Source of the DNA: Fluviicoccus sp.
GTDB lineage: Bacteria; Pseudomonadota; Gammaproteobacteria; Pseudomonadales; Moraxellaceae
Direction of reading: 5' to 3'
DNA: 64,000 bases
Assembly (NCBI RefSeq): GCF_030646115.1
Contig: NZ_JAUSMX010000005.1
Span: 1 to 64,000, forward strand
In this document: in pieces, positions 1 to 64,000 of the stretch
Position numbering within the stretch: position 1 is the first letter of the stretch
Layout: every line of letters begins with the position of its first letter
Position numbers and translations under genes: made by a program
The notes under the pieces: generated by a model
Told to the model about the DNA's origin: nothing
Databases searched by the model: none
What the model saw: the letters and a program-made list of their open reading frames with translations, nothing else

Positions 1-119
1 ATTTGAAACATTTGAAACATTTGAAACATTTGAAACATTTGAAACATTTGAAACATTTGAAACATTTGAAACATTTGAAACATTTGAAACATTTGAAACA
101 TTTGAAACATTTGAAACAT
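1..119. repeat. 9-bp tandem repeat, 13 copies
   Basis: The unit ATTTGAAAC repeats perfectly 13 times and then breaks down at AT-ACAAAAC. Nine bases are three codons, so length changes would keep the reading frame. On the minus strand the unit reads ATG TTT CAA, in frame with the gene that enters it from the right. The array touches the window edge, so its full length is unknown. There are no spacers, so it is not CRISPR. Confidence 0.97.
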
Positions 120-389
120 ACAAAACAAGCTGACAGCTGCAATATACCCACGTAACAAGAATATCGTTTTATTAGACAACCAATAAATGCACAATGTCAT
201 TGGAAACACTATTATGGTAGAGAACAATAACCATAAAAACAAAGCTGGATCTGTCGAGTATATTTCTCTCAAGATTGCGTACTTTTCATCATCTAGAAAA
301 AAACGTACACAACCCGTCATATTTAACAAAATATAAATAGGTAACAGACCAATCAATGACTTCCATGATAATTTTTTCATAAAATCCAT
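1..389 (-). CDS. Partial membrane protein ending in Met-Phe-Gln repeats
   Basis: An open frame starts at ATG 389-387 (MDFMKK...) and runs without a stop for 129 codons to the window edge. The first part has a basic N-terminus and three hydrophobic stretches (about residues 11-30, 48-70 and 77-90), with a polar segment (DDEKYAILREIYSTD) between the first two. It then reads directly into at least 13 MFQ triplets. The region is AT-rich compared with the photolyase gene beside it, which suggests foreign origin. No family is recognised. A second in-frame ATG at 380 is an alternative start. In the opposite direction, two plus frames through the repeat (FET or LKH triplets) are also open and stop within about 40 bases after it, so a plus-strand gene ending here cannot be excluded. 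Confidence 0.5.
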   Translation of the reverse strand, partial: MDFMKKLSWKSLIGLLPIYILLNMTGCVRFFLDDEKYAILREIYSTDPALFLWLLFSTIIVFPMTLCIYWLSNKTIFLLRGYIAAVSLFCMFQMFQMFQMFQMFQMFQMFQMFQMFQMFQMFQMFQMFQ

Positions 390-626
390 AACAATCTAAC
401 TTCACTTCGCCGACACCTGTCGCCGTAAATCAAATTCGCCTAAGCCGACTCGCAGCCCAAATAACCCCCTGTAAAACCAACACCTTACAGGCAAATCCTC
501 AAGCAACTCACCGTTTTCGCCGACCGAAATCCAACGTACAGAACCGCCCGAAAACTAGCACCACGCCCACCCCCTCGTCAACCCGAAATCCACCGACCAT
601 TGAACACCCGATGTTGTCATCGGTGG

Positions 627-646
627 ATTCCCGCCTTCGCGGGAAT
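627..646. repeat. dRS3-like inverted repeat (ATTCCC-N8-GGGAAT)
   Basis: ATTCCC GCCTTCGC GGGAAT lies 3 bases beyond the photolyase stop codon and folds into a tight GC hairpin. The pattern equals the 20-bp dRS3-type element known from Neisseria and seen as a dispersed repeat in many proteobacteria. Here it may also serve as the operon's terminator, although no T-run follows. The 390-626 stretch to its left holds no gene I can support. Confidence 0.7.
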
Positions 647-649
647 GAC

Positions 650-2125
650 CTAAACATTGAACGAATCAGCCTTATTATCCGCCCGACCCACCGGTAACTC
701 CCCCAACTTCTTGAATTGCGCCACCGTAAACTCACACGCCGCCCGGTGATCCACCATCGGCAACGGATAATCCAGCAAAAAATCCCGCTGCTTGCCATGC
801 GGCTCATGAATCCGCTTCCGGTCCAAACCCGCCAGCTCCGGCACAAAACGCCGGATAAACACCCCCTCCGGATCAAACTTTTCACTCTGCAAACGCGGAT
901 TGAAAATCCGGAAATAGGGCGCCGCATCATTCCCGGTCGAAGCACTCCACTGCCAACCGCCATTATTTGCCGCCAAATCCCCATCCACCAAATGCTGCAT
1001 GAAAAACCGCTCACCCCAACGCCAGTCCACAAACAAATCCTTGGTCAGGAACATCGCCGTCACCATGCGCATGCGGTTATGCATCCAGCCGGTTTCACGC
1101 AACTGCCGCATCGCCGCATCCACAATCGGAAAACCGGTTTTACCCTCACACCAGCGCTGAAACGCAGCCTCATCGTCATTCCAGCGCAAGTTCACCGTAT
1201 CCATGCGAAACGGCAAATGCTTGTTGACGCGGGGAAAACCCACCAGGATGTGTTTGTAGAACTCACGCCATCCCAACTCGCTGATCCACTGATCAATATC
1301 GGCGGAAGGCCCGTAAGCCTGTATCTCGTTAAGGGCCGCCTGCCAGCATTGACGCGGCGATATCGCACCAATGGCCAGATAGGGTGACAAGCGGCTGGTG
1401 GCGTCGGTCAGTGACGGAATGTCGCGCAGATCCCGATAACGGCGAATGTGATGCTCCACAAAATCTTCCAGCCGGGCGAGGGCGGCTTCTTCCCCGGCGG
1501 GCCACAAAGCAGCTGCCCGTTCGGGCGCGACATGCGACACAAAACCGGATACGGAGTCCGGAACCGCGTCGGCATGAGTCCACGCGACAGGGCGGGCAGC
1601 GGGGGCCGGCAAGACTTCCACACCATGGCGATGTATCTGCTGCAACCAGTTTTTCTTGAACGGCGTAAACACCGAATAGAAACATCCGTCGCCCGTCAGC
1701 ACGTCACCGGGCTTTACCAGGCATTGGTCATGAAAGGCGTGGCGGGCAATGCCATGCTGCTCCAGCAACGCGGAAGCGGCCTTGTCGCGCACACGCTCGT
1801 TCCATTCATACTGGCGGTTCCAGAACACCGCATCCACCGCTTCCGCCTGACACAGCGCCAGCAGGTGTTGCGGAATGGCGGCAAAGTCCGGGACAGTCCG
1901 GATCAGCAACGGAATATTCAAGGACGCCAGCGTGGCGGAAAGTTTTTGCAGCGTCCGCAGTTCCAGGTCCAGCTGCACCCCGGCCTTGTCGTGCCGACGC
2001 CATTGCTCCGGGGTGATGAACCAGACCGCCGCCACCAGCGCCGACGGATCGAGGCAGGCCTCATGCAGGGCGGAGTTGTCGATGCTGCGCAGGTCGGCGC
2101 GCAGCCACAGCAGGTGACGTTTCAT
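650..2125 (-). CDS. phr: Deoxyribodipyrimidine photolyase
   Basis: A flavoprotein of 491 residues that uses blue light to split cyclobutane pyrimidine dimers in DNA. It starts MKRHLLWLRADLRSIDNSAL, the usual N-terminal antenna (photolyase alpha/beta) domain, and carries the C-terminal FAD domain signatures: RLSPYLAIGAISPRQC, a WREFYKH segment and the TGFPIVDAAMRQLRETGWMHNRMR block, then DWRWGERFFMQHLVDGDLAANNGGWQW. The start is ATG 2125, which overlaps the stop of the regulator gene by ATGA, so the two are translationally coupled. It is the last gene of the light-response operon. Codons in its final few hundred bases shift to G at the third position compared with the rest of the operon. Confidence 0.96.
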   Translation of the reverse strand: MKRHLLWLRADLRSIDNSALHEACLDPSALVAAVWFITPEQWRRHDKAGVQLDLELRTLQKLSATLASLNIPLLIRTVPDFAAIPQHLLALCQAEAVDAVFWNRQYEWNERVRDKAASALLEQHGIARHAFHDQCLVKPGDVLTGDGCFYSVFTPFKKNWLQQIHRHGVEVLPAPAARPVAWTHADAVPDSVSGFVSHVAPERAAALWPAGEEAALARLEDFVEHHIRRYRDLRDIPSLTDATSRLSPYLAIGAISPRQCWQAALNEIQAYGPSADIDQWISELGWREFYKHILVGFPRVNKHLPFRMDTVNLRWNDDEAAFQRWCEGKTGFPIVDAAMRQLRETGWMHNRMRMVTAMFLTKDLFVDWRWGERFFMQHLVDGDLAANNGGWQWSASTGNDAAPYFRIFNPRLQSEKFDPEGVFIRRFVPELAGLDRKRIHEPHGKQRDFLLDYPLPMVDHRAACEFTVAQFKKLGELPVGRADNKADSFNV

Positions 2126-3075
2126 GCCGCACGAACACCCTTGATGCGCCGCCATTGCGCCGCTCCCTGACGCACACTTTGCAGGTCAGAGAAAATCTGC
2201 ACCGCTTCAATGCTGCGCCGGGTGGTGCGCATGCAGCCGCCGCCCGCCCAGATCTGCACGCTCAACGGCAGGCGGAAACGCAGTTCTTCCAGAAACTCGA
2301 TGGCGCGGTTGCTGGGGAAGGCGGCGCTGAAGGAGAGGATGACAATGTCCATCTTGTGACGGCTGACGGCTTGCACAATGTCGCGCACCGGCATCTGCAC
2401 GCCAAAGGACACGGCATCTACCTGGTCCAGTCGCAACAGCGCTTCCACCATCAGGATGCCCAGACTGTGATGTTCGTCCGGGGCGGTGGTCAGCATCACG
2501 CGCGGGGCCTGCGTGGCGGGGCGCAACGAGCCAATGGTATGGCGGATCAGGCTTTGCAGTTCCTCGGTGTAGAGGTGTTCCTCGAAAATCTCGATCTTGC
2601 CGCCCATCCACGCATCGCCGACGATGGTGTTGGCGTGCTGCATCAGGTCGAGGATGAACGATTGCAGGCCCATGCCCACCATCTGGTGGTTCAGGTACTC
2701 ACGTACCCGGTGCGGTTCGCGGCTTTGCAGTATTTCAATCAGTTCCTTTTCCAGATCGGGCGGCAGAATCGGGCTGGGGTTGCCATGGCTGGAGGCGACC
2801 AGTTTTTCCAGTTCGGGCATCTCCAGGCTGATGATCTTGCCGGGGCGGAAACCCGCGTCCAGCAGGCGGCGGATGACGCGCAGCTTGTTGATCTGGTCGG
2901 GGCCGTACAGGCGGTCGCCCTGGGCGTCACGGTCAGGATTGGGGAAGCCGTAACGGCGTTCCCACATCCGCAGCAGTTCCTTGGAAATGCCGGTTTCACG
3001 TTCAACGGCATTGATGGGCAGCAGGCCGGGGTGACGCGTGGCGGGTGCGGACTCGGCAATAATGGCGTCAGTCAT
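2122..3075 (-). CDS. MerR-family regulator with B12-binding domain (CarH/LitR-like photosensor)
   Basis: A 317-residue transcription factor. Residues 19-90 are a MerR-type winged helix (INAVERETGISKELLRMWERRYGFP), 105-185 the helical B12-binding cap, and 190-300 a B12-binding Rossmann domain. It has W156-x9-E166-H167 and E201-x-H203-x2-G206, the two residue sets that mark light-sensing CarH/LitR proteins. In that family adenosylcobalamin stabilises a DNA-bound repressor tetramer in the dark, and light breaks the Co-C bond. The start ATG 3075 has AGAGGG upstream. It sits between the NTF2-like and photolyase genes. I infer that it represses this operon and is relieved by light; blue or green light response was not tested. 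Confidence 0.93.
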   Translation of the reverse strand: MTDAIIAESAPATRHPGLLPINAVERETGISKELLRMWERRYGFPNPDRDAQGDRLYGPDQINKLRVIRRLLDAGFRPGKIISLEMPELEKLVASSHGNPSPILPPDLEKELIEILQSREPHRVREYLNHQMVGMGLQSFILDLMQHANTIVGDAWMGGKIEIFEEHLYTEELQSLIRHTIGSLRPATQAPRVMLTTAPDEHHSLGILMVEALLRLDQVDAVSFGVQMPVRDIVQAVSRHKMDIVILSFSAAFPSNRAIEFLEELRFRLPLSVQIWAGGGCMRTTRRSIEAVQIFSDLQSVRQGAAQWRRIKGVRAA

Positions 3076-3089
3076 GTTCGTTACCCTCT

Positions 3090-3497
3090 TCAGGCCAGTT
3101 TTTTCAGTTGCCGGATCAGGAATCCGATCACGGGCAGTTTTTCGTACAGTTCTTCGGCGGCGTCCCAATAATCACGATGGTATTGCACGCGGCCTTGTTC
3201 ATCGAATTTCAGGTGCGAGGTTCCCACGATGCTCAGGCTTCGGCGGCGCACCCGGAAATCAAAGGTCCAGACGAGAAAGGCGCTGCGTTCTTGCTGCACC
3301 ACCTCGGTAATCACAAAGCGCGGATTGTCCAGTTTCTGGAACATTTCCGCAAACAACTGCTCTACTTGGCGGCGCTGGCGAAACTCGTTGAACGGGTCCT
3401 TGAAGTAGCAGTTTTCCGCATAAAAGGTGCGGATGGCGGGCAGGTTTTCCGCCGTCAGGTTCTGATACCAGTCAACCAACGCGGGCAGGGTATTCAT
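3090..3497 (-). CDS. NTF2-like / SnoaL-like protein
   Basis: A protein of 135 residues starting MNTLPALVDWYQNLTAENLPAIRTFYAE, with a good ribosome site (GAGGA) just after the cfa stop. The cone-shaped alpha+beta fold of the NTF2 superfamily is suggested by the N-terminal helix pattern and the later beta strands (RFVITEVVQQERSAFLVWTFDF, TSHLKFDEQGRVQYHRDYWDA). The RDYWD segment is common in the small proteins found beside cyclopropane synthase, DUF1365 and photolyase genes. No catalytic role is known. Its place in the operon suggests a function in the lipid-modifying branch of the light or oxidative stress response. Confidence 0.8.
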   Translation of the reverse strand: MNTLPALVDWYQNLTAENLPAIRTFYAENCYFKDPFNEFRQRRQVEQLFAEMFQKLDNPRFVITEVVQQERSAFLVWTFDFRVRRRSLSIVGTSHLKFDEQGRVQYHRDYWDAAEELYEKLPVIGFLIRQLKKLA

Positions 3498-3507
3498 GGG
3501 GTCGTCC

Positions 3508-4710
3508 TCATTTACGCAGCACCAGTTGGCAGACATCGGTTCGTCCGGTCAGGAACCCGGCTTCGCAATACCAGTAATAGAAACGCCACAGCTTGATGAA
3601 GGCATCGTCAAAACCCTGACTGCGGATGGCGGGCAGGTGCCGGTCAAAGGCCGTCCGCCATTGCTTCAGGGTTTCAGCATAATCCTGGCCGAAGAAGAAA
3701 CGGTCTTCCTCCTGCAACCCTGCGCGTTGTACTTCCTTGTCCAGACGTTGCGGCGAGGGCAGCATGCCGCCGGGGAAAATGTATTGCTGGATGAAGTCGG
3801 TTTTTGACCGGTAACTGTCGAAGCGGTCGTTGGCGATGGTAATGGTCTGGATTGCCGCCCGGCCGCCCGGTTTCAGCAACTGTTTCAATTTGTCGAAATA
3901 CACCGGCCACCATTCTTCGCCCACCGCCTCCAGCATTTCCACCGAGACTATGGCGTCATAGTGACCGCTCAGGTCGCGGTAATCGCGGTAGTGGAACTTC
4001 ACCTTGCCTTCGGCGGCGGTGCCCTGAATGCGCGCACGAGCCCAGGCCAGTTGTTCCTGCGACAGCGAAACGCCGGTGACAAAACAACCGTAAGCGGTCG
4101 CTGCATATTCGGCAAATGCCCCCCAGCCGCAACCGATTTCCAGTATGTGGTCGCCAGGCTTCACCTGCAATGCTTGCAGCAGGCGGTCATATTTGGCGGT
4201 CTGGGCGTCGGCCAGCGACTGGCCTGCGTGGCTGAACAGGGCAGATGAATAGGTCATGCCTTCATCCAGCCACACGCGGTAAAAGCTGTTGCCGATGTCG
4301 TAATGGGCATGGATGTTGCGGCGGCTGTTACGCCGGGTATTGCGGTTCAGCAGGTGCCGGATGCGGTACAGCACCGTTCCCAGGAAACTGCCGTGCAAGG
4401 CCCGGTCCAGCGCCTGTTCATTGGCCAGCGCCAGCAGCAGCACCTGCAGCATGTCAGGGCTGTCAATCCAGCCGTCACGGTAGGCTTCCGCCACGCCGAT
4501 ATCGCCGCCGGAGAGTATGCGGCTGATTCCCCGCCAGTCCCGGATCAGCAGGTCGGCCTTGGGGCCCGGCTGGTGGCTTTGAAAATGAATGGTTTCACCG
4601 TTGGGAATGGTGACGGCCATAGAACCGGCCTGCAGTTTTTCCAGCATACGGAAAAACAACGAAGCTTTCAGCGGCAGGTTCACGGTCGGCAAGGTGCTTT
4701 GCAGGGTCAT
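3508..4710 (-). CDS. cfa: Cyclopropane-fatty-acyl-phospholipid synthase
   Basis: A cytoplasmic, membrane-associated enzyme of 400 residues that adds a methylene group from S-adenosylmethionine to the double bond of unsaturated phospholipid acyl chains. It shows the N-terminal lipid-binding region, then HAHYDIGNSFYRVWLDEGMTYS, the SAM-binding motif ILEIGCGWGAFAEYAA, and the bicarbonate and active-site region ending FYYWYCEAGFLTGRTDVCQLV. ATG 4710 overlaps the upstream DUF1365 stop by ATGA. Cfa, DUF1365 and an FAD oxidoreductase are commonly neighbours. The light-response context suggests that acyl chains are protected from singlet oxygen, or otherwise modified. Confidence 0.95.
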   Translation of the reverse strand: MTLQSTLPTVNLPLKASLFFRMLEKLQAGSMAVTIPNGETIHFQSHQPGPKADLLIRDWRGISRILSGGDIGVAEAYRDGWIDSPDMLQVLLLALANEQALDRALHGSFLGTVLYRIRHLLNRNTRRNSRRNIHAHYDIGNSFYRVWLDEGMTYSSALFSHAGQSLADAQTAKYDRLLQALQVKPGDHILEIGCGWGAFAEYAATAYGCFVTGVSLSQEQLAWARARIQGTAAEGKVKFHYRDYRDLSGHYDAIVSVEMLEAVGEEWWPVYFDKLKQLLKPGGRAAIQTITIANDRFDSYRSKTDFIQQYIFPGGMLPSPQRLDKEVQRAGLQEEDRFFFGQDYAETLKQWRTAFDRHLPAIRSQGFDDAFIKLWRFYYWYCEAGFLTGRTDVCQLVLRK

Positions 4711-5474
4711 GACGAAATCTCCAGAACCGGCGGGGCCGGCTTGCGGTGAAAAACAGCGCCTTTGCGCCACAGGGTCAGGGCTTGCCGGTGAATGCGCAGC
4801 ACCACCAGCAAGGTGCTCCAGCCCTGTTGCCACAGGGCCTTCAGTAATTCGCGGGAAGACAGCGGCCGCGCGACGCCGGTAATGGCGGTTTTCAGTTGCA
4901 GCCGGTCTTCAATGAAATAGTCGATGGCCACCGTGCTGCGTTGCGGGGTGCGATGAAAACGGAAGCGGTATTCCCCGGCCACCGGATGAAACGGCGAGAC
5001 GTGGAAGCACTTGCGGCAGTCCAGCACGGTTTTGTCGGTGATCGCAGCCTGGCCGGGTGCGGTCAACAGGTAACAATGGCGCTCACCAAAGGTATTCTTG
5101 ACTTCGGCCAGCACGGCTTTCAAATAGCCGTCGCGGTCGTGGCAAAACCAGAAGCTCACCGGGTTGAAAACAAAGCCGAACACACGGGGCTGGGTCTGCA
5201 ACCAGACTTCACCGGCGGTCAATCCGCCCAATCCTGCGTCACGCAGGATGCCGTGTATCCAGGCAAGAGCATCCTTGCCATCTCCGTGATCCGCTTCATG
5301 AAACGAAAACAGGTTGAAACGGTTGTAGCTCATGACGCCGCCGGTCAGTTCGGCGCGGCGGCTGAGCGGAAAGCACAGGAACAGCGCCGGATAGACAAAG
5401 GCATGGGCGGCAGCACCCACCCGGCGGTGGAAAACCTTGCCGGTATAGAGCCAATGGCGCGGGTCGGCGGTCAT
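4707..5474 (-). CDS. DUF1365 family protein
   Basis: A protein of 255 residues with typical DUF1365 stretches: the opening HWLYTGKVFHRR, then FSFHEADHGDG, the QPRVFGFVFNPVSFWFCHD segment and a conserved CRKCFHVSPFHPV. The family is found almost always next to an FAD-dependent amine-oxidase-like protein and a cyclopropane synthase, as here, and has been linked to formation of unusual (furan-type or cyclopropane) fatty acids or to photo-oxidative stress, but its own reaction is not settled. It lies 10 bases after the FAD gene and overlaps cfa by four bases. Confidence 0.92.
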   Translation of the reverse strand: MTADPRHWLYTGKVFHRRVGAAAHAFVYPALFLCFPLSRRAELTGGVMSYNRFNLFSFHEADHGDGKDALAWIHGILRDAGLGGLTAGEVWLQTQPRVFGFVFNPVSFWFCHDRDGYLKAVLAEVKNTFGERHCYLLTAPGQAAITDKTVLDCRKCFHVSPFHPVAGEYRFRFHRTPQRSTVAIDYFIEDRLQLKTAITGVARPLSSRELLKALWQQGWSTLLVVLRIHRQALTLWRKGAVFHRKPAPPVLEISS

Positions 5475-5484
5475 GAAGCTGTCC

Positions 5485-6753
5485 TCAGTCCGTCACGGCG
5501 GGCCAGGGCATGACGGCCCCCAGCAATTTGGCCACGCGGATACCGGATTTCAGGCCGTCCTCGTGGAAACCATAGCCGGTCCAGGCCCCGGCGAAATAAA
5601 CATGATTCCGTCCCTGAAGGGCAGCCACGCGCTGCTGGGCCTGCCAGGCGGCGGCGTCCAGTTGCGGATGGTCATACTCAAATCGCTGCAGCACCTTGTC
5701 GGCGGCAATGGGCTGCGGCGGGTTCAGGGTGACAAACACCGGCGTGGTGAAGGGCAGGGGCTGCAAACGGTTCAGCCAGTAAGTCACGGCCACCGGTTGG
5801 GAACGGTCCGCCCCGGCCGCCCGGTAATAATTCCAGGCGCACCAGGCCGACTGGCGAACCGGCATCACCGAGGCGTCGGTATGCAGCCAGGCGGTGTTGG
5901 GCGCATAGCGCACGTTGGAAAGGACAGCGCGTTCCTCGACGTCGGCATCCTTCAACAGCGCCAGTGACTGGTCGGAGTGACAGGCCATGACCACGGCATC
6001 AAAATGCTGGTCTTCACCGCCGGCCTGAATCAGGACGCCTCCGTCCTGACGGCGCACCGAGGTCACCGGCGTATTCAGGCGCACATCACCAATACCGGCC
6101 ACCAGACGCCGCACATAGTCGCGTGAACTGCCGACGACGGTTTTCCATTGCGGGCGGTTGGTAATTTGCAGCAGTCCGTGGTTCTGGCAGAACACCAGGA
6201 AGGTGGCGGCCGGAAAATCCAGCATGCCATTCACCGGGGTGGACCAGATGGCCGCGCCCATGGGCAGCAGGTACCAGTGGGCAAAAGTGTCGCTGTAACC
6301 CTCGCGTTGCAACAGTTCCCCCAACGTCAGGGCCTCGCGTTGCGACCGTTCCAACAGGCGGTTTGCATCACGGTTGAAGCGCAGGATGTCGGCAATCATG
6401 CGCCAGAAACGCGGCCGGAAGAGGTTACCGCGCTGGGCAAACAGCGCGGACAGGTTGCTGCCGGCCCATTCCAGGTTTTCGTCCGGCAGCTTGACGCTGA
6501 AGCTCATCTCGCTGTTGAAGTCCTTGACCCCCAATTGCTCAAACAGGGCGATCAGGTTGGGATAGGTGCGCTCATTGAAGACGAGAAAGCCGGTGTCGAC
6601 CGGGTGGGTATAGCCGTCGAGGGTCACATCCACGGCATTGCTGTGGCCGCCCGCATAGGAGCCCGCTTCGAAAACGGTGACCTGATGGCGGCTGGCCAGT
6701 AACCAGGCGGTGCTGAGTCCGGCGATGCCGGAACCGATAATGGCGATCTTCAT
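5485..6753 (-). CDS. FAD-dependent oxidoreductase (amine-oxidase fold)
   Basis: The first gene of the operon, 422 residues. The N-terminus MKIAIIGSGIAGLSTAWLL is a classical dinucleotide-binding GxGxxG site, followed by a beta strand ending in E (VTVFEAG) that holds the FAD ribose, then the GGHS motif. The C-terminal YFAGAWTGYGFHEDGLKSG closes the flavin site. Members of this group are annotated as NAD(P)-binding or desaturase-like proteins and travel with DUF1365 and Cfa. The substrate is unknown; an acyl-lipid is likely from the context. The start codon lies two bases from a palindromic operator candidate (6754-6768). Confidence 0.92.
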   Translation of the reverse strand: MKIAIIGSGIAGLSTAWLLASRHQVTVFEAGSYAGGHSNAVDVTLDGYTHPVDTGFLVFNERTYPNLIALFEQLGVKDFNSEMSFSVKLPDENLEWAGSNLSALFAQRGNLFRPRFWRMIADILRFNRDANRLLERSQREALTLGELLQREGYSDTFAHWYLLPMGAAIWSTPVNGMLDFPAATFLVFCQNHGLLQITNRPQWKTVVGSSRDYVRRLVAGIGDVRLNTPVTSVRRQDGGVLIQAGGEDQHFDAVVMACHSDQSLALLKDADVEERAVLSNVRYAPNTAWLHTDASVMPVRQSAWCAWNYYRAAGADRSQPVAVTYWLNRLQPLPFTTPVFVTLNPPQPIAADKVLQRFEYDHPQLDAAAWQAQQRVAALQGRNHVYFAGAWTGYGFHEDGLKSGIRVAKLLGAVMPWPAVTD

Positions 6754-6828
6754 TTTGTATAGTACAAAAGTGGCTGTGATTGAACATTAGCCTATAGTTT
6801 CAGCATGCGCAAGCTTTTGTCCTATACA
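6754..6828. promoter_or_regulatory. Divergent control region with two inverted copies of TGTATAGKACAAAAG
   Basis: The gap between the photolyase operon and the amidase gene holds TGTATAGTACAAAAG at 6756-6770 and its near-exact reverse complement CTTTTGTCCTATACA at 6814-6828 (14 of 15 bases agree). The first copy is also a palindrome, TTTGTA-TAG-TACAAA. As the operon's regulator is a MerR-type protein that binds inverted repeats, these are good candidates for its operators. A copy of the core TTTGTNNNATACA lies just upstream of folE. Confidence 0.6.
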
Positions 6829-6948
6829 TTTTTGTCGGTGCCGGGTAGTTGTCCGCAAACGTTCCGGGTGGGTGGCCTGAATGGTTCTGGACAGCGGCGT
6901 CAACTTGTCGCAAAGTCGGGAAAACAGAACCAGCGTACCAACTTGACT

Positions 6949-8364
6949 ATGACAACCGCCAAAACCTTACATGCCTTCACCAACGATGCCCTGGCCGATC
7001 ATGACGCCACAGCCATTGCCGAGTTGATCCGTCGCGGCGAGCTGAGCGCCCGCGAGGTGGCCGAGGCCGCCATTAACCGTGCGCACCGCATGCAGCCGCA
7101 GATCAACGCCATTGAACTGCCCATGTTCGAGGCTGCGTTGAGAGAGGCGGAAAGCGTCCGCACCGGTGTTTTCGCCGGGGTTCCCACCTTCATCAAGGAC
7201 AACACCGACCTGAAGGGGCTGCCCACCAACCAGGGTTCGGCAGCGGTCAATGCGCGACCGGCCAAGGAAGACGGTGCGTTTGCCAAGCAGTTACTGGCGC
7301 AGGGCTTTGTAACGCTGGGCAAAAGCCGCATGCCGGAGTTCGGCTTCAATGCCAGCACCGAATACCTGGGGATGGACCCGGTGCGCAATCCGTGGAATAC
7401 GGAATACTCCAGCGGCGCATCGTCGGGCGGGGCGGCGGCGCTGGTGGCGGCGGGCGTGGCGCCTATTGCCCATGCCAATGACGGCGGCGGTTCCATCCGT
7501 ATTCCGGCAGCGGCCTGCGGCTTGGTGGGGCTGAAGCCGACCCGGGGACGCTTTATTGATGCGGAAAGTGCCAGCGCCTTGCCGGTGAACATTGTCGGGG
7601 AAGGCGTGGTGACTCGCTCGGTGCGTGACACGGCCCTGTTCTTTTCGGGCATGGAGCAGGTGTACAAGAATCGTCGTCTGCCGGGCGTGGGTCTGGTGGA
7701 AGGGCCGGGTAAACGCAGGCTGCGGGTGGGGCTGGTGCTGGACTCGATCAACGGAACGGCCACCGATGCCGAAACGCGCGCCGCCGTGTTGCAGACGGCC
7801 AGGGTACTGGAGGGTTTGGGTCATCGCGTCCAGGAGATGCCGCTGTCCGTTAACAGCAACTTCGCCGACGATTTCAGCATTTACTGGGGCATGCTCTCCT
7901 TTCTGGTATCGACCTTTGGCAAGCAGTTGATGAGTCCGGATTTTGACCGGTCACAATTGGACAACCTCAGTCGCGGTCTGGCGAAACATTATATGAAGAA
8001 CTCCCTGAAGACGCCGATGGTTCTCTATCGCCTGAAGAAGTCGCAGGATGACTATGCACGCATGTTCCGGGACTATGATGTGGTGCTGTCACCGGTACTA
8101 TCGCACACCACGCCCAAGCTGGGCTGGCTGTCGCCGGAGCAGGATTTTGAGTCCTTGTTCCAGCGCCTGCTGCAATACGTGTGCTTTACGCCCCTGAACA
8201 ATGCCGCCGGCAGCCCGGCTATTTCCCTGCCGACCGGCTCCACCCGCGAGGGCCTGCCGATTGCGGTGCATTTCTCAGGGGCGCATGGCGATGAAAAAAC
8301 CTTGCTGGAGCTGGCGTTTGAACTGGAACAGGCGCAGGGCGGATGGCGGCGGATTCAGGCCTAG
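6949..8364 (+). CDS. Amidase-signature family hydrolase
   Basis: A protein of 471 residues of the amidase-signature family, which uses a Ser-cisSer-Lys triad. The Lys lies in FIKDNTDLKG, the Gly/Ser-rich segment is YSSGASSGGAAALVAAGVAPIAHANDGGGSIRIPA, whose second Ser-rich end holds the nucleophile, and CGLVGLKPTRGR follows. It resembles 6-aminohexanoate cyclic-dimer hydrolase (NylA) and related amidases. The N-terminus is set at MTTAKTLHAF, because upstream codons do not look coded; no strong ribosome site is seen there. It is divergent from the light operon, so it may share that control region. The substrate cannot be told. Confidence 0.9.
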   Translation: MTTAKTLHAFTNDALADHDATAIAELIRRGELSAREVAEAAINRAHRMQPQINAIELPMFEAALREAESVRTGVFAGVPTFIKDNTDLKGLPTNQGSAAVNARPAKEDGAFAKQLLAQGFVTLGKSRMPEFGFNASTEYLGMDPVRNPWNTEYSSGASSGGAAALVAAGVAPIAHANDGGGSIRIPAAACGLVGLKPTRGRFIDAESASALPVNIVGEGVVTRSVRDTALFFSGMEQVYKNRRLPGVGLVEGPGKRRLRVGLVLDSINGTATDAETRAAVLQTARVLEGLGHRVQEMPLSVNSNFADDFSIYWGMLSFLVSTFGKQLMSPDFDRSQLDNLSRGLAKHYMKNSLKTPMVLYRLKKSQDDYARMFRDYDVVLSPVLSHTTPKLGWLSPEQDFESLFQRLLQYVCFTPLNNAAGSPAISLPTGSTREGLPIAVHFSGAHGDEKTLLELAFELEQAQGGWRRIQA

Positions 8365-8448
8365 AACTCGAAGGATGTGATACAGGAACTGTCAATCGTT
8401 CACCAATCCTGTATCCTGTTTCTTTTGAATCCGAAGAGTCCGGTTGCC

Positions 8449-9225
8449 ATGCCTGAAACCCTTTCCCTGCTGGGCCGTGACGATCCTGTAGTCTTTGAGG
8501 TCGAACGTCCGGAAGGGCAGTCCCCCTTTTTGCTGATTGCCGATCATGCCGGGCGTCATATTCCCCGTCAGTTGGGCTATCTGGGACTGGAATCGGCGGA
8601 TTTGCAGCGCCATATCGCCTGGGATATCGGGATTGCCGGTCTGGCCAGCCAGTTGGCCGCCCGCATGGATGCCTGCCTTATCCGCCAGAACTATTCCCGT
8701 CTGGTCATCGACTGCAACCGGCCGCTGCTGGCACCTGACTCCATTGCCAGCCACAGCGAAAATACCCCGGTTCCCGGCAACCAGCATGTCAGCCCGGGGG
8801 AAGGCAGCCGCCGTGCGCAGGCCATTTTCCATCCTTACCACAACCGTATCCGCCAGGAATTGCAGGCCCGCAAGCAGGCGGGGCGTCCCACCATCCTCAT
8901 TTCACTACACAGTTTTACGCCGGTTTACCACGGCCAGAACCGTCCGTGGCATGCCGGGGTGCTGTATCACCGCGACACACGGCTGGCGCATGCCCTGCGG
9001 GATTTGCTGCGCAAGGAGCCTGGACTGGTGATTGGCGACAACGAGCCTTATTCGGTCAGCGATGCGTCAGACTACAGCATTCCGGTGCATGGCGAGCGCA
9101 ACGGCCTGCCGCATGTGGAGCTGGAAATCCGTCAGGACCTGATCATCAATGCCGCCGGGCAGCGCGCCTGGGTGGAGCGCCTGCTGCGCCTGCTTCCTCA
9201 GGCGGCGGAGGTCTTAGGGCGCTGA
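8449..9225 (+). CDS. N-formylglutamate amidohydrolase family protein
   Basis: A protein of 258 residues. Family hallmarks are SPFLLIADHAGRHIP near the N-terminus, the DIGIAGLASQLAARMDACLIRQNYSRLVIDCNR segment and LISLHSFTPVYHG, which would supply metal-binding His and Asp residues, and GLPHVELEIRQDLI near the end. The family cleaves N-formylglutamate to glutamate and formate in histidine degradation, but no other hut genes are near, so the real substrate may be another N-acyl amino acid. The ATG at 8449 gives the usual family start. It converges with the radical SAM gene and their ends overlap by 12 bases. Confidence 0.9.
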   Translation: MPETLSLLGRDDPVVFEVERPEGQSPFLLIADHAGRHIPRQLGYLGLESADLQRHIAWDIGIAGLASQLAARMDACLIRQNYSRLVIDCNRPLLAPDSIASHSENTPVPGNQHVSPGEGSRRAQAIFHPYHNRIRQELQARKQAGRPTILISLHSFTPVYHGQNRPWHAGVLYHRDTRLAHALRDLLRKEPGLVIGDNEPYSVSDASDYSIPVHGERNGLPHVELEIRQDLIINAAGQRAWVERLLRLLPQAAEVLGR

Positions 9226-10848
9226 GTGGTCAGGCACTTTCAGCGACTTGGGCTGTTTGGACAATGCCGGTGGGTCAATGAGTCGCATTTTCCGGCATAA
9301 CCCGAGCAACGCCATTTGCGCCGTCGCCATCAGGCCCTGCAACACAAAAAATCCACCATGCAACAGGTTTATCAGTGGATAGGTTCGCAACATGCGCAAC
9401 AAACGCGGTGGGTGCAGGTAAAACCGGACATAGGTGTAGGAAAGCTTCTTGCGCAGGTCATAGCCGTAGGCGCGGGTATACCAGGGAGTCAGGCTGTGGT
9501 AGTCGCCGCTTTCCCGTTCATCAGCAGCGCCCCGTATGGTAGCCTCTGCTGAAGCTTGGAGCGCCAGCTCATAAATCGGGGTTTGGGGCTGGGGAACCAC
9601 GGCAAACAAGTGTACATGCATCAAAGGGCTGCTGATGGCATAGCTCAGGGTTGCCTCAATTTCTTCCTCCGTTTCCGAAGGAAATCCAAGCATCAATGCC
9701 CCATGTACGACCACACCCTGACGCGTGAACTCTTCGATGGCCCACTTGGCTTTCTCAATATCCAGATATTTTTCAGCCAGGACTTGTAGCCGGGGAGTGA
9801 CTGTTTCTATTGAAATTGATGCGTTATAGGTTCCGGCATCAGCCATGGCCTGAATTGTTTCCTGATCCAGGATATCGCCTCGCAACCCGTTCGGAAAGGC
9901 CAGGAACAGTTTTCCTGGCCAGCGTGCCTGAATGGCCCGCATGATGGATTGCGCCCTTGGCCGGTGCAGGTTGAAAATGTCATCAATAATATGGAACTCG
10001 GTAACCCCATAATCCTCATAAAGTATGCGGATTTCCTCCAGCACATTTTCATCACTTCGATAGACAAAGCGCTTGGTGAAAATATCATGGCAATAATTGC
10101 ACAGATACGGACAGCCCCGGGAGGTGAACAGATAGGCGTATTTCCGTTCATCTACATTGGTAATCATGCGTTTGCGGTCGCGCTTGCGATAGCGCTCAAA
10201 ATCCAGCAGATCCCAAGCGGGCAGGGGAATGGCGTCAAGATCGGTTATGAGATCCTGTTTGTGGTTGTACACGATTTCGCCGCTTGCCGTGCGGTGGCTG
10301 AAGCCCGGGATGTCGTCACCCAGCGGCTGACCGGAAAATTGCCGGGTCAGGGCCTGAAGGAAGCTGCGGTCTGCGGCGCCCTCAAACACCCAGTCAAAAA
10401 GGCTTTCACCAAAAATCAGGTCGGCTTGGCGCAACGTAAACGGACCACCGATGACCGTAATGGCTTTCGGGGCACAAACCTTGGCCGCCGCTGCGATGGC
10501 AAAACTGGCTGCCGCCTCGCAATTCAAGGCAGAGACGCCGATGATATCGGGCCGGAATTCGTCAATGCGTTCCGCCAATGCCTCGGGTTTGTCGTTGTAG
10601 AGCATCATGTCCCAGAAGTGGACAGTCACTGTATCACCGAAATGCTGCCGAATGCCTGCAATCAGGGTGAGGATGCCCAGCGGCGGACCGTAATGATTGT
10701 TTCTGGCTTCCTGAAAGGGCTTGATGAACAGGATGGTGAAAGGGAGAGTTACAACAGGGCTTTCGTTAATTTCAGCAATGGAGTGATATGTAGATACCGA
10801 GATATCCGGTTGATTCTCAACCCGTATTTTTTTTGTGGTTTTATTCAT
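9214..10848 (-). CDS. B12-binding radical SAM protein
   Basis: A protein of 544 residues with an N-terminal cobalamin-binding domain (about 35-170; PLGILTLIAGIRQHFG, IIGVSALNCEAAASFA, AITVIGGPF) and a radical SAM barrel whose iron-sulfur site is C246-x3-C250-x2-C253 (RGCPYLCNYCHD). The C-terminal part lacks another known domain. Such proteins do methylations or rearrangements of unreactive carbons, for example in hopanoid, bacteriochlorophyll or natural-product pathways. No partner genes are adjacent, so the substrate is unknown. The DxHxxG motif of cobalamin methyltransferases is not evident, as is usual in this class. The start ATG 10848 lies six codons inside a longer frame. Confidence 0.92.
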   Translation of the reverse strand: MNKTTKKIRVENQPDISVSTYHSIAEINESPVVTLPFTILFIKPFQEARNNHYGPPLGILTLIAGIRQHFGDTVTVHFWDMMLYNDKPEALAERIDEFRPDIIGVSALNCEAAASFAIAAAAKVCAPKAITVIGGPFTLRQADLIFGESLFDWVFEGAADRSFLQALTRQFSGQPLGDDIPGFSHRTASGEIVYNHKQDLITDLDAIPLPAWDLLDFERYRKRDRKRMITNVDERKYAYLFTSRGCPYLCNYCHDIFTKRFVYRSDENVLEEIRILYEDYGVTEFHIIDDIFNLHRPRAQSIMRAIQARWPGKLFLAFPNGLRGDILDQETIQAMADAGTYNASISIETVTPRLQVLAEKYLDIEKAKWAIEEFTRQGVVVHGALMLGFPSETEEEIEATLSYAISSPLMHVHLFAVVPQPQTPIYELALQASAEATIRGAADERESGDYHSLTPWYTRAYGYDLRKKLSYTYVRFYLHPPRLLRMLRTYPLINLLHGGFFVLQGLMATAQMALLGLCRKMRLIDPPALSKQPKSLKVPDHSAP

Positions 10849-11339
10849 GCCTGATCCCTGCCGCATTGGCTGATTTTACCGCATCCGCCATTGGGATAAC
10901 GAAAAAAGGCTCATTTATGAGCTTGGCTAGTGTTAATGGAAATCTGCTGCAAAGCAATAAATTTAAGTCAGGATTCGGAATTTGAATAAAAAATCATGTA
11001 ACTGATTCAAGTAATGTCAATCAGCACCAGACACGGATTTTCGGTATGGGACAGAGGTTTGCTAGCAATCGCTTTTAATCATTAATGAAATAATATACAG
11101 ATATATATTGTCATTCAGCCGGCGCAGCGTTGGCCGGAGATCGCTATAAGTTCCGGAACGAGAACGATCTAGTCACTGTTCCAAAACAGGCGCATGATGC
11201 ACCCGGCAGTTTTTTCAATTGGGCGGGTTTCAGGGCGCCCGCCGGCCAAAATTCAGCGGGGTAAAGACTTGGCCCCGTTCTTGCTTCTCTGTAAGCCATG
11301 CCTTCCTAAATCCGGCCAGTCACCCAAGAGGTTTACCCC
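10849..11339. other. Gene-free stretch upstream of the radical SAM gene
   Basis: About 490 bases without a supportable gene; the part at 10890-11110 is AT-rich. It holds the hairpin GCTCAT-TT-ATGAGC (10909-10922), which on the minus strand is followed by six T, so it would look like a small terminator or attenuator about 60 bases before the radical SAM start. The right end carries the ribosome site AAGAGG for the transglutaminase-like gene. Confidence 0.5.
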
Positions 11340-12182
11340 ATGCAAATCCGAGTCGGTTACGAACTGGTCTACCAGTGCCCGCAACCCACCCCGATGATCC
11401 TGATGCTGCACATTCACGACAGCCGCCTGCCTGATGTGCTGATGCCCGATCATCTGGTGACGGAACCCGCTATCCCCTTTACCACCTACATGGACGGTTT
11501 CGGTAACCGCTGCACGCGGATCGTGGCGCCTGCCGGGCGGTTGCGGATCAGTTCAGAGGCCTTGGTCAATGACAGCGGCCTGCCGGACATCATTGTGCCG
11601 CAAGCCATGCAGCATGCCATCCAGGACTTGCCACAGGAGACGCTGGTCTATCTGCTGGGCAGCCGTTATTGTGAGACCGATGTTTTGTCCACCACGGCCT
11701 GGGCCTTGTTCGGCCACGGCCCCACCGGTTGGGCGCGGGTGCAGGCCATCTGCGATTATGTGCACCGCCACATCGCCTTCGGTTACGAGCATGCCAACGC
11801 CACCAAGACTGCCGCGCAGGTTTTCCATGAAAAGCGCGGTGTCTGCCGTGATTACGCCCACCTCGCCATTGCCTTTTGCCGGTGCATGAACATCCCGGCG
11901 CGCTATTGCACGGGTTATCTTGGGGATATCGGCATGCCGCCGCCCTACGGCACCATGGACTTTGCAGGCTGGTTCGAGGCTTATCTGGGCGGTCAGTGGT
12001 ACACCTTCGACGCCCGCAACAACGTTCCCCGCATTGGCCGGGTGCTGATTGCGCGCGGTCGGGATGCCTCTGATGTGGCCATCACCACCACCTTCGGTCC
12101 GAATGTGCTGGAGAAATTTGTGGTACGCACGGATGAGGTCATTGCGGGCAAACTGCAAACGCCGGCAGCTGTTCCGGCCTGA
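11340..12182 (+). CDS. Transglutaminase-like superfamily protein
   Basis: A protein of 280 residues: an N-terminal beta domain (to about residue 110) of the bacterial transglutaminase-like type, and a papain-fold domain with the nucleophile in KRGVCRDYAHLAIAFCR and the Asp in WYTFDARNN. The place where the catalytic His usually stands (HAW) reads FAGWFEAYLGGQW, so the His is missing; from memory many close relatives also lack it, so the subfamily may be a protease or binding protein with an altered triad. A ribosome site AAGAGG lies 8 bases before the ATG. It is followed by the histidine phosphatase gene on the same strand. Confidence 0.88.
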   Translation: MQIRVGYELVYQCPQPTPMILMLHIHDSRLPDVLMPDHLVTEPAIPFTTYMDGFGNRCTRIVAPAGRLRISSEALVNDSGLPDIIVPQAMQHAIQDLPQETLVYLLGSRYCETDVLSTTAWALFGHGPTGWARVQAICDYVHRHIAFGYEHANATKTAAQVFHEKRGVCRDYAHLAIAFCRCMNIPARYCTGYLGDIGMPPPYGTMDFAGWFEAYLGGQWYTFDARNNVPRIGRVLIARGRDASDVAITTTFGPNVLEKFVVRTDEVIAGKLQTPAAVPA

Positions 12183-12307
12183 ATGTTGTTGGCTTTCCGG
12201 GGCGGGTGCGGCCGCCTGTCCCGAAGGCTTTTTGCGGATTGCAAATCGTTCCGCCATCCCCATCTATGCTACATTGCCGCCATCAGCCGCCTTTCGATCC
12301 CGTCATC

Positions 12308-12970
12308 ATGCTTCATCCCGAACTTGAGCGTTCCCTGCTGTTGCCCCCCCAGGAAAAACCGCTGATCCTGCTGACCCGGCATTCCCTGCGTGAGCTGGCC
12401 AAGGACCCCAACGGCGTTCCCGGCTACGATTTGCCGCTAACCCCGGAAGGCGTGGCGCTGGCCGAAAGCTGGGGCAAGCGTATCAACCGGCCCATGACCC
12501 GTTTCCATTCCAGCCCGGTGGGGCGTTGTGTGGACACGGCGCTGGCCATGGCGCGAGGCGCAGGAATGTCTGAACCGGACATCCAGCGCACCCTGCAACT
12601 GGTGGAGCCGGGCTGTTATGTGCAGAGCATCCGGCAGATCGGGCCGTTGTTCCTGCAGATGGGGCCGCTGGCCTTCGCCAACCATCATTTCAGCACGCCG
12701 CTGGAAGGACTGCTGAGTCCGGAGGAAGGCGCGGCGCGCTTGATACGGCACCTGCATCAGAACCAGCCCGGCGCGGGCGAACTGGCGGTTCATGTCACGC
12801 ATGACACCATTCTGGCGGCATTCATTTATCATTTGCAGGACCGCCGCGAAATCAGCGAAGACGACTGGCCATGGATGATGGAAGGCGCTTGGCTCTGGTT
12901 TGATGACGAACACCTGCACTGGATCTGGCGCGGCCAACCTGGTTCCCGCCCCCTTGAACCCTATCTGTGA
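12308..12970 (+). CDS. Histidine phosphatase superfamily protein
   Basis: A protein of 220 residues. The phosphatase loop is LLTRHSLRE, an RHS variant of the usual RHG, so the nucleophilic His is present. FHSSPVGRCVDTALAMA supplies the second Arg and AVHVTHDTILAAF the distal His. The final segment WPWMMEGAWLWFD is typical of a small subgroup. The substrate is unknown. The gene ends 7 bases before the ABC exporter ATPase, so the three genes are probably one transcript. Confidence 0.88.
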   Translation: MLHPELERSLLLPPQEKPLILLTRHSLRELAKDPNGVPGYDLPLTPEGVALAESWGKRINRPMTRFHSSPVGRCVDTALAMARGAGMSEPDIQRTLQLVEPGCYVQSIRQIGPLFLQMGPLAFANHHFSTPLEGLLSPEEGAARLIRHLHQNQPGAGELAVHVTHDTILAAFIYHLQDRREISEDDWPWMMEGAWLWFDDEHLHWIWRGQPGSRPLEPYL

Positions 12971-12977
12971 GACCCGT

Positions 12978-13904
12978 ATGACCGAGGCCCTGATCCTCCG
13001 CGACCTCAGCAAGACCTACCGTAACGGCTTCCAGGCCCTCAAGGGTATCGACCTGACTGTCCGTGAAGGCGATTTTTATGCCTTGCTGGGCCCCAATGGC
13101 GCTGGCAAGTCCACCACCATCGGCATCATCAGTTCGCTGGTGCAGAAAAGCACCGGTACGGTGAAGATCTTCGGCCATGACATCGATCAGGACCTGTCGC
13201 TGGCCAAGCAGCAACTGGGCGTGGTGCCGCAGGAATTCAACTTCGGCATGTTCGAGAAGGTGTTTGACATTCTCGTCACCCAGGCCGGTTATTACGGCAT
13301 TCCCGCCAAGCTGGGACGCGAACGAGCCGAGAAATACCTGAACAAGCTGGGCCTGTGGGAAAAGCGCGATGTCGCCGCCCGCATGCTGTCCGGCGGCATG
13401 AAGCGACGGCTGATGATTGCCCGCGCCATGGTGCATGAACCGCGCCTGCTGATTCTGGATGAACCCACCGCCGGGGTGGACATTGAACTGCGCCGTTCCA
13501 TGTGGGATTTCCTCACCGAGCTGAACGCGCAGGGCACCACCATCATTCTCACCACGCATTATCTGGAAGAAGCGGAAGTGCTGTGCCGCAATATCGCCAT
13601 CATCGACAAGGGCAACATCGTTGAGGACACCGACATGAAGTCGCTGCTGGCCACGCTGCAGGTGGAGCATTTCATTCTCGACCTGCTGCATCCGCTGACA
13701 GCCGCGCCCAACCTGGGGGATTATCCGGTCAAGCGGGTGGACGACCGCACGCTGGAAGTGGCGGTGGCCAAGGGTCAGTCGGTCAACCGGGTGTTCACGC
13801 TGCTGGGCGAACAGGGCATTGAAGTGCTCAGCCTGCGCAACAAGTCCAACCGCCTCGAAGAGCTCTTCGTGGCGATGGTTGAAAAGAACCTGAAGACGGC
13901 CTGA
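12978..13904 (+). CDS. ABC exporter ATP-binding protein
   Basis: An ATPase of 308 residues with Walker A (LLGPNGAGKSTT), signature LSGGMKRRLMIARAM, Walker B LLILDEPTAGVD and the switch His in ILTTHYLEEAEVL. The DEPTAGVD form and the C-terminal extension are those of ABC-2 (drug, NatA or YadG-like) exporters. The start ATG 12978 follows the phosphatase stop. It is paired with the permease 4 bases downstream. The closest known family is YadG of E. coli, but the exported substrate is not known. Confidence 0.94.
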   Translation: MTEALILRDLSKTYRNGFQALKGIDLTVREGDFYALLGPNGAGKSTTIGIISSLVQKSTGTVKIFGHDIDQDLSLAKQQLGVVPQEFNFGMFEKVFDILVTQAGYYGIPAKLGRERAEKYLNKLGLWEKRDVAARMLSGGMKRRLMIARAMVHEPRLLILDEPTAGVDIELRRSMWDFLTELNAQGTTIILTTHYLEEAEVLCRNIAIIDKGNIVEDTDMKSLLATLQVEHFILDLLHPLTAAPNLGDYPVKRVDDRTLEVAVAKGQSVNRVFTLLGEQGIEVLSLRNKSNRLEELFVAMVEKNLKTA

Positions 13905-13908
13905 ATCC

Positions 13909-14682
13909 ATGAATCGTGACCAAACCCTTGTTGCCCTGCAAACCATCCTCGTCAAGGAAGTGCGCCGCTTTACCCGCATCTGGGCGCAAACCCTGCTGCC
14001 GCCGGCCATTACCATGACCCTGTACTTCGTCATTTTCGGTAACCTGGTCGGCAGCCGCATCGGCGAAATGGGCGGCTTCCACTACATGCAGTACATTGTG
14101 CCCGGCCTGATCATGATGGCCGTGATCACCAACTCCTACTCCAACGTGGTGTCCAGTTTCTACAGCGCCAAGTTCCAGCGCAGCATCGAGGAACTGCTGG
14201 TGTCGCCGGTACCGCACCATGTCATTCTCTGCGGCTATGTCATGGGCGGCATTGCCCGGGGGCTGGCGGTCGGGGCCATTGTCACGGTGTTGTCGCTGTT
14301 CTTCACCAGCCTGCACCTGCACCATCTCTTCGTCATCGTCTACACCATCCTGATGACAGCGGCGCTGTTCTCGCTGGGCGGCTTCATCAATGCAGTGTTC
14401 GCCAAGTCCTTTGACGATATCTCCATCATTCCCACCTTCGTGCTGACACCGTTGACGTATTTGGGCGGCGTGTTCTATTCCATGGACCAGCTGTCGCCGT
14501 TCTGGCAGAACCTGTCACTGCTGAACCCGATCGTGTACATGGTCAACGCCTTCCGCTACGGCATCCTCGGCGTCAGCGACGTCAATGTCTGGCTGTCGCT
14601 GGCCATGGTGACGCTGGTGACGGTGGCGCTGTACATCTATGCCTACCGCCTGCTGAAAAGCGGCCGCGGCATGAAGGAGTGA
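13909..14682 (+). CDS. ABC-2 type permease
   Basis: A membrane protein of 257 residues with six hydrophobic segments, including ITMTLYFVIFGNLVGSRIG, the conserved EELLVSPVPHHVILCGYVMGGIARG (the ABC-2 motif) and LTPLTYLGGVFYSMDQLSPFWQNLSLLNPIVYM. It forms the transmembrane half of the exporter with the preceding ATPase and resembles YadH. The stop overlaps no other gene, and queF starts 3 bases later, so the whole set is likely cotranscribed. Confidence 0.94.
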   Translation: MNRDQTLVALQTILVKEVRRFTRIWAQTLLPPAITMTLYFVIFGNLVGSRIGEMGGFHYMQYIVPGLIMMAVITNSYSNVVSSFYSAKFQRSIEELLVSPVPHHVILCGYVMGGIARGLAVGAIVTVLSLFFTSLHLHHLFVIVYTILMTAALFSLGGFINAVFAKSFDDISIIPTFVLTPLTYLGGVFYSMDQLSPFWQNLSLLNPIVYMVNAFRYGILGVSDVNVWLSLAMVTLVTVALYIYAYRLLKSGRGMKE

Positions 14683-14685
14683 GTC

Positions 14686-15504
14686 ATGGCTTGGTACGAA
14701 AAGACGCAGCTGGGGCAGAAAACCGACTACATCCATGCCTACGATGCAGGGCTGCTGTGCCCATTGGTGCGGAAGGAAGGGCGCGATGCGCTGGGGTTGA
14801 CGGCGGAGTTGCCATTTTATGGCGCCGATATCTGGCACAACTACGAAGTGTCGTGGCTGGACGGGCAGGGCAAGCCCTGTGTCGTCATCGCCCGCATCGT
14901 GGTGCCGGCCGATTCGCCGTGCCTCATTGAATCCAAGTCGATGAAACTTTATTTCAACTCGCTGAACCAGCACCGCTTTGCCGACCGTCAAGCTGTGATC
15001 GATTGTGTCAGCGCGGACCTCAGTCATTCCTCGGGTGGAAACGTCCGGGTGGAGCTGCTGCCGGTCAATCAGTCCTATACGCTGGCCACCCTTGCCGGAG
15101 ACTGCCTGGACGACCTGCCGTTACAGGATTGCGATTTCCAGCCCAATCCCGGTTACTTGCGGGCTGAACCCGGACAAGCGGTGGAAGAAACCCTGCATTC
15201 CAACCTGTTGCGCAGCAACTGTCCGGTCACCGGGCAGCCGGATTGGGGCAGCGTGCAGATTCAGTACCGGGGGCCGAAAATTGACCGGGAAGGGCTGTTG
15301 CGTTACCTGATTTCCTTCCGCGAACACAACGACTTCCATGAGCAATGTGTGGAAAGGATCTTCCGGGATATCCTGACCCAATGCCGCCCCGAGCAGCTGA
15401 CGGTGTTTGCCTGCTATACCCGTCGCGGCGGGCTGGACATCAACCCCTGGCGCAGCAATTTCCAGCCGGTTCCAGCTCAGCTGCCGCGTCTGGCGCGGCA
15501 ATGA
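14686..15504 (+). CDS. queF: NADPH-dependent 7-cyano-7-deazaguanine reductase
   Basis: A cytoplasmic enzyme of 272 residues that reduces preQ0 to preQ1 in queuosine biosynthesis. It is the long, two-domain form found in gammaproteobacteria: WHNYEVSWLDGQGKP and ESKSMKLYFNSLNQ in the first half, and the catalytic Cys in SNCPVTGQPDWGSVQI, with the nearby Asp, in the second. The ending FACYTRRGGLDINPWRSN is strongly conserved. It starts 3 bases after the permease stop. No other queuosine genes are close. Confidence 0.97.
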   Translation: MAWYEKTQLGQKTDYIHAYDAGLLCPLVRKEGRDALGLTAELPFYGADIWHNYEVSWLDGQGKPCVVIARIVVPADSPCLIESKSMKLYFNSLNQHRFADRQAVIDCVSADLSHSSGGNVRVELLPVNQSYTLATLAGDCLDDLPLQDCDFQPNPGYLRAEPGQAVEETLHSNLLRSNCPVTGQPDWGSVQIQYRGPKIDREGLLRYLISFREHNDFHEQCVERIFRDILTQCRPEQLTVFACYTRRGGLDINPWRSNFQPVPAQLPRLARQ

Positions 15505-15592
15505 ACTGAGAATACTTGCCATTGTCTAAATCAGTCGCCACAATCAGGCCTGCCTAATTTCAAAGAACCACCCACAACAGGGAGAACATCGC

Positions 15593-16258
15593 ATGACCGC
15601 CTACCTCGGTTTCGTACCCAGCGATTCGCTGCAAACTGACATTCGCACCTTGCTGGGCAATCTGGATCGCAAGGCCTCCGAGCCGCAGTACCATCTTGCC
15701 AACGGCATTGCCAGCAAGATGACCGACGAGATCATCGACAACCTGTTGCTGAACATGGTCAACAACATGGGCAACGGTGAAGGCAGCAACATGATCAACT
15801 TCCTGGGCGGCTTCCTGAAGAAGACCATGCACGTGATGTTGAAGATGATGCTGGGCAAGGCCAACAACGCTGAAGTCGCCAATCGCGCCGTGTTCATCCG
15901 CGCCCGTTTCCTCAACCTGCCGGACGACTCCCCGCGCCTGGGCTTCCCGCTGCCGCACGACCTGTATGACGAATTCCAGAAGCATTTCGCCGCCGTCGAC
16001 GCCGGTCAGGGCAAGGAGCACATTGAAGCCATTGTGCAGGCCATGATGCGTTTCTCCGACCTGTCGCTGGAACACTACTACGATGAGTTCATCGCCACGC
16101 TCGACCTGGGCATGATCCTGCGCAAGACCACGGCCATGACCCGTTCCGCGCTGCACAAGGAACTGCACTCGGTACTACCGAAAATGGTCCGCGCCCTGAA
16201 AAACGAAGAACTGAAGCATCTGGCCGATTACATCCGCGCCATGCTGGTTGAGCGTTAA
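15593..16258 (+). CDS. Uncharacterised protein, first of a tandem paralogous pair
   Basis: A protein of 221 residues, mainly helical, without signal peptide or membrane segment. It shares length and layout with the next gene: an N-terminal pattern (DSLQTDIRTLLGNLDR against DKLRDNFARMIDKLDQ), a middle FIRARFL/RLGFPLPHDLYDEFQKHF block against QIRARRL/YISFVVPDDLAATYRRCF, and a C-terminal YYDEFIATLDLGMILRKTT against FYVESMQSLKLGMIARKLV, so the two came from duplication. I do not recognise the family. A ribosome site (AGGGAG) lies before the ATG. The two genes are 9 bases apart and are probably cotranscribed, and they may form a heteromer. Confidence 0.8.
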   Translation: MTAYLGFVPSDSLQTDIRTLLGNLDRKASEPQYHLANGIASKMTDEIIDNLLLNMVNNMGNGEGSNMINFLGGFLKKTMHVMLKMMLGKANNAEVANRAVFIRARFLNLPDDSPRLGFPLPHDLYDEFQKHFAAVDAGQGKEHIEAIVQAMMRFSDLSLEHYYDEFIATLDLGMILRKTTAMTRSALHKELHSVLPKMVRALKNEELKHLADYIRAMLVER

Positions 16259-16267
16259 GGAGCCGTC

Positions 16268-16963
16268 ATGACCACCTATTACGCGATTCCCTGTCCGGAC
16301 AAGTTGCGCGATAACTTTGCCCGCATGATCGACAAACTGGATCAGGGATCGCGTGATCCGCTGGCGCCGCTGCTGATCGAAGTCGCCAACGACTACACCG
16401 ACGTGATTGTGCAGGTGATGGTGCTGGGCAACAGTGAAATGATGCCCCAAGACAGCATGGCGCGCAAAGTGCTGGAAGGGGTGGCCTCGGTGATCAAGGC
16501 CACCTCGCATACCATGAACCGCCAGGTGCTGCACAAGATGTCCAACAGCGACATGACGCCGGTGGCCAACCAGATCCGCGCCCGCCGTCTTGAAGTCGGT
16601 GACCGCACCTATATCAGCTTTGTGGTGCCTGATGATCTGGCCGCCACTTACCGCCGCTGTTTTGCCGCCATCCGGCAGGGTGACCTCTCGGTGCAACGCG
16701 AATTCGCGGAGGCCGTTCTGCGGTTTTCACGTATTGCCCACCAGCATTTCTACGTGGAGTCCATGCAGTCACTGAAGCTGGGCATGATTGCCCGCAAGCT
16801 GGTGGATATCGGCGGGGCGGGTATTGAGAAGGCGTCAGATGCGGCCATCCGCAAGCTGGTTCCGGCGCTCAATGCTGAAGAGTTGCTGGGTTTTGTGGAA
16901 TATCTGGAACCCTTGTATATCGATGTGCCCCCCCATGCTCAGCAAGAGGGAATGCGGCTTTAA
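16268..16963 (+). CDS. Uncharacterised protein, second of the paralogous pair
   Basis: A protein of 231 residues, paralogous to the preceding one through most of its length but clearly diverged. It is helical with few cysteines and shows no catalytic motif known to me. The ends PALNAEELLGFVEYLEPLYIDVPP against PKMVRALKNEELKHLADYIRAML also align. It starts after AAGGAGCC, a fair ribosome site, and its stop overlaps the stop of the convergent SRAP-like gene by 3 bases. Function unknown. Confidence 0.8.
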   Translation: MTTYYAIPCPDKLRDNFARMIDKLDQGSRDPLAPLLIEVANDYTDVIVQVMVLGNSEMMPQDSMARKVLEGVASVIKATSHTMNRQVLHKMSNSDMTPVANQIRARRLEVGDRTYISFVVPDDLAATYRRCFAAIRQGDLSVQREFAEAVLRFSRIAHQHFYVESMQSLKLGMIARKLVDIGGAGIEKASDAAIRKLVPALNAEELLGFVEYLEPLYIDVPPHAQQEGMRL

Positions 16964-17382
16964 TCCGAATTTTCGGTTGCATCGTCACGGATAATACGCG
17001 GCCAGCGATCACTGACATGCCGGTAAGCTGGCGGCGTTTCGTCCGTTACCACATAGACCCGCTGTTCTTCCCCGATTGTCGCCACCAGCCCCTGCACATA
17101 TTCCCCCGGCTGTAATTTTGCCCAATAAGGCTTGTTGCTTGCATTCCGCTCCATGTAGCGCTGTACCGGCAATTTCACCGGCACTGGCCGGAAGCGATCC
17201 CACTTTCCACCGCGAATGCTGTCCAGACGGGCACAAGGCCCGGCCACCCATGGCGAATCGATGCCATGGCGTTCCCCCCAGCGCAACCACAGTACTTCAC
17301 CCGACCTCAGCAATACCGGCAACGCCGGTGCGCTTTCACCGAAGGTGATGATGCGGTCATTCACTTCCACACCGGAGCACAT
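16960..17382 (-). CDS. Compact SRAP-like protein (YedK/HMCES-related)
   Basis: A protein of 140 residues that starts Met-Cys, so after Met removal the Cys would be the N-terminal residue, as in the SRAP family that crosslinks to abasic sites in single-stranded DNA. Other points that can be lined up are WLRWGERHGI, ARLDSIRGGKW (compare NARAE in SRAP) and RYMERNASNKPYWAKLQPGEYVQGLVA (compare the EW...KQPY...AGLW core). It is shorter than YedK (about 220). I infer a distant or minimal SRAP protein; the family assignment rests on pattern only. It converges with the paralogous pair. No SOS box was sought in detail. Confidence 0.6.
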   Translation of the reverse strand: MCSGVEVNDRIITFGESAPALPVLLRSGEVLWLRWGERHGIDSPWVAGPCARLDSIRGGKWDRFRPVPVKLPVQRYMERNASNKPYWAKLQPGEYVQGLVATIGEEQRVYVVTDETPPAYRHVSDRWPRIIRDDATENSD

Positions 17383-17406
17383 GGTCAGGCCGGAATCCGC
17401 AGCTGT

Positions 17407-18072
17407 TCAGGCATAGTCATAAGGACCGCCGGCTTTCAGGGCGCGCTGGTAGGCGGGGCGGGCCTGCACTTTTTTGACCCAGGCGGTGATGTGGGGGAAG
17501 TTGCCCGTGGCGCGGCCCGCGACGGCTGCTTCCAGCGGAAAGCTCATCTGGAAATCGGCCCCGGTCAGTCGGGATCCGGCAAACCATTCGCGCCCGGCCA
17601 GGGTCGACTCAATAAAATCCATGTTGTTCTTGATGTTCGGCCCCACAAAGGAGTTCATCACCTTGTCGGCGATGCCCTTGGTCACCGGTTTCAGGAAAAA
17701 CGGCACCGGCGCGCTGCGCACCTTGTCGAAAACCAGTTTCATCACGAACGGCGGCATCAGCGAGCCTTCGGCAAAATGCATCCAGTAGGTGTAGTCGCGG
17801 TGTTCTGCTGAACCGGGGGCGGGCAGCAGGGTGTCTCGGGCGTAGGTATAAGCCAGGTATTCAATGATGGCGCCGGATTCCGCCACCGTGATGTCGCCAT
17901 CGGTGATTACCGGGGACTTGCCCAGCGGATGCACCTGCTTCAGCGACGCCGGAGCCAGCATGGTTTTCTTGTCGCGCTGGTAGTGGCGGATTTCATAAGG
18001 AATGCCCAGTTCCTCCAGCATCCAGAGAATACGTTGCGAACGGGAGTTGTTGAGATGGTGGACGATAATCAT
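17407..18072 (-). CDS. Glutathione S-transferase family protein
   Basis: A protein of 221 residues. The N-terminal thioredoxin-fold domain carries MIIVHHLNNSRSQRILWMLEELGIPYE, with the catalytic Ser/Asn position early, the cis-Pro in GKSPVI and ESGAIIEYLA, which binds the glutathione gamma-glutamyl group. The C-terminal domain is helical, ending ARPAYQRALKAGGPYDYA. It conjugates or reduces with glutathione; the substrate is unknown. Its start lies 39 bases from the end of the DUF924 gene on the same strand. Confidence 0.93.
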   Translation of the reverse strand: MIIVHHLNNSRSQRILWMLEELGIPYEIRHYQRDKKTMLAPASLKQVHPLGKSPVITDGDITVAESGAIIEYLAYTYARDTLLPAPGSAEHRDYTYWMHFAEGSLMPPFVMKLVFDKVRSAPVPFFLKPVTKGIADKVMNSFVGPNIKNNMDFIESTLAGREWFAGSRLTGADFQMSFPLEAAVAGRATGNFPHITAWVKKVQARPAYQRALKAGGPYDYA

Positions 18073-18111
18073 GACAGCTCACTGCAGCAGTAGAGGTGAA
18101 TAAAAGCCGGT

Positions 18112-18714
18112 TCAGAATGAAGAACCCGGCTCTTTCAGGAAGGCGGTTTCTTCGGGTGTGGATTCCCGGCCCAGTATCTTGTTCCGGTGCGGAAACCTTC
18201 CATATTTTTCAATAATATCCTGATGTTGCAAGGCATAGTTAAGGAAGAAGGCGAAGGTCTTCATGGCGTCAGTCGGGGCAGATGCCGCCAGTTCACGGAA
18301 CAGGGTGACGCTGCGCTGCTGGTCATCCCGGTCTTCGGAGTGTTCCAGCGGCAGGTAGAAAAACACCCGTTCAATCGGCCGCAACTGGGTGTCCTGACGG
18401 GCGGCCAGGCCTTCCTTGCACCATTGCCGGGCCAGCGCGTCGAAACGGAAAGCCTTGGGCGTGTCTCGCCAGATGTTGCGGCTGAACTGGTCCAACAAGA
18501 TGATCAGGGCCAGCCGTCCCCGCGCATCCTGATGCCAGTCGGCATGCTGGCCGTCGGCGGCAGCCTGGATCAGCTTTTCAAAACGGGCGCGGATGTCAGC
18601 ATCCACGGCCGGGTCCTTGGACCACCACAGGCCAGCCTGCCGGTTGGCGGTGATGCCATCCTCGGAGCGGGGGCCAAACCAGAAATCGAGAATGTGTTCG
18701 TAGGGGGCTGTCAT
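18112..18714 (-). CDS. DUF924 family protein
   Basis: A protein of 200 residues with the marks of DUF924: ILDFWFGPRSEDG at the N-terminus, WWSKDPAVDADIRARF, LALIILLDQFSRNIWRDTPKAF and VFFYLPLEHSED. It is an all-helical TPR-like protein. The function is not known. The gene sits between the GST and a START-like protein on the same strand, 21 bases from the latter, so the three may share a transcript. Confidence 0.93.
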   Translation of the reverse strand: MTAPYEHILDFWFGPRSEDGITANRQAGLWWSKDPAVDADIRARFEKLIQAAADGQHADWHQDARGRLALIILLDQFSRNIWRDTPKAFRFDALARQWCKEGLAARQDTQLRPIERVFFYLPLEHSEDRDDQQRSVTLFRELAASAPTDAMKTFAFFLNYALQHQDIIEKYGRFPHRNKILGRESTPEETAFLKEPGSSF

Positions 18715-18735
18715 GATGACTGTCCTGTGTAATGT

Positions 18736-19227
18736 CTAATGCTTGACGCAGGGTGATTGCGGCTGAAAGACCTGAACCTGGCCGCTGCGGCGCGATTCAC
18801 ACCAAGCCTTGAGCGCGGCCAGCCGCTTGTCGGTTTGTTTCTGGAAATACCAGCCGGCCACCCACTCCGTCAGCCAGGGCAACATCCATTTTTTCAGGGT
18901 CAGGACGTACTTGAAGCGGGCGAAGGTAATGCCGTTGCGGTCTTCAAACAGCCAGCTCCCGGCAAAACGATCCAGAAAGAACGGTCCGTGCACCATGCGG
19001 ATGGACGTGGAGCGCGGTGAAACCTGAATGAACTCCACTTCCATGGACAGCCCGGAGTGCGCCCTGATGAATGCGTGCTGGTTGACACAGATGCCAAGCT
19101 CCGGTTTTTCCAGACGGATCTCGTCCGGGAACGGGTCCCAATCCGTTCGCTGGTCATAGTCCTGAGAGGCGAGATAAACCTCGTCACGCGGGGCATGAAT
19201 GAACTGTTTGCTTTCAACGACGGCCAT
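18736..19227 (-). CDS. SRPBCC (START-like) family protein
   Basis: A protein of 163 residues with the helix-grip fold pattern: an N-terminal strand (VESKQFIHAPRDEVYLASQDYDQRTDWDPF), internal strands (FIQVSPRSTSIRMVHGPF, GSWLFEDRNGITFARFKYVLTLK) and a long C-terminal helix (QTDKRLAALKAWCESR). Members bind lipids, polyketides or other hydrophobic ligands, and RatA-like forms act on ubiquinone. No specific ligand can be named. It is the first of three genes running left. Confidence 0.8.
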   Translation of the reverse strand: MAVVESKQFIHAPRDEVYLASQDYDQRTDWDPFPDEIRLEKPELGICVNQHAFIRAHSGLSMEVEFIQVSPRSTSIRMVHGPFFLDRFAGSWLFEDRNGITFARFKYVLTLKKWMLPWLTEWVAGWYFQKQTDKRLAALKAWCESRRSGQVQVFQPQSPCVKH

Positions 19228-19284
19228 GGGGAGTCAGACGATTAGGGCGGTTCGTCCTGAATAACACAGCCCTCCGCAAATAGC

Positions 19285-19312
19285 AAAAACCCCGCCGGGG
19301 TGGCGGGGTTTT
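19285..19312. terminator. Terminator after alkB1
   Basis: The hairpin CCCCGCC-GGGGT-GGCGGGG (19290-19308) is flanked by A5 on the left and TTTT on the right, so it works in both directions. It lies 20 bases beyond the alkB1 stop on the minus strand and upstream of the START-like gene. Confidence 0.85.
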
Positions 19313-19332
19313 CGGGTTCAACCGGGGAAGAT

Positions 19333-20586
19333 TCAAGCAGCAGCCTTGTCTTCAATGGTCAAGGTGACGTTCTCGGCCGGTGTGGCTTCGATGGACTTGG
19401 GAGCGAACTTGGCGATCAGTTCTTCGCGGCGTTCCGGGTCGAAGTTGATCCGGGACATGTCGCCCTTGTAGTGATCCACCACCTTCTGGTCCATCAAGGC
19501 ATACCACCAGGACGGGATGTAGGCAGGCAACAGCATGGAGGCATAGCCGCCTGGCAGCTGCGGAGTCCCTTCGAAGTGGCGCAACGACTGGAAGCTGCGC
19601 GCCGGGTAAGCATGATGGTCGCTGTGACGCTGCAGTTGGTACAGCACCAGGTTGGTAATCACGTAGTTGCTGTTCCAGCTGTGTTCGGGACGGGTGCGCT
19701 CATATTTGCCGTTTTCGTCCTTTTGACGCAGCAGGCCATAGTGCTCAATGTAGTTCACGACTTCCAGCAGGCTGGCGCCGTAGGCTCCCTGGGCCACCAG
19801 GAAGGGAATGGCGCGCGGGCCGCAAATGGCAGTGGTGACGCCGACCAAGCCGGCGGAAATCGCCCAGCCCTGAAGCAATTCGTTTTCCAGGCTCCAGAAA
19901 CCCTTGCCCTTGCGCTCCAGACGCTTGGTCTCGATTTCCACGGCCGACTTGAAGCCGCCGATGACGGTGCGCGGCAGGAACTTCCAGAAACTTTCACCCA
20001 TGCGGCTGGAGGCCGGATCTTCCGGGGTGGCGACGCGCTTGTGGTGGCCGAAGTTATGTTCCACGGCGAAGTGGGTATAAAAGGTTGGGGCGAGGGCGAG
20101 CATGGCGCCGATGCGGTTATGGCGCTCGTGCTTGTGACCCAGTTCATGGCCGGTAACAATGGCGATGCCGTTCAGGGCGCCGACAGAAACCGTGAGGCCG
20201 ATACGATCCATCATCGGAACATCCTTGCGGGTGGCCAGCCAGGCACCGAAGATGGTCAGAACGTATTGCGACGGAATGAAGGCTTTGGTGATCAGGTTGT
20301 AGTACTTGTCATTTTCCATCTCGCGGATGCCGTCATCCGGAGGATTGCTGGCGTCTTCACCAATGAGGCGGTCCAGGGCGGGGACGGCGCCGTGAACCAG
20401 CGCCGGGCCAACCCAGGCAAGTGCGCGCAGTTTCTTGGGGGCAACCGCATAAGCGGCGAGTGCGGCGATGCCGATGACGGGCAGGGCGGGACTCAGCAGC
20501 CACTTGTAACGCTTGGGATCCTTCCATTTGCCGCTTTGCTTTTCGCTGGTTTGTTGCAGCAGGTCATCGGGGGTTTTGGCGTTCAT
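19333..20586 (-). CDS. alkB: Alkane 1-monooxygenase, copy 1
   Basis: An integral membrane non-haem diiron enzyme of 417 residues that oxidises the terminal carbon of n-alkanes using electrons from rubredoxin. The four His boxes are present: GHELGHK, EHNFGHHKR, NYIEHYGLLR and RHSDHHAYP. Hydrophobic stretches at about 30-60 and 100-145 fit the six-helix topology. It starts MNAKTPDDLLQQ, close to the second copy (MNAKTPDELL). It has its own terminator and shares a conserved promoter block with alkB2. No rubredoxin gene is in this window. Confidence 0.97.
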   Translation of the reverse strand: MNAKTPDDLLQQTSEKQSGKWKDPKRYKWLLSPALPVIGIAALAAYAVAPKKLRALAWVGPALVHGAVPALDRLIGEDASNPPDDGIREMENDKYYNLITKAFIPSQYVLTIFGAWLATRKDVPMMDRIGLTVSVGALNGIAIVTGHELGHKHERHNRIGAMLALAPTFYTHFAVEHNFGHHKRVATPEDPASSRMGESFWKFLPRTVIGGFKSAVEIETKRLERKGKGFWSLENELLQGWAISAGLVGVTTAICGPRAIPFLVAQGAYGASLLEVVNYIEHYGLLRQKDENGKYERTRPEHSWNSNYVITNLVLYQLQRHSDHHAYPARSFQSLRHFEGTPQLPGGYASMLLPAYIPSWWYALMDQKVVDHYKGDMSRINFDPERREELIAKFAPKSIEATPAENVTLTIEDKAAA

Positions 20587-20675
20587 TGTTAGTCACCTTG
20601 TTCAGTTGCAGTTACCGTATGAGCATATTGCGCTTGAAGGGGGTGAGGTGGCCAGTTGCCAGAATCCGGCAAATT

Positions 20676-20709
20676 ATCGCAGGAATCCGCCATTGTGCAA
20701 TGTCACTGT
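20676..20709 (-). promoter_or_regulatory. Shared alkB operator block, alkB1 copy
   Basis: The 34-base block ATCG-N2-GGAATCCG-N-CATTG-N2-CAATGTCAC matches the block upstream of alkB2 (22925-22958) at most positions. Its core is the inverted repeat GCCATTG-TG-CAATGTC at 20689-20704, about 105 bases before the alkB1 start. It is the likely binding site of a common alkane-responsive regulator; the AraC-type protein encoded next to alkB2 is the first candidate. Confidence 0.65.
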
Positions 20710-20715
20710 ATGTGG

Positions 20716-20728
20716 TGTATCTTACAAA
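20716..20728 (-). promoter_or_regulatory. TTTGTNNNATACA motif upstream of alkB1
   Basis: On the minus strand TTTGTAAGATACA lies 130 bases before alkB1. It fits the motif found twice before the photolyase operon and once before folE. It may be a chance match or mean that alkB1 answers to the same B12-MerR regulator. Confidence 0.35.
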
Positions 20729-20729
20729 A

Positions 20730-21077
20730 ACAGTAGGGAATTATAGGGCGCGGCTTCTGCAGTATGTACAAGGATATATAACGCGAATGTCAATTGCGGC
20801 AAACTCCAATGCGCCTGGCTCCTGTCTTCAATGGCAAGAACGTGGAAGGGCATGGCATTGCGCGGGACCTTCGCGGTACAGCATTGATCAAGGCCGCGCA
20901 TGTCGTCCGGGCGGTGGATTAAAAGAGATAGACCATGAACTTTATCCGCTATCTTAATGGCCTTCCTGCTTGCGGTCGCTGCGCTGTCTCTGAATTCGCA
21001 GCATGGATTGCTGTCCGCCTTCGGATTGGACCGTTTTGGGTTTTTGTCAGGAAGTGAAAGCCAGAACGGCCGCTGGG
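20730..21077. other. Gene-free stretch between alkB1 promoter and DUF1801 gene
   Basis: Open frames here on both strands have no ribosome site, no family pattern and poor codon use. A short plus-strand frame at 20936 (40 codons) and hydrophobic peptides around 20957 were considered and not accepted. Confidence 0.5.
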
Positions 21078-21434
21078 TTAAACGCCATATTCCCGATACA
21101 GCGCTACAGCCACCCGGCCGATCAGCTCGATGGGCAGCGGCTGGTTCCGGGGGAAAGAAAGGTTCCCTTTCGGTCCCCGCCACGGAGCGAGCTCGGCAAT
21201 CAGTCCGGCACCCTGAGTCAGGGGCGGGTAGATGCCGATGTGCTTTTTGAAGGCGGCAAAATAGAAAAAGATCCGTTTCCCCCGGAAGGCGGGCATGTTG
21301 TAGCCGATGCAGCGCAGGGCTGCCGGAATCCGTATTTCAACTTCAGCCTGTATGACTTCGAGCATGGCCCGCGCTTCAGGGCAAAGCGTGTTGAAGTAAG
21401 CTTCTTGAGATGCGTGGGCCAAGGCGCTTTCCAC
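21078..21434 (-). CDS. DUF1801 domain protein
   Basis: A protein of about 118 residues with the YdhG/DUF1801 pattern: CPEARAMLEVIQAEVEIRIPAALRCIGYNMPAFRGKRIFFYFAAFKKHIGIYPP and a GNLSFPRNQPLPIELIGRVA ending. The start is unsure: GTG 21434 gives the length above, no ATG is near, and no ribosome site is clear, so the true start may be further upstream or the gene may be decaying. Function unknown. Confidence 0.75.
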   Translation of the reverse strand: MESALAHASQEAYFNTLCPEARAMLEVIQAEVEIRIPAALRCIGYNMPAFRGKRIFFYFAAFKKHIGIYPPLTQGAGLIAELAPWRGPKGNLSFPRNQPLPIELIGRVAVALYREYGV

Positions 21435-21526
21435 AGATGAGTACCATCGCCGAATACTAATGCGCTCGATGTTTCCGCTGCAATACGTGTTTCGGGTAGA
21501 CGTCGGTTGGGCTTAGTGTTCAGGCA

Positions 21527-21561
21527 TAAAAAAACCGTCCCGGTAAGGACAACCGGGACGG
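21527..21561. terminator. Strong terminator after alkB2
   Basis: A perfect 10-bp stem, CCGTCCCGGT-AAGGACA-ACCGGGACGG (21535-21561), preceded on the plus strand by A8, so on the minus strand it is followed by T8. It sits 27 bases past the alkB2 stop. Confidence 0.93.
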
Positions 21562-21587
21562 TGTAAAGCGGTTCAGTGAGTTGTGCG

Positions 21588-22844
21588 TCAGGCAGCGGCC
21601 TTTTCTTCAAGGCGGGCCGGCGTTGCTTCCGTGATTTCATCCAGTTCAGAGACGGGCTTGCCGTACTTCACCAGGATTTCTTCACGACGTTCCGGGTCGA
21701 TGTTGGCCTTGGTGATGTCGCCGTCATAATGCGCCAGCACACGCTTGTCCATGATCTTGTACCACAGCGACGGAATGTAGGCTGGCAGCAGCATACTGGC
21801 GTAACCGGCAGGCAGTTGCGGGGCATCCTCAAAGTGGCGCAGCGCCTGGAAGCTGCGGCTGGGATGCGCATGGTGGTCGCTGTGACGCTGCAACTGGTAC
21901 AGGAACAGGTTGGTGACCACGTTGTTGTTGTTCCAGCTGTGCTCCGGCGAAACGCGCACATACTTGCCGTTGGCCAGCTTTTCACGCTTCAGGCCATAAT
22001 GTTCCACATAGTTGATCACTTCCAGCAGGCTGGCGCCGTATGCGCCCTGAGCCACCAGGAAGGGAATGGCGCGCGGCCCGAACAGGGCCGTGGACACGCC
22101 CAGCAGACCGGCGCTCATCGCCCAGCCCTGCAGAAGTTCGTTGTCCAACGACCAGAAGCCCTTGCCCTTGCGCGCCAGACGTTCCTTCTCAATCACCACG
22201 GCCGACTTGTAGCCACCAATGACGGTGCGCGGCAGGAACTTCCAGAAGCTTTCACCCAGACGGCTGCTGGCCGGATCTTCCGGGGTGGCGGCGCGCTTGT
22301 GGTGGCCGAAGTTGTGTTCCACGGCGAAGTGGGTGTAGCCGGTGGGGGCGAGGGCGGCCATGGCCAGCAGGCGGCTGGCGCGGTCGTGCTTGTGGCCCAG
22401 TTCGTGGGCGGTGTTGATGGCAATGCCGTTGATGACGCCGACGGTGGCGGCAATGCCGATGCGGTCGGCCAGCGGCACATTCTTGCGCGTACCCAGCCAG
22501 GTGCCAAGCAGGGTGCAGGCATATTGTGCAGGCAGGAAGGACAGCACCACGCGGTGATAATACTTGTCGTTTTCCAGTTGCTGAACAGCGGATTCGGGTG
22601 GGTTGGTCTTGTCCGCGCCAATCAGGCGGTCAATGGCAGGAATGATGCCGTGAATCAGCGCCGGACCGGCCCAGGCCAGCGCGCGCAGTTTTTGGGGGGC
22701 AATAGCGTATGCAGTCAGCGCCGCAGCGCCAATCACCGGAACTGCCGGGCTCAACATCCACAGGTAGCGTTTTCCGTCACGCCATTGCTTCGCGTTGGTA
22801 TTACTGGCAGCATTCAGAAGTTCGTCCGGCGTTTTGGCGTTCAT
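21588..22844 (-). CDS. alkB: Alkane 1-monooxygenase, copy 2
   Basis: A protein of 418 residues, a close paralogue of copy 1 with the same His boxes: AHELGHK, EHNFGHHKR, NYVEHYGLKR and RHSDHHAHP. The start is taken at MNAKTPDELL to match copy 1; five more codons upstream are possible. Divergence is greatest in the first 40 residues and in the hydrophobic segments that shape the substrate channel, so the copies may differ in alkane chain length. It has a strong terminator. The promoter region is shared with the divergent AraC regulator gene. Confidence 0.97.
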   Translation of the reverse strand: MNAKTPDELLNAASNTNAKQWRDGKRYLWMLSPAVPVIGAAALTAYAIAPQKLRALAWAGPALIHGIIPAIDRLIGADKTNPPESAVQQLENDKYYHRVVLSFLPAQYACTLLGTWLGTRKNVPLADRIGIAATVGVINGIAINTAHELGHKHDRASRLLAMAALAPTGYTHFAVEHNFGHHKRAATPEDPASSRLGESFWKFLPRTVIGGYKSAVVIEKERLARKGKGFWSLDNELLQGWAMSAGLLGVSTALFGPRAIPFLVAQGAYGASLLEVINYVEHYGLKREKLANGKYVRVSPEHSWNNNNVVTNLFLYQLQRHSDHHAHPSRSFQALRHFEDAPQLPAGYASMLLPAYIPSLWYKIMDKRVLAHYDGDITKANIDPERREEILVKYGKPVSELDEITEATPARLEEKAAA

Positions 22845-22924
22845 GGAAATAATCCGCAATTGACTTGTAGGACAATCTTGCAGGCAATCCGGGGCCGCGC
22901 CTAGTGGCCGGAATCTTTAAAACT

Positions 22925-22960
22925 ATCGTGGGAATCCGACATTGACCAATGTCACATTGG
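22925..22960 (-). promoter_or_regulatory. Shared alkB operator block, alkB2 copy
   Basis: It contains two overlapping perfect palindromes: GACATTG-AC-CAATGTC (22938-22953) and CCAATGT-C-ACATTGG (22946-22960), that is, three ACATTG/CAATGT half-sites in alternating orientation. It aligns with the block at 20676-20709. It lies between alkB2 and the divergent AraC gene and could control both. Confidence 0.7.
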
Positions 22961-23009
22961 CCTATAAATTTTAGGGTTTTCCGACAAAAACGAGAAAAAC
23001 TGCCATCCC

Positions 23010-23927
23010 ATGGATGCTCTCAGCCACATTCTTGACGATATTCATCTCAGCGGCGCCGAGTACCTGTACGTCAACGGCATGGGGACGTGGAACTTTGGCC
23101 TGAAGGGGGCGACAGCCTTCCATATTGTGCTCAACGGCCCGGTGCAGGTGCGCCTGCCCGGTCATGGCGTCCATCGGCTGGAAACCGGCGACATCGCCTT
23201 CATGCCCGCCGGTGACGAACACCACCTGCAGCACCCCGATGCGCCGCAACAGTCACCGGTCTGGCTGATGGAACGTTTTCGCGGTCACTGCAATGAACCG
23301 GTGACGCTGGGCGAAGGCTTGTCCGGCAATCTGATGCTGACGGTGCGCTGCCTGCTGGATTCCGATATGGCGCGCCCTTTGCTGTCATCTTTGCCGCCGT
23401 GCATGGTGATCCGGCAGGGCCTGGACAACCAAGGGCCGGAGTGGCTGCGCATCGGCCTAAATTTCCTGGCCTTGGAAACGGAACTGCACCGGCCCGGCCG
23501 CGACACCTTGATCAACCGCCTGATCAGCATGTTCCTGATTGAATGCGTGCGGGACTATGTGGAGCAGTTGCCGGAAGAAGGCAACAACTGGCTGAATGCC
23601 GTGCGCGACCCCTATCTGTCGCCGGTGCTCAGCGCCATCCATGCCAACCCGGCGCACCCCTGGTCGGTGGCAGATTTGTCAGGCTTGAGCTGCCTGTCCC
23701 GTTCCGCATTCCACGAACGCTTTTCCGGCATTATCGGCACACCGCCGCTAGCCTATCTCACCGAATACCGCTTGCGGCTGGCGGCTTCGTTGCTGGCGCA
23801 GCAGGACATCGGCATCAACCGCATCAGCGAGCGCGTGGGCTACACCTCGGAAACCGCGTTCAGCCAGGCCTTCCGCCGCCAGTACCAGGTGACGCCCAGC
23901 CAGTACCGCAAGCAGAAAATGGCTTGA
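23010..23927 (+). CDS. AraC-family regulator with cupin domain
   Basis: A transcription factor of 305 residues. The N-terminal half (about 15-190) is the cupin ligand-binding domain of the AraC subgroup (FHIVLNGPVQVRLPGHGVHRLETGDIAFMPAGDEHHL). The C-terminal 100 residues hold two helix-turn-helix motifs, WSVADLSGLSCLSRSAFHERFSGIIGTPPLAYLTEYRLRLAASLL and INRISERVGYTSETAFSQAFRRQYQVTPSQYR. It faces away from alkB2 across the palindromic block, so I infer that it regulates alkane oxidation; the inducer may be an alkane, alkanol or fatty acid. Confidence 0.93.
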   Translation: MDALSHILDDIHLSGAEYLYVNGMGTWNFGLKGATAFHIVLNGPVQVRLPGHGVHRLETGDIAFMPAGDEHHLQHPDAPQQSPVWLMERFRGHCNEPVTLGEGLSGNLMLTVRCLLDSDMARPLLSSLPPCMVIRQGLDNQGPEWLRIGLNFLALETELHRPGRDTLINRLISMFLIECVRDYVEQLPEEGNNWLNAVRDPYLSPVLSAIHANPAHPWSVADLSGLSCLSRSAFHERFSGIIGTPPLAYLTEYRLRLAASLLAQQDIGINRISERVGYTSETAFSQAFRRQYQVTPSQYRKQKMA

Positions 23928-24019
23928 TCGACGGGGTTTTCGTCCCGCAAAGCCATTGTTTTTCAGGTTTCACACCCGCATTATTCCCCCAATTTCCTCC
24001 CTGTACTGGAACTTTGCTG

Positions 24020-24247
24020 ATGAGCTATGACATCGCGTTGCAGCGGCTGGCCGCCACTCTGAAAACCACGACTGCCGAACTGAAGGGACTGGACGGACTG
24101 ACACCGGAGCAGGTGGAACAACTGGACACGATGCTGGTCAATGCACTGCATCGCCAGCATGAAGCCATGAAGGCAGCCATTGACCGCGGTCTGGATCACG
24201 TACCGGCGCTGTTGCGCGGTGCGGTCAAGAAAATTGTGCGCGGTTAA
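24020..24247 (+). CDS. Small helical protein of unknown function
   Basis: A protein of 75 residues, MSYDIALQRLAATLKTTTAEL..., highly helical, with a Leu/Gln-rich middle and a basic C-terminus (RGAVKKIVRG). It starts 92 bases after the AraC stop and ends 14 bases before the next gene, with which it is probably cotranscribed. It has no cysteines or signal peptide and is not recognised. It could be a partner of the larger protein that follows. Confidence 0.65.
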   Translation: MSYDIALQRLAATLKTTTAELKGLDGLTPEQVEQLDTMLVNALHRQHEAMKAAIDRGLDHVPALLRGAVKKIVRG

Positions 24248-24261
24248 CCGGAGAGCAATCC

Positions 24262-25425
24262 ATGAGCAAACTTGATACCCGCGCCGAACTCATCAAGCTG
24301 TCGCGCCTGACCCAGGTGACGGAAGCCGATCTGGCCTTTCTGGAAGATGTGCCGCTGGCCTCACTGGTGAAAGTGCGCGAACTGGCTACCGAACGGGTGT
24401 TCAGCGACGGCCGCAAGCTGTTCCAGAATCTGGCCTCCGCCAGCAAGCTGATGCCCAACAGCCTGACAGCGATGATTGCGGAGAAGGCTTTCGGCCCCTT
24501 GCTGTGCGCCCGCGTGGCCGGTGAAATGCCGTATCAGCGTGCGGTGGACCTGTCGTTGAAGATGAGCATTCCTTTCCTGGCGGAAGTGACCATCCAGATT
24601 GATCCGAAACGGGTCAGCGACATTATCCGCAACCTGCCGGTCAACCACCTGAAGGCGGTGGCGAAGGAGCTGATCCGTCGCGGCGAATACCTGGTGCTGG
24701 GCGGCTTCGTCAACTATATGCAGGAAAACCAGATGCGCGCCATTATCGGCGACATTTCTGAAAAGGACTTGCTGCACATCGGTTTCTTCATGGACGGCAA
24801 GCACCAGATCAGCGAGATCATCCGCATGCTGCCGGAAAACCGCTTGCGTAAGCTGGTGGGTGAAATGCAGAACCATCGCGAGTTGTGGCCCGAGGCGCTG
24901 GCGCTGATGGTGCATATGGAAGACGAGCTGAAGCGGCAGATGGGGGATATTGCGGTTGAGCAGAATCCGGAAATGCTGGATGACCTGACGGATACGGTGT
25001 TTGCGCTGGATTTGTGGAAGGATGCCTTGCCGTTGTTTGCCTGCATGTCGCCTGGCACGCAGTTCCGCCTGATCAATGTGGCGGCCATGTCGAGGCCGGA
25101 TGTGCTGGAAGCGGTGGTGGTGAATACCGATATTTATGGTTTGTGGACGACGTTGCTGCCGTTGGTGGAGTATATGTCCACGCCGCAGCGCGAGATGCTG
25201 GGTACGATTGTGACGGCGCGGGGTGAGCATTTCCTGGGGGCGGTGATTGATCAGGCGCATGGCGGGGGGATGTGGCAGCCGCTGGTGGATGTGATCCGGT
25301 TTATGACGCCGGAGGCGCGTGAGGCGGGGGTGCCGGTGTTGCGGGAGCGGATGGCGCGGTCGCCGGAGCTGGATGCGAAGGTGAGGGTGTTGGCGATTCA
25401 GTTGGGGGTGGAGGCGTTGTTGTAG
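24262..25425 (+). CDS. Uncharacterised helical-repeat protein
   Basis: A protein of 387 residues made of helical hairpins reminiscent of the MgtE N-terminal repeats (PKRVSDIIRNLPVNHLKAVAKELI, KHQISEIIRMLPENRLRKLVGEM), so probably a solenoid that binds protein or membrane; there are no transmembrane segments. The ribosome site GGAGAG precedes the ATG. I do not know the family. Codon use changes in its last 450 bases to G- and T-ending codons, in contrast with the C-ending codons of the first part. It is the last gene before the methyltransferase-helicase island. Confidence 0.75.
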   Translation: MSKLDTRAELIKLSRLTQVTEADLAFLEDVPLASLVKVRELATERVFSDGRKLFQNLASASKLMPNSLTAMIAEKAFGPLLCARVAGEMPYQRAVDLSLKMSIPFLAEVTIQIDPKRVSDIIRNLPVNHLKAVAKELIRRGEYLVLGGFVNYMQENQMRAIIGDISEKDLLHIGFFMDGKHQISEIIRMLPENRLRKLVGEMQNHRELWPEALALMVHMEDELKRQMGDIAVEQNPEMLDDLTDTVFALDLWKDALPLFACMSPGTQFRLINVAAMSRPDVLEAVVVNTDIYGLWTTLLPLVEYMSTPQREMLGTIVTARGEHFLGAVIDQAHGGGMWQPLVDVIRFMTPEAREAGVPVLRERMARSPELDAKVRVLAIQLGVEALL

Positions 25426-25462
25426 AGGGAGCGTACCGGGTATGGCTCCCTATGAGGGAGCC
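25425..25462. terminator. Hairpin at the left edge of the island
   Basis: GGCTCCCT-ATG-AGGGAGCC (25444-25462) is a perfect 8-bp stem. A further GAGGGAGC at 25425-25432 can pair with the same arm as an alternative structure. It lies between the ends of two convergent genes and can end transcription in both directions, although a T-run is lacking. Confidence 0.45.
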
Positions 25463-25475
25463 TGCGAGCCTGTGG

Positions 25476-26669
25476 TCATGGACAGTCTACCAACTTAGCC
25501 GTATTCGGGTCGTAGACTAAGTCTGTTATTGAACCGTCCTTGATGTGGTGTACTGCTTCGTCAATCACTTGAAGCGGCACTAGAAACCACTCCTTCGGCT
25601 TGACCGGCTGGCCAAAGCGGTCTTCTATGGTCAAGTCGAGTTGCACCGCTCCGAACAAACGGTGAAGTATTTTTTCCAGTTTGGTGCGGTTCACATTATG
25701 AAGCTTGTAAGTGGCGATAACTTCCACGTCGGCAAGTAAATAGGTTGCGTCCTTTTGAGCGCCTGCGATCCGTGTCTCTACCTTGCCACCTGTCACACCA
25801 ATCTTGTGAATCAACTCTCGGTGCTCAGCGACAAAAGGGTGGTTAGACAAGCTGCGAAGCACGTATATCGTTCCTGTCTCAATGTCATCAGGCTCCGCTA
25901 CGCTGCCAAACAGCGGACCGTCATCCCGGCGGATAAGCCGCCTCCCCACAGGCGTATCGCCATCCGGGTAGAGTGAACGTGAAAGCGAGCGCAGTAACAG
26001 GTTACTCTCGGTTTGGTTATCAAAAATGACCCGCAATCGCGGATTATCGCGTCCATCCTTGGTTTTGCCACCGGCCTGTATTTCCCCGACGTAGGCAATT
26101 TGGCCGCCGATTATGAAGTAATCACCAACCTCGATCCCTGCGTTCTTCAGGAACGGCTTGGTCATCCAGTCACCGGTCTTGAGGCCGTTTTCAGCTTCCT
26201 CGAACAAAGGTTTAAAGGCTTCAAAATCTTCGCACGGCGTGCGATTGGCGATGTCCTCAGCCGCCTTGATTTCGACATACGGCCGGACATGCCTCAGTAC
26301 ACGGATATCGTCCTGTGCGGGGGCGATGTCCTCAATACCCAACTCTGCCAGAAGGGCGTCTTCATCAAGAGCATCGACATCTATTGGGTCGGCCACGCCG
26401 GTCAATAATCCGGTCGTATCCAGTTCGGAAAGCAGTGCCTGCGCCTCAGGCAGCTTGCGTATCTGGTCCAGCCGCACCGCATAAAGTCGCTCAAAAATAT
26501 CGCGATCTTCGCCATGTTGCGGGGCGCGGCCATGGTTCTGGTGGAAACGCAGGATATCCTCGAAACCGGCGATAATGCGCTCTTCGCGCGGCGTCCGGCT
26601 TGAAACCTTGAGCGGTGTGACTTCAACGCCCAAGGCCTCCAGCAGTTCGTCATCATCCATTTCAGCCAT
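25476..26669 (-). CDS. GIY-YIG (T5orf172/MUG113-like) nuclease-domain protein
   Basis: A protein of 397 residues. A C-terminal domain at about 266-345 reads GTIYVLRSLS...HKIGVTGGKVETRIAGA...DVEVIATYKL..TKLEKILHRLF, the pattern of the T5orf172/MUG113 branch of the GIY-YIG nuclease superfamily, with the IYVL and KIGVT strands and the Arg in place. The first 250 residues (acidic helices, then a beta part YFIIGGQIAYVGEIQAGG) are not recognised. The start ATG 26669 overlaps the helicase stop by 8 bases, so the pair is translationally coupled. I infer that it is the nuclease of a helicase-driven restriction-like system. Confidence 0.82.
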   Translation of the reverse strand: MAEMDDDELLEALGVEVTPLKVSSRTPREERIIAGFEDILRFHQNHGRAPQHGEDRDIFERLYAVRLDQIRKLPEAQALLSELDTTGLLTGVADPIDVDALDEDALLAELGIEDIAPAQDDIRVLRHVRPYVEIKAAEDIANRTPCEDFEAFKPLFEEAENGLKTGDWMTKPFLKNAGIEVGDYFIIGGQIAYVGEIQAGGKTKDGRDNPRLRVIFDNQTESNLLLRSLSRSLYPDGDTPVGRRLIRRDDGPLFGSVAEPDDIETGTIYVLRSLSNHPFVAEHRELIHKIGVTGGKVETRIAGAQKDATYLLADVEVIATYKLHNVNRTKLEKILHRLFGAVQLDLTIEDRFGQPVKPKEWFLVPLQVIDEAVHHIKDGSITDLVYDPNTAKLVDCP

Positions 26670-28782
26670 TGCTGGAATCTCCCTGAAGCTGCGCCGCCTT
26701 GGCGATTGCACGATATCGCCTGAGAGCCTCCACCCCCTCACCCATTTTCTTTTCCCAAGCATCGGCGGAGTTGATGTCCGGCAAGCGGCCGCGCTCGTTT
26801 TTGAACTGCAAGGCCCGTCTGGCCAGTTCACGCGCCTCGTCTTCAGGAATACTGACCTTTTTCGCGGCGATGCTGGCCTGCACCTGCCGCAGCGACTTCT
26901 CATCCATGGCTTTTGCAAGCACGGCATAAGCCGCTTCGAAGGGGTTGATGCGGTCGATCAGGTCAATATCCAGATCGCGGACGTTGACGAATTTACGCAC
27001 TCCGTCCAACAGCGCTGTATTGCCTTGTGCCGTTCCGTCCCCTTCAGCATCCGCCCGGGCCAGCGCCAGTTTGGCCTGTTGGGTGATGTTCATCGCCGCA
27101 ATGGCGTGCTGGCGAATCGCCTCTTGGTCGGTTTCGCTAAGTTCGGGATACCGTTCACGAACGATCTTGCCCATCCGTAACTGCGTCAATTCCTCGGGCA
27201 GGGTGTTTTCCTTGTCAAACAGACCCCGCTCCAGCACGGTTTTGTCCTGCAAGAAGCTGGTGACCACTTCATTCAGGTCTTCCTTGCAGATGCGCGTGGC
27301 CTCGGCCGTCTGGGGTGTCACCAGCCCGTTGATTTCGACATGGTATTGGCCGGTAGCCTCGTTGACGCCCACATTGGCGCGGCCTTCCTGATAGCCTGCT
27401 CCATCGTTGTAATCAAAACCCTCTTTGGGGCCGCTATTCTTGGGCGTGAACTCATAGCGTGGCGCCAGCACCTGCTCCATCAACAGACTGGCGGAAATGG
27501 CTTTCAGCATATCGTTCACCGCTTCAGCCACCGCCGATTGTTCGGCCGCCGGTTCGGCAATCAGATTGGTAAAACGTGATCTCTCTTTGCCTTCTGCATC
27601 ACGGGTGGCGCGACCGATGATCTGCACGATTTCCGTCAGGCTGCTGCGATAGCCGATGGTCAGGGCGTGCTCGCACCAAATCCAGTCAAACCCTTCCTTG
27701 GCCATGCCCAGCGCAATGATGATATCCACATTATCTCGGTTCTCTTTCTGGGCCGGATCTTTCAGGGCGGCAAGCACCTTGCTGCGCGTGGCCGGGTTGC
27801 TGTCATCCACCAGATCCGCCACTTTCAACATGCGCCCACCCGGTGTTTGCACCTGATGGAAACCGGTCACAGGATCAACCCCATGCCATTCCCCCAGACC
27901 GTGCATGATTTCTTCCACTTCACGCTGTTTGTCCTTGAGGCTCTCCCGCGCATTGACATTGGGAATGTGGACAATGGTTTTCAGCGCCGGGTCCAGCACT
28001 TTAGTCACCGCGTTGACGTATGGGCCGGTATAGAAGAAATAACCGATATCCAGCGATTTGAGCCAGCGATAGCCGTTAAGCTGTTCGTAATAGGTGTAGG
28101 TGATAGTCTCAAACTTGGCCTCATCCGTCGGAGTCAGCACCGCTTCGCTGTCACCCCGAAAATAAGAACCTGTCATGGCAACCAGATGAACTTTGTCGCG
28201 GGTGATGAATTCACCCAACTGGCTGCCAAGTTTATTGTCCGGATTGGAGGAAACATGGTGGAATTCGTCTACGGCAATCAAGCGGTCATCGAAGGCTTCA
28301 ATGCCCAGTTCGTCCACCGCGAAGCGAAAGGTGGCGTGCGTGCAGACCAGCACTTTGTCTTCGCTGGCCAGAAACTCACCCACGGCCTTGACCTTTGATT
28401 TGGCCACCCTAACATCATCCGCGCCGGGGGCGTTGCATAGATTCCATTGCGGGGCGACTTGCCAATCCCAATAGAAGCCGTTGCGGCTCAGCGGCTCATC
28501 CGCGAAGCTGCCACCAATCGAGCGCTCCGGCACCACGACAATGGCTTGGCGCAGCCCCTGGTTGTGGAGCTTGTCGAGCGCGATGAACATCAGGGCGCGG
28601 GACTTGCCGGACGCGGGCGGCGACTTGATCAGCAGGTATTGCTCGCCGCGCTTGGCGTAGGCGCGTTCCTGCATGGTGCGCATGCCCAGTTCATTGGCCT
28701 TGCTGGACGCGCCGGTGCGCGCCGTGGCGATGGAGACGGACGGCACGGTGTAGGCGTTGGTGGGGTTCATCGTTGTTTTCAT
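26662..28782 (-). CDS. DEAD/DEAH-type SF2 helicase (restriction-like)
   Basis: An ATPase of 706 residues: Walker A SPPASGKS (54-61), motif II DEFH (172-175), motif III MTGS, and motif VI QIIGRATRD with the Arg finger. Between motifs II and VI lie EGFDWIWCEHALTIG and other SF2 parts. The C-terminal 250 residues are helical and not recognised. The layout is like the helicases of type III restriction and related defence modules. It starts 219 bases from the large hairpin and is the first gene of a two-gene unit with the GIY-YIG protein. I infer ATP-driven DNA translocation. Confidence 0.93.
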   Translation of the reverse strand: MKTTMNPTNAYTVPSVSIATARTGASSKANELGMRTMQERAYAKRGEQYLLIKSPPASGKSRALMFIALDKLHNQGLRQAIVVVPERSIGGSFADEPLSRNGFYWDWQVAPQWNLCNAPGADDVRVAKSKVKAVGEFLASEDKVLVCTHATFRFAVDELGIEAFDDRLIAVDEFHHVSSNPDNKLGSQLGEFITRDKVHLVAMTGSYFRGDSEAVLTPTDEAKFETITYTYYEQLNGYRWLKSLDIGYFFYTGPYVNAVTKVLDPALKTIVHIPNVNARESLKDKQREVEEIMHGLGEWHGVDPVTGFHQVQTPGGRMLKVADLVDDSNPATRSKVLAALKDPAQKENRDNVDIIIALGMAKEGFDWIWCEHALTIGYRSSLTEIVQIIGRATRDAEGKERSRFTNLIAEPAAEQSAVAEAVNDMLKAISASLLMEQVLAPRYEFTPKNSGPKEGFDYNDGAGYQEGRANVGVNEATGQYHVEINGLVTPQTAEATRICKEDLNEVVTSFLQDKTVLERGLFDKENTLPEELTQLRMGKIVRERYPELSETDQEAIRQHAIAAMNITQQAKLALARADAEGDGTAQGNTALLDGVRKFVNVRDLDIDLIDRINPFEAAYAVLAKAMDEKSLRQVQASIAAKKVSIPEDEARELARRALQFKNERGRLPDINSADAWEKKMGEGVEALRRYRAIAKAAQLQGDSSNG

Positions 28783-28821
28783 GGATATCCGGTCTCAGTC
28801 AACATGGCGGTTGGCGGGGAG

Positions 28822-28951
28822 TCAAAACCCGATCAAATCTTTACGACCACGCACAATGAATTTAAATACATGTTTTCATTAAACTTTTACAACATCAGGC
28901 CGAAGGGTTTGCGAAATTTTGCAAGCCCAATCAAAACCCGATCAAATCTTT
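28822..28951. repeat. 21-bp direct repeat in the helicase promoter region
   Basis: TCAAAACCCGATCAAATCTTT occurs at 28822-28842 and again, identically, at 28931-28951, with 88 AT-rich bases between. It lies 40-170 bases before the helicase start. It could be paired operator sites or the mark of a small insertion. Confidence 0.85.
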
Positions 28952-29000
28952 GATTCCCGACTGCCGCTGTCGATGTCTTTGCGGAGCCTGTGTACGTCAC

Positions 29001-29050
29001 AAAAACACTAGTGGAGTCTATTCGCAAAAAAAGACTCCACTAGTGTTTTT
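29001..29050. terminator. Large perfect hairpin after fic
   Basis: Two 18-base arms, AAAAACACTAGTGGAGTC (29001-29018) and its exact reverse complement (29033-29050), enclose a 14-base loop that contains A7. The ends are A5 and T5, so it ends transcription both ways. It separates the methyltransferase-fic unit from the helicase-nuclease unit. Confidence 0.92.
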
Positions 29051-29077
29051 CCGGAGTGCAGCCGCTCCACAAAGGGG

Positions 29078-30193
29078 TCATAAGACCTCCCGACCTTCCG
29101 CCAGATTGATCAGCCGTGGAAAGCACAGCGTGGCCGGGCGCCGTCCGCTGCCTGGCACGAGTTCACGCAAGATCCCGGTATCTCGCATCTGACGCAACAA
29201 TCCAAGCGTGGTCTTCTCATGGATACCAAACTCATTAAAAAGCTGCTGGGCCAGATCAGAGGATCGAAAGATGGGCTTACTGAAAATAGCATCCAGCACA
29301 TGCATGGTGTACTGCGAGTGCGTGGCGGCCTGGATGGCCAGCTTCATTTCTTCATAGAGCGCCTGAATGGCCGTCACGCGGACACTGTTCTGACTGGCCT
29401 GATAGATGATGGCCCTCAGAAAAAAGTCGATCCAGCCGTTCCAGTCACCGTCGGCTGAAATGGCCTTGAGACGCAGGTAGTACTCTTCCCGATGACTTTC
29501 CAGATACTCTGACAGGTAAAACATGGGTTGGGATAAGGCGCGTTTCTGGTAAAGGAACAGCGGGATCAAGATGCGACCAATTCGCCCATTGCCGTCCTTG
29601 AAGGGGTGCAGCAGCTCAAATTGAGCATGTACTATCGCTGTTTGAAGCAGGAAATCCATATCGTTGCTGTCCAGATACGTCTCCCAAGCCTGTAAGTGAT
29701 CCAGCAGTTGCAATGGACTGGGGGGGACAAATGTTGCCTGTTCCATAGTGCATCCATGTTTGCCTATCCAGTTCTGATCCCGCCGAAACTCACCGGGTGT
29801 CTTGTCTTTTCCGCGCACGCTATTCATGAGTATGCGGTGCAATTCACGCACAAAACCCAAGCGGATGGGGTAGTCCTGCAAGTGCGCACGCGCGGAAAAC
29901 AAAGCCTGGCGGTAATTGGATATTTCCCGAATGTCTTCGTATTTTTCACCTTGTTTGAGGAGTCCGGCTTCTTGTTCCAGCACCTCGTCCACGGTGGCTT
30001 GCGTGCCTTCGATTTTGGACGACAAGACAGCTTCTTGAGTGGTCAGTGGTGACAGCATGACTGCTGGATTCGGGATGCCTTGCAGTAGGCCATCGTAGCG
30101 CGCCAAGGCAGCATTGGCTTGCCCCACCAAGGGGAGAAGGCGGCGAAAGTCCAACTCCGTGAGTGGCAGTACGTTAGGTATGTAGGGCTGCAT
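29078..30193 (-). CDS. Fic-family protein (class II, self-inhibited)
   Basis: A protein of 371 residues. Order: an N-terminal helical domain carrying the inhibitory motif S58-x3-E62-G63 (SSKIEG), the Fic core with HPFKDGNGR (196-204) complete with the catalytic His, and a C-terminal winged helix (EFGIHEKTTLGLLRQMRDTGILREL). Fic proteins usually transfer AMP from ATP to Ser/Thr/Tyr of a target; the inhibitory Glu blocks ATP until released. The start ATG 30193 has GAGGA before it. It follows the methyltransferase gene by 51 bases. Fic genes within restriction islands are common but their role there is not established. Confidence 0.94.
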   Translation of the reverse strand: MQPYIPNVLPLTELDFRRLLPLVGQANAALARYDGLLQGIPNPAVMLSPLTTQEAVLSSKIEGTQATVDEVLEQEAGLLKQGEKYEDIREISNYRQALFSARAHLQDYPIRLGFVRELHRILMNSVRGKDKTPGEFRRDQNWIGKHGCTMEQATFVPPSPLQLLDHLQAWETYLDSNDMDFLLQTAIVHAQFELLHPFKDGNGRIGRILIPLFLYQKRALSQPMFYLSEYLESHREEYYLRLKAISADGDWNGWIDFFLRAIIYQASQNSVRVTAIQALYEEMKLAIQAATHSQYTMHVLDAIFSKPIFRSSDLAQQLFNEFGIHEKTTLGLLRQMRDTGILRELVPGSGRRPATLCFPRLINLAEGREVL

Positions 30194-30244
30194 TCGCTGT
30201 TCCTCAGGGTGTGTTGTCCAACGAAGGGACGACAAGTTGCGAGC

Positions 30245-33055
30245 TCATACTTTTTTTCCTCTGGCGGCCTTTGCGGGAGGCTTGCCCTTGGCGGTTTCCG
30301 CCGTCATTTTGGTGTAAAGCTCGAACAGTTTTTCCAGTCGTTCGGTGTCGTTCTTGAAGCGGCGGCCGATGTAGATGCGTTCCAGGACTTCGTCGTTGTG
30401 TTCGTGGGCGTGGCGCAGGTTGTCCGGCATCTGGCTTACGCCGTCTTTGACTTCATACAAGTCGGCGATGGTGGCGGGGAAGTGGGCTTCGCGGGCCAGC
30501 AGGATATTTTCGGCGCAACGGGTGAGGTCGGCTTTGTTTTGTTCGGTGAGCAGGGGGACGGGGAAGGTGTTCCAGCCCATCGTATTGGAGTAGCGAAAAT
30601 CGGTTTTCATTTTGCCACAGACGGTGCCGATCCAGACCAAATGGAGGCGAGATGCGATCAGGGCCATATTCCAAAGTGGAGCGTCGTAGAGAGCGAAGGC
30701 ATTGTCAGAGACGATGGAATGAGACGGTAATAAACCAACAGGCAGATAAAGACGGGACTCTGATGTCACCTTCGGGACAACAATCGACCATTCCTTGCTA
30801 ATTCCTTGGATTTGCCGGAATCGATGTGGCTTACTTGCATACGCTTGCGTTGATGAGGCAGGACTCTCCAATCGCATTTTGCGTACAGCAGCAAGTCGAG
30901 AGGCTATAAAATCATTTTTTTTTGCTTCCTCAGCATCAGAATCCCCAATCCAAAGGCATCTTCTGACTACACCTCGCACAAATTCTTGAGCACCAACAAA
31001 GTCATAAATAAACCTGGAAGCTAAGGGGTCAACCCTAATAACGTTTTCAGCCTCCGCCAATGATAAAACAAGGCCACCGCCATCTGATGGTTTATTACCC
31101 CACTCCATTTTTCCACGTGCATCAGATGGCTTTGAAATTGGAGAGACTATTACATTTGGTCCGGTTACAAGGTAAGCATTTATAAAATCTACTTGCTTCT
31201 CAATAACAGAAACGCCATCATCCGCCAATGAAAACAAGCGTCTTTTTCGTCTATATGCACTTGATATTCCAACAATTGCGACTGTAACAACTGCTTTATT
31301 GCTAGCTAAATTTGCCCACTTGAAAGATGTATGCGCAAAAAAAATATCGTGCCCGGCCTCAAATATTAAAGGCCATAGTATTGGAACTTGCTCACCTTGA
31401 CATATAGAGTTTGTACAAACAAATGCCGATGCTGCGAGTGTTGAGGAGCCATAATCGGCTGCCTTCATAAACCAGGCACATACATAATCCAATGATTTCC
31501 AGCTGGACGTTCTACCATCAAAAATTGAATGCAAATCAGACTTTTGGTCAGCTGACTGCCAAGTAAATCCAAGATAAGGCGGATTCCCACAAATAAACGT
31601 CTCTCCCCCCTCATTCTCAAAACCAATCTCCGCCTGCTTCTGCGACTGAAACAAATCATACGCAAACGCTTTCACCCGCGCTCCCGTCGGCGGACAAACA
31701 CTCAACCAATCCAGCCGCAACGCATTCCCGCACACGATCCAATTCTGCGCATCCAACGGCAAAAACTCCTGCAACGCATCCTGCTGCCCCCGATACAACA
31801 CATCACACTGAAACTCCGCAATAATCAACGCCAACCGCGCAATTTCCGCCGGAAAATCCCGCAGCTCAATCCCCCGGAAGTTCGTCAACGGAATCTCACT
31901 GCCCAGATGTTCCTCCCCCCGACGCCGATTGACCTCCGCCTCAATCTCCCGCATCTGCTTGTACGCAATCACCAGAAAATTACCCGACCCGCAGGCCGGA
32001 TCAAACACCCGGATACGCGCCATGCGCTTGCGCAAATTCAACAGCTTGCGCTCGTTATCTCCCGCCTCGGCCAACTGCGCCCGCAAATCATCCAGAAACA
32101 GCGGATTCAACACCTTCAGAATATTCGGCACACTGGTGTAGTGCATCCCCAGCGCTCCGCGCTCCTCATCATCGGCCACCGCCTGGATCATGCTGCCGAA
32201 AATATCAGGATTGATCTGCTGCCAGTTAAGATTGCCCGCGTGCGACAAATAACTGCGCGCCATCCGCGTAAAACGCGGCGCCTCCGTACTGCCCGAAAAC
32301 AGCCCACCGTTCACATAAGGAAAGTTATTCGTCCACACCGGCAAACGGGGCTGAACATTTGCACGATCATCGTATTTGATATTCATTGCCCGGAAGATGC
32401 ACTCCAGCACATCATGAGTGTTGGAGCCGTCGCGCTCACTCATCTGCTCCACCGTCTTGGTGAACAGGCCCGTGTTGTTGAATATCCCGGTGTCTTCCGC
32501 AAAGAAGCAGAAAATCAGCCGCGCCATGAAATGATTCATGTCATGCCGGCGTTCATCTGTGGCCCAATCCGGGTTTTCGCGCAGCAACTCAACGTACAAC
32601 TTGTTCAGGCGGCCGGTGGCGCGCACATCAACGGGGTTGTCCTTGATTTCCTTGATGGTAGATATGCCCGCCAAGGGCAGAAAAAAACCAAAGTGATTCG
32701 GGAAATCGGCGTAGGCGCAGGCGACGGTTTCACCGCCAGCCAGTTCCTCGGCTTCCAGCGTCTGGCCGTCCGTGGCCAGAATGAACCGGGCTTTGGCTTT
32801 GGTTGTAGATGGACTGGTGCGCAAGGTTTTAAGGGTGTCACCGACAGCACCTTCCGCACAAACGGCAATGTGGATGTTATTGCGTTGAAGCACTCCGCCG
32901 GTCACATCTGAAGCGTTGTTGTTACCGGTGCGCAAGCGTTTGAGAGTCGTATCCTTGTTGCCGAACGCTGCCAGAAATGCGTAGGGGAATTCATCTGCGT
33001 CAAAGGGCTGTTCTGCCAGATCGGAAATGGCGGATTCGATTTCTACTGCATTCAT
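30245..33055 (-). CDS. MmeI-like class I DNA methyltransferase
   Basis: A protein of 936 residues that would methylate an amine of adenine (or cytosine) in DNA. Order: N-terminal domain (1-160), a helical linker with HDMNHFMARLIFCFFAEDTGIF, the SAM-binding motif FDPACGSGNF (351-360), the catalytic NPPY (491-494), a target-recognition region from about 500 to 820, and a C-terminal helical part. The layout is that of MmeI, but the N-terminal D-x9-ExK nuclease site is not visible, so it is likely a methyltransferase alone. The part coding for target recognition (30720-31620) is much AT-richer than the rest. Confidence 0.93.
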   Translation of the reverse strand: MNAVEIESAISDLAEQPFDADEFPYAFLAAFGNKDTTLKRLRTGNNNASDVTGGVLQRNNIHIAVCAEGAVGDTLKTLRTSPSTTKAKARFILATDGQTLEAEELAGGETVACAYADFPNHFGFFLPLAGISTIKEIKDNPVDVRATGRLNKLYVELLRENPDWATDERRHDMNHFMARLIFCFFAEDTGIFNNTGLFTKTVEQMSERDGSNTHDVLECIFRAMNIKYDDRANVQPRLPVWTNNFPYVNGGLFSGSTEAPRFTRMARSYLSHAGNLNWQQINPDIFGSMIQAVADDEERGALGMHYTSVPNILKVLNPLFLDDLRAQLAEAGDNERKLLNLRKRMARIRVFDPACGSGNFLVIAYKQMREIEAEVNRRRGEEHLGSEIPLTNFRGIELRDFPAEIARLALIIAEFQCDVLYRGQQDALQEFLPLDAQNWIVCGNALRLDWLSVCPPTGARVKAFAYDLFQSQKQAEIGFENEGGETFICGNPPYLGFTWQSADQKSDLHSIFDGRTSSWKSLDYVCAWFMKAADYGSSTLAASAFVCTNSICQGEQVPILWPLIFEAGHDIFFAHTSFKWANLASNKAVVTVAIVGISSAYRRKRRLFSLADDGVSVIEKQVDFINAYLVTGPNVIVSPISKPSDARGKMEWGNKPSDGGGLVLSLAEAENVIRVDPLASRFIYDFVGAQEFVRGVVRRCLWIGDSDAEEAKKNDFIASRLAAVRKMRLESPASSTQAYASKPHRFRQIQGISKEWSIVVPKVTSESRLYLPVGLLPSHSIVSDNAFALYDAPLWNMALIASRLHLVWIGTVCGKMKTDFRYSNTMGWNTFPVPLLTEQNKADLTRCAENILLAREAHFPATIADLYEVKDGVSQMPDNLRHAHEHNDEVLERIYIGRRFKNDTERLEKLFELYTKMTAETAKGKPPAKAARGKKV

Positions 33056-33389
33056 GGGGCATCTTGCCTATGTATCGTTTTGTTTTTTGATAATTGCTGA
33101 GGCTTTGATAAATGGCGCGGCTCCGGGAGAGGTGCTGACTGTGTTTCGTTCATTTTGAGATAAAAGGGCGGTTGATTGAGTGCTTTTTTTAAGGCGTTGA
33201 TCCCTTTGCGTGAAGCTTGCGGGGTCGCCTGATAGAGCAGTTTACACGGCTTCGACGGTTGGAAACAGCGCGTTTTGATCGACTCTTGAGACGCTATTCA
33301 AGGAATGAACGACTGCGTTGGGGAAATCGTCTTGAAGTCCGCTGAATGATAGTGAAGGAGGGCATTCATGCGGTATTTTGAAAACCGGG
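33056..33389. other. Gene-free stretch between methyltransferase and small RNA
   Basis: About 330 bases without a gene. It must carry the methyltransferase promoter. No clear att site or tRNA fragment is seen. Confidence 0.5.
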
Positions 33390-33594
33390 AGGAGGCGCGG
33401 GGACCGGAGTCCCCGCGTGCGCTGAGTTAACCTTGCGTTGTTATTGTTGGCACATGTTCTTCTTGTAATCTCACTTCAACAGCCAGACCTTGTTATCGTT
33501 GTTAGCCTGCCCGTCATCTCATCATGGCCTTATAGTTATTATTGCCATCATTATCTTGTTGTTTGCAGCGCTGTTATTGTTCTTGGTTGCGCAT
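33390..33594 (-). ncRNA. crcZ: CrcZ-like catabolite-repression small RNA
   Basis: Directly downstream of cbrB, as crcZ is in Pseudomonas. The predicted transcript starts near 33594 (12 bases after the -12 element) and runs to the hairpin CGCGGGGAC-TCCG-GTCCCCGCG (33417-33396), about 200 nucleotides. It holds six A-rich stretches of the kind that bind Hfq: AACCAAGAACAATAACA, AAACAACAAGATAAT, CAATAATAACTATAA, CTAACAACGATAACAA, TTACAAGAAGAACA and CCAACAATAACAACG. CrcZ relieves carbon catabolite repression by sequestering Hfq and Crc. The terminator is weak (only TTTT, 11 bases after the stem), so the end is uncertain, and Pseudomonas CrcZ is longer (about 400). Confidence 0.82.
33396..33417. terminator. 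Hairpin at the end of the CrcZ-like RNA
   Basis: A 9-bp GC-rich perfect stem with a 4-base loop. On the minus strand CCTCCTCCCGG and then TTTT follow, so it is not an ideal Rho-independent terminator, but it is the only one in the region. Confidence 0.5.
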
Positions 33595-33603
33595 CTATAA
33601 CAA

Positions 33604-33620
33604 TGCAGAAGCCGTGCCAA
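33604..33620 (-). promoter_or_regulatory. Sigma-54 promoter of the small RNA
   Basis: On the minus strand TTGGCACG-GCTT-CTGCA fits the sigma-54 consensus YTGGCACGRNNNTTGCW at 16 of 17 positions, with GG at -24 and GC at -12 at the required spacing. It lies between the TGTTAC array and the A-rich transcript. The adjacent cbrB encodes a sigma-54 activator. Confidence 0.88.
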
Positions 33621-33704
33621 CTTTCACTTAAGAGATAAAAACATTTAAAAACAATGGCTTGTGAAAAATCTCGAGGAGAAGGCAAATGCGGAAACGTGAC
33701 GCCG

Positions 33705-33816
33705 GTAACATCCTGACAATGTCAGGTAACACTTTCGGGTGTGCCGGTAACAACGGAGTAACACCGGGGTAACACACGCCACCTCCGCCGAGACGGGAAT
33801 GGCGCCGCCGGTAACA
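33705..33816 (-). promoter_or_regulatory. Helically phased TGTTAC array, likely CbrB enhancer
   Basis: Six GTAACA copies (TGTTAC on the transcribed strand) begin at 33705, 33726, 33747, 33758, 33769 and 33811; the steps are 21, 21, 11, 11 and 42 bases, all close to whole helical turns, so every copy faces the same side. They lie about 110-220 bases before the predicted RNA start, the normal place for sigma-54 enhancers. From memory, TGTTAC is the half-site reported for CbrB. The last copy abuts the cbrB stop. The 7-bp palindrome CCTGACA-A-TGTCAGG lies between the first two copies. Confidence 0.75.
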
Positions 33817-35229
33817 TCAGATGTCGCCATCCGGAGAATTGGTGGAACGGCGACGCGGAATGCCCAGGCGTTGACGGCGCTCCCACAACGACTTGCGGCT
33901 GATACCCAGTTTCCGCGCCAGCTCGGTTTCTGACATCTGTTCCTGATGCGCCAGCACAAAACTCTGGAAATAATCTTCCAGCGACATGCCCGCCGGCGGG
34001 TCAGCCACGTCAGACACCGCAACCTCCGCCTGAGCCTGCATGACCGGCGGCAGATGGTCAGTTTCATCCAGCACCGGCACATCCACATCAATGGCCAACA
34101 GATCCGGGGTAATTTCCGAGTCTTCCGCCAGAATCACCGCCCGTTCAATGGCGTTTTCCAGCTCCCGCACATTGCCGGGCCACTTGTAGGCCATCATGGC
34201 GGCGAGGGTGGCGGAATGGAAGCTCAGCGGTTTCACGTTCAGCCGTTCGCAGGTTTTCGTCAGCAGGAAGTTGGCGATTTCAATGATGTCCGCGCCGCGT
34301 TCACGCAACGGCGGCAGCGTCAGTTCCACCACGTTCAGGCGGTAATACAAGTCTTCCCGGAACCGGCCTTCAGCAGCCAGCTGCTTCAGGTTGCGGTGCG
34401 TGGCCGCCACCAGCCGCACATCCACCGAGCGGGTCTGGGTGGCGCCCAGACGGCGCACTTCCTTTTCCTGCAGCAAACGCAGCATCCGGGCCTGGGCTTC
34501 CAGCGGCAGTTCCCCGATTTCATCCAGGAACAGGGTGCCGCCGTCTGCGGCTTCCACCAGGCCTTTGCGCTGGGTGTTGGCGCCGGTGAACGCGCCTTTT
34601 TCATAACCGAACAGTTCCGCCTCAATCAGCGACTCAGGAATGGCAGCGCAGTTGACGGAAATCAGGGCGTTGTCGCGGCGGGGGCTTTGCTGGTGCAGGG
34701 CGCGGGCCACCAGTTCCTTGCCGGTGCCGGATTCGCCGCGAACCAGCACCGTGGACGACATCGGGGCCACCTTGCTGATGCGGCGGAACAGCTCCTGCAT
34801 GGAGGGAGAGCTACCGATGATGCCGCTGTCTGGCACGGTGACGGTCTGTTTCAGCGCCACGTTCTCGGTGGTCAGTTGCTGCTCGCGCAAAATGCGCGAG
34901 ACGCTGAGCAGCATTTCATCGTGGTCGAAGGGTTTGGAGATGTAGTCCACCGCGCCTTGCTTCATGGCGTCCACGGCGGATTTCAGCGTGCCGAAACTGG
35001 TCATGATCAGCACCGGCGCGGGCTTGGACAGTTCAATCAGCGCGGTGCCGTGCTCACCGGGCAGGCGCAGGTCGGTAATCACCAGGTCGAATTCAGGCAG
35101 GCGGAAGTTGTCAGCGGCCTCGCGTACCGAACCGGCTTCGCTGACACGATAGCCGTTCCGCTCCAGCAGCCGTTTCAGGCTGCTGCGGATAATGGCTTCG
35201 TCTTCCACGACCAGAATATGATGCTTCAC
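33817..35229 (-). CDS. cbrB: Sigma-54 response regulator CbrB
   Basis: A protein of 470 residues: receiver domain (phospho-acceptor Asp in VITDLRLPG), AAA+ domain with GESGTGKE, the sigma-54 contact loop GAFTGA, Walker [12 protein letters not shown], and a C-terminal Fis-type helix-turn-helix ([24 protein letters not shown]). It activates carbon- and nitrogen-use genes and the small RNA gene downstream. The start is GTG 35229, right after the TGA of the sensor gene. It is placed with cbrA by order, length and the downstream RNA. Confidence 0.93.
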
Positions 35230-38199
35230 TCAGCGTTCCCCTTCAGGTGTATCCGCCTCGCAGGCGGGCAAGGTCAATTGCACAATAACGCCGTGTCCCT
35301 GGTCATAATCCGCTTTGTCCATCAGCTGGATGCGGCCGCCGTGTTCGCCAATGATGCCGTGCACCAGCGCCAGTCCCAGGCCGGTGCCCTTGCCGGTTTC
35401 CTTGGTGGTGACAAAAGGTTCAAACAGGCTGTCGCGGATGTTGCCGCCCGGCAGGCCGTGCCCGAAATCTTCCACTTCCACATGAATCATCATGCCGTTG
35501 GGGCGGGCCTCCACCAGGATATGACTGCCGGACGGGCTGGCGTCGCGGGCATTGTTCAGCAGGTTGATGAACACCTGCGTCAGTCGCGGTCCATTGCCCC
35601 GCACCAGCAGGTCATCGGGGCAGAAGTTATCGAAATGGTAGTCCTTGCTGCCGGTCAGCATCAACAACTGAATGGCTTCATTCACCACATGGAACAGGTT
35701 GACCGCGCCATAGCTGTAGGTGCTGATTTGTTGGTCAGCGCGGGCAAAGCCCACCAGCGACTTGACGATCTCACTGACACGCTTGGTCTGGGTCAGGATC
35801 TGTTCGCTGGCTTCGCGCGTTTCTTCCTCGGCGCTTTCCGCCTTCAGGTTTTGCGCCAGGCAGGCAATGCCGGTAATGGGGTTGCCGATTTCGTGCGCCA
35901 CCCCGGCCGCCAGCCGGCCAATGGCCGCCAGCCGTTCATTATGCGCCAGTTGCGCCTCCAGACGGTCCAGTTCCGTGACATCTTCCATCACGATGACCTG
36001 GCTGCCGCCCATGTCTTCACTGTGTTCTTCTTCACCGATAAAAGCGCGGTGCAGGTTGATGCGGCGGTCGCGGCCATGACTAACCACTTCCTCGTTATAG
36101 AGTTGCACGCTGGGGCTGTGCAGGAAGTCGTTCAGCAGCCGCTGCCAGGGCTCGGGCAGGCTGCTGAGGCGGGAGCCGATGATGTCTTCATCACTGATGC
36201 CGGTCATTTCCATCAGTGAGCGGTTCCAGCTGAGGATTTCCAGATCACGCCCCAGCGAGCAGACGCCAATGGGCAGGTCGTACAGCGTTTGCCGGTGGAA
36301 ACGGCGCAGGGCGTCCAGTTCCGCCGCCAGGCCGGACAGCTTGTGCCGGTATTCTTCCAGCCGCGATTCAATGTAGTAGATGTCTTCACCCCCGGCGTTT
36401 TCGGGGCGAATCTGGTAGGGCAGGTGGGTGTCGAGAATTTCATGCGCCACCGACGGCCCCAGCAGGCCCGAGAGGTTGGACTCAATCTGGTCGCGCAGGC
36501 GTCGCAAGGCATAAGGGCGTTTTTCATCGCGGGACATGGCCAGGTCATGCAAGGCCCGGTTCACTTCGCGTTCCGCAGCCAGATTCCCCAGGGCCTTGGT
36601 CAGGGCGATGCTGAAGTCATCCACATCCCGGGCTTTCAGTGACCAGCGGTAGGGGCGGCGCAGGTTGTCAACCGCGCAACTGTTGGCGGCCATCTGTTCC
36701 GAGGCGTTTTGCTTGGTGGAGAGCGAAACCACAACCAGGATAGCGGCATTGATGACCGTGCTGCCCAGTCCGACATGGTGCCAGTAGACAGGATCGGCAA
36801 AAAAGGAAAAGTTGTAGTTGGCGAAATGCGGGAACAGGGCGGGCAAGTCCAGCAGGTAGGGCATGACCAGCACTACAAACCAGATGCTCAGCCCCACCAG
36901 CAGCCCGGAGACGAATCCGGCGCGGTTGGCGCGGGGCCAGAACAATACGCCGATGAGACCCGGGGCAAACTGCAGCGTGGCAATGAACGTCAGCATCGCC
37001 ATTTCGGTGAGGCTGTGTTCGCGGGTGAACAGGCGGTAAAAGGTATAGGCCAGCGCCGTGATCAGGATGATCAGGCCGCGCCTGACCCAGATCAGCCAGT
37101 GATAGAGGTTGTAGGCCGGGGCAGGCTGGGTGAACGGCAGCACCAGATGGTTCAGCACCATGGAGGACAAGGCCAGTGACGTGACCATGATGGTGCCGCT
37201 GGCCGCCGCCATGCCACCGACAAAAACCAGCAGCGGCAGCCACGGCTTGTTGCTCGCCAGGGCTACGCCCAATGAGAAATACTCCGGGGAAGACACCAGC
37301 GACAGCTTGATGCCGGCCCAGAGAATGACGGGAATGCCCAGAGCAATCAGGAACAGGTAAAAGGGCAAACCCCAGCTGGCGGAGAGCAGCGCACGCGGCT
37401 GGAAATTCTCGGTGAAGACCATGTGGTACATGTAGGGCATTACCACGGCCGAGAACAGGAAGGCCAGGATCATGCTGTGCCAGATGCCGCTTTCCTTGAG
37501 CGGCAAATACAGCAATTCCAGGGCATCGGGGTGTTGGGTCAGCCACTGTTCCAGTCCGGAAGGGCCGCCAAAGACCGAATACAGGGCATAGCCGGACAGC
37601 ACCAGCATCATGGTCAGTTTAATCACGGACTCGACGGCAATGGCCACCACCAGCCCGTCGTGCTTGTACTGGGTGGTCAGCGGCTTGGCGCCGAACAGCA
37701 GGGTGAACAGGGTAATGATGACGCAGAAAGTAATGGCGATCACCTGATGGTGCAGGCCCTGGGTCAGTATCTCGGCGGTATCGGCAACGGTGCGTATCTG
37801 CAGCGCCAGCAAGGGCAGCAAGCCCAGCACCATGGCGATGGTGGTCAGTGAACCGGCGGTCTGGCTGCGATAGCGGTAGGCGAACAGGTCGGGCAGGGAG
37901 CCCAGTTGATGGTTCTTTGACAGCCGCAGTATGGGGCTCAGCATCACCGGCGCCAGCAAAAACGCGCCGGAAACACCCAGATAGAACGCCAGGAAGTTGT
38001 AACCGGTTTCATAGGCAAAACCGACGATGCCGTAAATGCCCCAGGCGCTGACATAGACCCCCAGCGACAAGACGTAAACCACGGGATTGCGAATCCAGCG
38101 GGTGGGGATGATGCCGGTTTCGCTGAGGTGGGCGGCCAGGAACAGGATCAGCAGGTAGCCCAGCCCCAGGCCGAGCAGGATGGACGGTTCAAAGATCAT
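35230..38199 (-). CDS. cbrA: Sensor kinase with SLC5 transporter domain, CbrA
   Basis: A membrane protein of 989 residues. The first 480 or so form an SLC5-type sodium/solute symporter of about 13 helices (from LGLGYLLILFLAAHLSETG); from memory the Pseudomonas form transports histidine. A STAC-like linker, a PAS domain (TLYDLPIGVCSLGRDLEILSWNRSLMEMTG), the phospho-acceptor box VAHEIGNPITGIACLAQNL and the ATPase domain with NLLNNARDASPSG and GKGTGLGLALVHGI follow. It probably senses carbon supply. It overlaps the cbrX end by 11 bases. Confidence 0.95.
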   Translation of the reverse strand: MIFEPSILLGLGLGYLLILFLAAHLSETGIIPTRWIRNPVVYVLSLGVYVSAWGIYGIVGFAYETGYNFLAFYLGVSGAFLLAPVMLSPILRLSKNHQLGSLPDLFAYRYRSQTAGSLTTIAMVLGLLPLLALQIRTVADTAEILTQGLHHQVIAITFCVIITLFTLLFGAKPLTTQYKHDGLVVAIAVESVIKLTMMLVLSGYALYSVFGGPSGLEQWLTQHPDALELLYLPLKESGIWHSMILAFLFSAVVMPYMYHMVFTENFQPRALLSASWGLPFYLFLIALGIPVILWAGIKLSLVSSPEYFSLGVALASNKPWLPLLVFVGGMAAASGTIMVTSLALSSMVLNHLVLPFTQPAPAYNLYHWLIWVRRGLIILITALAYTFYRLFTREHSLTEMAMLTFIATLQFAPGLIGVLFWPRANRAGFVSGLLVGLSIWFVVLVMPYLLDLPALFPHFANYNFSFFADPVYWHHVGLGSTVINAAILVVVSLSTKQNASEQMAANSCAVDNLRRPYRWSLKARDVDDFSIALTKALGNLAAEREVNRALHDLAMSRDEKRPYALRRLRDQIESNLSGLLGPSVAHEILDTHLPYQIRPENAGGEDIYYIESRLEEYRHKLSGLAAELDALRRFHRQTLYDLPIGVCSLGRDLEILSWNRSLMEMTGISDEDIIGSRLSSLPEPWQRLLNDFLHSPSVQLYNEEVVSHGRDRRINLHRAFIGEEEHSEDMGGSQVIVMEDVTELDRLEAQLAHNERLAAIGRLAAGVAHEIGNPITGIACLAQNLKAESAEEETREASEQILTQTKRVSEIVKSLVGFARADQQISTYSYGAVNLFHVVNEAIQLLMLTGSKDYHFDNFCPDDLLVRGNGPRLTQVFINLLNNARDASPSGSHILVEARPNGMMIHVEVEDFGHGLPGGNIRDSLFEPFVTTKETGKGTGLGLALVHGIIGEHGGRIQLMDKADYDQGHGVIVQLTLPACEADTPEGER

Positions 38200-38365
38200 G
38201 GAGGTCGCGGCTCTTGCCGATCCAGTAGCTGAGGACGATCAGGATGATCCAGATGAAATAGGGGCGCAGCCACGCGGTTCCGCCGACGCTCCACCATTCA
38301 ATGATGGCGGGCGAGAGCAGGTAGGCTCCCAGAATGAAGATGAGCACCAGCCGGTCAATGTACAT
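38189..38365 (-). CDS. cbrX: Small membrane protein CbrX
   Basis: A protein of 58 residues, MYIDRLVLIFILGAYLLSPAIIEWW..., with two hydrophobic helices and a charged end (GKSRDLHDL). It overlaps the cbrA start by 11 bases, so translation is coupled. A similar small gene sits before cbrA in Pseudomonas. SLC5-type transporters in other bacteria also have such small partners. Confidence 0.85.
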   Translation of the reverse strand: MYIDRLVLIFILGAYLLSPAIIEWWSVGGTAWLRPYFIWIILIVLSYWIGKSRDLHDL

Positions 38366-38412
38366 GGCGAATCCCGGGTGAGCCGAACGCACGGCGATAA
38401 AGGAATAATGAC

Positions 38413-39378
38413 TTAGGATAACCCGGACGGGTGTGTGGGGGAATCGGATGTTGGGGCTTGTTCGGGCTTTGCTCCGTAAGCCGCATCCACCGCCACCCGG
38501 TTGTCCGAAGGCAGTTGCAGGGCTGCCGGCACATTATTGATGTCCCAACGGCGGACGGCTTCCTGCAAAATCACTTCCGGTTTGGCTTCCCGTAAAGCCG
38601 ATTCCAGCTGCTGCCCCAGCAATTCCAGCGCCAGCCACAGCACCGGGCCGGGGTTGGCGGCATCCAGTCCCAGCGCGCCGGTCTGCTTTGACAGTTTTTC
38701 GCCCCGGGCATTTACCACCAGCGGGATGTGGGCATAGATGGGGGTGGCAAAGCCCAGGCGCTGTTGCAGGACAATCTGGCGGCAGGTGTTGTCCAGCAAG
38801 TCGGCGCCGCGCACGATGTGAGTCACGCCCTGGTCGGCGTCATCCACCACCACCGCCAGTTGGTAAGCAAAGAAGCCGTCACGCCGCCGGATCACGAAGT
38901 CGCCGGTAGTCAGCGCAACATCCTCCTGCTGCCTGCCAAAAACCCGGTCGTGAAAATGCACAGGGCAGGGAGCGGGAACCTTCAGGCGGATGGCGGCATC
39001 GGGGCGGGGAGAAACATGGGCGCGGCACAAGCCGGGATAGACAGATTGCCCGTAAAGGGCCAGGTCACGACGGGTGCAGGTGCACCAATAGATATCGCCT
39101 TGTTGCCGCAGTAGCTCAAGACAGGCGTAGTAACGATCCTTGCACAGGCTTTGCACGCGGATATCGCCATCCCACGCCAGCCCAAAAGCCTCCAGGGTAT
39201 AGCGGATGCCGTCGGCTGCGCCGGGACGGGTGCGGACTTCGTCCACATCCTCAATACGCAGCAACCAGCGTCCGGAAGCGGCGCGGGCGTCACACCAGCC
39301 GGCGACAGCCGTCAGCAACGAGCCAAAATGCAGCGGCCCGGTCGGTGACGGCGCAAACCGGCCAATATAGACAGGCAC
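38413..39378 (-). CDS. gluQ: Glutamyl-Q tRNA(Asp) synthetase
   Basis: An enzyme of 321 residues that activates glutamate and attaches it to the queuosine at position 34 of tRNA(Asp). It is a truncated glutamyl-tRNA synthetase catalytic core: YIGRFAPSPTGPLHFGSL (HIGH-like), WCTCTRRDL with a zinc-binding Cys pair, RLKV, and RGEKLSKQTGA (KMSKS-like). It lacks the anticodon-binding domain. The start is GTG 39378, seven bases after the dksA stop; gluQ follows dksA in many gammaproteobacteria. QueF at 14.7 kb makes the queuosine precursor that it needs. Confidence 0.95.
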   Translation of the reverse strand: MPVYIGRFAPSPTGPLHFGSLLTAVAGWCDARAASGRWLLRIEDVDEVRTRPGAADGIRYTLEAFGLAWDGDIRVQSLCKDRYYACLELLRQQGDIYWCTCTRRDLALYGQSVYPGLCRAHVSPRPDAAIRLKVPAPCPVHFHDRVFGRQQEDVALTTGDFVIRRRDGFFAYQLAVVVDDADQGVTHIVRGADLLDNTCRQIVLQQRLGFATPIYAHIPLVVNARGEKLSKQTGALGLDAANPGPVLWLALELLGQQLESALREAKPEVILQEAVRRWDINNVPAALQLPSDNRVAVDAAYGAKPEQAPTSDSPTHPSGLS

Positions 39379-39384
39379 CGGGGA

Positions 39385-39840
39385 TTAGCCCCCCAGTTGC
39401 TTCTCTTTGATTTCCGCCAGTGTCTTGCAGTCAATGCACTGGGTTGCAGTGGGACGGGCCTCCAGACGGCGGATGCCGATTTCGATGCCGCAGGCCTGAC
39501 AGTAGCCATAGTCTCCGCCATCAATATCCTTCAGCGCTTCGTCGATCTTTCTGATCAACTTGCGTTCCCGGTCACGGGCGCGCAGTTCCAGCGAGAACTC
39601 TTCTTCCTGGGTGGCGCGGTCATTGGGGTCCGGCAGGTTGGCGGATTCGTCCTGCATGTGGTGCACGGTACGGTCCACTTCTTCCATCAGATCGTTTTTC
39701 CAGGCCAGCAGAATGCCCCGGAAATGTGCAATCTGCTCCGGGCTCATATACTCTTCGCCGGCTTTGGGCTGGTACGGAGCAAAGCCGTAAATCAGCATGC
39801 TTTCTTTTTCTTTTCGGGTTGCGGCGGCGGTTGCGGTCAT
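39385..39840 (-). CDS. dksA: RNA polymerase-binding transcription factor DksA
   Basis: A protein of 151 residues: a coiled-coil with the acidic tip ANLPDPNDRATQEEEF, and a four-Cys zinc finger C-x2-C-x17-C-x2-C (YCQACG...TQCIDCKTLAE). It works with ppGpp at the secondary channel of RNA polymerase. The start ATG 39840 has a strong ribosome site (GAGGAGGG), so an upstream in-frame start is not needed. Confidence 0.97.
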   Translation of the reverse strand: MTATAAATRKEKESMLIYGFAPYQPKAGEEYMSPEQIAHFRGILLAWKNDLMEEVDRTVHHMQDESANLPDPNDRATQEEEFSLELRARDRERKLIRKIDEALKDIDGGDYGYCQACGIEIGIRRLEARPTATQCIDCKTLAEIKEKQLGG

Positions 39841-39955
39841 TATTTGACCCTCCTCAAACAGGCAAAACACAAACGTTAACGGATAGCTATATCAGGAACC
39901 CGTGGCTCCTGCAAACAACGGCCCGGCCAAAAGCCCGCACCGCAATATCCGGATA

Positions 39956-40285
39956 CTATTTCGCCGCGGAAGGCGGCATCCAGATGACCCCGTTTTCAAT
40001 CACCACCTCCACTTTCCGGAGGGACTGTCCGCTGCAGGGGCCGCGCAGGCAGTAACCATCCTTGACCCGGAACAGCGCACCATGATTGGAACACAACAGG
40101 TGGCGCCCGGTCAGGTCCATAAAGACATCCGGCTGGAAATTCAGACAGATGCCGATATGCGGACAGCGGTTGCGATAAGCAAAAACCTCCATTCCCTGAC
40201 GCGCTACCACGATGTCGCCTTCCGGAGTGCGGAAGCCGCGTGCATCGTGGTCGGGTATGTCGCCCAGGGTGCAAAGACGGTGCAT
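39956..40285 (-). CDS. Small Rieske [2Fe-2S] protein
   Basis: A protein of 109 residues with a Rieske centre: C-P-H (RCPHIGICL) and C-x2-H (LCSNHGALF). It has no membrane helix, so it is a soluble ferredoxin or a regulatory fragment of a dioxygenase system. It lies between dksA and the PfkB kinase, only 5 bases after the kinase, and may share its transcript. Its redox partner is unknown; it is also a candidate electron carrier for the oxygenases in this window. Confidence 0.85.
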   Translation of the reverse strand: MHRLCTLGDIPDHDARGFRTPEGDIVVARQGMEVFAYRNRCPHIGICLNFQPDVFMDLTGRHLLCSNHGALFRVKDGYCLRGPCSGQSLRKVEVVIENGVIWMPPSAAK

Positions 40286-40290
40286 CAGTG

Positions 40291-41283
40291 TCAGGCCTCC
40301 CCGTTGAGGATAGCCTGATAGTTTTCATTAGCAAGACGCGGGCCAAAACAGCTCACCACCTGTGCGGCGGTGCGCGCCGCCAGCTTGCCGCAGGCTTCCA
40401 GCGACCAGTCACGGCTCAGTCCGAACAGGAAAGCGCCGGCGAAGGCGTCACCCGCACCGTTGGTGTCCACGGCTTTGACCGGTACGGCGTCAATGACGAT
40501 CTGTTTTCCGGCCTCGCTGACCACCGCGCCGCGACTGCCGCAGGTCACCACCACCAGTGGGCTGTGGCGGTGCAGCACTTCCAGCGCCTGATCCAGATGG
40601 TCGGTTTGCGCCCACAGCATGGCTTCCGATTCATTGCAGAACAGGATGTCGACACCGTCCGCCAGCATAGCCTGCAAACCATGACGGGCGTATTGCACCA
40701 TGGCAGGATCGGAAAAAGTCAGGGCGGTGCGGATACCGTGTTTTGCGGCAATCTGCCGGGCGGTAGCGACCGCATGCCGGGCGCTGTCAGACGTGGACAA
40801 ATAACCTTCTATATACAGGAAGCGGGCCTGCTCCAGTTGCTCCAGATCCAGTTCCGAGGCGCTCATCTCGGCGGTAATGCCGAGGTGGGTGTTCATGGTG
40901 CGTTCGGCATCGGGGGTCACCATCACCACGCAGGTGCCGGTGACGCCGCCGGGAACACGGGCATGAGCCGGGGCGCTGACACCGGCCTGTTGCAGGTCAT
41001 GCAGGTAAAACGCGCCATTGTCGTCGTCTGAAACCTTGCAGGCATAAAACGCGCTGCCGCCGAAGGCGCTGAACGCGATGACACTGTTGGCCGCCGAACC
41101 GCCGGAGGCGCGCTTGGCGCAGCTGAACTCCCGGTTCAGGGCGTCAATAAGGTCGCGCTGGCGGTCGCCATCAATCAGGGTCATGCAGCCCTTTTCCAGG
41201 GTGTGGCGGACCAGGAATTCCTCGCTGACCAGATACTCGCTGTCAACGAGGGCATTGCCGATGGCATACAAATCAAGGGACAT
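40291..41283 (-). CDS. PfkB-family sugar/nucleoside kinase
   Basis: A protein of 330 residues starting MSLDLYAIGNALVDSEYLV. The family signatures are GGSAANSVIAFSAFGG near the N-terminus and DTNGAGDAFAGAFLFGL near the C-terminus with the catalytic Asp. It resembles adenosine or ribose-type kinases; the phosphate acceptor is not known. Its start is well supported by a GGGACATGG context, and the region to its right is a 250-base divergent promoter shared with the PspA cluster. Confidence 0.93.
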   Translation of the reverse strand: MSLDLYAIGNALVDSEYLVSEEFLVRHTLEKGCMTLIDGDRQRDLIDALNREFSCAKRASGGSAANSVIAFSAFGGSAFYACKVSDDDNGAFYLHDLQQAGVSAPAHARVPGGVTGTCVVMVTPDAERTMNTHLGITAEMSASELDLEQLEQARFLYIEGYLSTSDSARHAVATARQIAAKHGIRTALTFSDPAMVQYARHGLQAMLADGVDILFCNESEAMLWAQTDHLDQALEVLHRHSPLVVVTCGSRGAVVSEAGKQIVIDAVPVKAVDTNGAGDAFAGAFLFGLSRDWSLEACGKLAARTAAQVVSCFGPRLANENYQAILNGEA

Positions 41284-41530
41284 GGAATCGGCCTTTGGCG
41301 GCAGGGTTGTCTGGAAAGCGCCTTTATACCTGAAAAGCCGGCGAAGTTTAAGCGCATGGTGTAACCGATTTAAGCGGGAGCGGGCTGAAAGGGCTCCGGC
41401 AGCGTCCATCCCTTGCTTGATTTGCCGAAAACATCCCGTTACTGTTGGCAAAAGTGCATCATGGGCCGGTTTTCGTCCCCATGTCCGCTGTACAACGACA
41501 ATTCAAAACCTATTGCAGGGAGTGGACCGC

Positions 41531-42232
41531 GTGAAAGGTCTGATGAGGTTTCTGGCCAAGGCCAGGCTGGTGGAGCTGTCCGATGACGAATTGGCCGATG
41601 CCGGTACGGAATCGGCGGTTTCTGCTATCGACCCCGTGGCGGAACCGCTCCCCGTCGAGCCCGAGCCCGTTGCCGTCAGCCTGCCGGTTTCCCCGGACGG
41701 AAGCGCGGTGGTTGAAGGGCTGGGATTTGACATCATCTACACCAATGCCGGACTGCCTCATTCACCCTTTCCTGCCGAACGGTTGCTGAAACTGCTGGAT
41801 GGCCTGCGCGCAATGGATGCCGCCACCCGCAAAATGGCGGTGCTGGCCATGGACGCCGCCGACGACAGCTGGGTCATTGATGATCCGATTGCCGACGCCG
41901 GGCTGAAGATCCGTATTCTGGACGGCTACAAGCAATCGTTGACAGCCCGCATTCGCGAGACGGAAGAACAGACAGCGGCCCGCATCAGTGAAGTACATCG
42001 TTCACAGGCGGAAAACGCCGATATCATCCGCCGCAAAATGACCGAACTGGAGCAGTTGCTTCAGGAAGACATCGCCCAATCGGCCCGGCAGGCCGGTGAG
42101 CTGGAAGCGGCGTTGCGCGCCTCCCGTGAAACCGCCGCCCGTGAAGCGCGCCGTGTCGATCAGGAAATCGAGCGGCTGCGTGAAATACCTGCCCACTTCA
42201 CCCCTCCGGCAACACCGTCGACCCAGCCTTAA
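41531..42232 (+). CDS. Coiled-coil protein, first gene of the PspA-ABC-AAA cluster
   Basis: A protein of 233 residues starting at GTG 41531, eleven bases after GCAGGG. The N-terminal part (to about 70) is acidic and Pro-rich and low in complexity (VEPEPVAVSLPV). From about 130 on it is a long coiled coil (ARIRETEEQTAARISEVHRSQAENADIIRRKMTELEQLL). No transmembrane segment. Its family is not recognised. As the first gene of an eight-gene run, it is likely a scaffold or regulator for the later membrane proteins. Confidence 0.75.
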   Translation: MKGLMRFLAKARLVELSDDELADAGTESAVSAIDPVAEPLPVEPEPVAVSLPVSPDGSAVVEGLGFDIIYTNAGLPHSPFPAERLLKLLDGLRAMDAATRKMAVLAMDAADDSWVIDDPIADAGLKIRILDGYKQSLTARIRETEEQTAARISEVHRSQAENADIIRRKMTELEQLLQEDIAQSARQAGELEAALRASRETAAREARRVDQEIERLREIPAHFTPPATPSTQP

Positions 42233-42261
42233 TCCGGCGCTCAATTTACAGAGGATTGCTC

Positions 42262-43899
42262 ATGGCACAGGCCACCCCCCTTGCGAAAGGACTGATTGCA
42301 GTCATTATTATTGCCGCCGCTTCGTCAGCCGCCTGGCATCTTGGCGTGAAGGACATGATCAAGGGCAAGGACGGCAAAGCGGTTGCCGGTCAGGTTTCCG
42401 CCAGGCCGGACAACGGGGCGCCGCTGGGAACTCCGGAAAACCCGCTGCGGGTCAGTCTGGTCAGCTTTCACGGCTATGCTCCGGCCATTGTCGCCAACGG
42501 TAGCAGCCTGAAGACGCGGCCCGGCTCCATTTACAGCAAAGCCGGCCTGAATGTGGAGTTCGTCATTCAGGACGATATTCCGACGCTGGCCACCATTTTT
42601 GAATCCGGGACAGCCCAGTGCGCCTGGCGCACCTCCGACTTCTGGGCGCAGGAACAACCCAACCTGCGCAATGCCGGTCAGGACGGCCGGGCCGTGATGA
42701 TAGTCGACAATACCCAGGGCGGCGATGCGATTATTACCCGAAATCCGGCCATCAATACCGTTGAGGATCTGGCGGATCACTCCATCGCCTTGCTGCAATT
42801 CACCCCCTCGCATGGCATGACCATTGATGCCGTGGACAACTCCTCCATGACGGCGCGCAAGAAATCCAGCGTCAAGTATGTCTACATCAACGCCGAGGAA
42901 GGCACAGCCGGGGTGCGGGCGGCGCTGGAATCGGGCAATGTGGACGCCGCCGCGTTGTGGGACCCCGACCTGGCGCTGGCGCTGCGCAACGTCAAGGGCG
43001 CCAAGGTCATCTATTCCACCAAGACCGCGTCCAACCTGATTTTTGACGTCATGGTTTGCGATACCCGCGCCCTCAACCAACCGGCCAACGAAGCGGTGTT
43101 CCAGAAGTTTGTGGAAGGCTGGATGGAAGGCGTTAAGGCCGCGCGCGCGGATCATGACACCGCCGCCAATGCGCTGGTGCAAACCGAGGAATTCTTCGGC
43201 CTGCTGGGCAAACAGGAAGGCTTGCCCTTCATCAAGAGCCTGTTTGCAAATGTCGTCTGGACCGGTCTGGAAGACAATGCACGCATTCTTGGTCTGGCGG
43301 GCGGGGCCAACCATTACGAACGCGTCTACCAGCGTTTTGACGAAATTTACCGTCGCGCCGGGGCCTTGGCCAATCCCAATTCGCCGGTGATTGCGCCGCA
43401 GGACAGTTTTGATTACCGCTTCATCAAGGCCATGCTGGCCAAGAACAGCGCAGCCTCCGTGGCGGCGGCCAAACCGGCGGAAACATTCAGCCGTCAGGCG
43501 CTGGACGAAGCGTCCGGCAAGGAGGCCCAGGTCACCAAGCCGGTGACCGTGAGCTTCGCCTCCGGTTCTGCCGAACTGACCAAGCGTGCGCAGAAGACCA
43601 TTGATACCGACATGGTTCCCTTCATTGAAAACAACGGCAAGGCCTATTTCGAGATCAGCGGCAACACCGACGCCACCGGCGCACGTGACACCAACATGAA
43701 CCTGTCCCGCGCCCGCGCCGCCGCCGTGGTGGAATACCTGGCGGCGCAGTGGGAGTTTCCGCGTGAGCGTTTCAAGATTGTCGGCAATGGCCCTGACAAG
43801 CCCATTTGCAACGAAGCCACCGCTGCGGGCGAGGGCATGAGTCTGGAAGAGTGCCGCGCCCTCAATCGCTCCACCCGTGTGGCTGTGTACTCGCGGTGA
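42262..43899 (+). CDS. ABC substrate-binding protein fused to OmpA-like domain
   Basis: A protein of 545 residues. An N-terminal helix (GLIAVIIIAAASSAAW) anchors it in the inner membrane. Residues about 55-390 are a periplasmic binding protein of the nitrate/sulfonate/taurine class (VSLVSFHGYAPAIVANG, FVIQDDIPTLATIFESGTAQCAWRTSDFW). The last 120 residues are an OmpA-type peptidoglycan-binding domain (SFASGSAELTKRAQ... SGNTDATGARDTNMNLSRARAAAVVEYL), with two Cys in KPICN..ECRALN. I infer that the receptor is tethered both to the membrane and to the cell wall. The ligand is unknown; a related family name (urea carboxylase region) is from memory. Confidence 0.9.
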   Translation: MAQATPLAKGLIAVIIIAAASSAAWHLGVKDMIKGKDGKAVAGQVSARPDNGAPLGTPENPLRVSLVSFHGYAPAIVANGSSLKTRPGSIYSKAGLNVEFVIQDDIPTLATIFESGTAQCAWRTSDFWAQEQPNLRNAGQDGRAVMIVDNTQGGDAIITRNPAINTVEDLADHSIALLQFTPSHGMTIDAVDNSSMTARKKSSVKYVYINAEEGTAGVRAALESGNVDAAALWDPDLALALRNVKGAKVIYSTKTASNLIFDVMVCDTRALNQPANEAVFQKFVEGWMEGVKAARADHDTAANALVQTEEFFGLLGKQEGLPFIKSLFANVVWTGLEDNARILGLAGGANHYERVYQRFDEIYRRAGALANPNSPVIAPQDSFDYRFIKAMLAKNSAASVAAAKPAETFSRQALDEASGKEAQVTKPVTVSFASGSAELTKRAQKTIDTDMVPFIENNGKAYFEISGNTDATGARDTNMNLSRARAAAVVEYLAAQWEFPRERFKIVGNGPDKPICNEATAAGEGMSLEECRALNRSTRVAVYSR

Positions 43900-43902
43900 T
43901 GC

Positions 43903-44700
43903 ATGAATAGTCTTTGGAGTCCCTACGAGAATCTGCCGGCCGGCACCCGCCGCTGGCTGGGTATTGGCGCCGTGGCCGCCGTACTGTTGGTCTGGAGCCT
44001 GCTGTCAGGAACCGGGCTGGTGGGGCCGAACAAGCTGCCCGCGCCGTGGAGCGTGCTGCAGGCGCTGGGTTATTTGTCCTGGCATGAAGGCGACAGCCTG
44101 TTGCTGACGGCCACTTTGTGGTCGATGGGCCGGGTGTTGTCGGCGGCATTGCTGGTGGTGGTGATCGGCATTCCGGTGGGTATCCTGATGGGGGCTGCGC
44201 CGCGTATCAACGCCGTGCTGTCGCCGCTGATTGACCCCTTTCGTTCGGCGCCGGTCGTGGCGCTGCTGCCAATCCTGGTGATGTGGCTGGGCATTGGTGA
44301 AGCGATGAAGATTGCCTTCCTGTTCATCGGGGCGGTGGTCTACCTGATACCCATGGTCCGCGATGCCATCCAGGCGGTGCCGCAAAGTTACTGGACCAGC
44401 GCCCGTGACCTGGGCGGCAAGCCCTGGGAGTGCGTGACCAAGGCTATTGTACCCATTGCCATGCCGCGCATTGCCGATGCGGTGATTGTCAGTGTCTCGG
44501 TCAGCTGGACGTATATTACCGTTGCCGAATACGTCAACGCCCGCGAAGGCTTGGGACAACTGATCCAGAACGCACGCCGTTTCAGCGCCATGGATCAGGT
44601 ATTTGCCGGAATTCTCGTCATTATTGCGCTGGCGCTGGTGACTTATCAGCTGATGGTGATGGCCAAGCGCCGCCTCTATCCCTGGGAGGGTACACAATGA
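43903..44700 (+). CDS. ABC importer permease (SsuC/TauC type)
   Basis: A membrane protein of 265 residues with about six helices and the EAA loop DAIQAVPQSYWTSARDLGGKPWECVTKAIVPIAMPRI, with the usual SWTYITVAEYVNA toward the end. It belongs to the nitrate/sulfonate/taurine importer permeases. It starts 3 bases after the binding protein and overlaps the ATPase by ATGA. Confidence 0.94.
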   Translation: MNSLWSPYENLPAGTRRWLGIGAVAAVLLVWSLLSGTGLVGPNKLPAPWSVLQALGYLSWHEGDSLLLTATLWSMGRVLSAALLVVVIGIPVGILMGAAPRINAVLSPLIDPFRSAPVVALLPILVMWLGIGEAMKIAFLFIGAVVYLIPMVRDAIQAVPQSYWTSARDLGGKPWECVTKAIVPIAMPRIADAVIVSVSVSWTYITVAEYVNAREGLGQLIQNARRFSAMDQVFAGILVIIALALVTYQLMVMAKRRLYPWEGTQ

Positions 44701-45548
44701 GCGACGCCGCCAAGACGCCCACACCCCGGCAGGTCAGCATTGCTGTTCGCAACATCATCCAGGAATACCCCAAGCCCGGAGGCGGGGTAACCCGCGTGCT
44801 CGACAACATCAGCCTGGATTTCGACAAGCCCGGCATCAACATGTTGCTGGGGCCTTCCGGTTGCGGCAAGAGCACCTTACTGCACATGCTGGGGGGTGTG
44901 CGGCCGATGGGTGTGCAGACGCCGACGTCCGGTTCCATCCTGATTGACGGCGACCCGTGCCATGATGCCCATGATGATTCGATCATGGTCTTCCAGCGCT
45001 ATGCCAACCGACCCGACCTGACGGTCTGGGAAAACGTGGCCTTCCCGTTCCGTTTCGCCCTCTGGAAGAAACGCGTTCCGGAGTCTGAATGGCGCGCCCG
45101 CGTCAACGAACTGGTCGAGGCCGTGGGCCTCACCGACAAGCAGAAGCTGTATCCCCGGCAACTGTCCGGCGGCCAGAACCAGCGGGTGGCGCTGGCGAGG
45201 GCGCTGGTGCTGCGGCCGCGCATCCTGCTGATGGATGAACCCTTCGGCGCGCTGGATGCCCAGACCCGCGAGGAAATGCAGAGTTTGCTGATCCGGTTGT
45301 ATGACACGCATCCGTGCATGGTCATGTTTGTCACCCACGATGTCACGGAAGCCTTGCGGCTGGGCGACCGGGTCATCGTGCTGTCCACGCAGCCTGCCAC
45401 CATTGCCGATGACTTCCTGATTCGAGAGCCGCGCCCGCGTGCGGCCGGCTGGCAACGCGGTCCGGAAGCGCTGGCGCTGGAAGAGCGCATTCTCGCCCAA
45501 TTGCACAAGGTCAGCCCCGGCAAGGGCTCGCTGCGTGTATCTGTCTAA
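44697..45548 (+). CDS. ABC importer ATPase (SsuB/TauB type)
   Basis: A protein of 283 residues: Walker A GPSGCGKS, Q-loop VFQRYANRPDLTV, signature LSGGQNQRVALARAL, Walker B LLMDEPFGALD, and the switch His in FVTHDVTEALRLGD. The start ATG 44697 lies within the permease stop. It completes the importer with the two preceding genes. Usually such importers have no PspA or AAA+ partner, so the cluster is unusual. Confidence 0.94.
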   Translation: MSDAAKTPTPRQVSIAVRNIIQEYPKPGGGVTRVLDNISLDFDKPGINMLLGPSGCGKSTLLHMLGGVRPMGVQTPTSGSILIDGDPCHDAHDDSIMVFQRYANRPDLTVWENVAFPFRFALWKKRVPESEWRARVNELVEAVGLTDKQKLYPRQLSGGQNQRVALARALVLRPRILLMDEPFGALDAQTREEMQSLLIRLYDTHPCMVMFVTHDVTEALRLGDRVIVLSTQPATIADDFLIREPRPRAAGWQRGPEALALEERILAQLHKVSPGKGSLRVSV

Positions 45549-45554
45549 GGGGAA

Positions 45555-46442
45555 ATGCCCGTGAGCGAGAACAGCCAGCCGTCGTACCTGGGTGAAATGC
45601 TGAAGAGCCAGACCAATGTCTATGCCTTCCTGACCTCAGTGGCGACCGGGGTGGTGCTGTCCATTCCTTTCGGCCTGGGCATGGCGCTGGTGCCATTGGT
45701 GGTCTTCGCTGCCGGGGAGGCGATTGCCGCCCTCTATGTGCCATCCCTGCCGCATTTCCGCGCCAAGGTCGACAAATCCTACCGGGACCAGGCACGGAAG
45801 AACGCCCGCTGGCAGTTGCAGGATGAAATCCGCAAGCGCACCGAAAGCCGGAAAATGCACATTGGCTCGCTGGAGGCCTATAACCGCATGGTGGAGCGGG
45901 TCGAGTCGCTGTACCGGTTCGCCCGTGACAACAGCGCCCGGCTGTCGTTGCGGGATGTCGAACGGCTGGATGATTCGACTCTGGATTATCTGGGCATCTG
46001 GCTGGCGGCGCTGGTGATTGATGACCGCGCCGAGGTGGTCAGCCTGACCGACGTCGAGCGCCGTATCCGCGAACTGGATCATGAGATTGAACAGGGCGGG
46101 CTGGGAACCGATGTCAGGCAATTGCAGAAGGCGCGCTCTGAATACCAGAGTCTGACGGTGCGTCACCGGCGCATGCTCAGCCGCCGTCGGTCCATCGAAG
46201 CCGCCATGCTGTCAATGCCGGACCAGATGGAAGAAATTTACCAGTCGATCATTTCTGCGCCCTCCGCCGGCGGTCTTGATTCGCGGCTGGAGGAATCGAT
46301 TGCCCGGCTGCGGCTGGAAGAGGATATTGAAGCGGAACTGGCGTCTGACCTGGGTGAAGCGCTGCCGTCGTTCGGCAGCCGGACTGTAGCTTCGGCAGCG
46401 CCGGTCAGGCCCGTTCCCCTGCGTCAGGGCAAATCCGGATGA
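45555..46442 (+). CDS. Membrane-anchored coiled-coil protein of the cluster
   Basis: A protein of 295 residues with one hydrophobic hairpin at about 24-62 (AFLTSVATGVVLSIPFGLGMALVPLVVFAAGEAIAAL) and then a long charged coiled coil with a cytoplasmic character (DVERRIRELDHEIEQ, RHRRMLSRRRSIEAAML). No enzyme motif is seen. It begins 6 bases after the ATPase stop with AAGGGG as ribosome site. It is a plausible membrane receptor for PspA, which follows. Confidence 0.75.
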   Translation: MPVSENSQPSYLGEMLKSQTNVYAFLTSVATGVVLSIPFGLGMALVPLVVFAAGEAIAALYVPSLPHFRAKVDKSYRDQARKNARWQLQDEIRKRTESRKMHIGSLEAYNRMVERVESLYRFARDNSARLSLRDVERLDDSTLDYLGIWLAALVIDDRAEVVSLTDVERRIRELDHEIEQGGLGTDVRQLQKARSEYQSLTVRHRRMLSRRRSIEAAMLSMPDQMEEIYQSIISAPSAGGLDSRLEESIARLRLEEDIEAELASDLGEALPSFGSRTVASAAPVRPVPLRQGKSG

Positions 46443-46499
46443 CACCCCATACCAACCGGCGACTGGGTTCGCCACAACAGACCACCAGGGATATTCAAC

Positions 46500-47216
46500 A
46501 TGGCTGACAGCAATTTTATCGCCCGACTTTCCAATCTGTGGAGCGGATTCGTTTCGCTGTGGATTACCGATGTCGAGAAGCGGCATCCGGAAATCGCCTA
46601 CCAGAATTCCATTGACAGCATGATCGGCAAGTACGACAAGCTTAAATCCGCAACGGCCGCCATAATTCGCCGCCGCCAGGATATTGAAACCCGCCTTGGC
46701 CGCGAGGAAGCCGATCTGGCTTCGATCAGCCGCGATCTGGAAACCGCCGTGGCCACCGGGCAGGATGATCTGGCCGTGGTGTTGATCCAGAAGAAGAATG
46801 CGCTCACCGCCAGCGTGGCCACCCTGAAGGCCGACAGTGATATCGCCACCCGCGATGCCGAGGACGCCAAGTCGTCGTTGCTGCAGGTGAAGGGTGAAAT
46901 TGACAAGCTGAAGGCTGAAAAAGACCGGATGCTGGCGCAGATGCAAAGTGCGCAGGCCCGCATCAAAATCAACGACCAGCTGGAAGGGCTGTCGGTGGAT
47001 GCCGAAGTCCGGGCGCTGGAAAACGTCCGCGACCACATCAAGAATACCGTTGCCCAGGCTAACTTGGGTAAGGAGCTGCGCGAATCCGACCTGGATGTCC
47101 GTTTGGCCCAACTGCGCCAGAGCAGCGGCGCCGTCACCGCCCGCCAGGAGCTGGAGGAAATGAAGCGCGCCAAGGCCGCGCAAGCGGCGGCGAACAGCAC
47201 CGGCAAGAGCATGTAG
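46500..47216 (+). CDS. pspA: PspA/IM30 family protein
   Basis: A protein of 238 residues and nearly all helix: an N-terminal helix (FIARLSNLWSGFVSLWITDVEKRHPEIAYQNSIDSM) that can bind membrane, and long coiled coils of the ESCRT-III-like PspA/Vipp1 family. Such proteins polymerise on stressed membranes. No pspF, pspB or pspC gene is in the window. It is placed with a PspA-associated AAA+ ATPase 2 bases later, which would be its remodelling partner. Confidence 0.88.
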   Translation: MADSNFIARLSNLWSGFVSLWITDVEKRHPEIAYQNSIDSMIGKYDKLKSATAAIIRRRQDIETRLGREEADLASISRDLETAVATGQDDLAVVLIQKKNALTASVATLKADSDIATRDAEDAKSSLLQVKGEIDKLKAEKDRMLAQMQSAQARIKINDQLEGLSVDAEVRALENVRDHIKNTVAQANLGKELRESDLDVRLAQLRQSSGAVTARQELEEMKRAKAAQAAANSTGKSM

Positions 47217-47218
47217 CC

Positions 47219-49045
47219 ATGAGCGCCCCGGAGATCCGACCAGTATTGCCGGCATGGGCCGAAACCGTGCGCGCCCGTTATCTGGCGGGGGAAGCCTCGG
47301 TTTTTGTGCTCTATCGCAATGTGTTTGACCGATATCTGGTCGACGGGAAAGCGCCTTCAATGGTCGACTTCCTCGCCGGGGTGCTGCTCAAGGGCAACAA
47401 GGAACGCCTTTTCGAAATCAGTGTTGATCGCGGCTTGCGGGTGCTTTCCGGGATTGCGGCGGACGAAAAGGCCGCCTTGTATGAGCACCTCGAAGCCAAG
47501 GGCATGCCGGGCATCCTGGCCTCCGTGGAGCGGCGATTGCGTGAGCATCGTTCCAATGGCGTGCTGATTCCCTACGCCGGGACGGTGATTCCGGCCGGTG
47601 ACCCGCAATTCCTGTCCGTGGACGACCGCAGCGCCCAGACCACCTTGCACCGCTGGTCGCTGGATGACGAAATCAACGCCAACGACAATGTCATCATCCT
47701 GATTTGCGAGTCACTGTCGGAAATCAGCCCGGCGCTGCTGACCAATCCCCGTGTATCCGCCGTCGAAGTCCCGGTGCCCGACCTGGCCGAGCGTGAGCGC
47801 GCCATCCGACATTATGCGCCGCAAATGCCCGCCGAACAGTTGCGGCAAATGGCTGAACACACGGCCGGACTGCGGGTCATCCAGCTGGCGGGCATAGTGG
47901 CGGGTGACGGCGGACAGGGTCTGAATGAAGAAGAACGCCGTCGCCTGATTGCCGGGCTGCTGTCCGGTCAGCCGCAGGCGGACGAGCGCGCCGGTCGTTT
48001 GGCGGGCATCACCGCCGGTATGACCCCGGAGGAAATCCGGCAGATGGTGGACCCGACGCGGCCCTTGCCGGATTCCGCCTCGCCGCAGGAAGAAATGCTG
48101 GCGCTGGTGCGCCGCCGCAAACGCGAACTGATTGAGAAAGAGTGCGCCGGGCTGATCGAGTTCATTGAACCGAAACACGGTCTCAGCGTGGTTGGCGGCA
48201 ATGAAGGCATCAAGGCGGAATTGATGGAAATCGCCCGCGCCATCCGTTCGGGCGAGCGTGCCCGTTGCCCCATGGGCTTGCTGGCGGTGGGGCCGATGGG
48301 GGCGGGCAAGACCTTTGTCATCAAGGCCTTCCTCAAGGAAGCCGGGCTGACCGGCGTCGCGCTGAAGAATTTCCGTTCCAAATGGGTGGGTTCCACTGAA
48401 GCCAACCTGGAACGGGTGCTGGGTGCGGTCAAGGCCATGGGACCGATTGCGGTCATCATTGATGAAGGCGACCGCAGTTTCGGCCGCCAGAGCGAAGACT
48501 CGGACGGCGGCACCAGTTCCCGCATCATCGCCCGGTTGAAGGAGTTCATGTCGGATACCGAAAACCGGGGGCAGGTGCTGTTCATCCTGATGACCAACCG
48601 CCCGGACAAGCTGGATGCCGACATCAAGCGCCCCGGTCGCCTCGACCGCAAGATTCCCTTTTTCTATGCCGAAACCGCCGCCGAACGGCTGGCCATCATC
48701 AAGGCCATTCTTGGCCGTTATGTCAGCACCGGCCAGACCGACTGGCCCCTGGCGGAAAGCCTGATGGGGCGGCTGGAAGGCTATTCAAATGCGGATCTGG
48801 AAGCGGTGGCGCTGCTGGCGCTGGAGTTTGCCGGGCGGGAAGGGCTGCCGTTCAGCGAAGCCCTGCTGGCGCGCGCCATGGATGACTTCATGCCGCCGCA
48901 GGACATCGCCATGATCCGTTTCATGGAAATGCTGGCCGTTTTTGAATGTTCACGCCGTTCCATGTTACCGGCGCGCTTCCGCAGCCTCAGCGCTGAAAAT
49001 GTCCACCAGCAACTGCAGGCCCTGCGCCTGCAGATCAACGAATAA
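47219..49045 (+). CDS. AAA+ ATPase associated with PspA
   Basis: A protein of 608 residues. The C-terminal part has a full AAA+ module: Walker A GPMGAGKT (358-365), Walker B IIDEGD (413-418), sensor 1 LMTNRPDKL, and Arg finger in [12 protein letters not shown]. The first 230 residues look like a degenerate AAA module ([28 protein letters not shown]) without a Walker A, as in Vps4-like double-ring or MoxR-type proteins. I infer that it disassembles or remodels PspA filaments. It starts 2 bases after pspA. Confidence 0.88.
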
Positions 49046-49062
49046 CTACAAAGGAGTTCATC

Positions 49063-49515
49063 ATGTTGCCATTTGCCGCAGCCGGACAGTTGTCGGATAC
49101 CGAGATCAGCATTGCCGCCCGCGCCATGCTCAAGGTGGCCCATACCGATGGCATTCACCCGGCCGAAGTCGCCCTGATCCGTGCATTCTATGAAGACGGT
49201 GTCGAAACCTCGGGATTGCCCCTGTTTGACGATATCCTGTCCTCCAGCACCGGCGATTTCCATGTCGATGCCGCCCGTTTCAGCGACAGCGAAAACCGTG
49301 AACTGTTGCTGACCCTGTGTGTGCTGACGGCCTACGCCGACGGTCACTGTTCCGCCCAGGAACAAACCGTGTTGAACGGGCTGGCCGCCGATATGGACAT
49401 CACCCTGTCCCGGCTTGCCGAGTTGCAGGCGATCGTCAAGGACAGCCTGCTGGCCAGCCTGGCGCATTTGCCGGACACTGCCTCCGTGGCGGTGGTGGCG
49501 GGCGAACTGGGCTGA
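49063..49515 (+). CDS. TerB-family protein
   Basis: A protein of 150 residues of the TerB type, an all-helical fold with a metal-binding pattern: AMLKVAHTDGIHPAEVALIRAFYED and LTLCVLTAYADGHCSAQEQTVLNGLA, both with the ADG..E arrangement. TerB proteins appear in tellurite-resistance and phage-defence operons and at membrane-stress loci. It follows the AAA+ gene by 17 bases, with AAGGAG as ribosome site, and ends the cluster. Confidence 0.85.
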   Translation: MLPFAAAGQLSDTEISIAARAMLKVAHTDGIHPAEVALIRAFYEDGVETSGLPLFDDILSSSTGDFHVDAARFSDSENRELLLTLCVLTAYADGHCSAQEQTVLNGLAADMDITLSRLAELQAIVKDSLLASLAHLPDTASVAVVAGELG

Positions 49516-49518
49516 ATC

Positions 49519-50463
<945 letters not shown>

Positions 50464-50661
50464 GGTTGTGCTCCGTGGGGATTCTGGGTTGGAAGCGGAT
50501 TCTAGCGAAATTTGCGGAGCCTTTCGCCGCTTTTGCCGTTCAGGGACAGGTCTTGTTCGTCATTGCGTATCATTTCCGCAAAAACCGGCCATGCGCTGTT
50601 TACATTGACGGCCCCAGCCGGATAATCATCCTCCTTGCCATCCTGTTTCCGGAGTCCGCCT

Positions 50662-53601
50662 GTGACCGTTGCCGCCACGCATCCCGCCTTTGAATTGTGC
50701 CGTAAGGTTCCCGTTCCTTCCCTGAATCTGGAAATGGAGGAATACCGGCACATCCAGACCGGCGCCATGCACTACCATCTGGCGGCGGACAACCCCGAAA
50801 ACGTGTTCCTGGTGGCGCTGCGCACCATGCCCATGGACTCCACCGGGGTGGCGCACATCCTGGAACATACCGCGCTTTGCGGTTCGCAGAAGTACCCGGT
50901 GCGTGACCCGTTCTTCCTGATGATCCGCCGTTCGCTGAATACCTTCATGAACGCCTTCACCTCCAGCGACTGGACGGCGTATCCCTTCGCCAGCCAGAAC
51001 CGCCAGGATTTCGACAACCTGCTGTCGGTGTATCTGGACGCCGTGTTCTTCGCCCGGTTGGACCCGCTGGATTTTGCGCAGGAAGGCATCCGCGTCGAGT
51101 TCACCGAACCGCAAAACCCGGACAGCCCGCTGGTGTACAAGGGCGTGGTCTTCAATGAAATGAAAGGGGCCATGAGCTCCCCGCACAGCATTCTTTCTGA
51201 CGTGCTCAACAAGTACGTGTTTCCCACCACCACCTATCACTTCAATTCCGGGGGCGATCCCGCTGAAATCCCCGAACTGGGTTATGACGACCTGCTGGCT
51301 TTCTACCGCAAGCATTATCACCCCAGCAACGCCGTGTTCATGACCTATGGCGACATTCCCGCCGCCGAACTGCAGGCGCGTTTTGAAGATCAGGCGCTGC
51401 GCAATTTTGAAGCCTCCGAGCCGGTGCGCGGCCGTGATGAAAAGCGTTATCTGGCGCCGGTGACGGTGGAAGAGTTCTATCCGCTGGACGAAGGCGATGA
51501 CGGTGAAAAGTGCCATGTGGTGCTGAGCTGGCTGCTGGGCCAGACCGCCGACGTGCGCGACCGTCTGGCCATGCATTTGCTGAACGGCGTGCTGCTGGAA
51601 AACTCCGCCTCGCCGTTGCGCCTGTATCTGGAAACCTGCGGGCTGGGGGAGTCGCCATCGCCGATGTGCGGGCTGGACGACAATGGCCGCGAAATGAGCT
51701 TCAGCTGCGGTCTGGAAGGCAGCGCCGCCGACAAGGCCCAGGAAATTGAAGACGGGATTCTGGCTGTCTTGAAGCAAGTGGCGGAACAGGGCGTGCCGCA
51801 GGAAGATGTGGAAGCCGTGCTGCATCAGGTAGAACTGTCGCAGCGGGAAATCGGCGGCGACTCTTATCCCTATGGCCTGCAACTGATCCTCAACGGCCTC
51901 AGCGCCGCCTTGCAGGACAGCGACCCGCTGGCGCTGTGGGATGTGGATGCGGTGCTGGCGGAAATGCGCGAATCGATCCGCAATCCGGACTATATCCGCG
52001 GCCTGCTGCAACAGAACCTGCTGGATAATCCGCACCGTGTCCGCCTCACCCTGAAGCCCGACACCGGCCTCAGCGCCCGCCAGCAGGCGGCGGAAGCGGC
52101 GCGTCTGGCCAAGATCCAGTCGCAGCTGCCCGAGTCGGAAAAACAGGCCATTATCGACCGCGCCCTGGCCCTGACCGAACGCCAGACCATGGTGGACGAT
52201 GTCAGCATTTTGCCGAAAGTGGGTCTGGTGGATGTTCCGGCCGACCTGAAGATTGCCGAAGGCCAAACCACCACCTTGACGCTGGCCGGGCAAAGTATGC
52301 CGCTGACTACGTTTGCCGCCGGCACCAACGGCCTGTTCTATCACCAGATTATCATTGACCTGCCGCTGCTGGATGCCGACGAGCAGGTGCTGTTGCCCTT
52401 GTACGCCGGTCTGCTCAGCGAGCTGGGCGCCGGGGAAAACGATTATCTGGCCATGCAGCAATGGCAGTCGCGGGTCAGCGGCGGTGTACGCATGGGCCTC
52501 AGCATGCGCACTTCGCTGGACAATCCCCTTTATGGTCAAGGGCATCTGGTGGTGTCGAGCAAGGCGCTGCATTACCACGCCGACAGTTTTGAGCTGGTGC
52601 GCACCAGCCTGCAGGATTTGCGGTTTGAGGAAAGCGAGCGGGTGCGGGAGTTTCTGGGTCAGCGCAAGGCGCGTTTTGAGGCCAGCATTACCGACAGCGG
52701 CCACGGCCTGGCCATGCAAACCGCCAGTCATGGCATGAGCGCGGTGGCGGCCATGGAATACCGTATTTCCGGCTTGCCGGCCTTGCCGCGTTTGCGCAAG
52801 CAGGTGCTGGCGGTGCAGGAGGAGGCCGGGATTGCGGAGTTGCTGGCGTCGCTGAAAGCGCTGCATGCCAAGGTGCTGGCTGCCCCGCGCCAGTTTTTGC
52901 TGATTGCCGAGCAGGAGCGTTTGCCCGGTCTGGTGGCCGAGCTGCAGAAGGTGTGGCAAGACACGCCGCTGCAGGCGGTGGGTGCGGTTGCTGCCGGTGT
53001 GGTGAGCGGTGTGCCTGCCGATGCGCCGCGTGATTTTGCGTGGCTGGTGAACAGTCAGGTGCAGTTCTGTGCGGCGGCGTATCCGGCGGTGCCGGTGAAC
53101 CATCCGGATGCTCCGGCGTTCATGGTGCTGGGCGGTTTCCTGCGTAACGGTTTCCTGCATCGGGCCATTCGCGAGCAGGGTGGTGCGTATGGCGGCGGGG
53201 CGGGTTATGACAGCAATGCCTGTGCGTTCCGTTTCTTTTCCTATCGCGATCCGCGTTTGGAAGCGACGTATGCGGATTTCCTGGCCAGTCTGGTGTGGTT
53301 GCAGGAAAACGCGCATGAGGAGCGGCAGTTGGAGGAGGCGATTCTTGGGATTATTGCTTCTTTGGACAAGCCGTTGTCGCCGTCGGGTGAGGCGCGCAGT
53401 GCGTTCCATAATGCGTTGTACGGGCGTTCACCGGAGCAGCGTCGGGAGATGCGGTCGGCGTTGTTGAGGGTGAGTATTGCGGATTTGCAGCGGGTGGCGG
53501 GGGTGTATTTGTTGCCGGAGCGGATGAGGAGGGCGGTGGTGGCGCCGCATGGGCAGGCGGGGGTGTTGGAGAAGATGGGGTTTGTGGTGGAGAAGATTTG
53601 A
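50662..53601 (+). CDS. M16C metalloprotease (presequence-protease-like)
   Basis: A zinc peptidase of 979 residues from GTG 50662 with GGAG before it. The zinc site is H65-x2-E68-H69 (AHILEHTALCGSQKYPVRDPFF), with the distant Glu in NEMKGAMSSPHS. Two M16 halves and the M16C associated region make the clam-shell chamber. It degrades short peptides. No signal peptide is seen, so it is cytoplasmic. The last 700 bases shift to G-ending codons, and 147 bases from its end are repeated at 54555. Confidence 0.94.
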   Translation: MTVAATHPAFELCRKVPVPSLNLEMEEYRHIQTGAMHYHLAADNPENVFLVALRTMPMDSTGVAHILEHTALCGSQKYPVRDPFFLMIRRSLNTFMNAFTSSDWTAYPFASQNRQDFDNLLSVYLDAVFFARLDPLDFAQEGIRVEFTEPQNPDSPLVYKGVVFNEMKGAMSSPHSILSDVLNKYVFPTTTYHFNSGGDPAEIPELGYDDLLAFYRKHYHPSNAVFMTYGDIPAAELQARFEDQALRNFEASEPVRGRDEKRYLAPVTVEEFYPLDEGDDGEKCHVVLSWLLGQTADVRDRLAMHLLNGVLLENSASPLRLYLETCGLGESPSPMCGLDDNGREMSFSCGLEGSAADKAQEIEDGILAVLKQVAEQGVPQEDVEAVLHQVELSQREIGGDSYPYGLQLILNGLSAALQDSDPLALWDVDAVLAEMRESIRNPDYIRGLLQQNLLDNPHRVRLTLKPDTGLSARQQAAEAARLAKIQSQLPESEKQAIIDRALALTERQTMVDDVSILPKVGLVDVPADLKIAEGQTTTLTLAGQSMPLTTFAAGTNGLFYHQIIIDLPLLDADEQVLLPLYAGLLSELGAGENDYLAMQQWQSRVSGGVRMGLSMRTSLDNPLYGQGHLVVSSKALHYHADSFELVRTSLQDLRFEESERVREFLGQRKARFEASITDSGHGLAMQTASHGMSAVAAMEYRISGLPALPRLRKQVLAVQEEAGIAELLASLKALHAKVLAAPRQFLLIAEQERLPGLVAELQKVWQDTPLQAVGAVAAGVVSGVPADAPRDFAWLVNSQVQFCAAAYPAVPVNHPDAPAFMVLGGFLRNGFLHRAIREQGGAYGGGAGYDSNACAFRFFSYRDPRLEATYADFLASLVWLQENAHEERQLEEAILGIIASLDKPLSPSGEARSAFHNALYGRSPEQRREMRSALLRVSIADLQRVAGVYLLPERMRRAVVAPHGQAGVLEKMGFVVEKI

Positions 53602-53871
53602 GGTTTTGGGGGAATCTTGCGCCGGAGATGGGCGGCGGGGTTCCCTGTTGTTTGCTGAGATGGATTTTTTCAAGAGAGAGGCGGTTGACGATAGATAGTT
53701 GTGGTGCTAGTTTTCGGGGAGCGTAGTCCGTTGGGCTTCGGTCACCGAGAGCCGGTTTTTTTAGGATAAATGAGTAAGCTGCTGATATTAAAGGGTAGGT
53801 TATAAAAGGAAATCCATTCTGGGCTGATTTTATTTATGGCGAATTGCGTCGTCGTAGTGAAAGGGTTAGTA

Positions 53872-54183
53872 ATGATTAGGTTTATTGGATTTTTTGAGCT
53901 GGTTTTCGGGGCTTTGATTTTTGCTAAAATTGTATCCTGGATAGCTCATCCAAATACCTACCCATTTGGTTTATATCCTGCTGGGATAGGAGGAGTCATA
54001 ATTATGTGTCTTCCTGCTATGGTTGCGCTGGTAGGTTTAATTGAATTAATATCCAATCAGCCTATTTCTGAGGTCGAAGATTCATGGTCGAAATTAAATT
54101 CAACAAAGAAGTTTTTTCTAGGCACAGGGGTGATTATTGTGTCATCTATTTTAATTGTTACAGTCATGAGTGTGTTTCTGTAA
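53872..54183 (+). CDS. Small membrane protein, AT-rich patch
   Basis: A protein of 103 residues with three hydrophobic helices (FIGFFELVFGALIFAKIV, YPAGIGGVIIMCLPAMVALVGLIELI, FFLGTGVIIVSSILIVTVMSVFL). ATG 53872 has AAAGGG in front; the frame stays open 12 codons upstream. AT-rich codons contrast with the protease gene. Not recognised. Confidence 0.6.
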   Translation: MIRFIGFFELVFGALIFAKIVSWIAHPNTYPFGLYPAGIGGVIIMCLPAMVALVGLIELISNQPISEVEDSWSKLNSTKKFFLGTGVIIVSSILIVTVMSVFL

Positions 54184-54216
54184 AAAAGTTATACTTGCCT
54201 TTATTTTTGGGTTAAT

Positions 54217-54516
54217 ATGAAAAATAATTGTGAAATAAATTTAGGGTTATTGTTACTGTTTTTGGTGCCTTCAGCATTAGCTTCGGATATGTCAAGATGC
54301 ACAGCTGTGGATGGGTCTTATAGCTATTTGACGCATCGGGAATGTAAAGCGGCGACTGATATTAGGACGCAAGTGCAGCCAGTTATTCCGTTGTCTGCAC
54401 GAGATGGCAATGATAGAAAAATTGTTAAGTGTACTTCTAAAAATAATGATAGCGTAACACTTGAGGTGGGTAATTGTAGATCATTGGATGCTTATCAACA
54501 AACGCTTCATCAATAA
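54217..54516 (+). CDS. Small secreted protein with four cysteines
   Basis: A protein of 99 residues. MKNNCEINLGLLLLFLVPSALAS is a signal peptide with a cleavage site after SALA. The mature part holds four Cys (MSRCTAV, RECKAA, KCTSKN, GNCRSL), which can form two disulfides. It is AT-rich and starts 33 bases after the preceding membrane-protein gene; both could form one unit. Not recognised; small disulfide-bonded secreted proteins can be effectors or inhibitors, which is a guess. Confidence 0.6.
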   Translation: MKNNCEINLGLLLLFLVPSALASDMSRCTAVDGSYSYLTHRECKAATDIRTQVQPVIPLSARDGNDRKIVKCTSKNNDSVTLEVGNCRSLDAYQQTLHQ

Positions 54517-54554
54517 AAGGATAGGAAAATACGGTCAGAGCAACAAATGGTTGT

Positions 54555-54720
54555 GCAGTGCATTTCCATAATGCGTTGTACGGGCGTTCGCCGGAGCAGA
54601 GTCGGGAGATGCGATCGGCTTTACTGAAGGTGAGTATTGCGGATTTGCAGCGGGTGGCGGTAGTGTATTTGTTGCCGGAGCGGATGCGGCGGGCGGTGGT
54701 AGGGAAATTAGTAGGAAATT
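54555..54720 (+). pseudogene. Second copy of the M16 protease gene 3' end
   Basis: 54555-54701 aligns with 53396-53542 of the protease gene at about nine bases in ten. The reading frame stays open from 54580 for 40 codons (HNALYGRSPEQSREMRSALL) and ends with a new tail and a stop at about 54720. It has no start of its own and cannot be a protease. The two AT-rich genes therefore lie between two copies of the same gene end. Confidence 0.85.
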
Positions 54721-54824
54721 AGGAACAGAGCAACATAAATATTTTCAGATTCAGTGATTACCGATTTTTTTTGAGCTTGTACTTGCGCGGAAATTTAGGT
54801 ATTCCAGTGAGGGGGAGACAGGGA

Positions 54825-55421
54825 ATGATGCTATTCAGTAATAAATATTATGCCTCGGTGGAAGAAGCAGAAAATAAACCTAAGAGAGTAAAATACCTTC
54901 GGCTCTGGAATGTTGATATTTCAAGTTATGAAGGCCGTTTTTCACAATTTACCAGCCTGAAAAATCTTGACATAAGCTGGTCTACTGCATCGATAATTCC
55001 GTTAGATATTGCATCATTGAAAAAGCTTCGCGTATTGCGGATATTAAATGTTCCGTTAAATGAATTCCCAGAATGGATCTGTTCGCTTAGCGAGTTGCGA
55101 GAATTAACTATACGAGGAACAGATATTTCAGCCATTCCTTCAGATATTAATAGACTTTATCATCTAAAAAGATTGGAAATTGGTAATAATAATCTTCATT
55201 CGCTTCCAATGGAAATTGGACAATTAGAAAACTTAAAAGAGTTGTATGCATCTGATAATAAATTGTCGTTGGTTCCTGAAGAATTCAGGGCGCTCAGTAA
55301 ATTGAAAAAGCTTGGACTTGTTGGAAATTGTTTCAGTGAAAATGAGGCGATCAGAATTCGGAAATTTTTTCCTGGAATTGTGGATGTTTGGGGGCGCAAG
55401 GAATATGAAGGGCAAAAATAG
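54825..55421 (+). CDS. Leucine-rich-repeat protein
   Basis: A protein of 198 residues; ATG 54825 follows GGGGGAGACAGGG. Six or so repeats of about 23 residues follow the pattern LxxLxLxxNxLxxLPxxI (LKNLDISWSTASIIPLDIASL, LRELTIRGTDISAIPSDI, LKRLEIGNNNLHSLPMEI, LKELYASDNKLSLVPEEF). The protein has no signal peptide. AT-rich codons mark it as a newcomer. LRR proteins bind other proteins; the target is unknown. Confidence 0.8.
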   Translation: MMLFSNKYYASVEEAENKPKRVKYLRLWNVDISSYEGRFSQFTSLKNLDISWSTASIIPLDIASLKKLRVLRILNVPLNEFPEWICSLSELRELTIRGTDISAIPSDINRLYHLKRLEIGNNNLHSLPMEIGQLENLKELYASDNKLSLVPEEFRALSKLKKLGLVGNCFSENEAIRIRKFFPGIVDVWGRKEYEGQK

Positions 55422-55572
55422 GTCAGTGCAACGAATAAAGGAAATAGTGGTCAAAGCAATAGATGAGCGCCGTTTGACCCGTCTTGATTTCGCCTCTTGG
55501 GCGCGCAATTCTTGCGCCCATCTCCATCGAACAGGAGGGCATTTTCGGCAAAAACAGCGTGCTCGGTCGAGA

Positions 55573-55591
55573 GGGCGCAGGCACTGCGCCC
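55573..55591. repeat. GGGCGCAG-GCA-CTGCGCCC hairpin
   Basis: A perfect 8-bp stem with a 3-base loop lies 28 bases beyond the histidine kinase stop (minus strand). No T-run follows it. It may be a small dispersed repeat or a weak terminator. The region 55422-55618 holds no gene I can support. Confidence 0.55.
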
Positions 55592-55618
55592 CTACGCAGG
55601 ATTGTTGCGGAGAGCCAT

Positions 55619-56722
55619 TCAAGCCACATTCAAATTCCCGATAGCCTCCGCTCCCCCATGCGGAATCAACACCCGCATAACCGTCCCTTTACCCAACTCA
55701 CTGCTCACCTCCACCCGCCCTTGCTGCCGCTCCGCAAAATCCTTGCACAACAGCAACCCCAAACCACTGCCCAATTCCCCCCCGGTGCCCGGCGTCGACG
55801 ACTTGCTCTCCAGCCGAAACAGCTTGTCCATACGGGACGCCGAAATCCCGATCCCGGCATCCCTGACCTCAACCACCACCTGATCACCCCCGTGGCGGGC
55901 GGAAAGATGCACCGTATTATCCGGAAAACTGTACTTGATGGCGTTCGCCAGAAAGTTGCGCAAAATGGTGGAGGTCATCTGCGGATCGGCATGCACCAGC
56001 AAACCCTGATCGCACTCAATTTCCAGCCTCAAATTCTTGGCCTGCAACGAAGGCTGCACCAGCTCCACGCATTCCTGCACCAACGCACACAACGGCAGGC
56101 TTCGAGGCCGAAACTCCAGCAATCCGGTCTGGGAACGCGCCCAGGTCAGCAGATTGTCCAGCAGATTGTGCAGCACCTTGGTGGTCTGGTTGATCAGCCG
56201 CAGTTCCTTCTCAATCTGCACCGGGCTGGCCAGAACATAATCGTCCAGCAACAAGTCCGTCAGGCCCAGCAAACCGTTCAGCGGGTTTTTCAAATCATGG
56301 GCAATAATGGAAAAGAACTTGTCCTTGGTCTGGTTGGACAGCTTCAGCGAGTTTTCCAGGTGCTTGCGTTCGGTAATGTCCGAAGAAATGCCGCCGGTGC
56401 CGCACAGCGAACCCTGATTGTCATAAACCGGAAACTTGATGGATTGGTGGATGATCACCGTGCCGTCCGGCAAAGTGATTTGCTCCTCAAAGTCAAGGGG
56501 GGAGCGGGTTTGCAGCACCTTCAGGTCGTTGCGACGGAACAGGTCTCCCCATTCCGGCCCAAACAGCTCCGGGTCGGTGCGGCCAATGACGTTGTGTTCG
56601 TCCTGAAAGGCTTTGCGCAACCACTCACGGTTGACGAAGGTATAACGGCCTTCCAGATCCTTGAAGTAAATCAGCCGGTTCGTGTTGTTCATCAACGCGT
56701 CCAGCATGTTCTGGCTGTTCAT
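55619..56722 (-). CDS. PAS-domain sensor histidine kinase
   Basis: A soluble kinase of 367 residues: a PAS domain (1-125, NRLIYFKDLEGRYTFVNREWLRKAF, GTGGISSDITERKH), phospho-acceptor box FFSIIAHDLKNPLNGLLGL, N box LRNFLANAIKYSF, G1 EVRDAGIGIS and G2 GSGLGLLLCKDFAERQQGRV. It has no membrane helix, so the signal is cytoplasmic. No response regulator is next to it (an orphan). Its last few hundred bases use mostly G-ending codons. Confidence 0.94.
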   Translation of the reverse strand: MNSQNMLDALMNNTNRLIYFKDLEGRYTFVNREWLRKAFQDEHNVIGRTDPELFGPEWGDLFRRNDLKVLQTRSPLDFEEQITLPDGTVIIHQSIKFPVYDNQGSLCGTGGISSDITERKHLENSLKLSNQTKDKFFSIIAHDLKNPLNGLLGLTDLLLDDYVLASPVQIEKELRLINQTTKVLHNLLDNLLTWARSQTGLLEFRPRSLPLCALVQECVELVQPSLQAKNLRLEIECDQGLLVHADPQMTSTILRNFLANAIKYSFPDNTVHLSARHGGDQVVVEVRDAGIGISASRMDKLFRLESKSSTPGTGGELGSGLGLLLCKDFAERQQGRVEVSSELGKGTVMRVLIPHGGAEAIGNLNVA

Positions 56723-56821
56723 GAATTATAGTTATTATGTGGGGGACATCAGGACAAACAGGATAGCAGGGAATGGCAGGCTGTACAGCCCCCGGCGACA
56801 ATCACGGCCGGGGGCGCAATC

Positions 56822-57364
56822 TCAGCAACCAATCAGGCTGAGATATTCGTTGCGGGTCTGCGGGCTGTCGCGGAACCGGCCCAGCATCACCGACGACTTC
56901 ATCACCGAATTCTGTTTCTCCACACCGCGCATCATCATGCACATGTGCTTGGCTTCAATGGTCACGGCCACGCCTTTGGCCCCGGTCACCAGCAACACGG
57001 CGTCGGCAATCTGCTTGGTCAGGTTTTCCTGGATTTGCAGGCGGCGCGCGTACATGTCCACGATGCGGGCAAATTTGGACAAGCCCAGCACCTTGCCGTC
57101 CGGAAGGTAGGCGACATGGCACTTGCCGATAAACGGCAGCAGGTGATGTTCGCACAGGGAATACAGCTCAATGTCTTTCACAATCACCATCTCGTCGTTG
57201 TCCGACGGGAAAATAGCGTTGTTGACCAGCGTGTCCAGATCGTCCTGATAACCCTTGCAGAGGTACTGGAAGGCTTTGGCGGCGCGTTTGGGCGTATCGG
57301 CCAGACCGGGGCGGGTCAGGTCTTCGCCAACGGCGCTGATGATCGAAGCGTAGGCTTTTTCCAT
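56822..57364 (-). CDS. folE: GTP cyclohydrolase I
   Basis: A protein of 180 residues that makes dihydroneopterin triphosphate, the first step of folate synthesis. The zinc ligands are in [10 protein letters not shown] and KHMCMMMRG, and [17 protein letters not shown] is also conserved. ATG 57364 is chosen because relatives start there; another ATG lies four codons upstream inside a TTTGTNNNATACA motif. In light-regulated operons of related bacteria folE is often co-controlled with photolyase, whose antenna is a folate. Confidence 0.95.
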
Positions 57365-57366
57365 GG

Positions 57367-57382
57367 TTTGTCTCATACAAAG
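57367..57382 (-). promoter_or_regulatory. TTTGTNNNATACA motif upstream of folE
   Basis: TTTGTCTCATACAAAG lies two bases before the chosen folE start. It is a palindrome (TTTGT-N5-ACAAA) and fits the two sites of the photolyase operon. It is a candidate operator for the B12-binding MerR regulator. Confidence 0.5.
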
Positions 57383-57469
57383 CGGACGGGTAGGCGCACC
57401 CTAGCGGAAAGCGGGCACAGGGTAAAGGTTACAAACCCCGAATTCCAGTCTCGGGGTGCAATCTGTGGA

Positions 57470-58126
57470 TTATCCAGCATTCGCAGCGGGAGCCTGTCGT
57501 TTCAGCAACACCAGCACCGCACCGTTGCCGCCATCCTTGGAGGTGGCGCTGCAGAAAGCCAGCACGGCGGGGTGCTGTTGCAGCCAGCCGTTGACGCATG
57601 TCTTCAGCAATGAGCCGCCGGTATCCAGGCTATAGCCCTTGCCATGCACAATCTTCACCACGGTGATGCTTTCTGCACGGGCATCGGCAATCAGTTGCAG
57701 CACAGCCATCCGCGCCTGTTCCACGGTGCAGCCGTGCAGATCCACGGCGGCCTTCCAGACCAATTGTCCGTCCTGCAATTTCTTGAACTGGCCCACCTGC
57801 ACACCCACACGGCGGAAGGCGAGTTGCGCTTCACTGGCCACCGGGTTCATCAGCGCCTGCGTGTCGGAAATGCCAAGATTGTCCATTTCGCGTTCGCCTT
57901 CCGCACGGGCGCGGCGCATCAACATTTCCTGCTTGTCCGGACGGGGCAGGTGCAGCGGGGCGGTGGCTTCGGTAGCCAGCGGCTTCACCCCGTTCAGGGC
58001 GCGTTGCCACAGGGTTTTCTCGTCAGGTTCTTCCTGGCGGGGTTTTGGTGCGGCAACGGGCTTCACTGGAGCCTTTTGTTCGGCGGTGAGGCTTTTTTTC
58101 AAATCATTGAGCAGTTTGCTTTTCAT
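57470..58126 (-). CDS. smrA: Smr domain protein
   Basis: A protein of 218 residues: a charged N-terminal part and a C-terminal Smr domain with VDLHGCTVEQAR and KIVHGKGYSLDTGGSLLK, the two conserved motifs, ending GGNGAVLVLLKR. It may nick DNA or RNA, as the MutS2 Smr domain does. The start ATG 58126 is taken; the frame continues 15 codons further. A short CCCCGA...TCGGGG hairpin (57434-57458) beyond the stop may end its transcript. The symbol is by general resemblance only. Confidence 0.85.
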   Translation of the reverse strand: MKSKLLNDLKKSLTAEQKAPVKPVAAPKPRQEEPDEKTLWQRALNGVKPLATEATAPLHLPRPDKQEMLMRRARAEGEREMDNLGISDTQALMNPVASEAQLAFRRVGVQVGQFKKLQDGQLVWKAAVDLHGCTVEQARMAVLQLIADARAESITVVKIVHGKGYSLDTGGSLLKTCVNGWLQQHPAVLAFCSATSKDGGNGAVLVLLKRQAPAANAG

Positions 58127-58375
58127 GGGACGAAGGCGATTTACATATTCGGAGAGAACGTCGGCCTCCATTCTACCTCATGCCGCCGCTGTGAGGGCGG
58201 GCGCCGCAATGCCGCAATGAGAGACACTTTCAATTGTTACATTGATTGCTGTCAAGATTAACAAAAGTGCTTGCGCGCTTGCTAAAAAAACCGGATATTC
58301 AGTTAAACAGACCGATTGTCCTACAACATTGGCGCATAAAGTTTAATTTACATTTGTACATGAGAGGGGTTAGGC

Positions 58376-59602
58376 ATGGCCTTGTTCAGAACACTAAATA
58401 CCTTGCGCCGTGACGCCGTGAATTTGGCCCTGCATACCTTGGGCCTGAAGAAATCCAAAGGGCGGGGTAAATCCGGGAAGCCGCAGCTTTACCGCACCTA
58501 TGACCTGACGGCGGTTCGCCGTCCGGCCGTACAAGCCCAGCCGCTGTTACTGCCTTCCAGTCTGCTGGTATCAGACGTGGTGCGTGAAACCGCCGATGCA
58601 GTCAGCGTGGTGCTGGCCAATCCGGATGGTCAGGCCATCAATTTCCGTCCCGGCATGTTTTATACCGTCGTCGTGACCATCGACGGTCAGGAATACCGCC
58701 GCGCCTATTCCATTTCCAGCGCTGCCCACCATGGCGACAAGGTGGCCATTACCGTGAAGCGGGTTGCCGGAGGTCTGGTCTCGAACTGGATCAACGACCA
58801 CTTGAAAGCCGGGGACACCCTCCGCGTCTTGGGCCCGTCCGGTAACTTCACGGTCACACCAGATGCCTCCCAGGCCCGAAATATGGTGCTGGTGGGCGCG
58901 GGCAGCGGCATTACTCCCTTGATGTCCATTACCCGCAGCCTGCTGGAAACCGAGCCCTTGACCCGCATTCACCTGCAGTACGGCAACCGCAGCCTGGACG
59001 ACATCATTTTTCGCGATGCCCTGAGCATGCTGGAGCAGGAATACGACGAGCGCCTGTCTATTACCCATGTGCTGGAAACGCCGCCGGAGGAGTGGCAGGG
59101 TGAAGTGGGCCGTCTGGATCGCGCCACCTTTGCCCGGTTGCTGGACGGTATCCTCATCGACAACCCGTTGCCGGAACTGGAGGTTTACACCTGCGGTCCC
59201 GAGCCGGTGATGAAGGGCGTGGAAGAAGAAGTGCTGTCACGCGGTCTTCCGGCTTCGCGCTTCCATCAGGAAAAATTCACGCCGTCCGCCGGCCCCGCCG
59301 ATGCCAGCCGTTTTACCGCGCAGCCTGTGGAAATCACGCTGAGCGGCAAAAGCTGGACTGCCACCGCCCAGCCCGGACAAACCCTGCTGGAAGCCGGTCT
59401 GGCCGCCGGTGCACCGGTGCAGTTTTCCTGCACGCTGGGCGGTTGCGGCCGTTGCCGCGTCAAGATTACCCAGGGCGAAGTGGACATGCCTGAACCCAAT
59501 TGCCTGCTGCCCGAAGAAAAGGCGCAGCACTACGCGCTGTCGTGTATCGCCCGAGCCTGCACCCCGGTCAGCTTCGAAATAGATCCGCCCCAGAGCCACT
59601 GA
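58376..59602 (+). CDS. Flavin/iron-sulfur ferredoxin reductase
   Basis: A protein of 408 residues: an N-terminal stretch of about 55 residues, an FAD domain (RRAYSISS), an NAD(P)-binding domain (VGAGSGITPLMSITRSLL) and a C-terminal plant-type 2Fe-2S domain (C-x4-C-x2-C in SCTLGGCGRCRV, with the fourth Cys in YALSCIARA). It moves electrons from NAD(P)H to an oxygenase. The neighbour 42 bases downstream is a diiron protein, its likely acceptor. The ribosome site is GAGAGGGG. Confidence 0.93.
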   Translation: MALFRTLNTLRRDAVNLALHTLGLKKSKGRGKSGKPQLYRTYDLTAVRRPAVQAQPLLLPSSLLVSDVVRETADAVSVVLANPDGQAINFRPGMFYTVVVTIDGQEYRRAYSISSAAHHGDKVAITVKRVAGGLVSNWINDHLKAGDTLRVLGPSGNFTVTPDASQARNMVLVGAGSGITPLMSITRSLLETEPLTRIHLQYGNRSLDDIIFRDALSMLEQEYDERLSITHVLETPPEEWQGEVGRLDRATFARLLDGILIDNPLPELEVYTCGPEPVMKGVEEEVLSRGLPASRFHQEKFTPSAGPADASRFTAQPVEITLSGKSWTATAQPGQTLLEAGLAAGAPVQFSCTLGGCGRCRVKITQGEVDMPEPNCLLPEEKAQHYALSCIARACTPVSFEIDPPQSH

Positions 59603-59644
59603 ATAAAACAACAAACACCCGATTGTCTCACTGGAGTTAACGCC

Positions 59645-60844
59645 ATGTACGAACAACTGGAACGCATCCGCCATATCCTGCCCACCCGTGTACAGAACCG
59701 TGTGGACGAAGTGCTGGAAGCCGCTGAAATCTTCGTTGCCATGAAGAACCCGAATGTGCTGCGCACCATGGCCCCGTCCGCTGTGCGTGGCTTGCTGCTG
59801 AAGTCCGGCAAGCTGAATGACACCTCGGACATGCAGGCCAACCATACCGCGCATTTCAACTGGACCTACCCGCATGACCATCCGGAAATGCACGAGCTGT
59901 ACGAACGCGCCAAGTTGGGCCAGTGGAACGGTTCCAGCCTGCCGTGGCATACCTCGGTCGATCCCTTTGATCCGAATGTCCCCGTTGCGCCGCTGGACAT
60001 GGTTGATCTGGCCGCCGCCAAGAAAGTGGGCATTACGCTGAAGGAGTCCGAGCAGACCAAGATGATGCACTCGATCTCCAGCTGGATGCTGTCGCAGTTC
60101 CTGCATGGCGAGCAGGGTGCATTGCTGGCCGCCTCGCAGGTCACGGAATCGGTGCAGTTTTTTGACGGCAAGTTGTACGGCGCCACGCAGGTGGTGGATG
60201 AAGGGCGTCATGTGGAAGTCTTCCACCGTTACCTTAGCGAGAAGCTGGGCAAGATGTATCCGATCAACGACAACCTGTTCGTGATCATTGATGCGCTGAT
60301 GACCGATTCCCGCTGGGACATGAAGTTCCTGGGCATGCAGATCATGGTGGAAGGGCTGGCGCTGGGCGCTTTCGGTTTCCTCTACCAGAACACCCGCGAG
60401 CCGTTGCTGAAGGAATTGCTGAAGTATGTGATCCAGGATGAGGCCCGTCATGTGCATTACGGCGTGCTGGCGTTGAAAGAGCATTTTTCCGAACACATCA
60501 GCACCAAGGAGCATGAGGAGCGTGAAGACTGGGCTTATGAAGTGGCGTTGCTGATGCGCAACCGTTTCATGGCCTATGAGGTCTACGACGATTGGTATGG
60601 CGGCACCAGCGTCACGCGTGAGCAATGGCGGCAACTGGTCACGACATCGCCGGGCATGCAGCGTTTCCGCAATATCATGCTGACGCGCCTGGTGCCGAAT
60701 ATCCGGGAAATCGGCTTGCTGACGCCGCGCATGCGCCCGCATTACGAGGCGGCAGGCATGGGGCAGTACTTCAATGGTCTGGCGGCCCCGGAGCTGACGG
60801 GCGAGCAGATGATTGCAGATCTGGATCGGGCGAGGGCGGCTTAA
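59645..60844 (+). CDS. Ferritin-like diiron oxygenase/oxidase
   Basis: A protein of 399 residues, helical, with DEGRHVEVFHRYL and DEARHVHYGVLALKEHF, the paired E-x2-H sites of the ferritin/RNR-R2-like diiron fold, about 100 residues apart; the other Glu ligands are probably in LHGEQGALLAASQ and MIVEGLAL (from IMVEGLALGAFGFL). It should activate oxygen with electrons from the reductase upstream. The family (relatives are annotated as ferritin-like or AurF-like) has no fixed substrate; a fatty acid or hydrocarbon is plausible in this organism. Confidence 0.85.
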   Translation: MYEQLERIRHILPTRVQNRVDEVLEAAEIFVAMKNPNVLRTMAPSAVRGLLLKSGKLNDTSDMQANHTAHFNWTYPHDHPEMHELYERAKLGQWNGSSLPWHTSVDPFDPNVPVAPLDMVDLAAAKKVGITLKESEQTKMMHSISSWMLSQFLHGEQGALLAASQVTESVQFFDGKLYGATQVVDEGRHVEVFHRYLSEKLGKMYPINDNLFVIIDALMTDSRWDMKFLGMQIMVEGLALGAFGFLYQNTREPLLKELLKYVIQDEARHVHYGVLALKEHFSEHISTKEHEEREDWAYEVALLMRNRFMAYEVYDDWYGGTSVTREQWRQLVTTSPGMQRFRNIMLTRLVPNIREIGLLTPRMRPHYEAAGMGQYFNGLAAPELTGEQMIADLDRARAA

Positions 60845-60857
60845 AGGGAGTATGAAA

Positions 60858-60882
60858 GGGGCCCGGTCAAGGGCCCATTTTG
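60858..60882. terminator. Terminator after the diiron gene
   Basis: GGGCCC-GGTCAA-GGGCCC (60859-60876), followed by ATTTT, 14 bases after the stop. A short but GC-rich stem. Confidence 0.65.
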
Positions 60883-60939
60883 CGTTGGCGGCACAAGTGC
60901 TTTGAACACTTGTGCATGTTGCGGAAGGAGTGGGGATGC

Positions 60940-61686
60940 TTAACGCCCGTAAGCGCTCCGCTCGGAATCATCTTCAGTCTGACTGTTTTCCTCTGATACG
61001 TCCGGCGCCGACTCATAGGCAGGGGCGGCGTATGCCGGAGCCGCCATGGCCGGAGCTGCCGCTTCAGCCGGTTCAGCCATCCGGGGTTCTGAGACTGCCG
61101 GTTCTGCCATCTGAGGTTCGGCATCTGCAGATTCCATGGCTTGCGCTTCCTGAATTGTGGCTGCTTCCGCTTGTACAGCGGCGGCATTGCCCTTTTTCAT
61201 GGACGGCGCATACAGGGTCATGGCCACGGCGAGTATAGGCATCAGCAGCGCGCCAATGAAAACGAAGTTGCCGTTGCGTGTCGGCTCCGGGCCGTAGTTG
61301 TTGCCCCCTGTTGTTCCGGGAGCAAAAAACATGTAGAGGCTCAACAGCAAGTTGACCAGAGGGATAGCCATCAGCAACAGCAGCCAGCCGGAGCGATTCA
61401 GGTCATTAAGGCGGCGCACGCCCAGTGCCAGCATGTGCACGAGTGCGGCAAGTATGCCCACGCCCAGCAGCACGACCGCCGGGGTTTCTCCGCCAATTTT
61501 GCCTACGACTGTCGCTATCACGGCAATCGGAACGATAACCAGCATCGAGGCAGTATAGTAAGCCACATAGCGCAGCCGTCCGATGCGGCCTTCCAGGGCA
61601 AAAACCCGTGGCTCATATGTGTTCCCAATGGTCGGGGTTAATGATTCGGTGCGGGCAGGGCCCTGATAGGGGTTTTGCGTATCCAT
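60940..61686 (-). CDS. DUF805 membrane protein with Ala/Pro/Glu-rich tail
   Basis: A protein of 248 residues. Residues about 30-130 form the DUF805 domain with its helices (GRLRYVAYYTASMLVIVPIAVI, LVHMLALGVRRLNDLNRSGWLLLLMAIPLVNLLL). The tail from about 170 has repeats such as QMAEPAVSEPRMAEPAEAAAPA and is low in complexity. DUF805 proteins are small inner-membrane proteins of unknown role. It is transcribed divergently from the dienelactone hydrolase gene. Confidence 0.88.
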   Translation of the reverse strand: MDTQNPYQGPARTESLTPTIGNTYEPRVFALEGRIGRLRYVAYYTASMLVIVPIAVIATVVGKIGGETPAVVLLGVGILAALVHMLALGVRRLNDLNRSGWLLLLMAIPLVNLLLSLYMFFAPGTTGGNNYGPEPTRNGNFVFIGALLMPILAVAMTLYAPSMKKGNAAAVQAEAATIQEAQAMESADAEPQMAEPAVSEPRMAEPAEAAAPAMAAPAYAAPAYESAPDVSEENSQTEDDSERSAYGR

Positions 61687-61836
61687 CAGTGATATCCTTA
61701 GTAAATTTTGCCCGTTTTATAGCTGATTTGGCTGGGGAGGTAAAGGTTCGAACTCCAGGACTTTATCTGTCCACGTGCATTCCCTTCCAAAATCTTATAG
61801 CTTTCCATTTAAACCCCCACCTCAAGGAGCACAGTC

Positions 61837-62619
61837 ATGAACAAGGCATGGTTACTCGGACTCACCCTCATTGCCGGGCAATCTCTGGCCGCCTTGCACG
61901 GCAAGGATGTCAGCTATACCGGTGGTGGTGTCAAAATGAAAGGTTATGTGGTGTATGACGACCAGTTCAAGGGCAAGCGTCCCGCCGTGCTGGTGGTGCA
62001 TGAATGGTGGGGGCTCAACGACTACGCCCGTTCCCGCGCCGACCAGCTGGCCAAAGCTGGTTACGTCGCCATGGCCGTGGACATGTATGGTGACGGCAAG
62101 CACGCCAACCATCCCGATAACGCCATGGCCTTCATGCAGGAAGCCACCAAAAACACCGACCAGACCAGCGCCCGATTCCGTGCGGCTGAAAAACTGCTCA
62201 AGGCCAACAAGCATAGCGACAGCAAGAAGCTGGCAGCCATTGGTTACTGCTTTGGCGGTGCGGTGGTGCTGAACATGGCGCGTCAGGGCGAACCGTTGAA
62301 GGGTGTCGCCAGTTTCCACGGTGCCCTGGGCGCATGGCAACCCGCCCAACCCGGAAAAGTCACGTCGAAAGTGCTGGTGATGACCGGCGCTGATGACAAC
62401 ATGGTGCCCGCCGAGGCCGTAGCCAAATTTGATGAAGAAATGAAAGCCGCCCAGGCAGATTACCGCGTCATCAGCTATCCGGGCGCCAAGCATAGTTTCA
62501 CTAACCCAGGTGCGGATGACATCGCCAAGAAGTTTGGCATGCCCATTGCCTACAATGCAGAAGCGGACAAGGCGTCATGGGAGGAATTGCGGGTCTTCCT
62601 GAACACAATCTTCAAATAA
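61837..62619 (+). CDS. Secreted dienelactone hydrolase family protein
   Basis: A protein of 260 residues with a signal peptide (MNKAWLLGLTLIAGQSLAA). The alpha/beta hydrolase triad is Cys in GYCFGGAVV, Asp in GADDNMVP and His in GAKHSFTNPGADD. Dienelactone hydrolases open a cyclic ester in aromatic degradation; the secreted kind acts on unknown esters in the periplasm. AAGGAG is the ribosome site. Confidence 0.92.
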   Translation: MNKAWLLGLTLIAGQSLAALHGKDVSYTGGGVKMKGYVVYDDQFKGKRPAVLVVHEWWGLNDYARSRADQLAKAGYVAMAVDMYGDGKHANHPDNAMAFMQEATKNTDQTSARFRAAEKLLKANKHSDSKKLAAIGYCFGGAVVLNMARQGEPLKGVASFHGALGAWQPAQPGKVTSKVLVMTGADDNMVPAEAVAKFDEEMKAAQADYRVISYPGAKHSFTNPGADDIAKKFGMPIAYNAEADKASWEELRVFLNTIFK

Positions 62620-62628
62620 GCTCCATCC

Positions 62629-62700
62629 CTGTAGGTCGGGCTTCAGCCCGACAATACCCTTCGATCGGAGAGTGTTGTCGGGCTGAAGCCCGACCTACAG
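62629..62700. repeat. Perfect 26-bp inverted repeat (REP/BIME-like)
   Basis: The left arm 62629-62654 (CTGTAGGTCGGGCTTCAG...) and right arm 62675-62700 are exact reverse complements, with a 20-base loop. Each arm is itself a palindrome (GTCGGGCT-TC-AGCCCGAC), so the unit is two REP-like sequences head to head. It sits just past the dienelactone hydrolase stop and can also act as its terminator. GTAGGTCGGGCTTCAGCCCGAC-like sequences are widely dispersed in proteobacteria. Confidence 0.9.
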
Positions 62701-62757
62701 GGGGCATGGCTTTGCTGCTACAATCGCCCCTTTATATCCCCCATTGAGGAATCCAGC

Positions 62758-63705
62758 GTGGAAGAGGCCGTCATCCTCCCCCAGACCCTGTTTCAGGAAG
62801 CCGTCGCCGAGTTGCACACCATTCGCGATTTTATCCGCTTCACCGTCACCTGCCTGCGCAGCGCCGATGTGCACATTGGTCACGGCAGCGAAGACCCCTT
62901 TGCCGAAGCCACCGCGCTGGTCATGCAGACCCTGTCGCTGAACTGGGATGCCGATGCTGAAATCATGGATGCGCGCCTGCTGCCCAGTGAGCGCCGCCGC
63001 ATCGTCGAGTTGCTGGAAAAACGCGTCAACGACCGTATTCCGCTGGCCTACCTGTTGAACCTGGCTTATTTCTGCGGCCATCCTTTTTATGTGGATGAGC
63101 GCGTGCTGGTGCCGCGTTCGCCCATTGCTGAACTGATCAACGAGCGTTTTGCCTCGCTGGGCGTCAATGAGCCGCAGCGCATTCTCGACATGTGCACCGG
63201 CTCGGGCTGCATCGCCATCGCCATCGCCCATGCCTTTCCCGAGGCCCTGGTGGATGCCACCGACATCTCGCTGGATGCCCTGTCCGTGGCCGCCGTCAAT
63301 GTCGAGCATCATGATCTGCTGGAACAGGTCAACCTGATTGAATCCGATGTGTTCAGCAAGTTGCCCGGCCAGCAATACGACCTGATTGTCAGCAATCCGC
63401 CCTATGTGGATGCCGGTGACATGGCTGACCTGCCGCCGGAGTTCACCCGTGAACCCGAGCTGGCGCTGGAAGCCGGTCCGGACGGCTTGTCGATTACCCG
63501 CCGTATTCTGGCCGAAGCCGCCGACTACCTGTCGGATGACGGCCTGCTGGTTGTGGAGGTCGGTAATTCCGCCTGGGCGCTGGAACAGGCGTTCCCGGAT
63601 GTGCCGTTCCAGTGGCTGGAGTTCGAGAACGGCGGCTCCGGGGTTTTCGTATTGACGGCGGAAGAATGCCGCCGGTTTCAACCGCAGTTTCAGGAGGCCG
63701 TGTAA
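62758..63705 (+). CDS. prmB: Ribosomal protein L3 glutamine methyltransferase
   Basis: An enzyme of 315 residues that methylates a glutamine of ribosomal protein L3. It has [25 protein letters not shown] and [10 protein letters not shown], the SAM site [14 protein letters not shown] and the catalytic NPPY ([12 protein letters not shown]). The start is GTG 62758, with TTGAGGAATCC in front. Its stop meets the aroC start; prmB-aroC order is the usual one in gammaproteobacteria. Confidence 0.96.
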
Positions 63706-64000
63706 ATGGCGGGCAACAGCATCGGACAACTGTTCCGTGTCACTACCTTTGGCGAGTCGCACGGTCCGGCGCTGGGCGCCATTGTCGACGGCGTTCCCCC
63801 CGGCCTGGCCCTGACCGAAGCCGATCTGCAGATTGACCTCGACCGGCGCAAGCCGGGCACCTCGCAGTTCTCCACCCAGCGTCGTGAAGACGATGTGGTG
63901 AAAATTCTGTCCGGGGTGTTTGAAGGCAGGACCACCGGCACGCCCATCGGCCTGCTGATCGAGAATACCGACCAGAAATCGAAGGATTATGGCAACATCG
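63706..64000 (+). CDS. aroC: Chorismate synthase (5' part)
   Basis: The first 98 codons of the shikimate-pathway enzyme that forms chorismate with reduced flavin. [54 protein letters not shown] and [15 protein letters not shown] are diagnostic. The ATG lies right after the prmB stop. The gene is cut by the window end, not broken. Confidence 0.97.

Follow-up and report, generated by a model that had tools for sequence, protein, structure and literature searches.

A probable restriction-modification-like operon, DnmA-YeeB-YeeC, with embedded Fic cargo

Gene content of the locus

The window, that is, the whole 64,000-nucleotide stretch of Fluviicoccus sp. DNA analyzed here, contains four ORFs on the reverse strand between positions 25476 and 33055 (Table 1). 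The original prediction described an MmeI-like methyltransferase lacking its nuclease, a self-inhibited Fic protein, and a coupled helicase and GIY-YIG nuclease pair, and the ORFs and Pfam matches located all four genes where, and as, they had been described. The helicase gene is followed in the same direction by the T5orf172/GIY-YIG gene, and the ATG of yeeC overlaps the stop of yeeB by 8 nt. An earlier in-frame ATG for YeeC is given in the ORF listing. For fic, the ATG at 30193, which lies behind AGGA, is a likelier start than the listed one at 30235.

Table 1. Positions of the operon genes and associated features in the window
Feature	Position	Strand	Remarks
DnmA (YeeA)-type MmeI-like DNA methyltransferase	30245..33055	-	936 aa; methylation and recognition in a single protein
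Hypervariable block of DnmA, residues 481-800	30656..31615	-	contains most of the target recognition domain
fic, class II Fic, SoFic-like family, embedded cargo	29078..30235	-	385 aa; Pfam Fic_N and Fic
Hairpin with 19-bp stem and A and T runs, immediately 3' of fic	29001..29050	-	from folding
21-bp repeat AAAGATTTGATCGGGTTTTGA, copy 1	28931..28951	-	
21-bp repeat AAAGATTTGATCGGGTTTTGA, copy 2	28822..28842	-	109 bp from copy 1
yeeB, superfamily-II helicase/translocase	26662..28782	-	706 aa; from motif conservation and DnmA/YeeC neighbors
yeeC, GIY-YIG predicted nuclease (T5orf172/MUG113)	25476..26669	-	from Pfam; long N-terminal region of unknown fold
CrcZ-like interval	33381..33816	-	with TGTTAC sites, AANAANAA motifs (A-rich), a sigma-54-like promoter (33619), and, close to its end, a GC-rich hairpin

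Five MmeI domains were assigned to DnmA by Pfam, and the protein matched the MmeI structure 5hr4 with an E value of 9.4e-129. The DPACGSGNFL and GNPP motifs were conserved in at least 97% of 97 aligned DnmA rows (ORFs of at least 800 aa). On reading of the sequence, the nuclease motif ExK was absent from residues 1 to 110 of the window DnmA, and the strict form D-x9-ExK occurred in 1 of the 97 aligned rows and a looser form in 6, consistent with the predicted lack of a nuclease. The hypervariable block of DnmA had a GC content of 0.433, compared with 0.554 for the remainder of dnmA.

In YeeB, Pfam matched DEAD, ResIII, and Helicase_C, all below the cutoff. ASGKS, DEFHH, and QIIGR-TR, which we take to be helicase motifs, were conserved in at least 97% of 109 YeeB rows (ORFs of at least 600 aa). 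In YeeC, residues G266, Y269, K289, G291, R300, E332, H336, E360, and W361 were invariant in all 104 rows of at least 300 aa. The AlphaFold model of YeeC had low global confidence (pTM, 0.38), and a fold search with this model gave no match at an E value of ≤0.001; sequence searches of YeeB and YeeC against solved structures gave none at an E value of ≤0.1. The pN/pS values against close relatives were 0.10 to 0.17 for YeeB and YeeC and 0.13 to 0.22 for Fic, with the synonymous distance saturated in six of nine comparisons. A search for phage-borne YeeB returned three records, weak or partial.

The two motifs that we take to define class II Fic proteins, HPFx[D/E]GNGRxxR and an N-terminal [S/T]xxxE[G/N], were both present in the window Fic, as HPFKDGNGRIGR at residue 210 and the inhibitory motif SSKIEG at residue 72, which is in keeping with its predicted self-inhibition. 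The PADLOC SoFic model matched the protein with 379 bits. No AS1-like small gene was evident after fic, where only short ORFs were found (e.g., a 46-codon TTG ORF), and a DNA-level search for E. coli relatives of fic found none.

The hairpin after fic is possibly a two-way terminator. Its 91-nt stretch folded at -36.9 kcal/mol (z, -5.18), and none of 200 shuffles was as good; it was not called by a simple terminator scan, and a simple scan between fic and yeeB found no sigma-70 promoter. Pairs of repeats similar to those ahead of yeeB were also present at the same place in locus L022, where each copy differs at one position of the 18-base core, and in locus L045, with three and two mismatches and likewise a spacing of 109 bp. 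A search of the rest of the genome for an AlbA_2 regulator that might act on this repeat gave a single possible candidate, a 124-residue match at 35%.

Conserved core and variable cargo slot

The distribution of the genes was followed in the 80 closest YeeB loci, the top of the similarity ranking (set 1), and in 31 unselected YeeB loci from genomes drawn evenly across class and phylum (set 2). In set 1, DnmA matches of at least 800 residues were present in 73 loci and partial ones, at the contig start, in 5, and YeeC matches of at least 340 residues in 74; the genes of the trio lay on the same strand in all set 1 loci with matches. The YeeC match of L027 spanned just 27 residues, although the contig continues. 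Pairwise distances of DnmA, YeeB, and YeeC were correlated across 92 loci (Spearman, 0.65 to 0.78; maximum of 500 permutations, 0.24). Among the closest 37 loci, the YeeB-YeeC correlation (0.589) exceeded the shuffle maximum (0.316), but those of DnmA with YeeB (0.383; maximum, 0.393) and with YeeC (0.341; maximum, 0.428) did not, as expected with recombination of the target domain but also with gene mixing.

The interval between DnmA and YeeB is a cargo slot, which was filled in 38 of 78 set 1 loci and 15 of 31 set 2 loci; L027 and L059, in which no DnmA match was found, were left out of these counts, and the gaps of L209 and L228, whose DnmA matches are partial, were not counted as inserts. 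The set 2 locus L210 is the L057 locus and was kept in the slot counts but dropped from the slot-change tree, the distance correlations, and the segment-identity pairs. The slot held DUF1016, AlbA_2, RhuM, GmrSD, PD-(D/E)XK, toxin-antitoxin-like, or unclassified genes, several without any Pfam family match; cargo families were identified by Pfam or PADLOC on representatives and assigned to the remaining loci by similarity. The content of the slot turns over fast, with at least 46 changes on the YeeB tree when each unclassified insert is its own state and 31 when only full and empty are distinguished.

A search for the four genes together in other genomes, the check proposed with the original prediction, gave a divided answer. 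The trio co-occurred, with DnmA matched upstream of YeeB in all 31 set 2 loci and YeeC matched downstream of it in 30 of them, but Fic was rarely with it: counting the window, 1 of the 78 set 1 loci, and none of the 31 set 2 loci, Fic occupied the slot in 2 of 110 loci, and the second slot Fic (L078) was just 32% identical to that of the window. A conserved four-gene module was ruled out by this survey, with Fic missing from 108 of the 110 slots. In L217, a Fic match of lower similarity (24%) is located outside the slot.

The relatives of the window Fic were also examined. The five closest, at 60 to 83% identity (a 60% cut set post hoc, with the data already seen), all lie near restriction genes, which are of type I in four cases and a type III-like Res in one; the locus of the sixth (59%) ends at the contig end. 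Restriction genes, searched for with seed sequences taken from these same loci and checked with Pfam later, so that a distant family could escape, were found near Fic in 7 of 17 loci at 43 to 83% identity and 4 of 23 at 36 to 41%, and 9 of the 11 homologues at 43 to 51% had none in the fetched flanks. The link between Fic and restriction genes holds for the closest relatives. In three loci (L148, L153, and L155), the Fic gene is placed between HsdM/HsdS and HsdR, and Fic, DUF1016, and a RhuM-Fic protein are type I cargo in L148 and L153.

The fastest-changing part of the trio was the target domain of DnmA. It was the segment of lowest identity in 499 of 503 pairs with YeeB identity of at least 85% (56 loci), and in 25 of 25 when only disjoint pairs were used. 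Mean identities over the 503 pairs were 0.88 for YeeB, 0.75 for YeeC, and, within DnmA, 0.83 for the N-terminal, 0.73 for the catalytic, 0.42 for the target, and 0.89 for the C-terminal domain. This pattern argues for a working restriction system and not a relic. Together, the hypervariability of the target domains beside an unchanging motor and the quick replacement of defense-type cargo suggest that DnmA-YeeB-YeeC is live in the lineages compared.

Comparison with described systems

Three of the four genes are homologous to the DnmA-YeeB-YeeC (YeeABC) cluster described in Bacillus subtilis (available parts of PMC7261158 and PMC9973331), and the claim of an undescribed module therefore fails. 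The assignment was made through an annotated YeeB record and the published descriptions of that cluster. The window shares its gene families, their order, and an MmeI-like methyltransferase without a nuclease motif, the SF2 helicase being followed by the T5orf172/GIY-YIG gene, but in it DnmA and YeeB are separated by an additional Fic gene and a 295-bp spacer. Two Bacillales loci with the homologous trio, L070 and L080, are in the locus set. The operon core is already described and is not novel; the window operon is a known, poorly understood DNA-marking defense operon with Fic in a swappable position inside it. In the available parts of the same two reports, the B. subtilis cluster did not block three phages, left plasmid transformation unaffected, and was called a relic by its authors; PMC9973331 also cites another study, in which deletion of the dnmA or yeeB homologue reportedly made Vibrio crassostreae more sensitive to some phages. 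The choice between a live restriction system and a relic is unsettled in the available literature on these genes.

MmeI and other type IIL (IIG) enzymes have the same domain order of the methyltransferase as the window DnmA, but no nuclease motif was found in the window protein, and helicase and nuclease are supplied in trans; PADLOC nonetheless labeled it REase_MTase_IIG (940 bits). The DrmMI model of DISARM gave 91 bits on DnmA, far under the MmeI-type model, and DISARM partner genes were sought among eight proteins of the window. PglX of BREX scored 24 to 26 bits in the window against curated cutoffs of 400 to 900. By Pfam, HsdM_N, Methylase_S, and HSDR_N were absent from the four proteins. 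Type I systems with embedded genes carry overlapping cargo families between their modification and motor genes, as the window operon does. However, methylation and recognition are combined in one MmeI-like protein in the window, and the helicase and the GIY-YIG nuclease are separate proteins rather than one HsdR, which has its own nuclease type. Embedded genes of type I systems include PrrC (available part of PMC12707154) and DarTG2 (PMC12255303). SoFic, a single-gene anti-phage system, is of class II like the window Fic (class II Fic proteins are described in the available part of PMC12249575) and is among its best solved relatives, but the window Fic reached 181.5 bits against the curated NCBIfam SoFic cutoff of 550.

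Proposed function and alternative explanations

We favor, with a probability of about 0.75, the explanation that DnmA-YeeB-YeeC forms an operon resembling a restriction-modification system and carries Fic as slot cargo. The target recognition domain would direct DnmA to an asymmetric site, where it would methylate adenine, as others have shown in B. subtilis; the described cluster is marked by m6A on one strand of such a site. On unmethylated DNA, DnmA would recruit YeeB, a helicase driven by ATP, together with the GIY-YIG nuclease YeeC, and these two would cut or block incoming DNA, comparable to the recruitment of HsdR by HsdM and HsdS in type I systems; the window operon probably cuts DNA. 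This agrees with the original proposal that the genes have every part of a restriction system, in that a nuclease-less MmeI-type methyltransferase accompanies a separate helicase and GIY-YIG protein, and both the order of the genes and the diversity of the target domains are in line with it. Fic would be a self-inhibited AMP-transferase, with nearest relatives that travel with restriction operons, and most likely a second, abortive line of defense, which may sense failure of the restriction module or act alone.

The B. subtilis results (available parts of PMC7261158 and PMC9973331) can also be read to mean that only the methyltransferase matters, in gene regulation as proposed there, and that the helicase, GIY-YIG, and Fic genes are leftovers. 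The conserved GIY-YIG residues in 104 of 104 YeeC rows, the low pN/pS of YeeB and YeeC, and a target domain that diverges fast over a constant motor, which a regulatory methyltransferase does not need, make this quite improbable. For Fic, there is an even chance that it is a stand-alone single-gene defense or toxin-like gene parked in the slot by chance, which is compatible with the favored explanation of the other three genes. Its presence in just 2 of 110 slots, the 9 of 11 homologues at 43 to 51% identity without a restriction gene in the fetched flanks, and the single-protein action of SoFic (available part of PMC12249575) point to such a passenger, whereas the five closest relatives near restriction genes point away from it.

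Alternatively, the intact DnmA-YeeB-YeeC complex might silence Fic, which phage inhibition of the complex would release, like PrrC with EcoprrI (precedent in the available part of PMC12707154). Fic and other cargo do lie between the modification and motor genes, as Fic does in L148, L153, and L155. However, about half of the loci have an empty slot, and the slot content changes often (at least 46 or 31 times on the YeeB tree), which speaks against an obligatory partner, and a strong hairpin separates fic from yeeB; we consider such a guard unlikely. Equally doubtful, in our estimate, is a general form, in which the slot would be a plug-in bay common to type I systems, with Fic, DUF1016, RhuM, AlbA_2, and GmrSD placed there since the restriction complex controls them, and with AMPylation by Fic as a second layer after failure of DnmA-YeeB-YeeC. 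A dedicated four-gene system requiring Fic, which the local gene order alone would favor, deserves almost no credence given the 108 of 110 slots without Fic and the 32% identity of the L078 protein. The swappable slot and the fast-changing target-reading part make the defense role of the favored operon testable in the candidate loci named above, and the slot is a further host operon for finding embedded defense genes.

Region upstream of the operon

The operon had been placed directly after a CrcZ-like RNA, as an insertion into a conserved locus where Pseudomonas carries pcnB. The interval contained eight AANAANAA motifs (0.9 expected) and six TGTTAC sites (0.3 expected), counts that none of 1,000 shuffles reached in either case, together with a sigma-54-like TGGCAC-N5-CTGCA and a GC-rich hairpin spotted by eye. 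Rfam gave no hit at the gathering threshold and no CrcZ hit at an E value of ≤10. Within 1.5-kb flanks, a pcnB match followed cbrB in just 12 of 29 relatives' loci and was absent there in the window. The cbrB-pcnB neighborhood is broken as proposed, but a clean crcZ-pcnB insertion was dropped as the sole reading: the low-end ORFs of the window gave no match to the pcnB block. Since pcnB and the genes after it lie together on another contig (C7) and not beyond the island, rearrangement and clean insertion are equally likely.

Identity of the core cluster

The four genes of the island all lie on one strand (table below). A homologue of the window helicase is annotated as YeeB in a plasmid record, which pointed to the DnmA (YeeA)-YeeB-YeeC cluster of Bacillus subtilis. 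In the available part of PMC7261158, DnmA is placed among MmeI homologues without an endonuclease motif that are flanked by yeeB- and yeeC-like genes; B. subtilis DnmA makes m6A at GACGAG, and another work is cited as having earlier suggested a type I-like restriction system. The available part of PMC9973331 describes the cluster as conserved and reports that phage protection was absent for the B. subtilis cluster, while citing another study in which deletion mutants of Vibrio crassostreae were more phage sensitive. The original prediction of an undescribed module therefore does not hold for the core: by the YeeB annotation and these partial descriptions, the trio is of a known kind.

Features of the island and of a low-GC region in the window
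Feature	Coordinates	Description
Island	25476-33055	Four genes
dnmA (gene 1)		Five MmeI domains (Pfam)
fic (gene 2)	30193 (better-placed start)	Fic_N and Fic (Pfam); AGGA ahead of the start, 51 bp past the methyltransferase stop
21-bp repeat, two copies	28931-28951, 28822-28842	In the fic-yeeB gap
Hairpin		19-bp stem (z -5.18), in the fic-yeeB gap
yeeB (gene 3)		DEAD, ResIII and Helicase_C, all below cutoff (Pfam); start 295 bp after fic
yeeC (gene 4)	26669 (start)	T5orf172 and MUG113 (Pfam); 8-nt overlap with the helicase stop
Low-GC region	53600-55500	GC down to 0.40, strong skew; small ORFs (by eye)
Leucine-rich-repeat-like ORF	54771-55421	By eye, in the low-GC region

Conservation of DnmA, YeeB and YeeC

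Among the 80 closest YeeB loci (set 1), DnmA was matched over at least 800 residues at 73 and partially, at the contig start, at 5; at the two loci with no match, the contig before YeeB measured 331 and 1036 bp. YeeC was matched over at least 340 residues at 74 loci; the remaining loci had a partial match or none, each close to or at the end of a contig apart from L027, which has a 27-residue stub. Evenly drawn genomes carried YeeB in 12 of 369 cases for the class and 22 of 398 for the phylum, counting the window's own genome. The 31 other loci from these searches (set 2) all had an upstream DnmA match (at least 800 residues in 24), and 30 had a downstream YeeC match (at least 340 residues in 28); at the single exception, the contig stops within YeeB. 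In addition, 264 plasmid records matched YeeB, 151 of them covering at least 80% of the protein, and the two records inspected carried all three genes with no cargo between DnmA and YeeB. Acinetobacter plasmids gave 74 matching records, perhaps including the truncated yeeB pieces of Tn2006/Tn2009 (PMC9258068, available part).

Signs of a working restriction system

Between loci with YeeB at least 85% identical, the target recognition domain of DnmA averaged 42% identity versus 73-89% in the other DnmA segments; in 499 of 503 pairs, and in all 25 disjoint pairs, it was the least conserved of the six segments compared. The GC content of the variable block of the window DnmA (residues 481-800) was 0.433 versus 0.554 elsewhere; because block GC was also lower in 92 of 96 homologues (mean -0.07), this drop is partly general to the block. 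Type I systems change their target through HsdS and keep the motor. The cluster likewise sets a variable target part over a constant motor, the variable part being a DnmA domain here and HsdS there; by this parallel and the diverged domain, the specificity of YeeB and YeeC probably comes from DnmA. The GIY-YIG residues did not vary across the 104 YeeC rows; of 97 DnmA rows, 1 had a strict nuclease motif. Against close relatives, pN/pS was 0.10 to 0.17 for YeeB and YeeC and 0.13 to 0.22 for Fic, with synonymous sites often saturated. Judging from the target-domain divergence, the kept active-site residues and the low pN/pS, the DnmA-YeeB-YeeC system looks alive. In such a system, DnmA would recruit YeeB and YeeC to unmethylated sites, where the two would attack the DNA, and Fic would probably act as an abortive second line.

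A cargo slot between DnmA and YeeB

The DnmA-YeeB interval exceeded 300 bp at 38 of 78 loci in set 1 and 15 of 31 in set 2, and the YeeB-YeeC interval did so at 0 of 78 and 2 of 30, one of the two (L229) resting on a partial YeeB match. A rare 707-bp YeeB-YeeC interval was seen at L202. Six named families filled 24 of the 38 and 7 of the 15 occupied slots: DUF1016/YhcG (10 loci in set 1 and 2 in set 2; PADLOC PDC-S02), Schlafen AlbA_2 with HATPase_c_4 (7 and 0), RhuM (3 and 3; PDC-S05), GmrSD_N (3 and 0), PDDEXK_4 (1 and 2; one of the 2 repeats the set 1 locus; PDC-S26) and Fic. Other cargo comprised toxin-antitoxin-like pairs and an OLD-like ATPase, assigned by eye, and proteins without a Pfam match. 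The 7-kb slots of L218 and L220 held, mainly by eye, many genes including HigA-like proteins, with a reverse-transcriptase-like protein in the former and a DUF1016 piece in the latter.

The four genes had been proposed as a set, but besides the window, Fic occupied the slot at only one surveyed locus (L078, set 1) and at none in set 2. The island is a known cluster carrying rare cargo.

On a FastTree tree of 108 YeeB proteins, with 106 rows scored, at least 46 changes of slot state were counted when each unclassified insert was its own state, and at least 31 between full and empty; these counts are rough because many branches were open and some rows long. In a Pseudomonas group with YeeB 94-97% identical, the slot held RhuM (L009) or DUF1016 (L024) or was empty (L012 and L049). 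Both empty slots retained DUF1016 remnants, 33 residues of the start and 11 to 14 of the end in differing frames; because both ends remain, these slots were emptied by deletion.

Defence genes embedded in defence operons have been termed "guilt-by-embedding" (available parts of PMC10855318 and PMC12988326, citing a preprint). Our literature search found no description of the DnmA-YeeB-YeeC cargo slot in the available parts of the papers, and PMC9973331, in its available part, mentions only uncharacterized cluster neighbors. For a specialist, the slot in general and the pattern of target-domain divergence would be worth following up.

Relatives of the Fic cargo

The catalytic and class II self-inhibition motifs of Fic are intact, and 94 of 369 class genomes (own genome counted) had a match at E ≤ 1e-40. 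Surroundings were taken for 17 of the best-matching sites and for 23 with weaker matches. Within about 5 kb of Fic, restriction genes were present at 7 of the 17 loci (Fic identity 43-83%) and at 4 of the 23 (36-41%); at L247, one of those four, the gene is a distant DnmA-like one. All five of the closest Fics (60-83%) were linked to restriction genes, namely type I genes (L148, L149, L150 and L151) or a Res with a RE_endonuc domain (L147); HsdR appears split into several ORFs at L148, and at L150, whose contig stops at fic, only HsdM was seen. Thus, the nearest kin of the window Fic travel with restriction operons. The sixth-closest (59%) was cut off at a contig end. YeeB or YeeC was matched in none of the 40 surroundings. 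L148 also had a DUF1016 gene, and a RhuM-Fic protein was encoded at L153; both families fill the DnmA-YeeB slot as well.

Chromosomal locus

The island had been read as an insertion into a conserved locus. Among the relatives' loci, pcnB followed within 1.5 kb of cbrB at 12 of 29, including the closest relative (L084/L114). The window genome carries pcnB, together with the genes that follow it, on another contig (C7), and in genome G019, the 14 kb beyond cbrB likewise showed no homologue of the pcnB block. The cbrB end is therefore a breakpoint in this family; the island may have arrived by a rearrangement or, equally probably, by a clean insertion.

Repeats before yeeB

Seven AlbA_2/HATPase_c_4 slots were compared (L014, L018, L020, L028, L038, L045 and L075). 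In six, 10- to 11-bp tandem repeats, mostly differing in sequence, preceded yeeB within 180 bp, with scores of 10 to 74 reached by 0 of 40 shuffles; the seventh, L045, scored 8 (1 of 40 shuffles). The best of 104 other loci scored 8, and the window scored 7. The repeats resemble arrays of operators that are read once in each turn of the helix, in which case the AlbA_2 cargo would be a regulator of yeeBC. The 21-bp repeat of the window is akin to pre-yeeB repeats at L022 (one mismatch in each copy), L045 (three and two) and L075 (three); three-mismatch matches also arise elsewhere by chance. The L045 pair shares the 109-bp spacing of the window, and L022 retains, by eye, a remnant of the AlbA_2 3' end. 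From these similarities, the window may retain an operator left by a lost AlbA_2 cargo.
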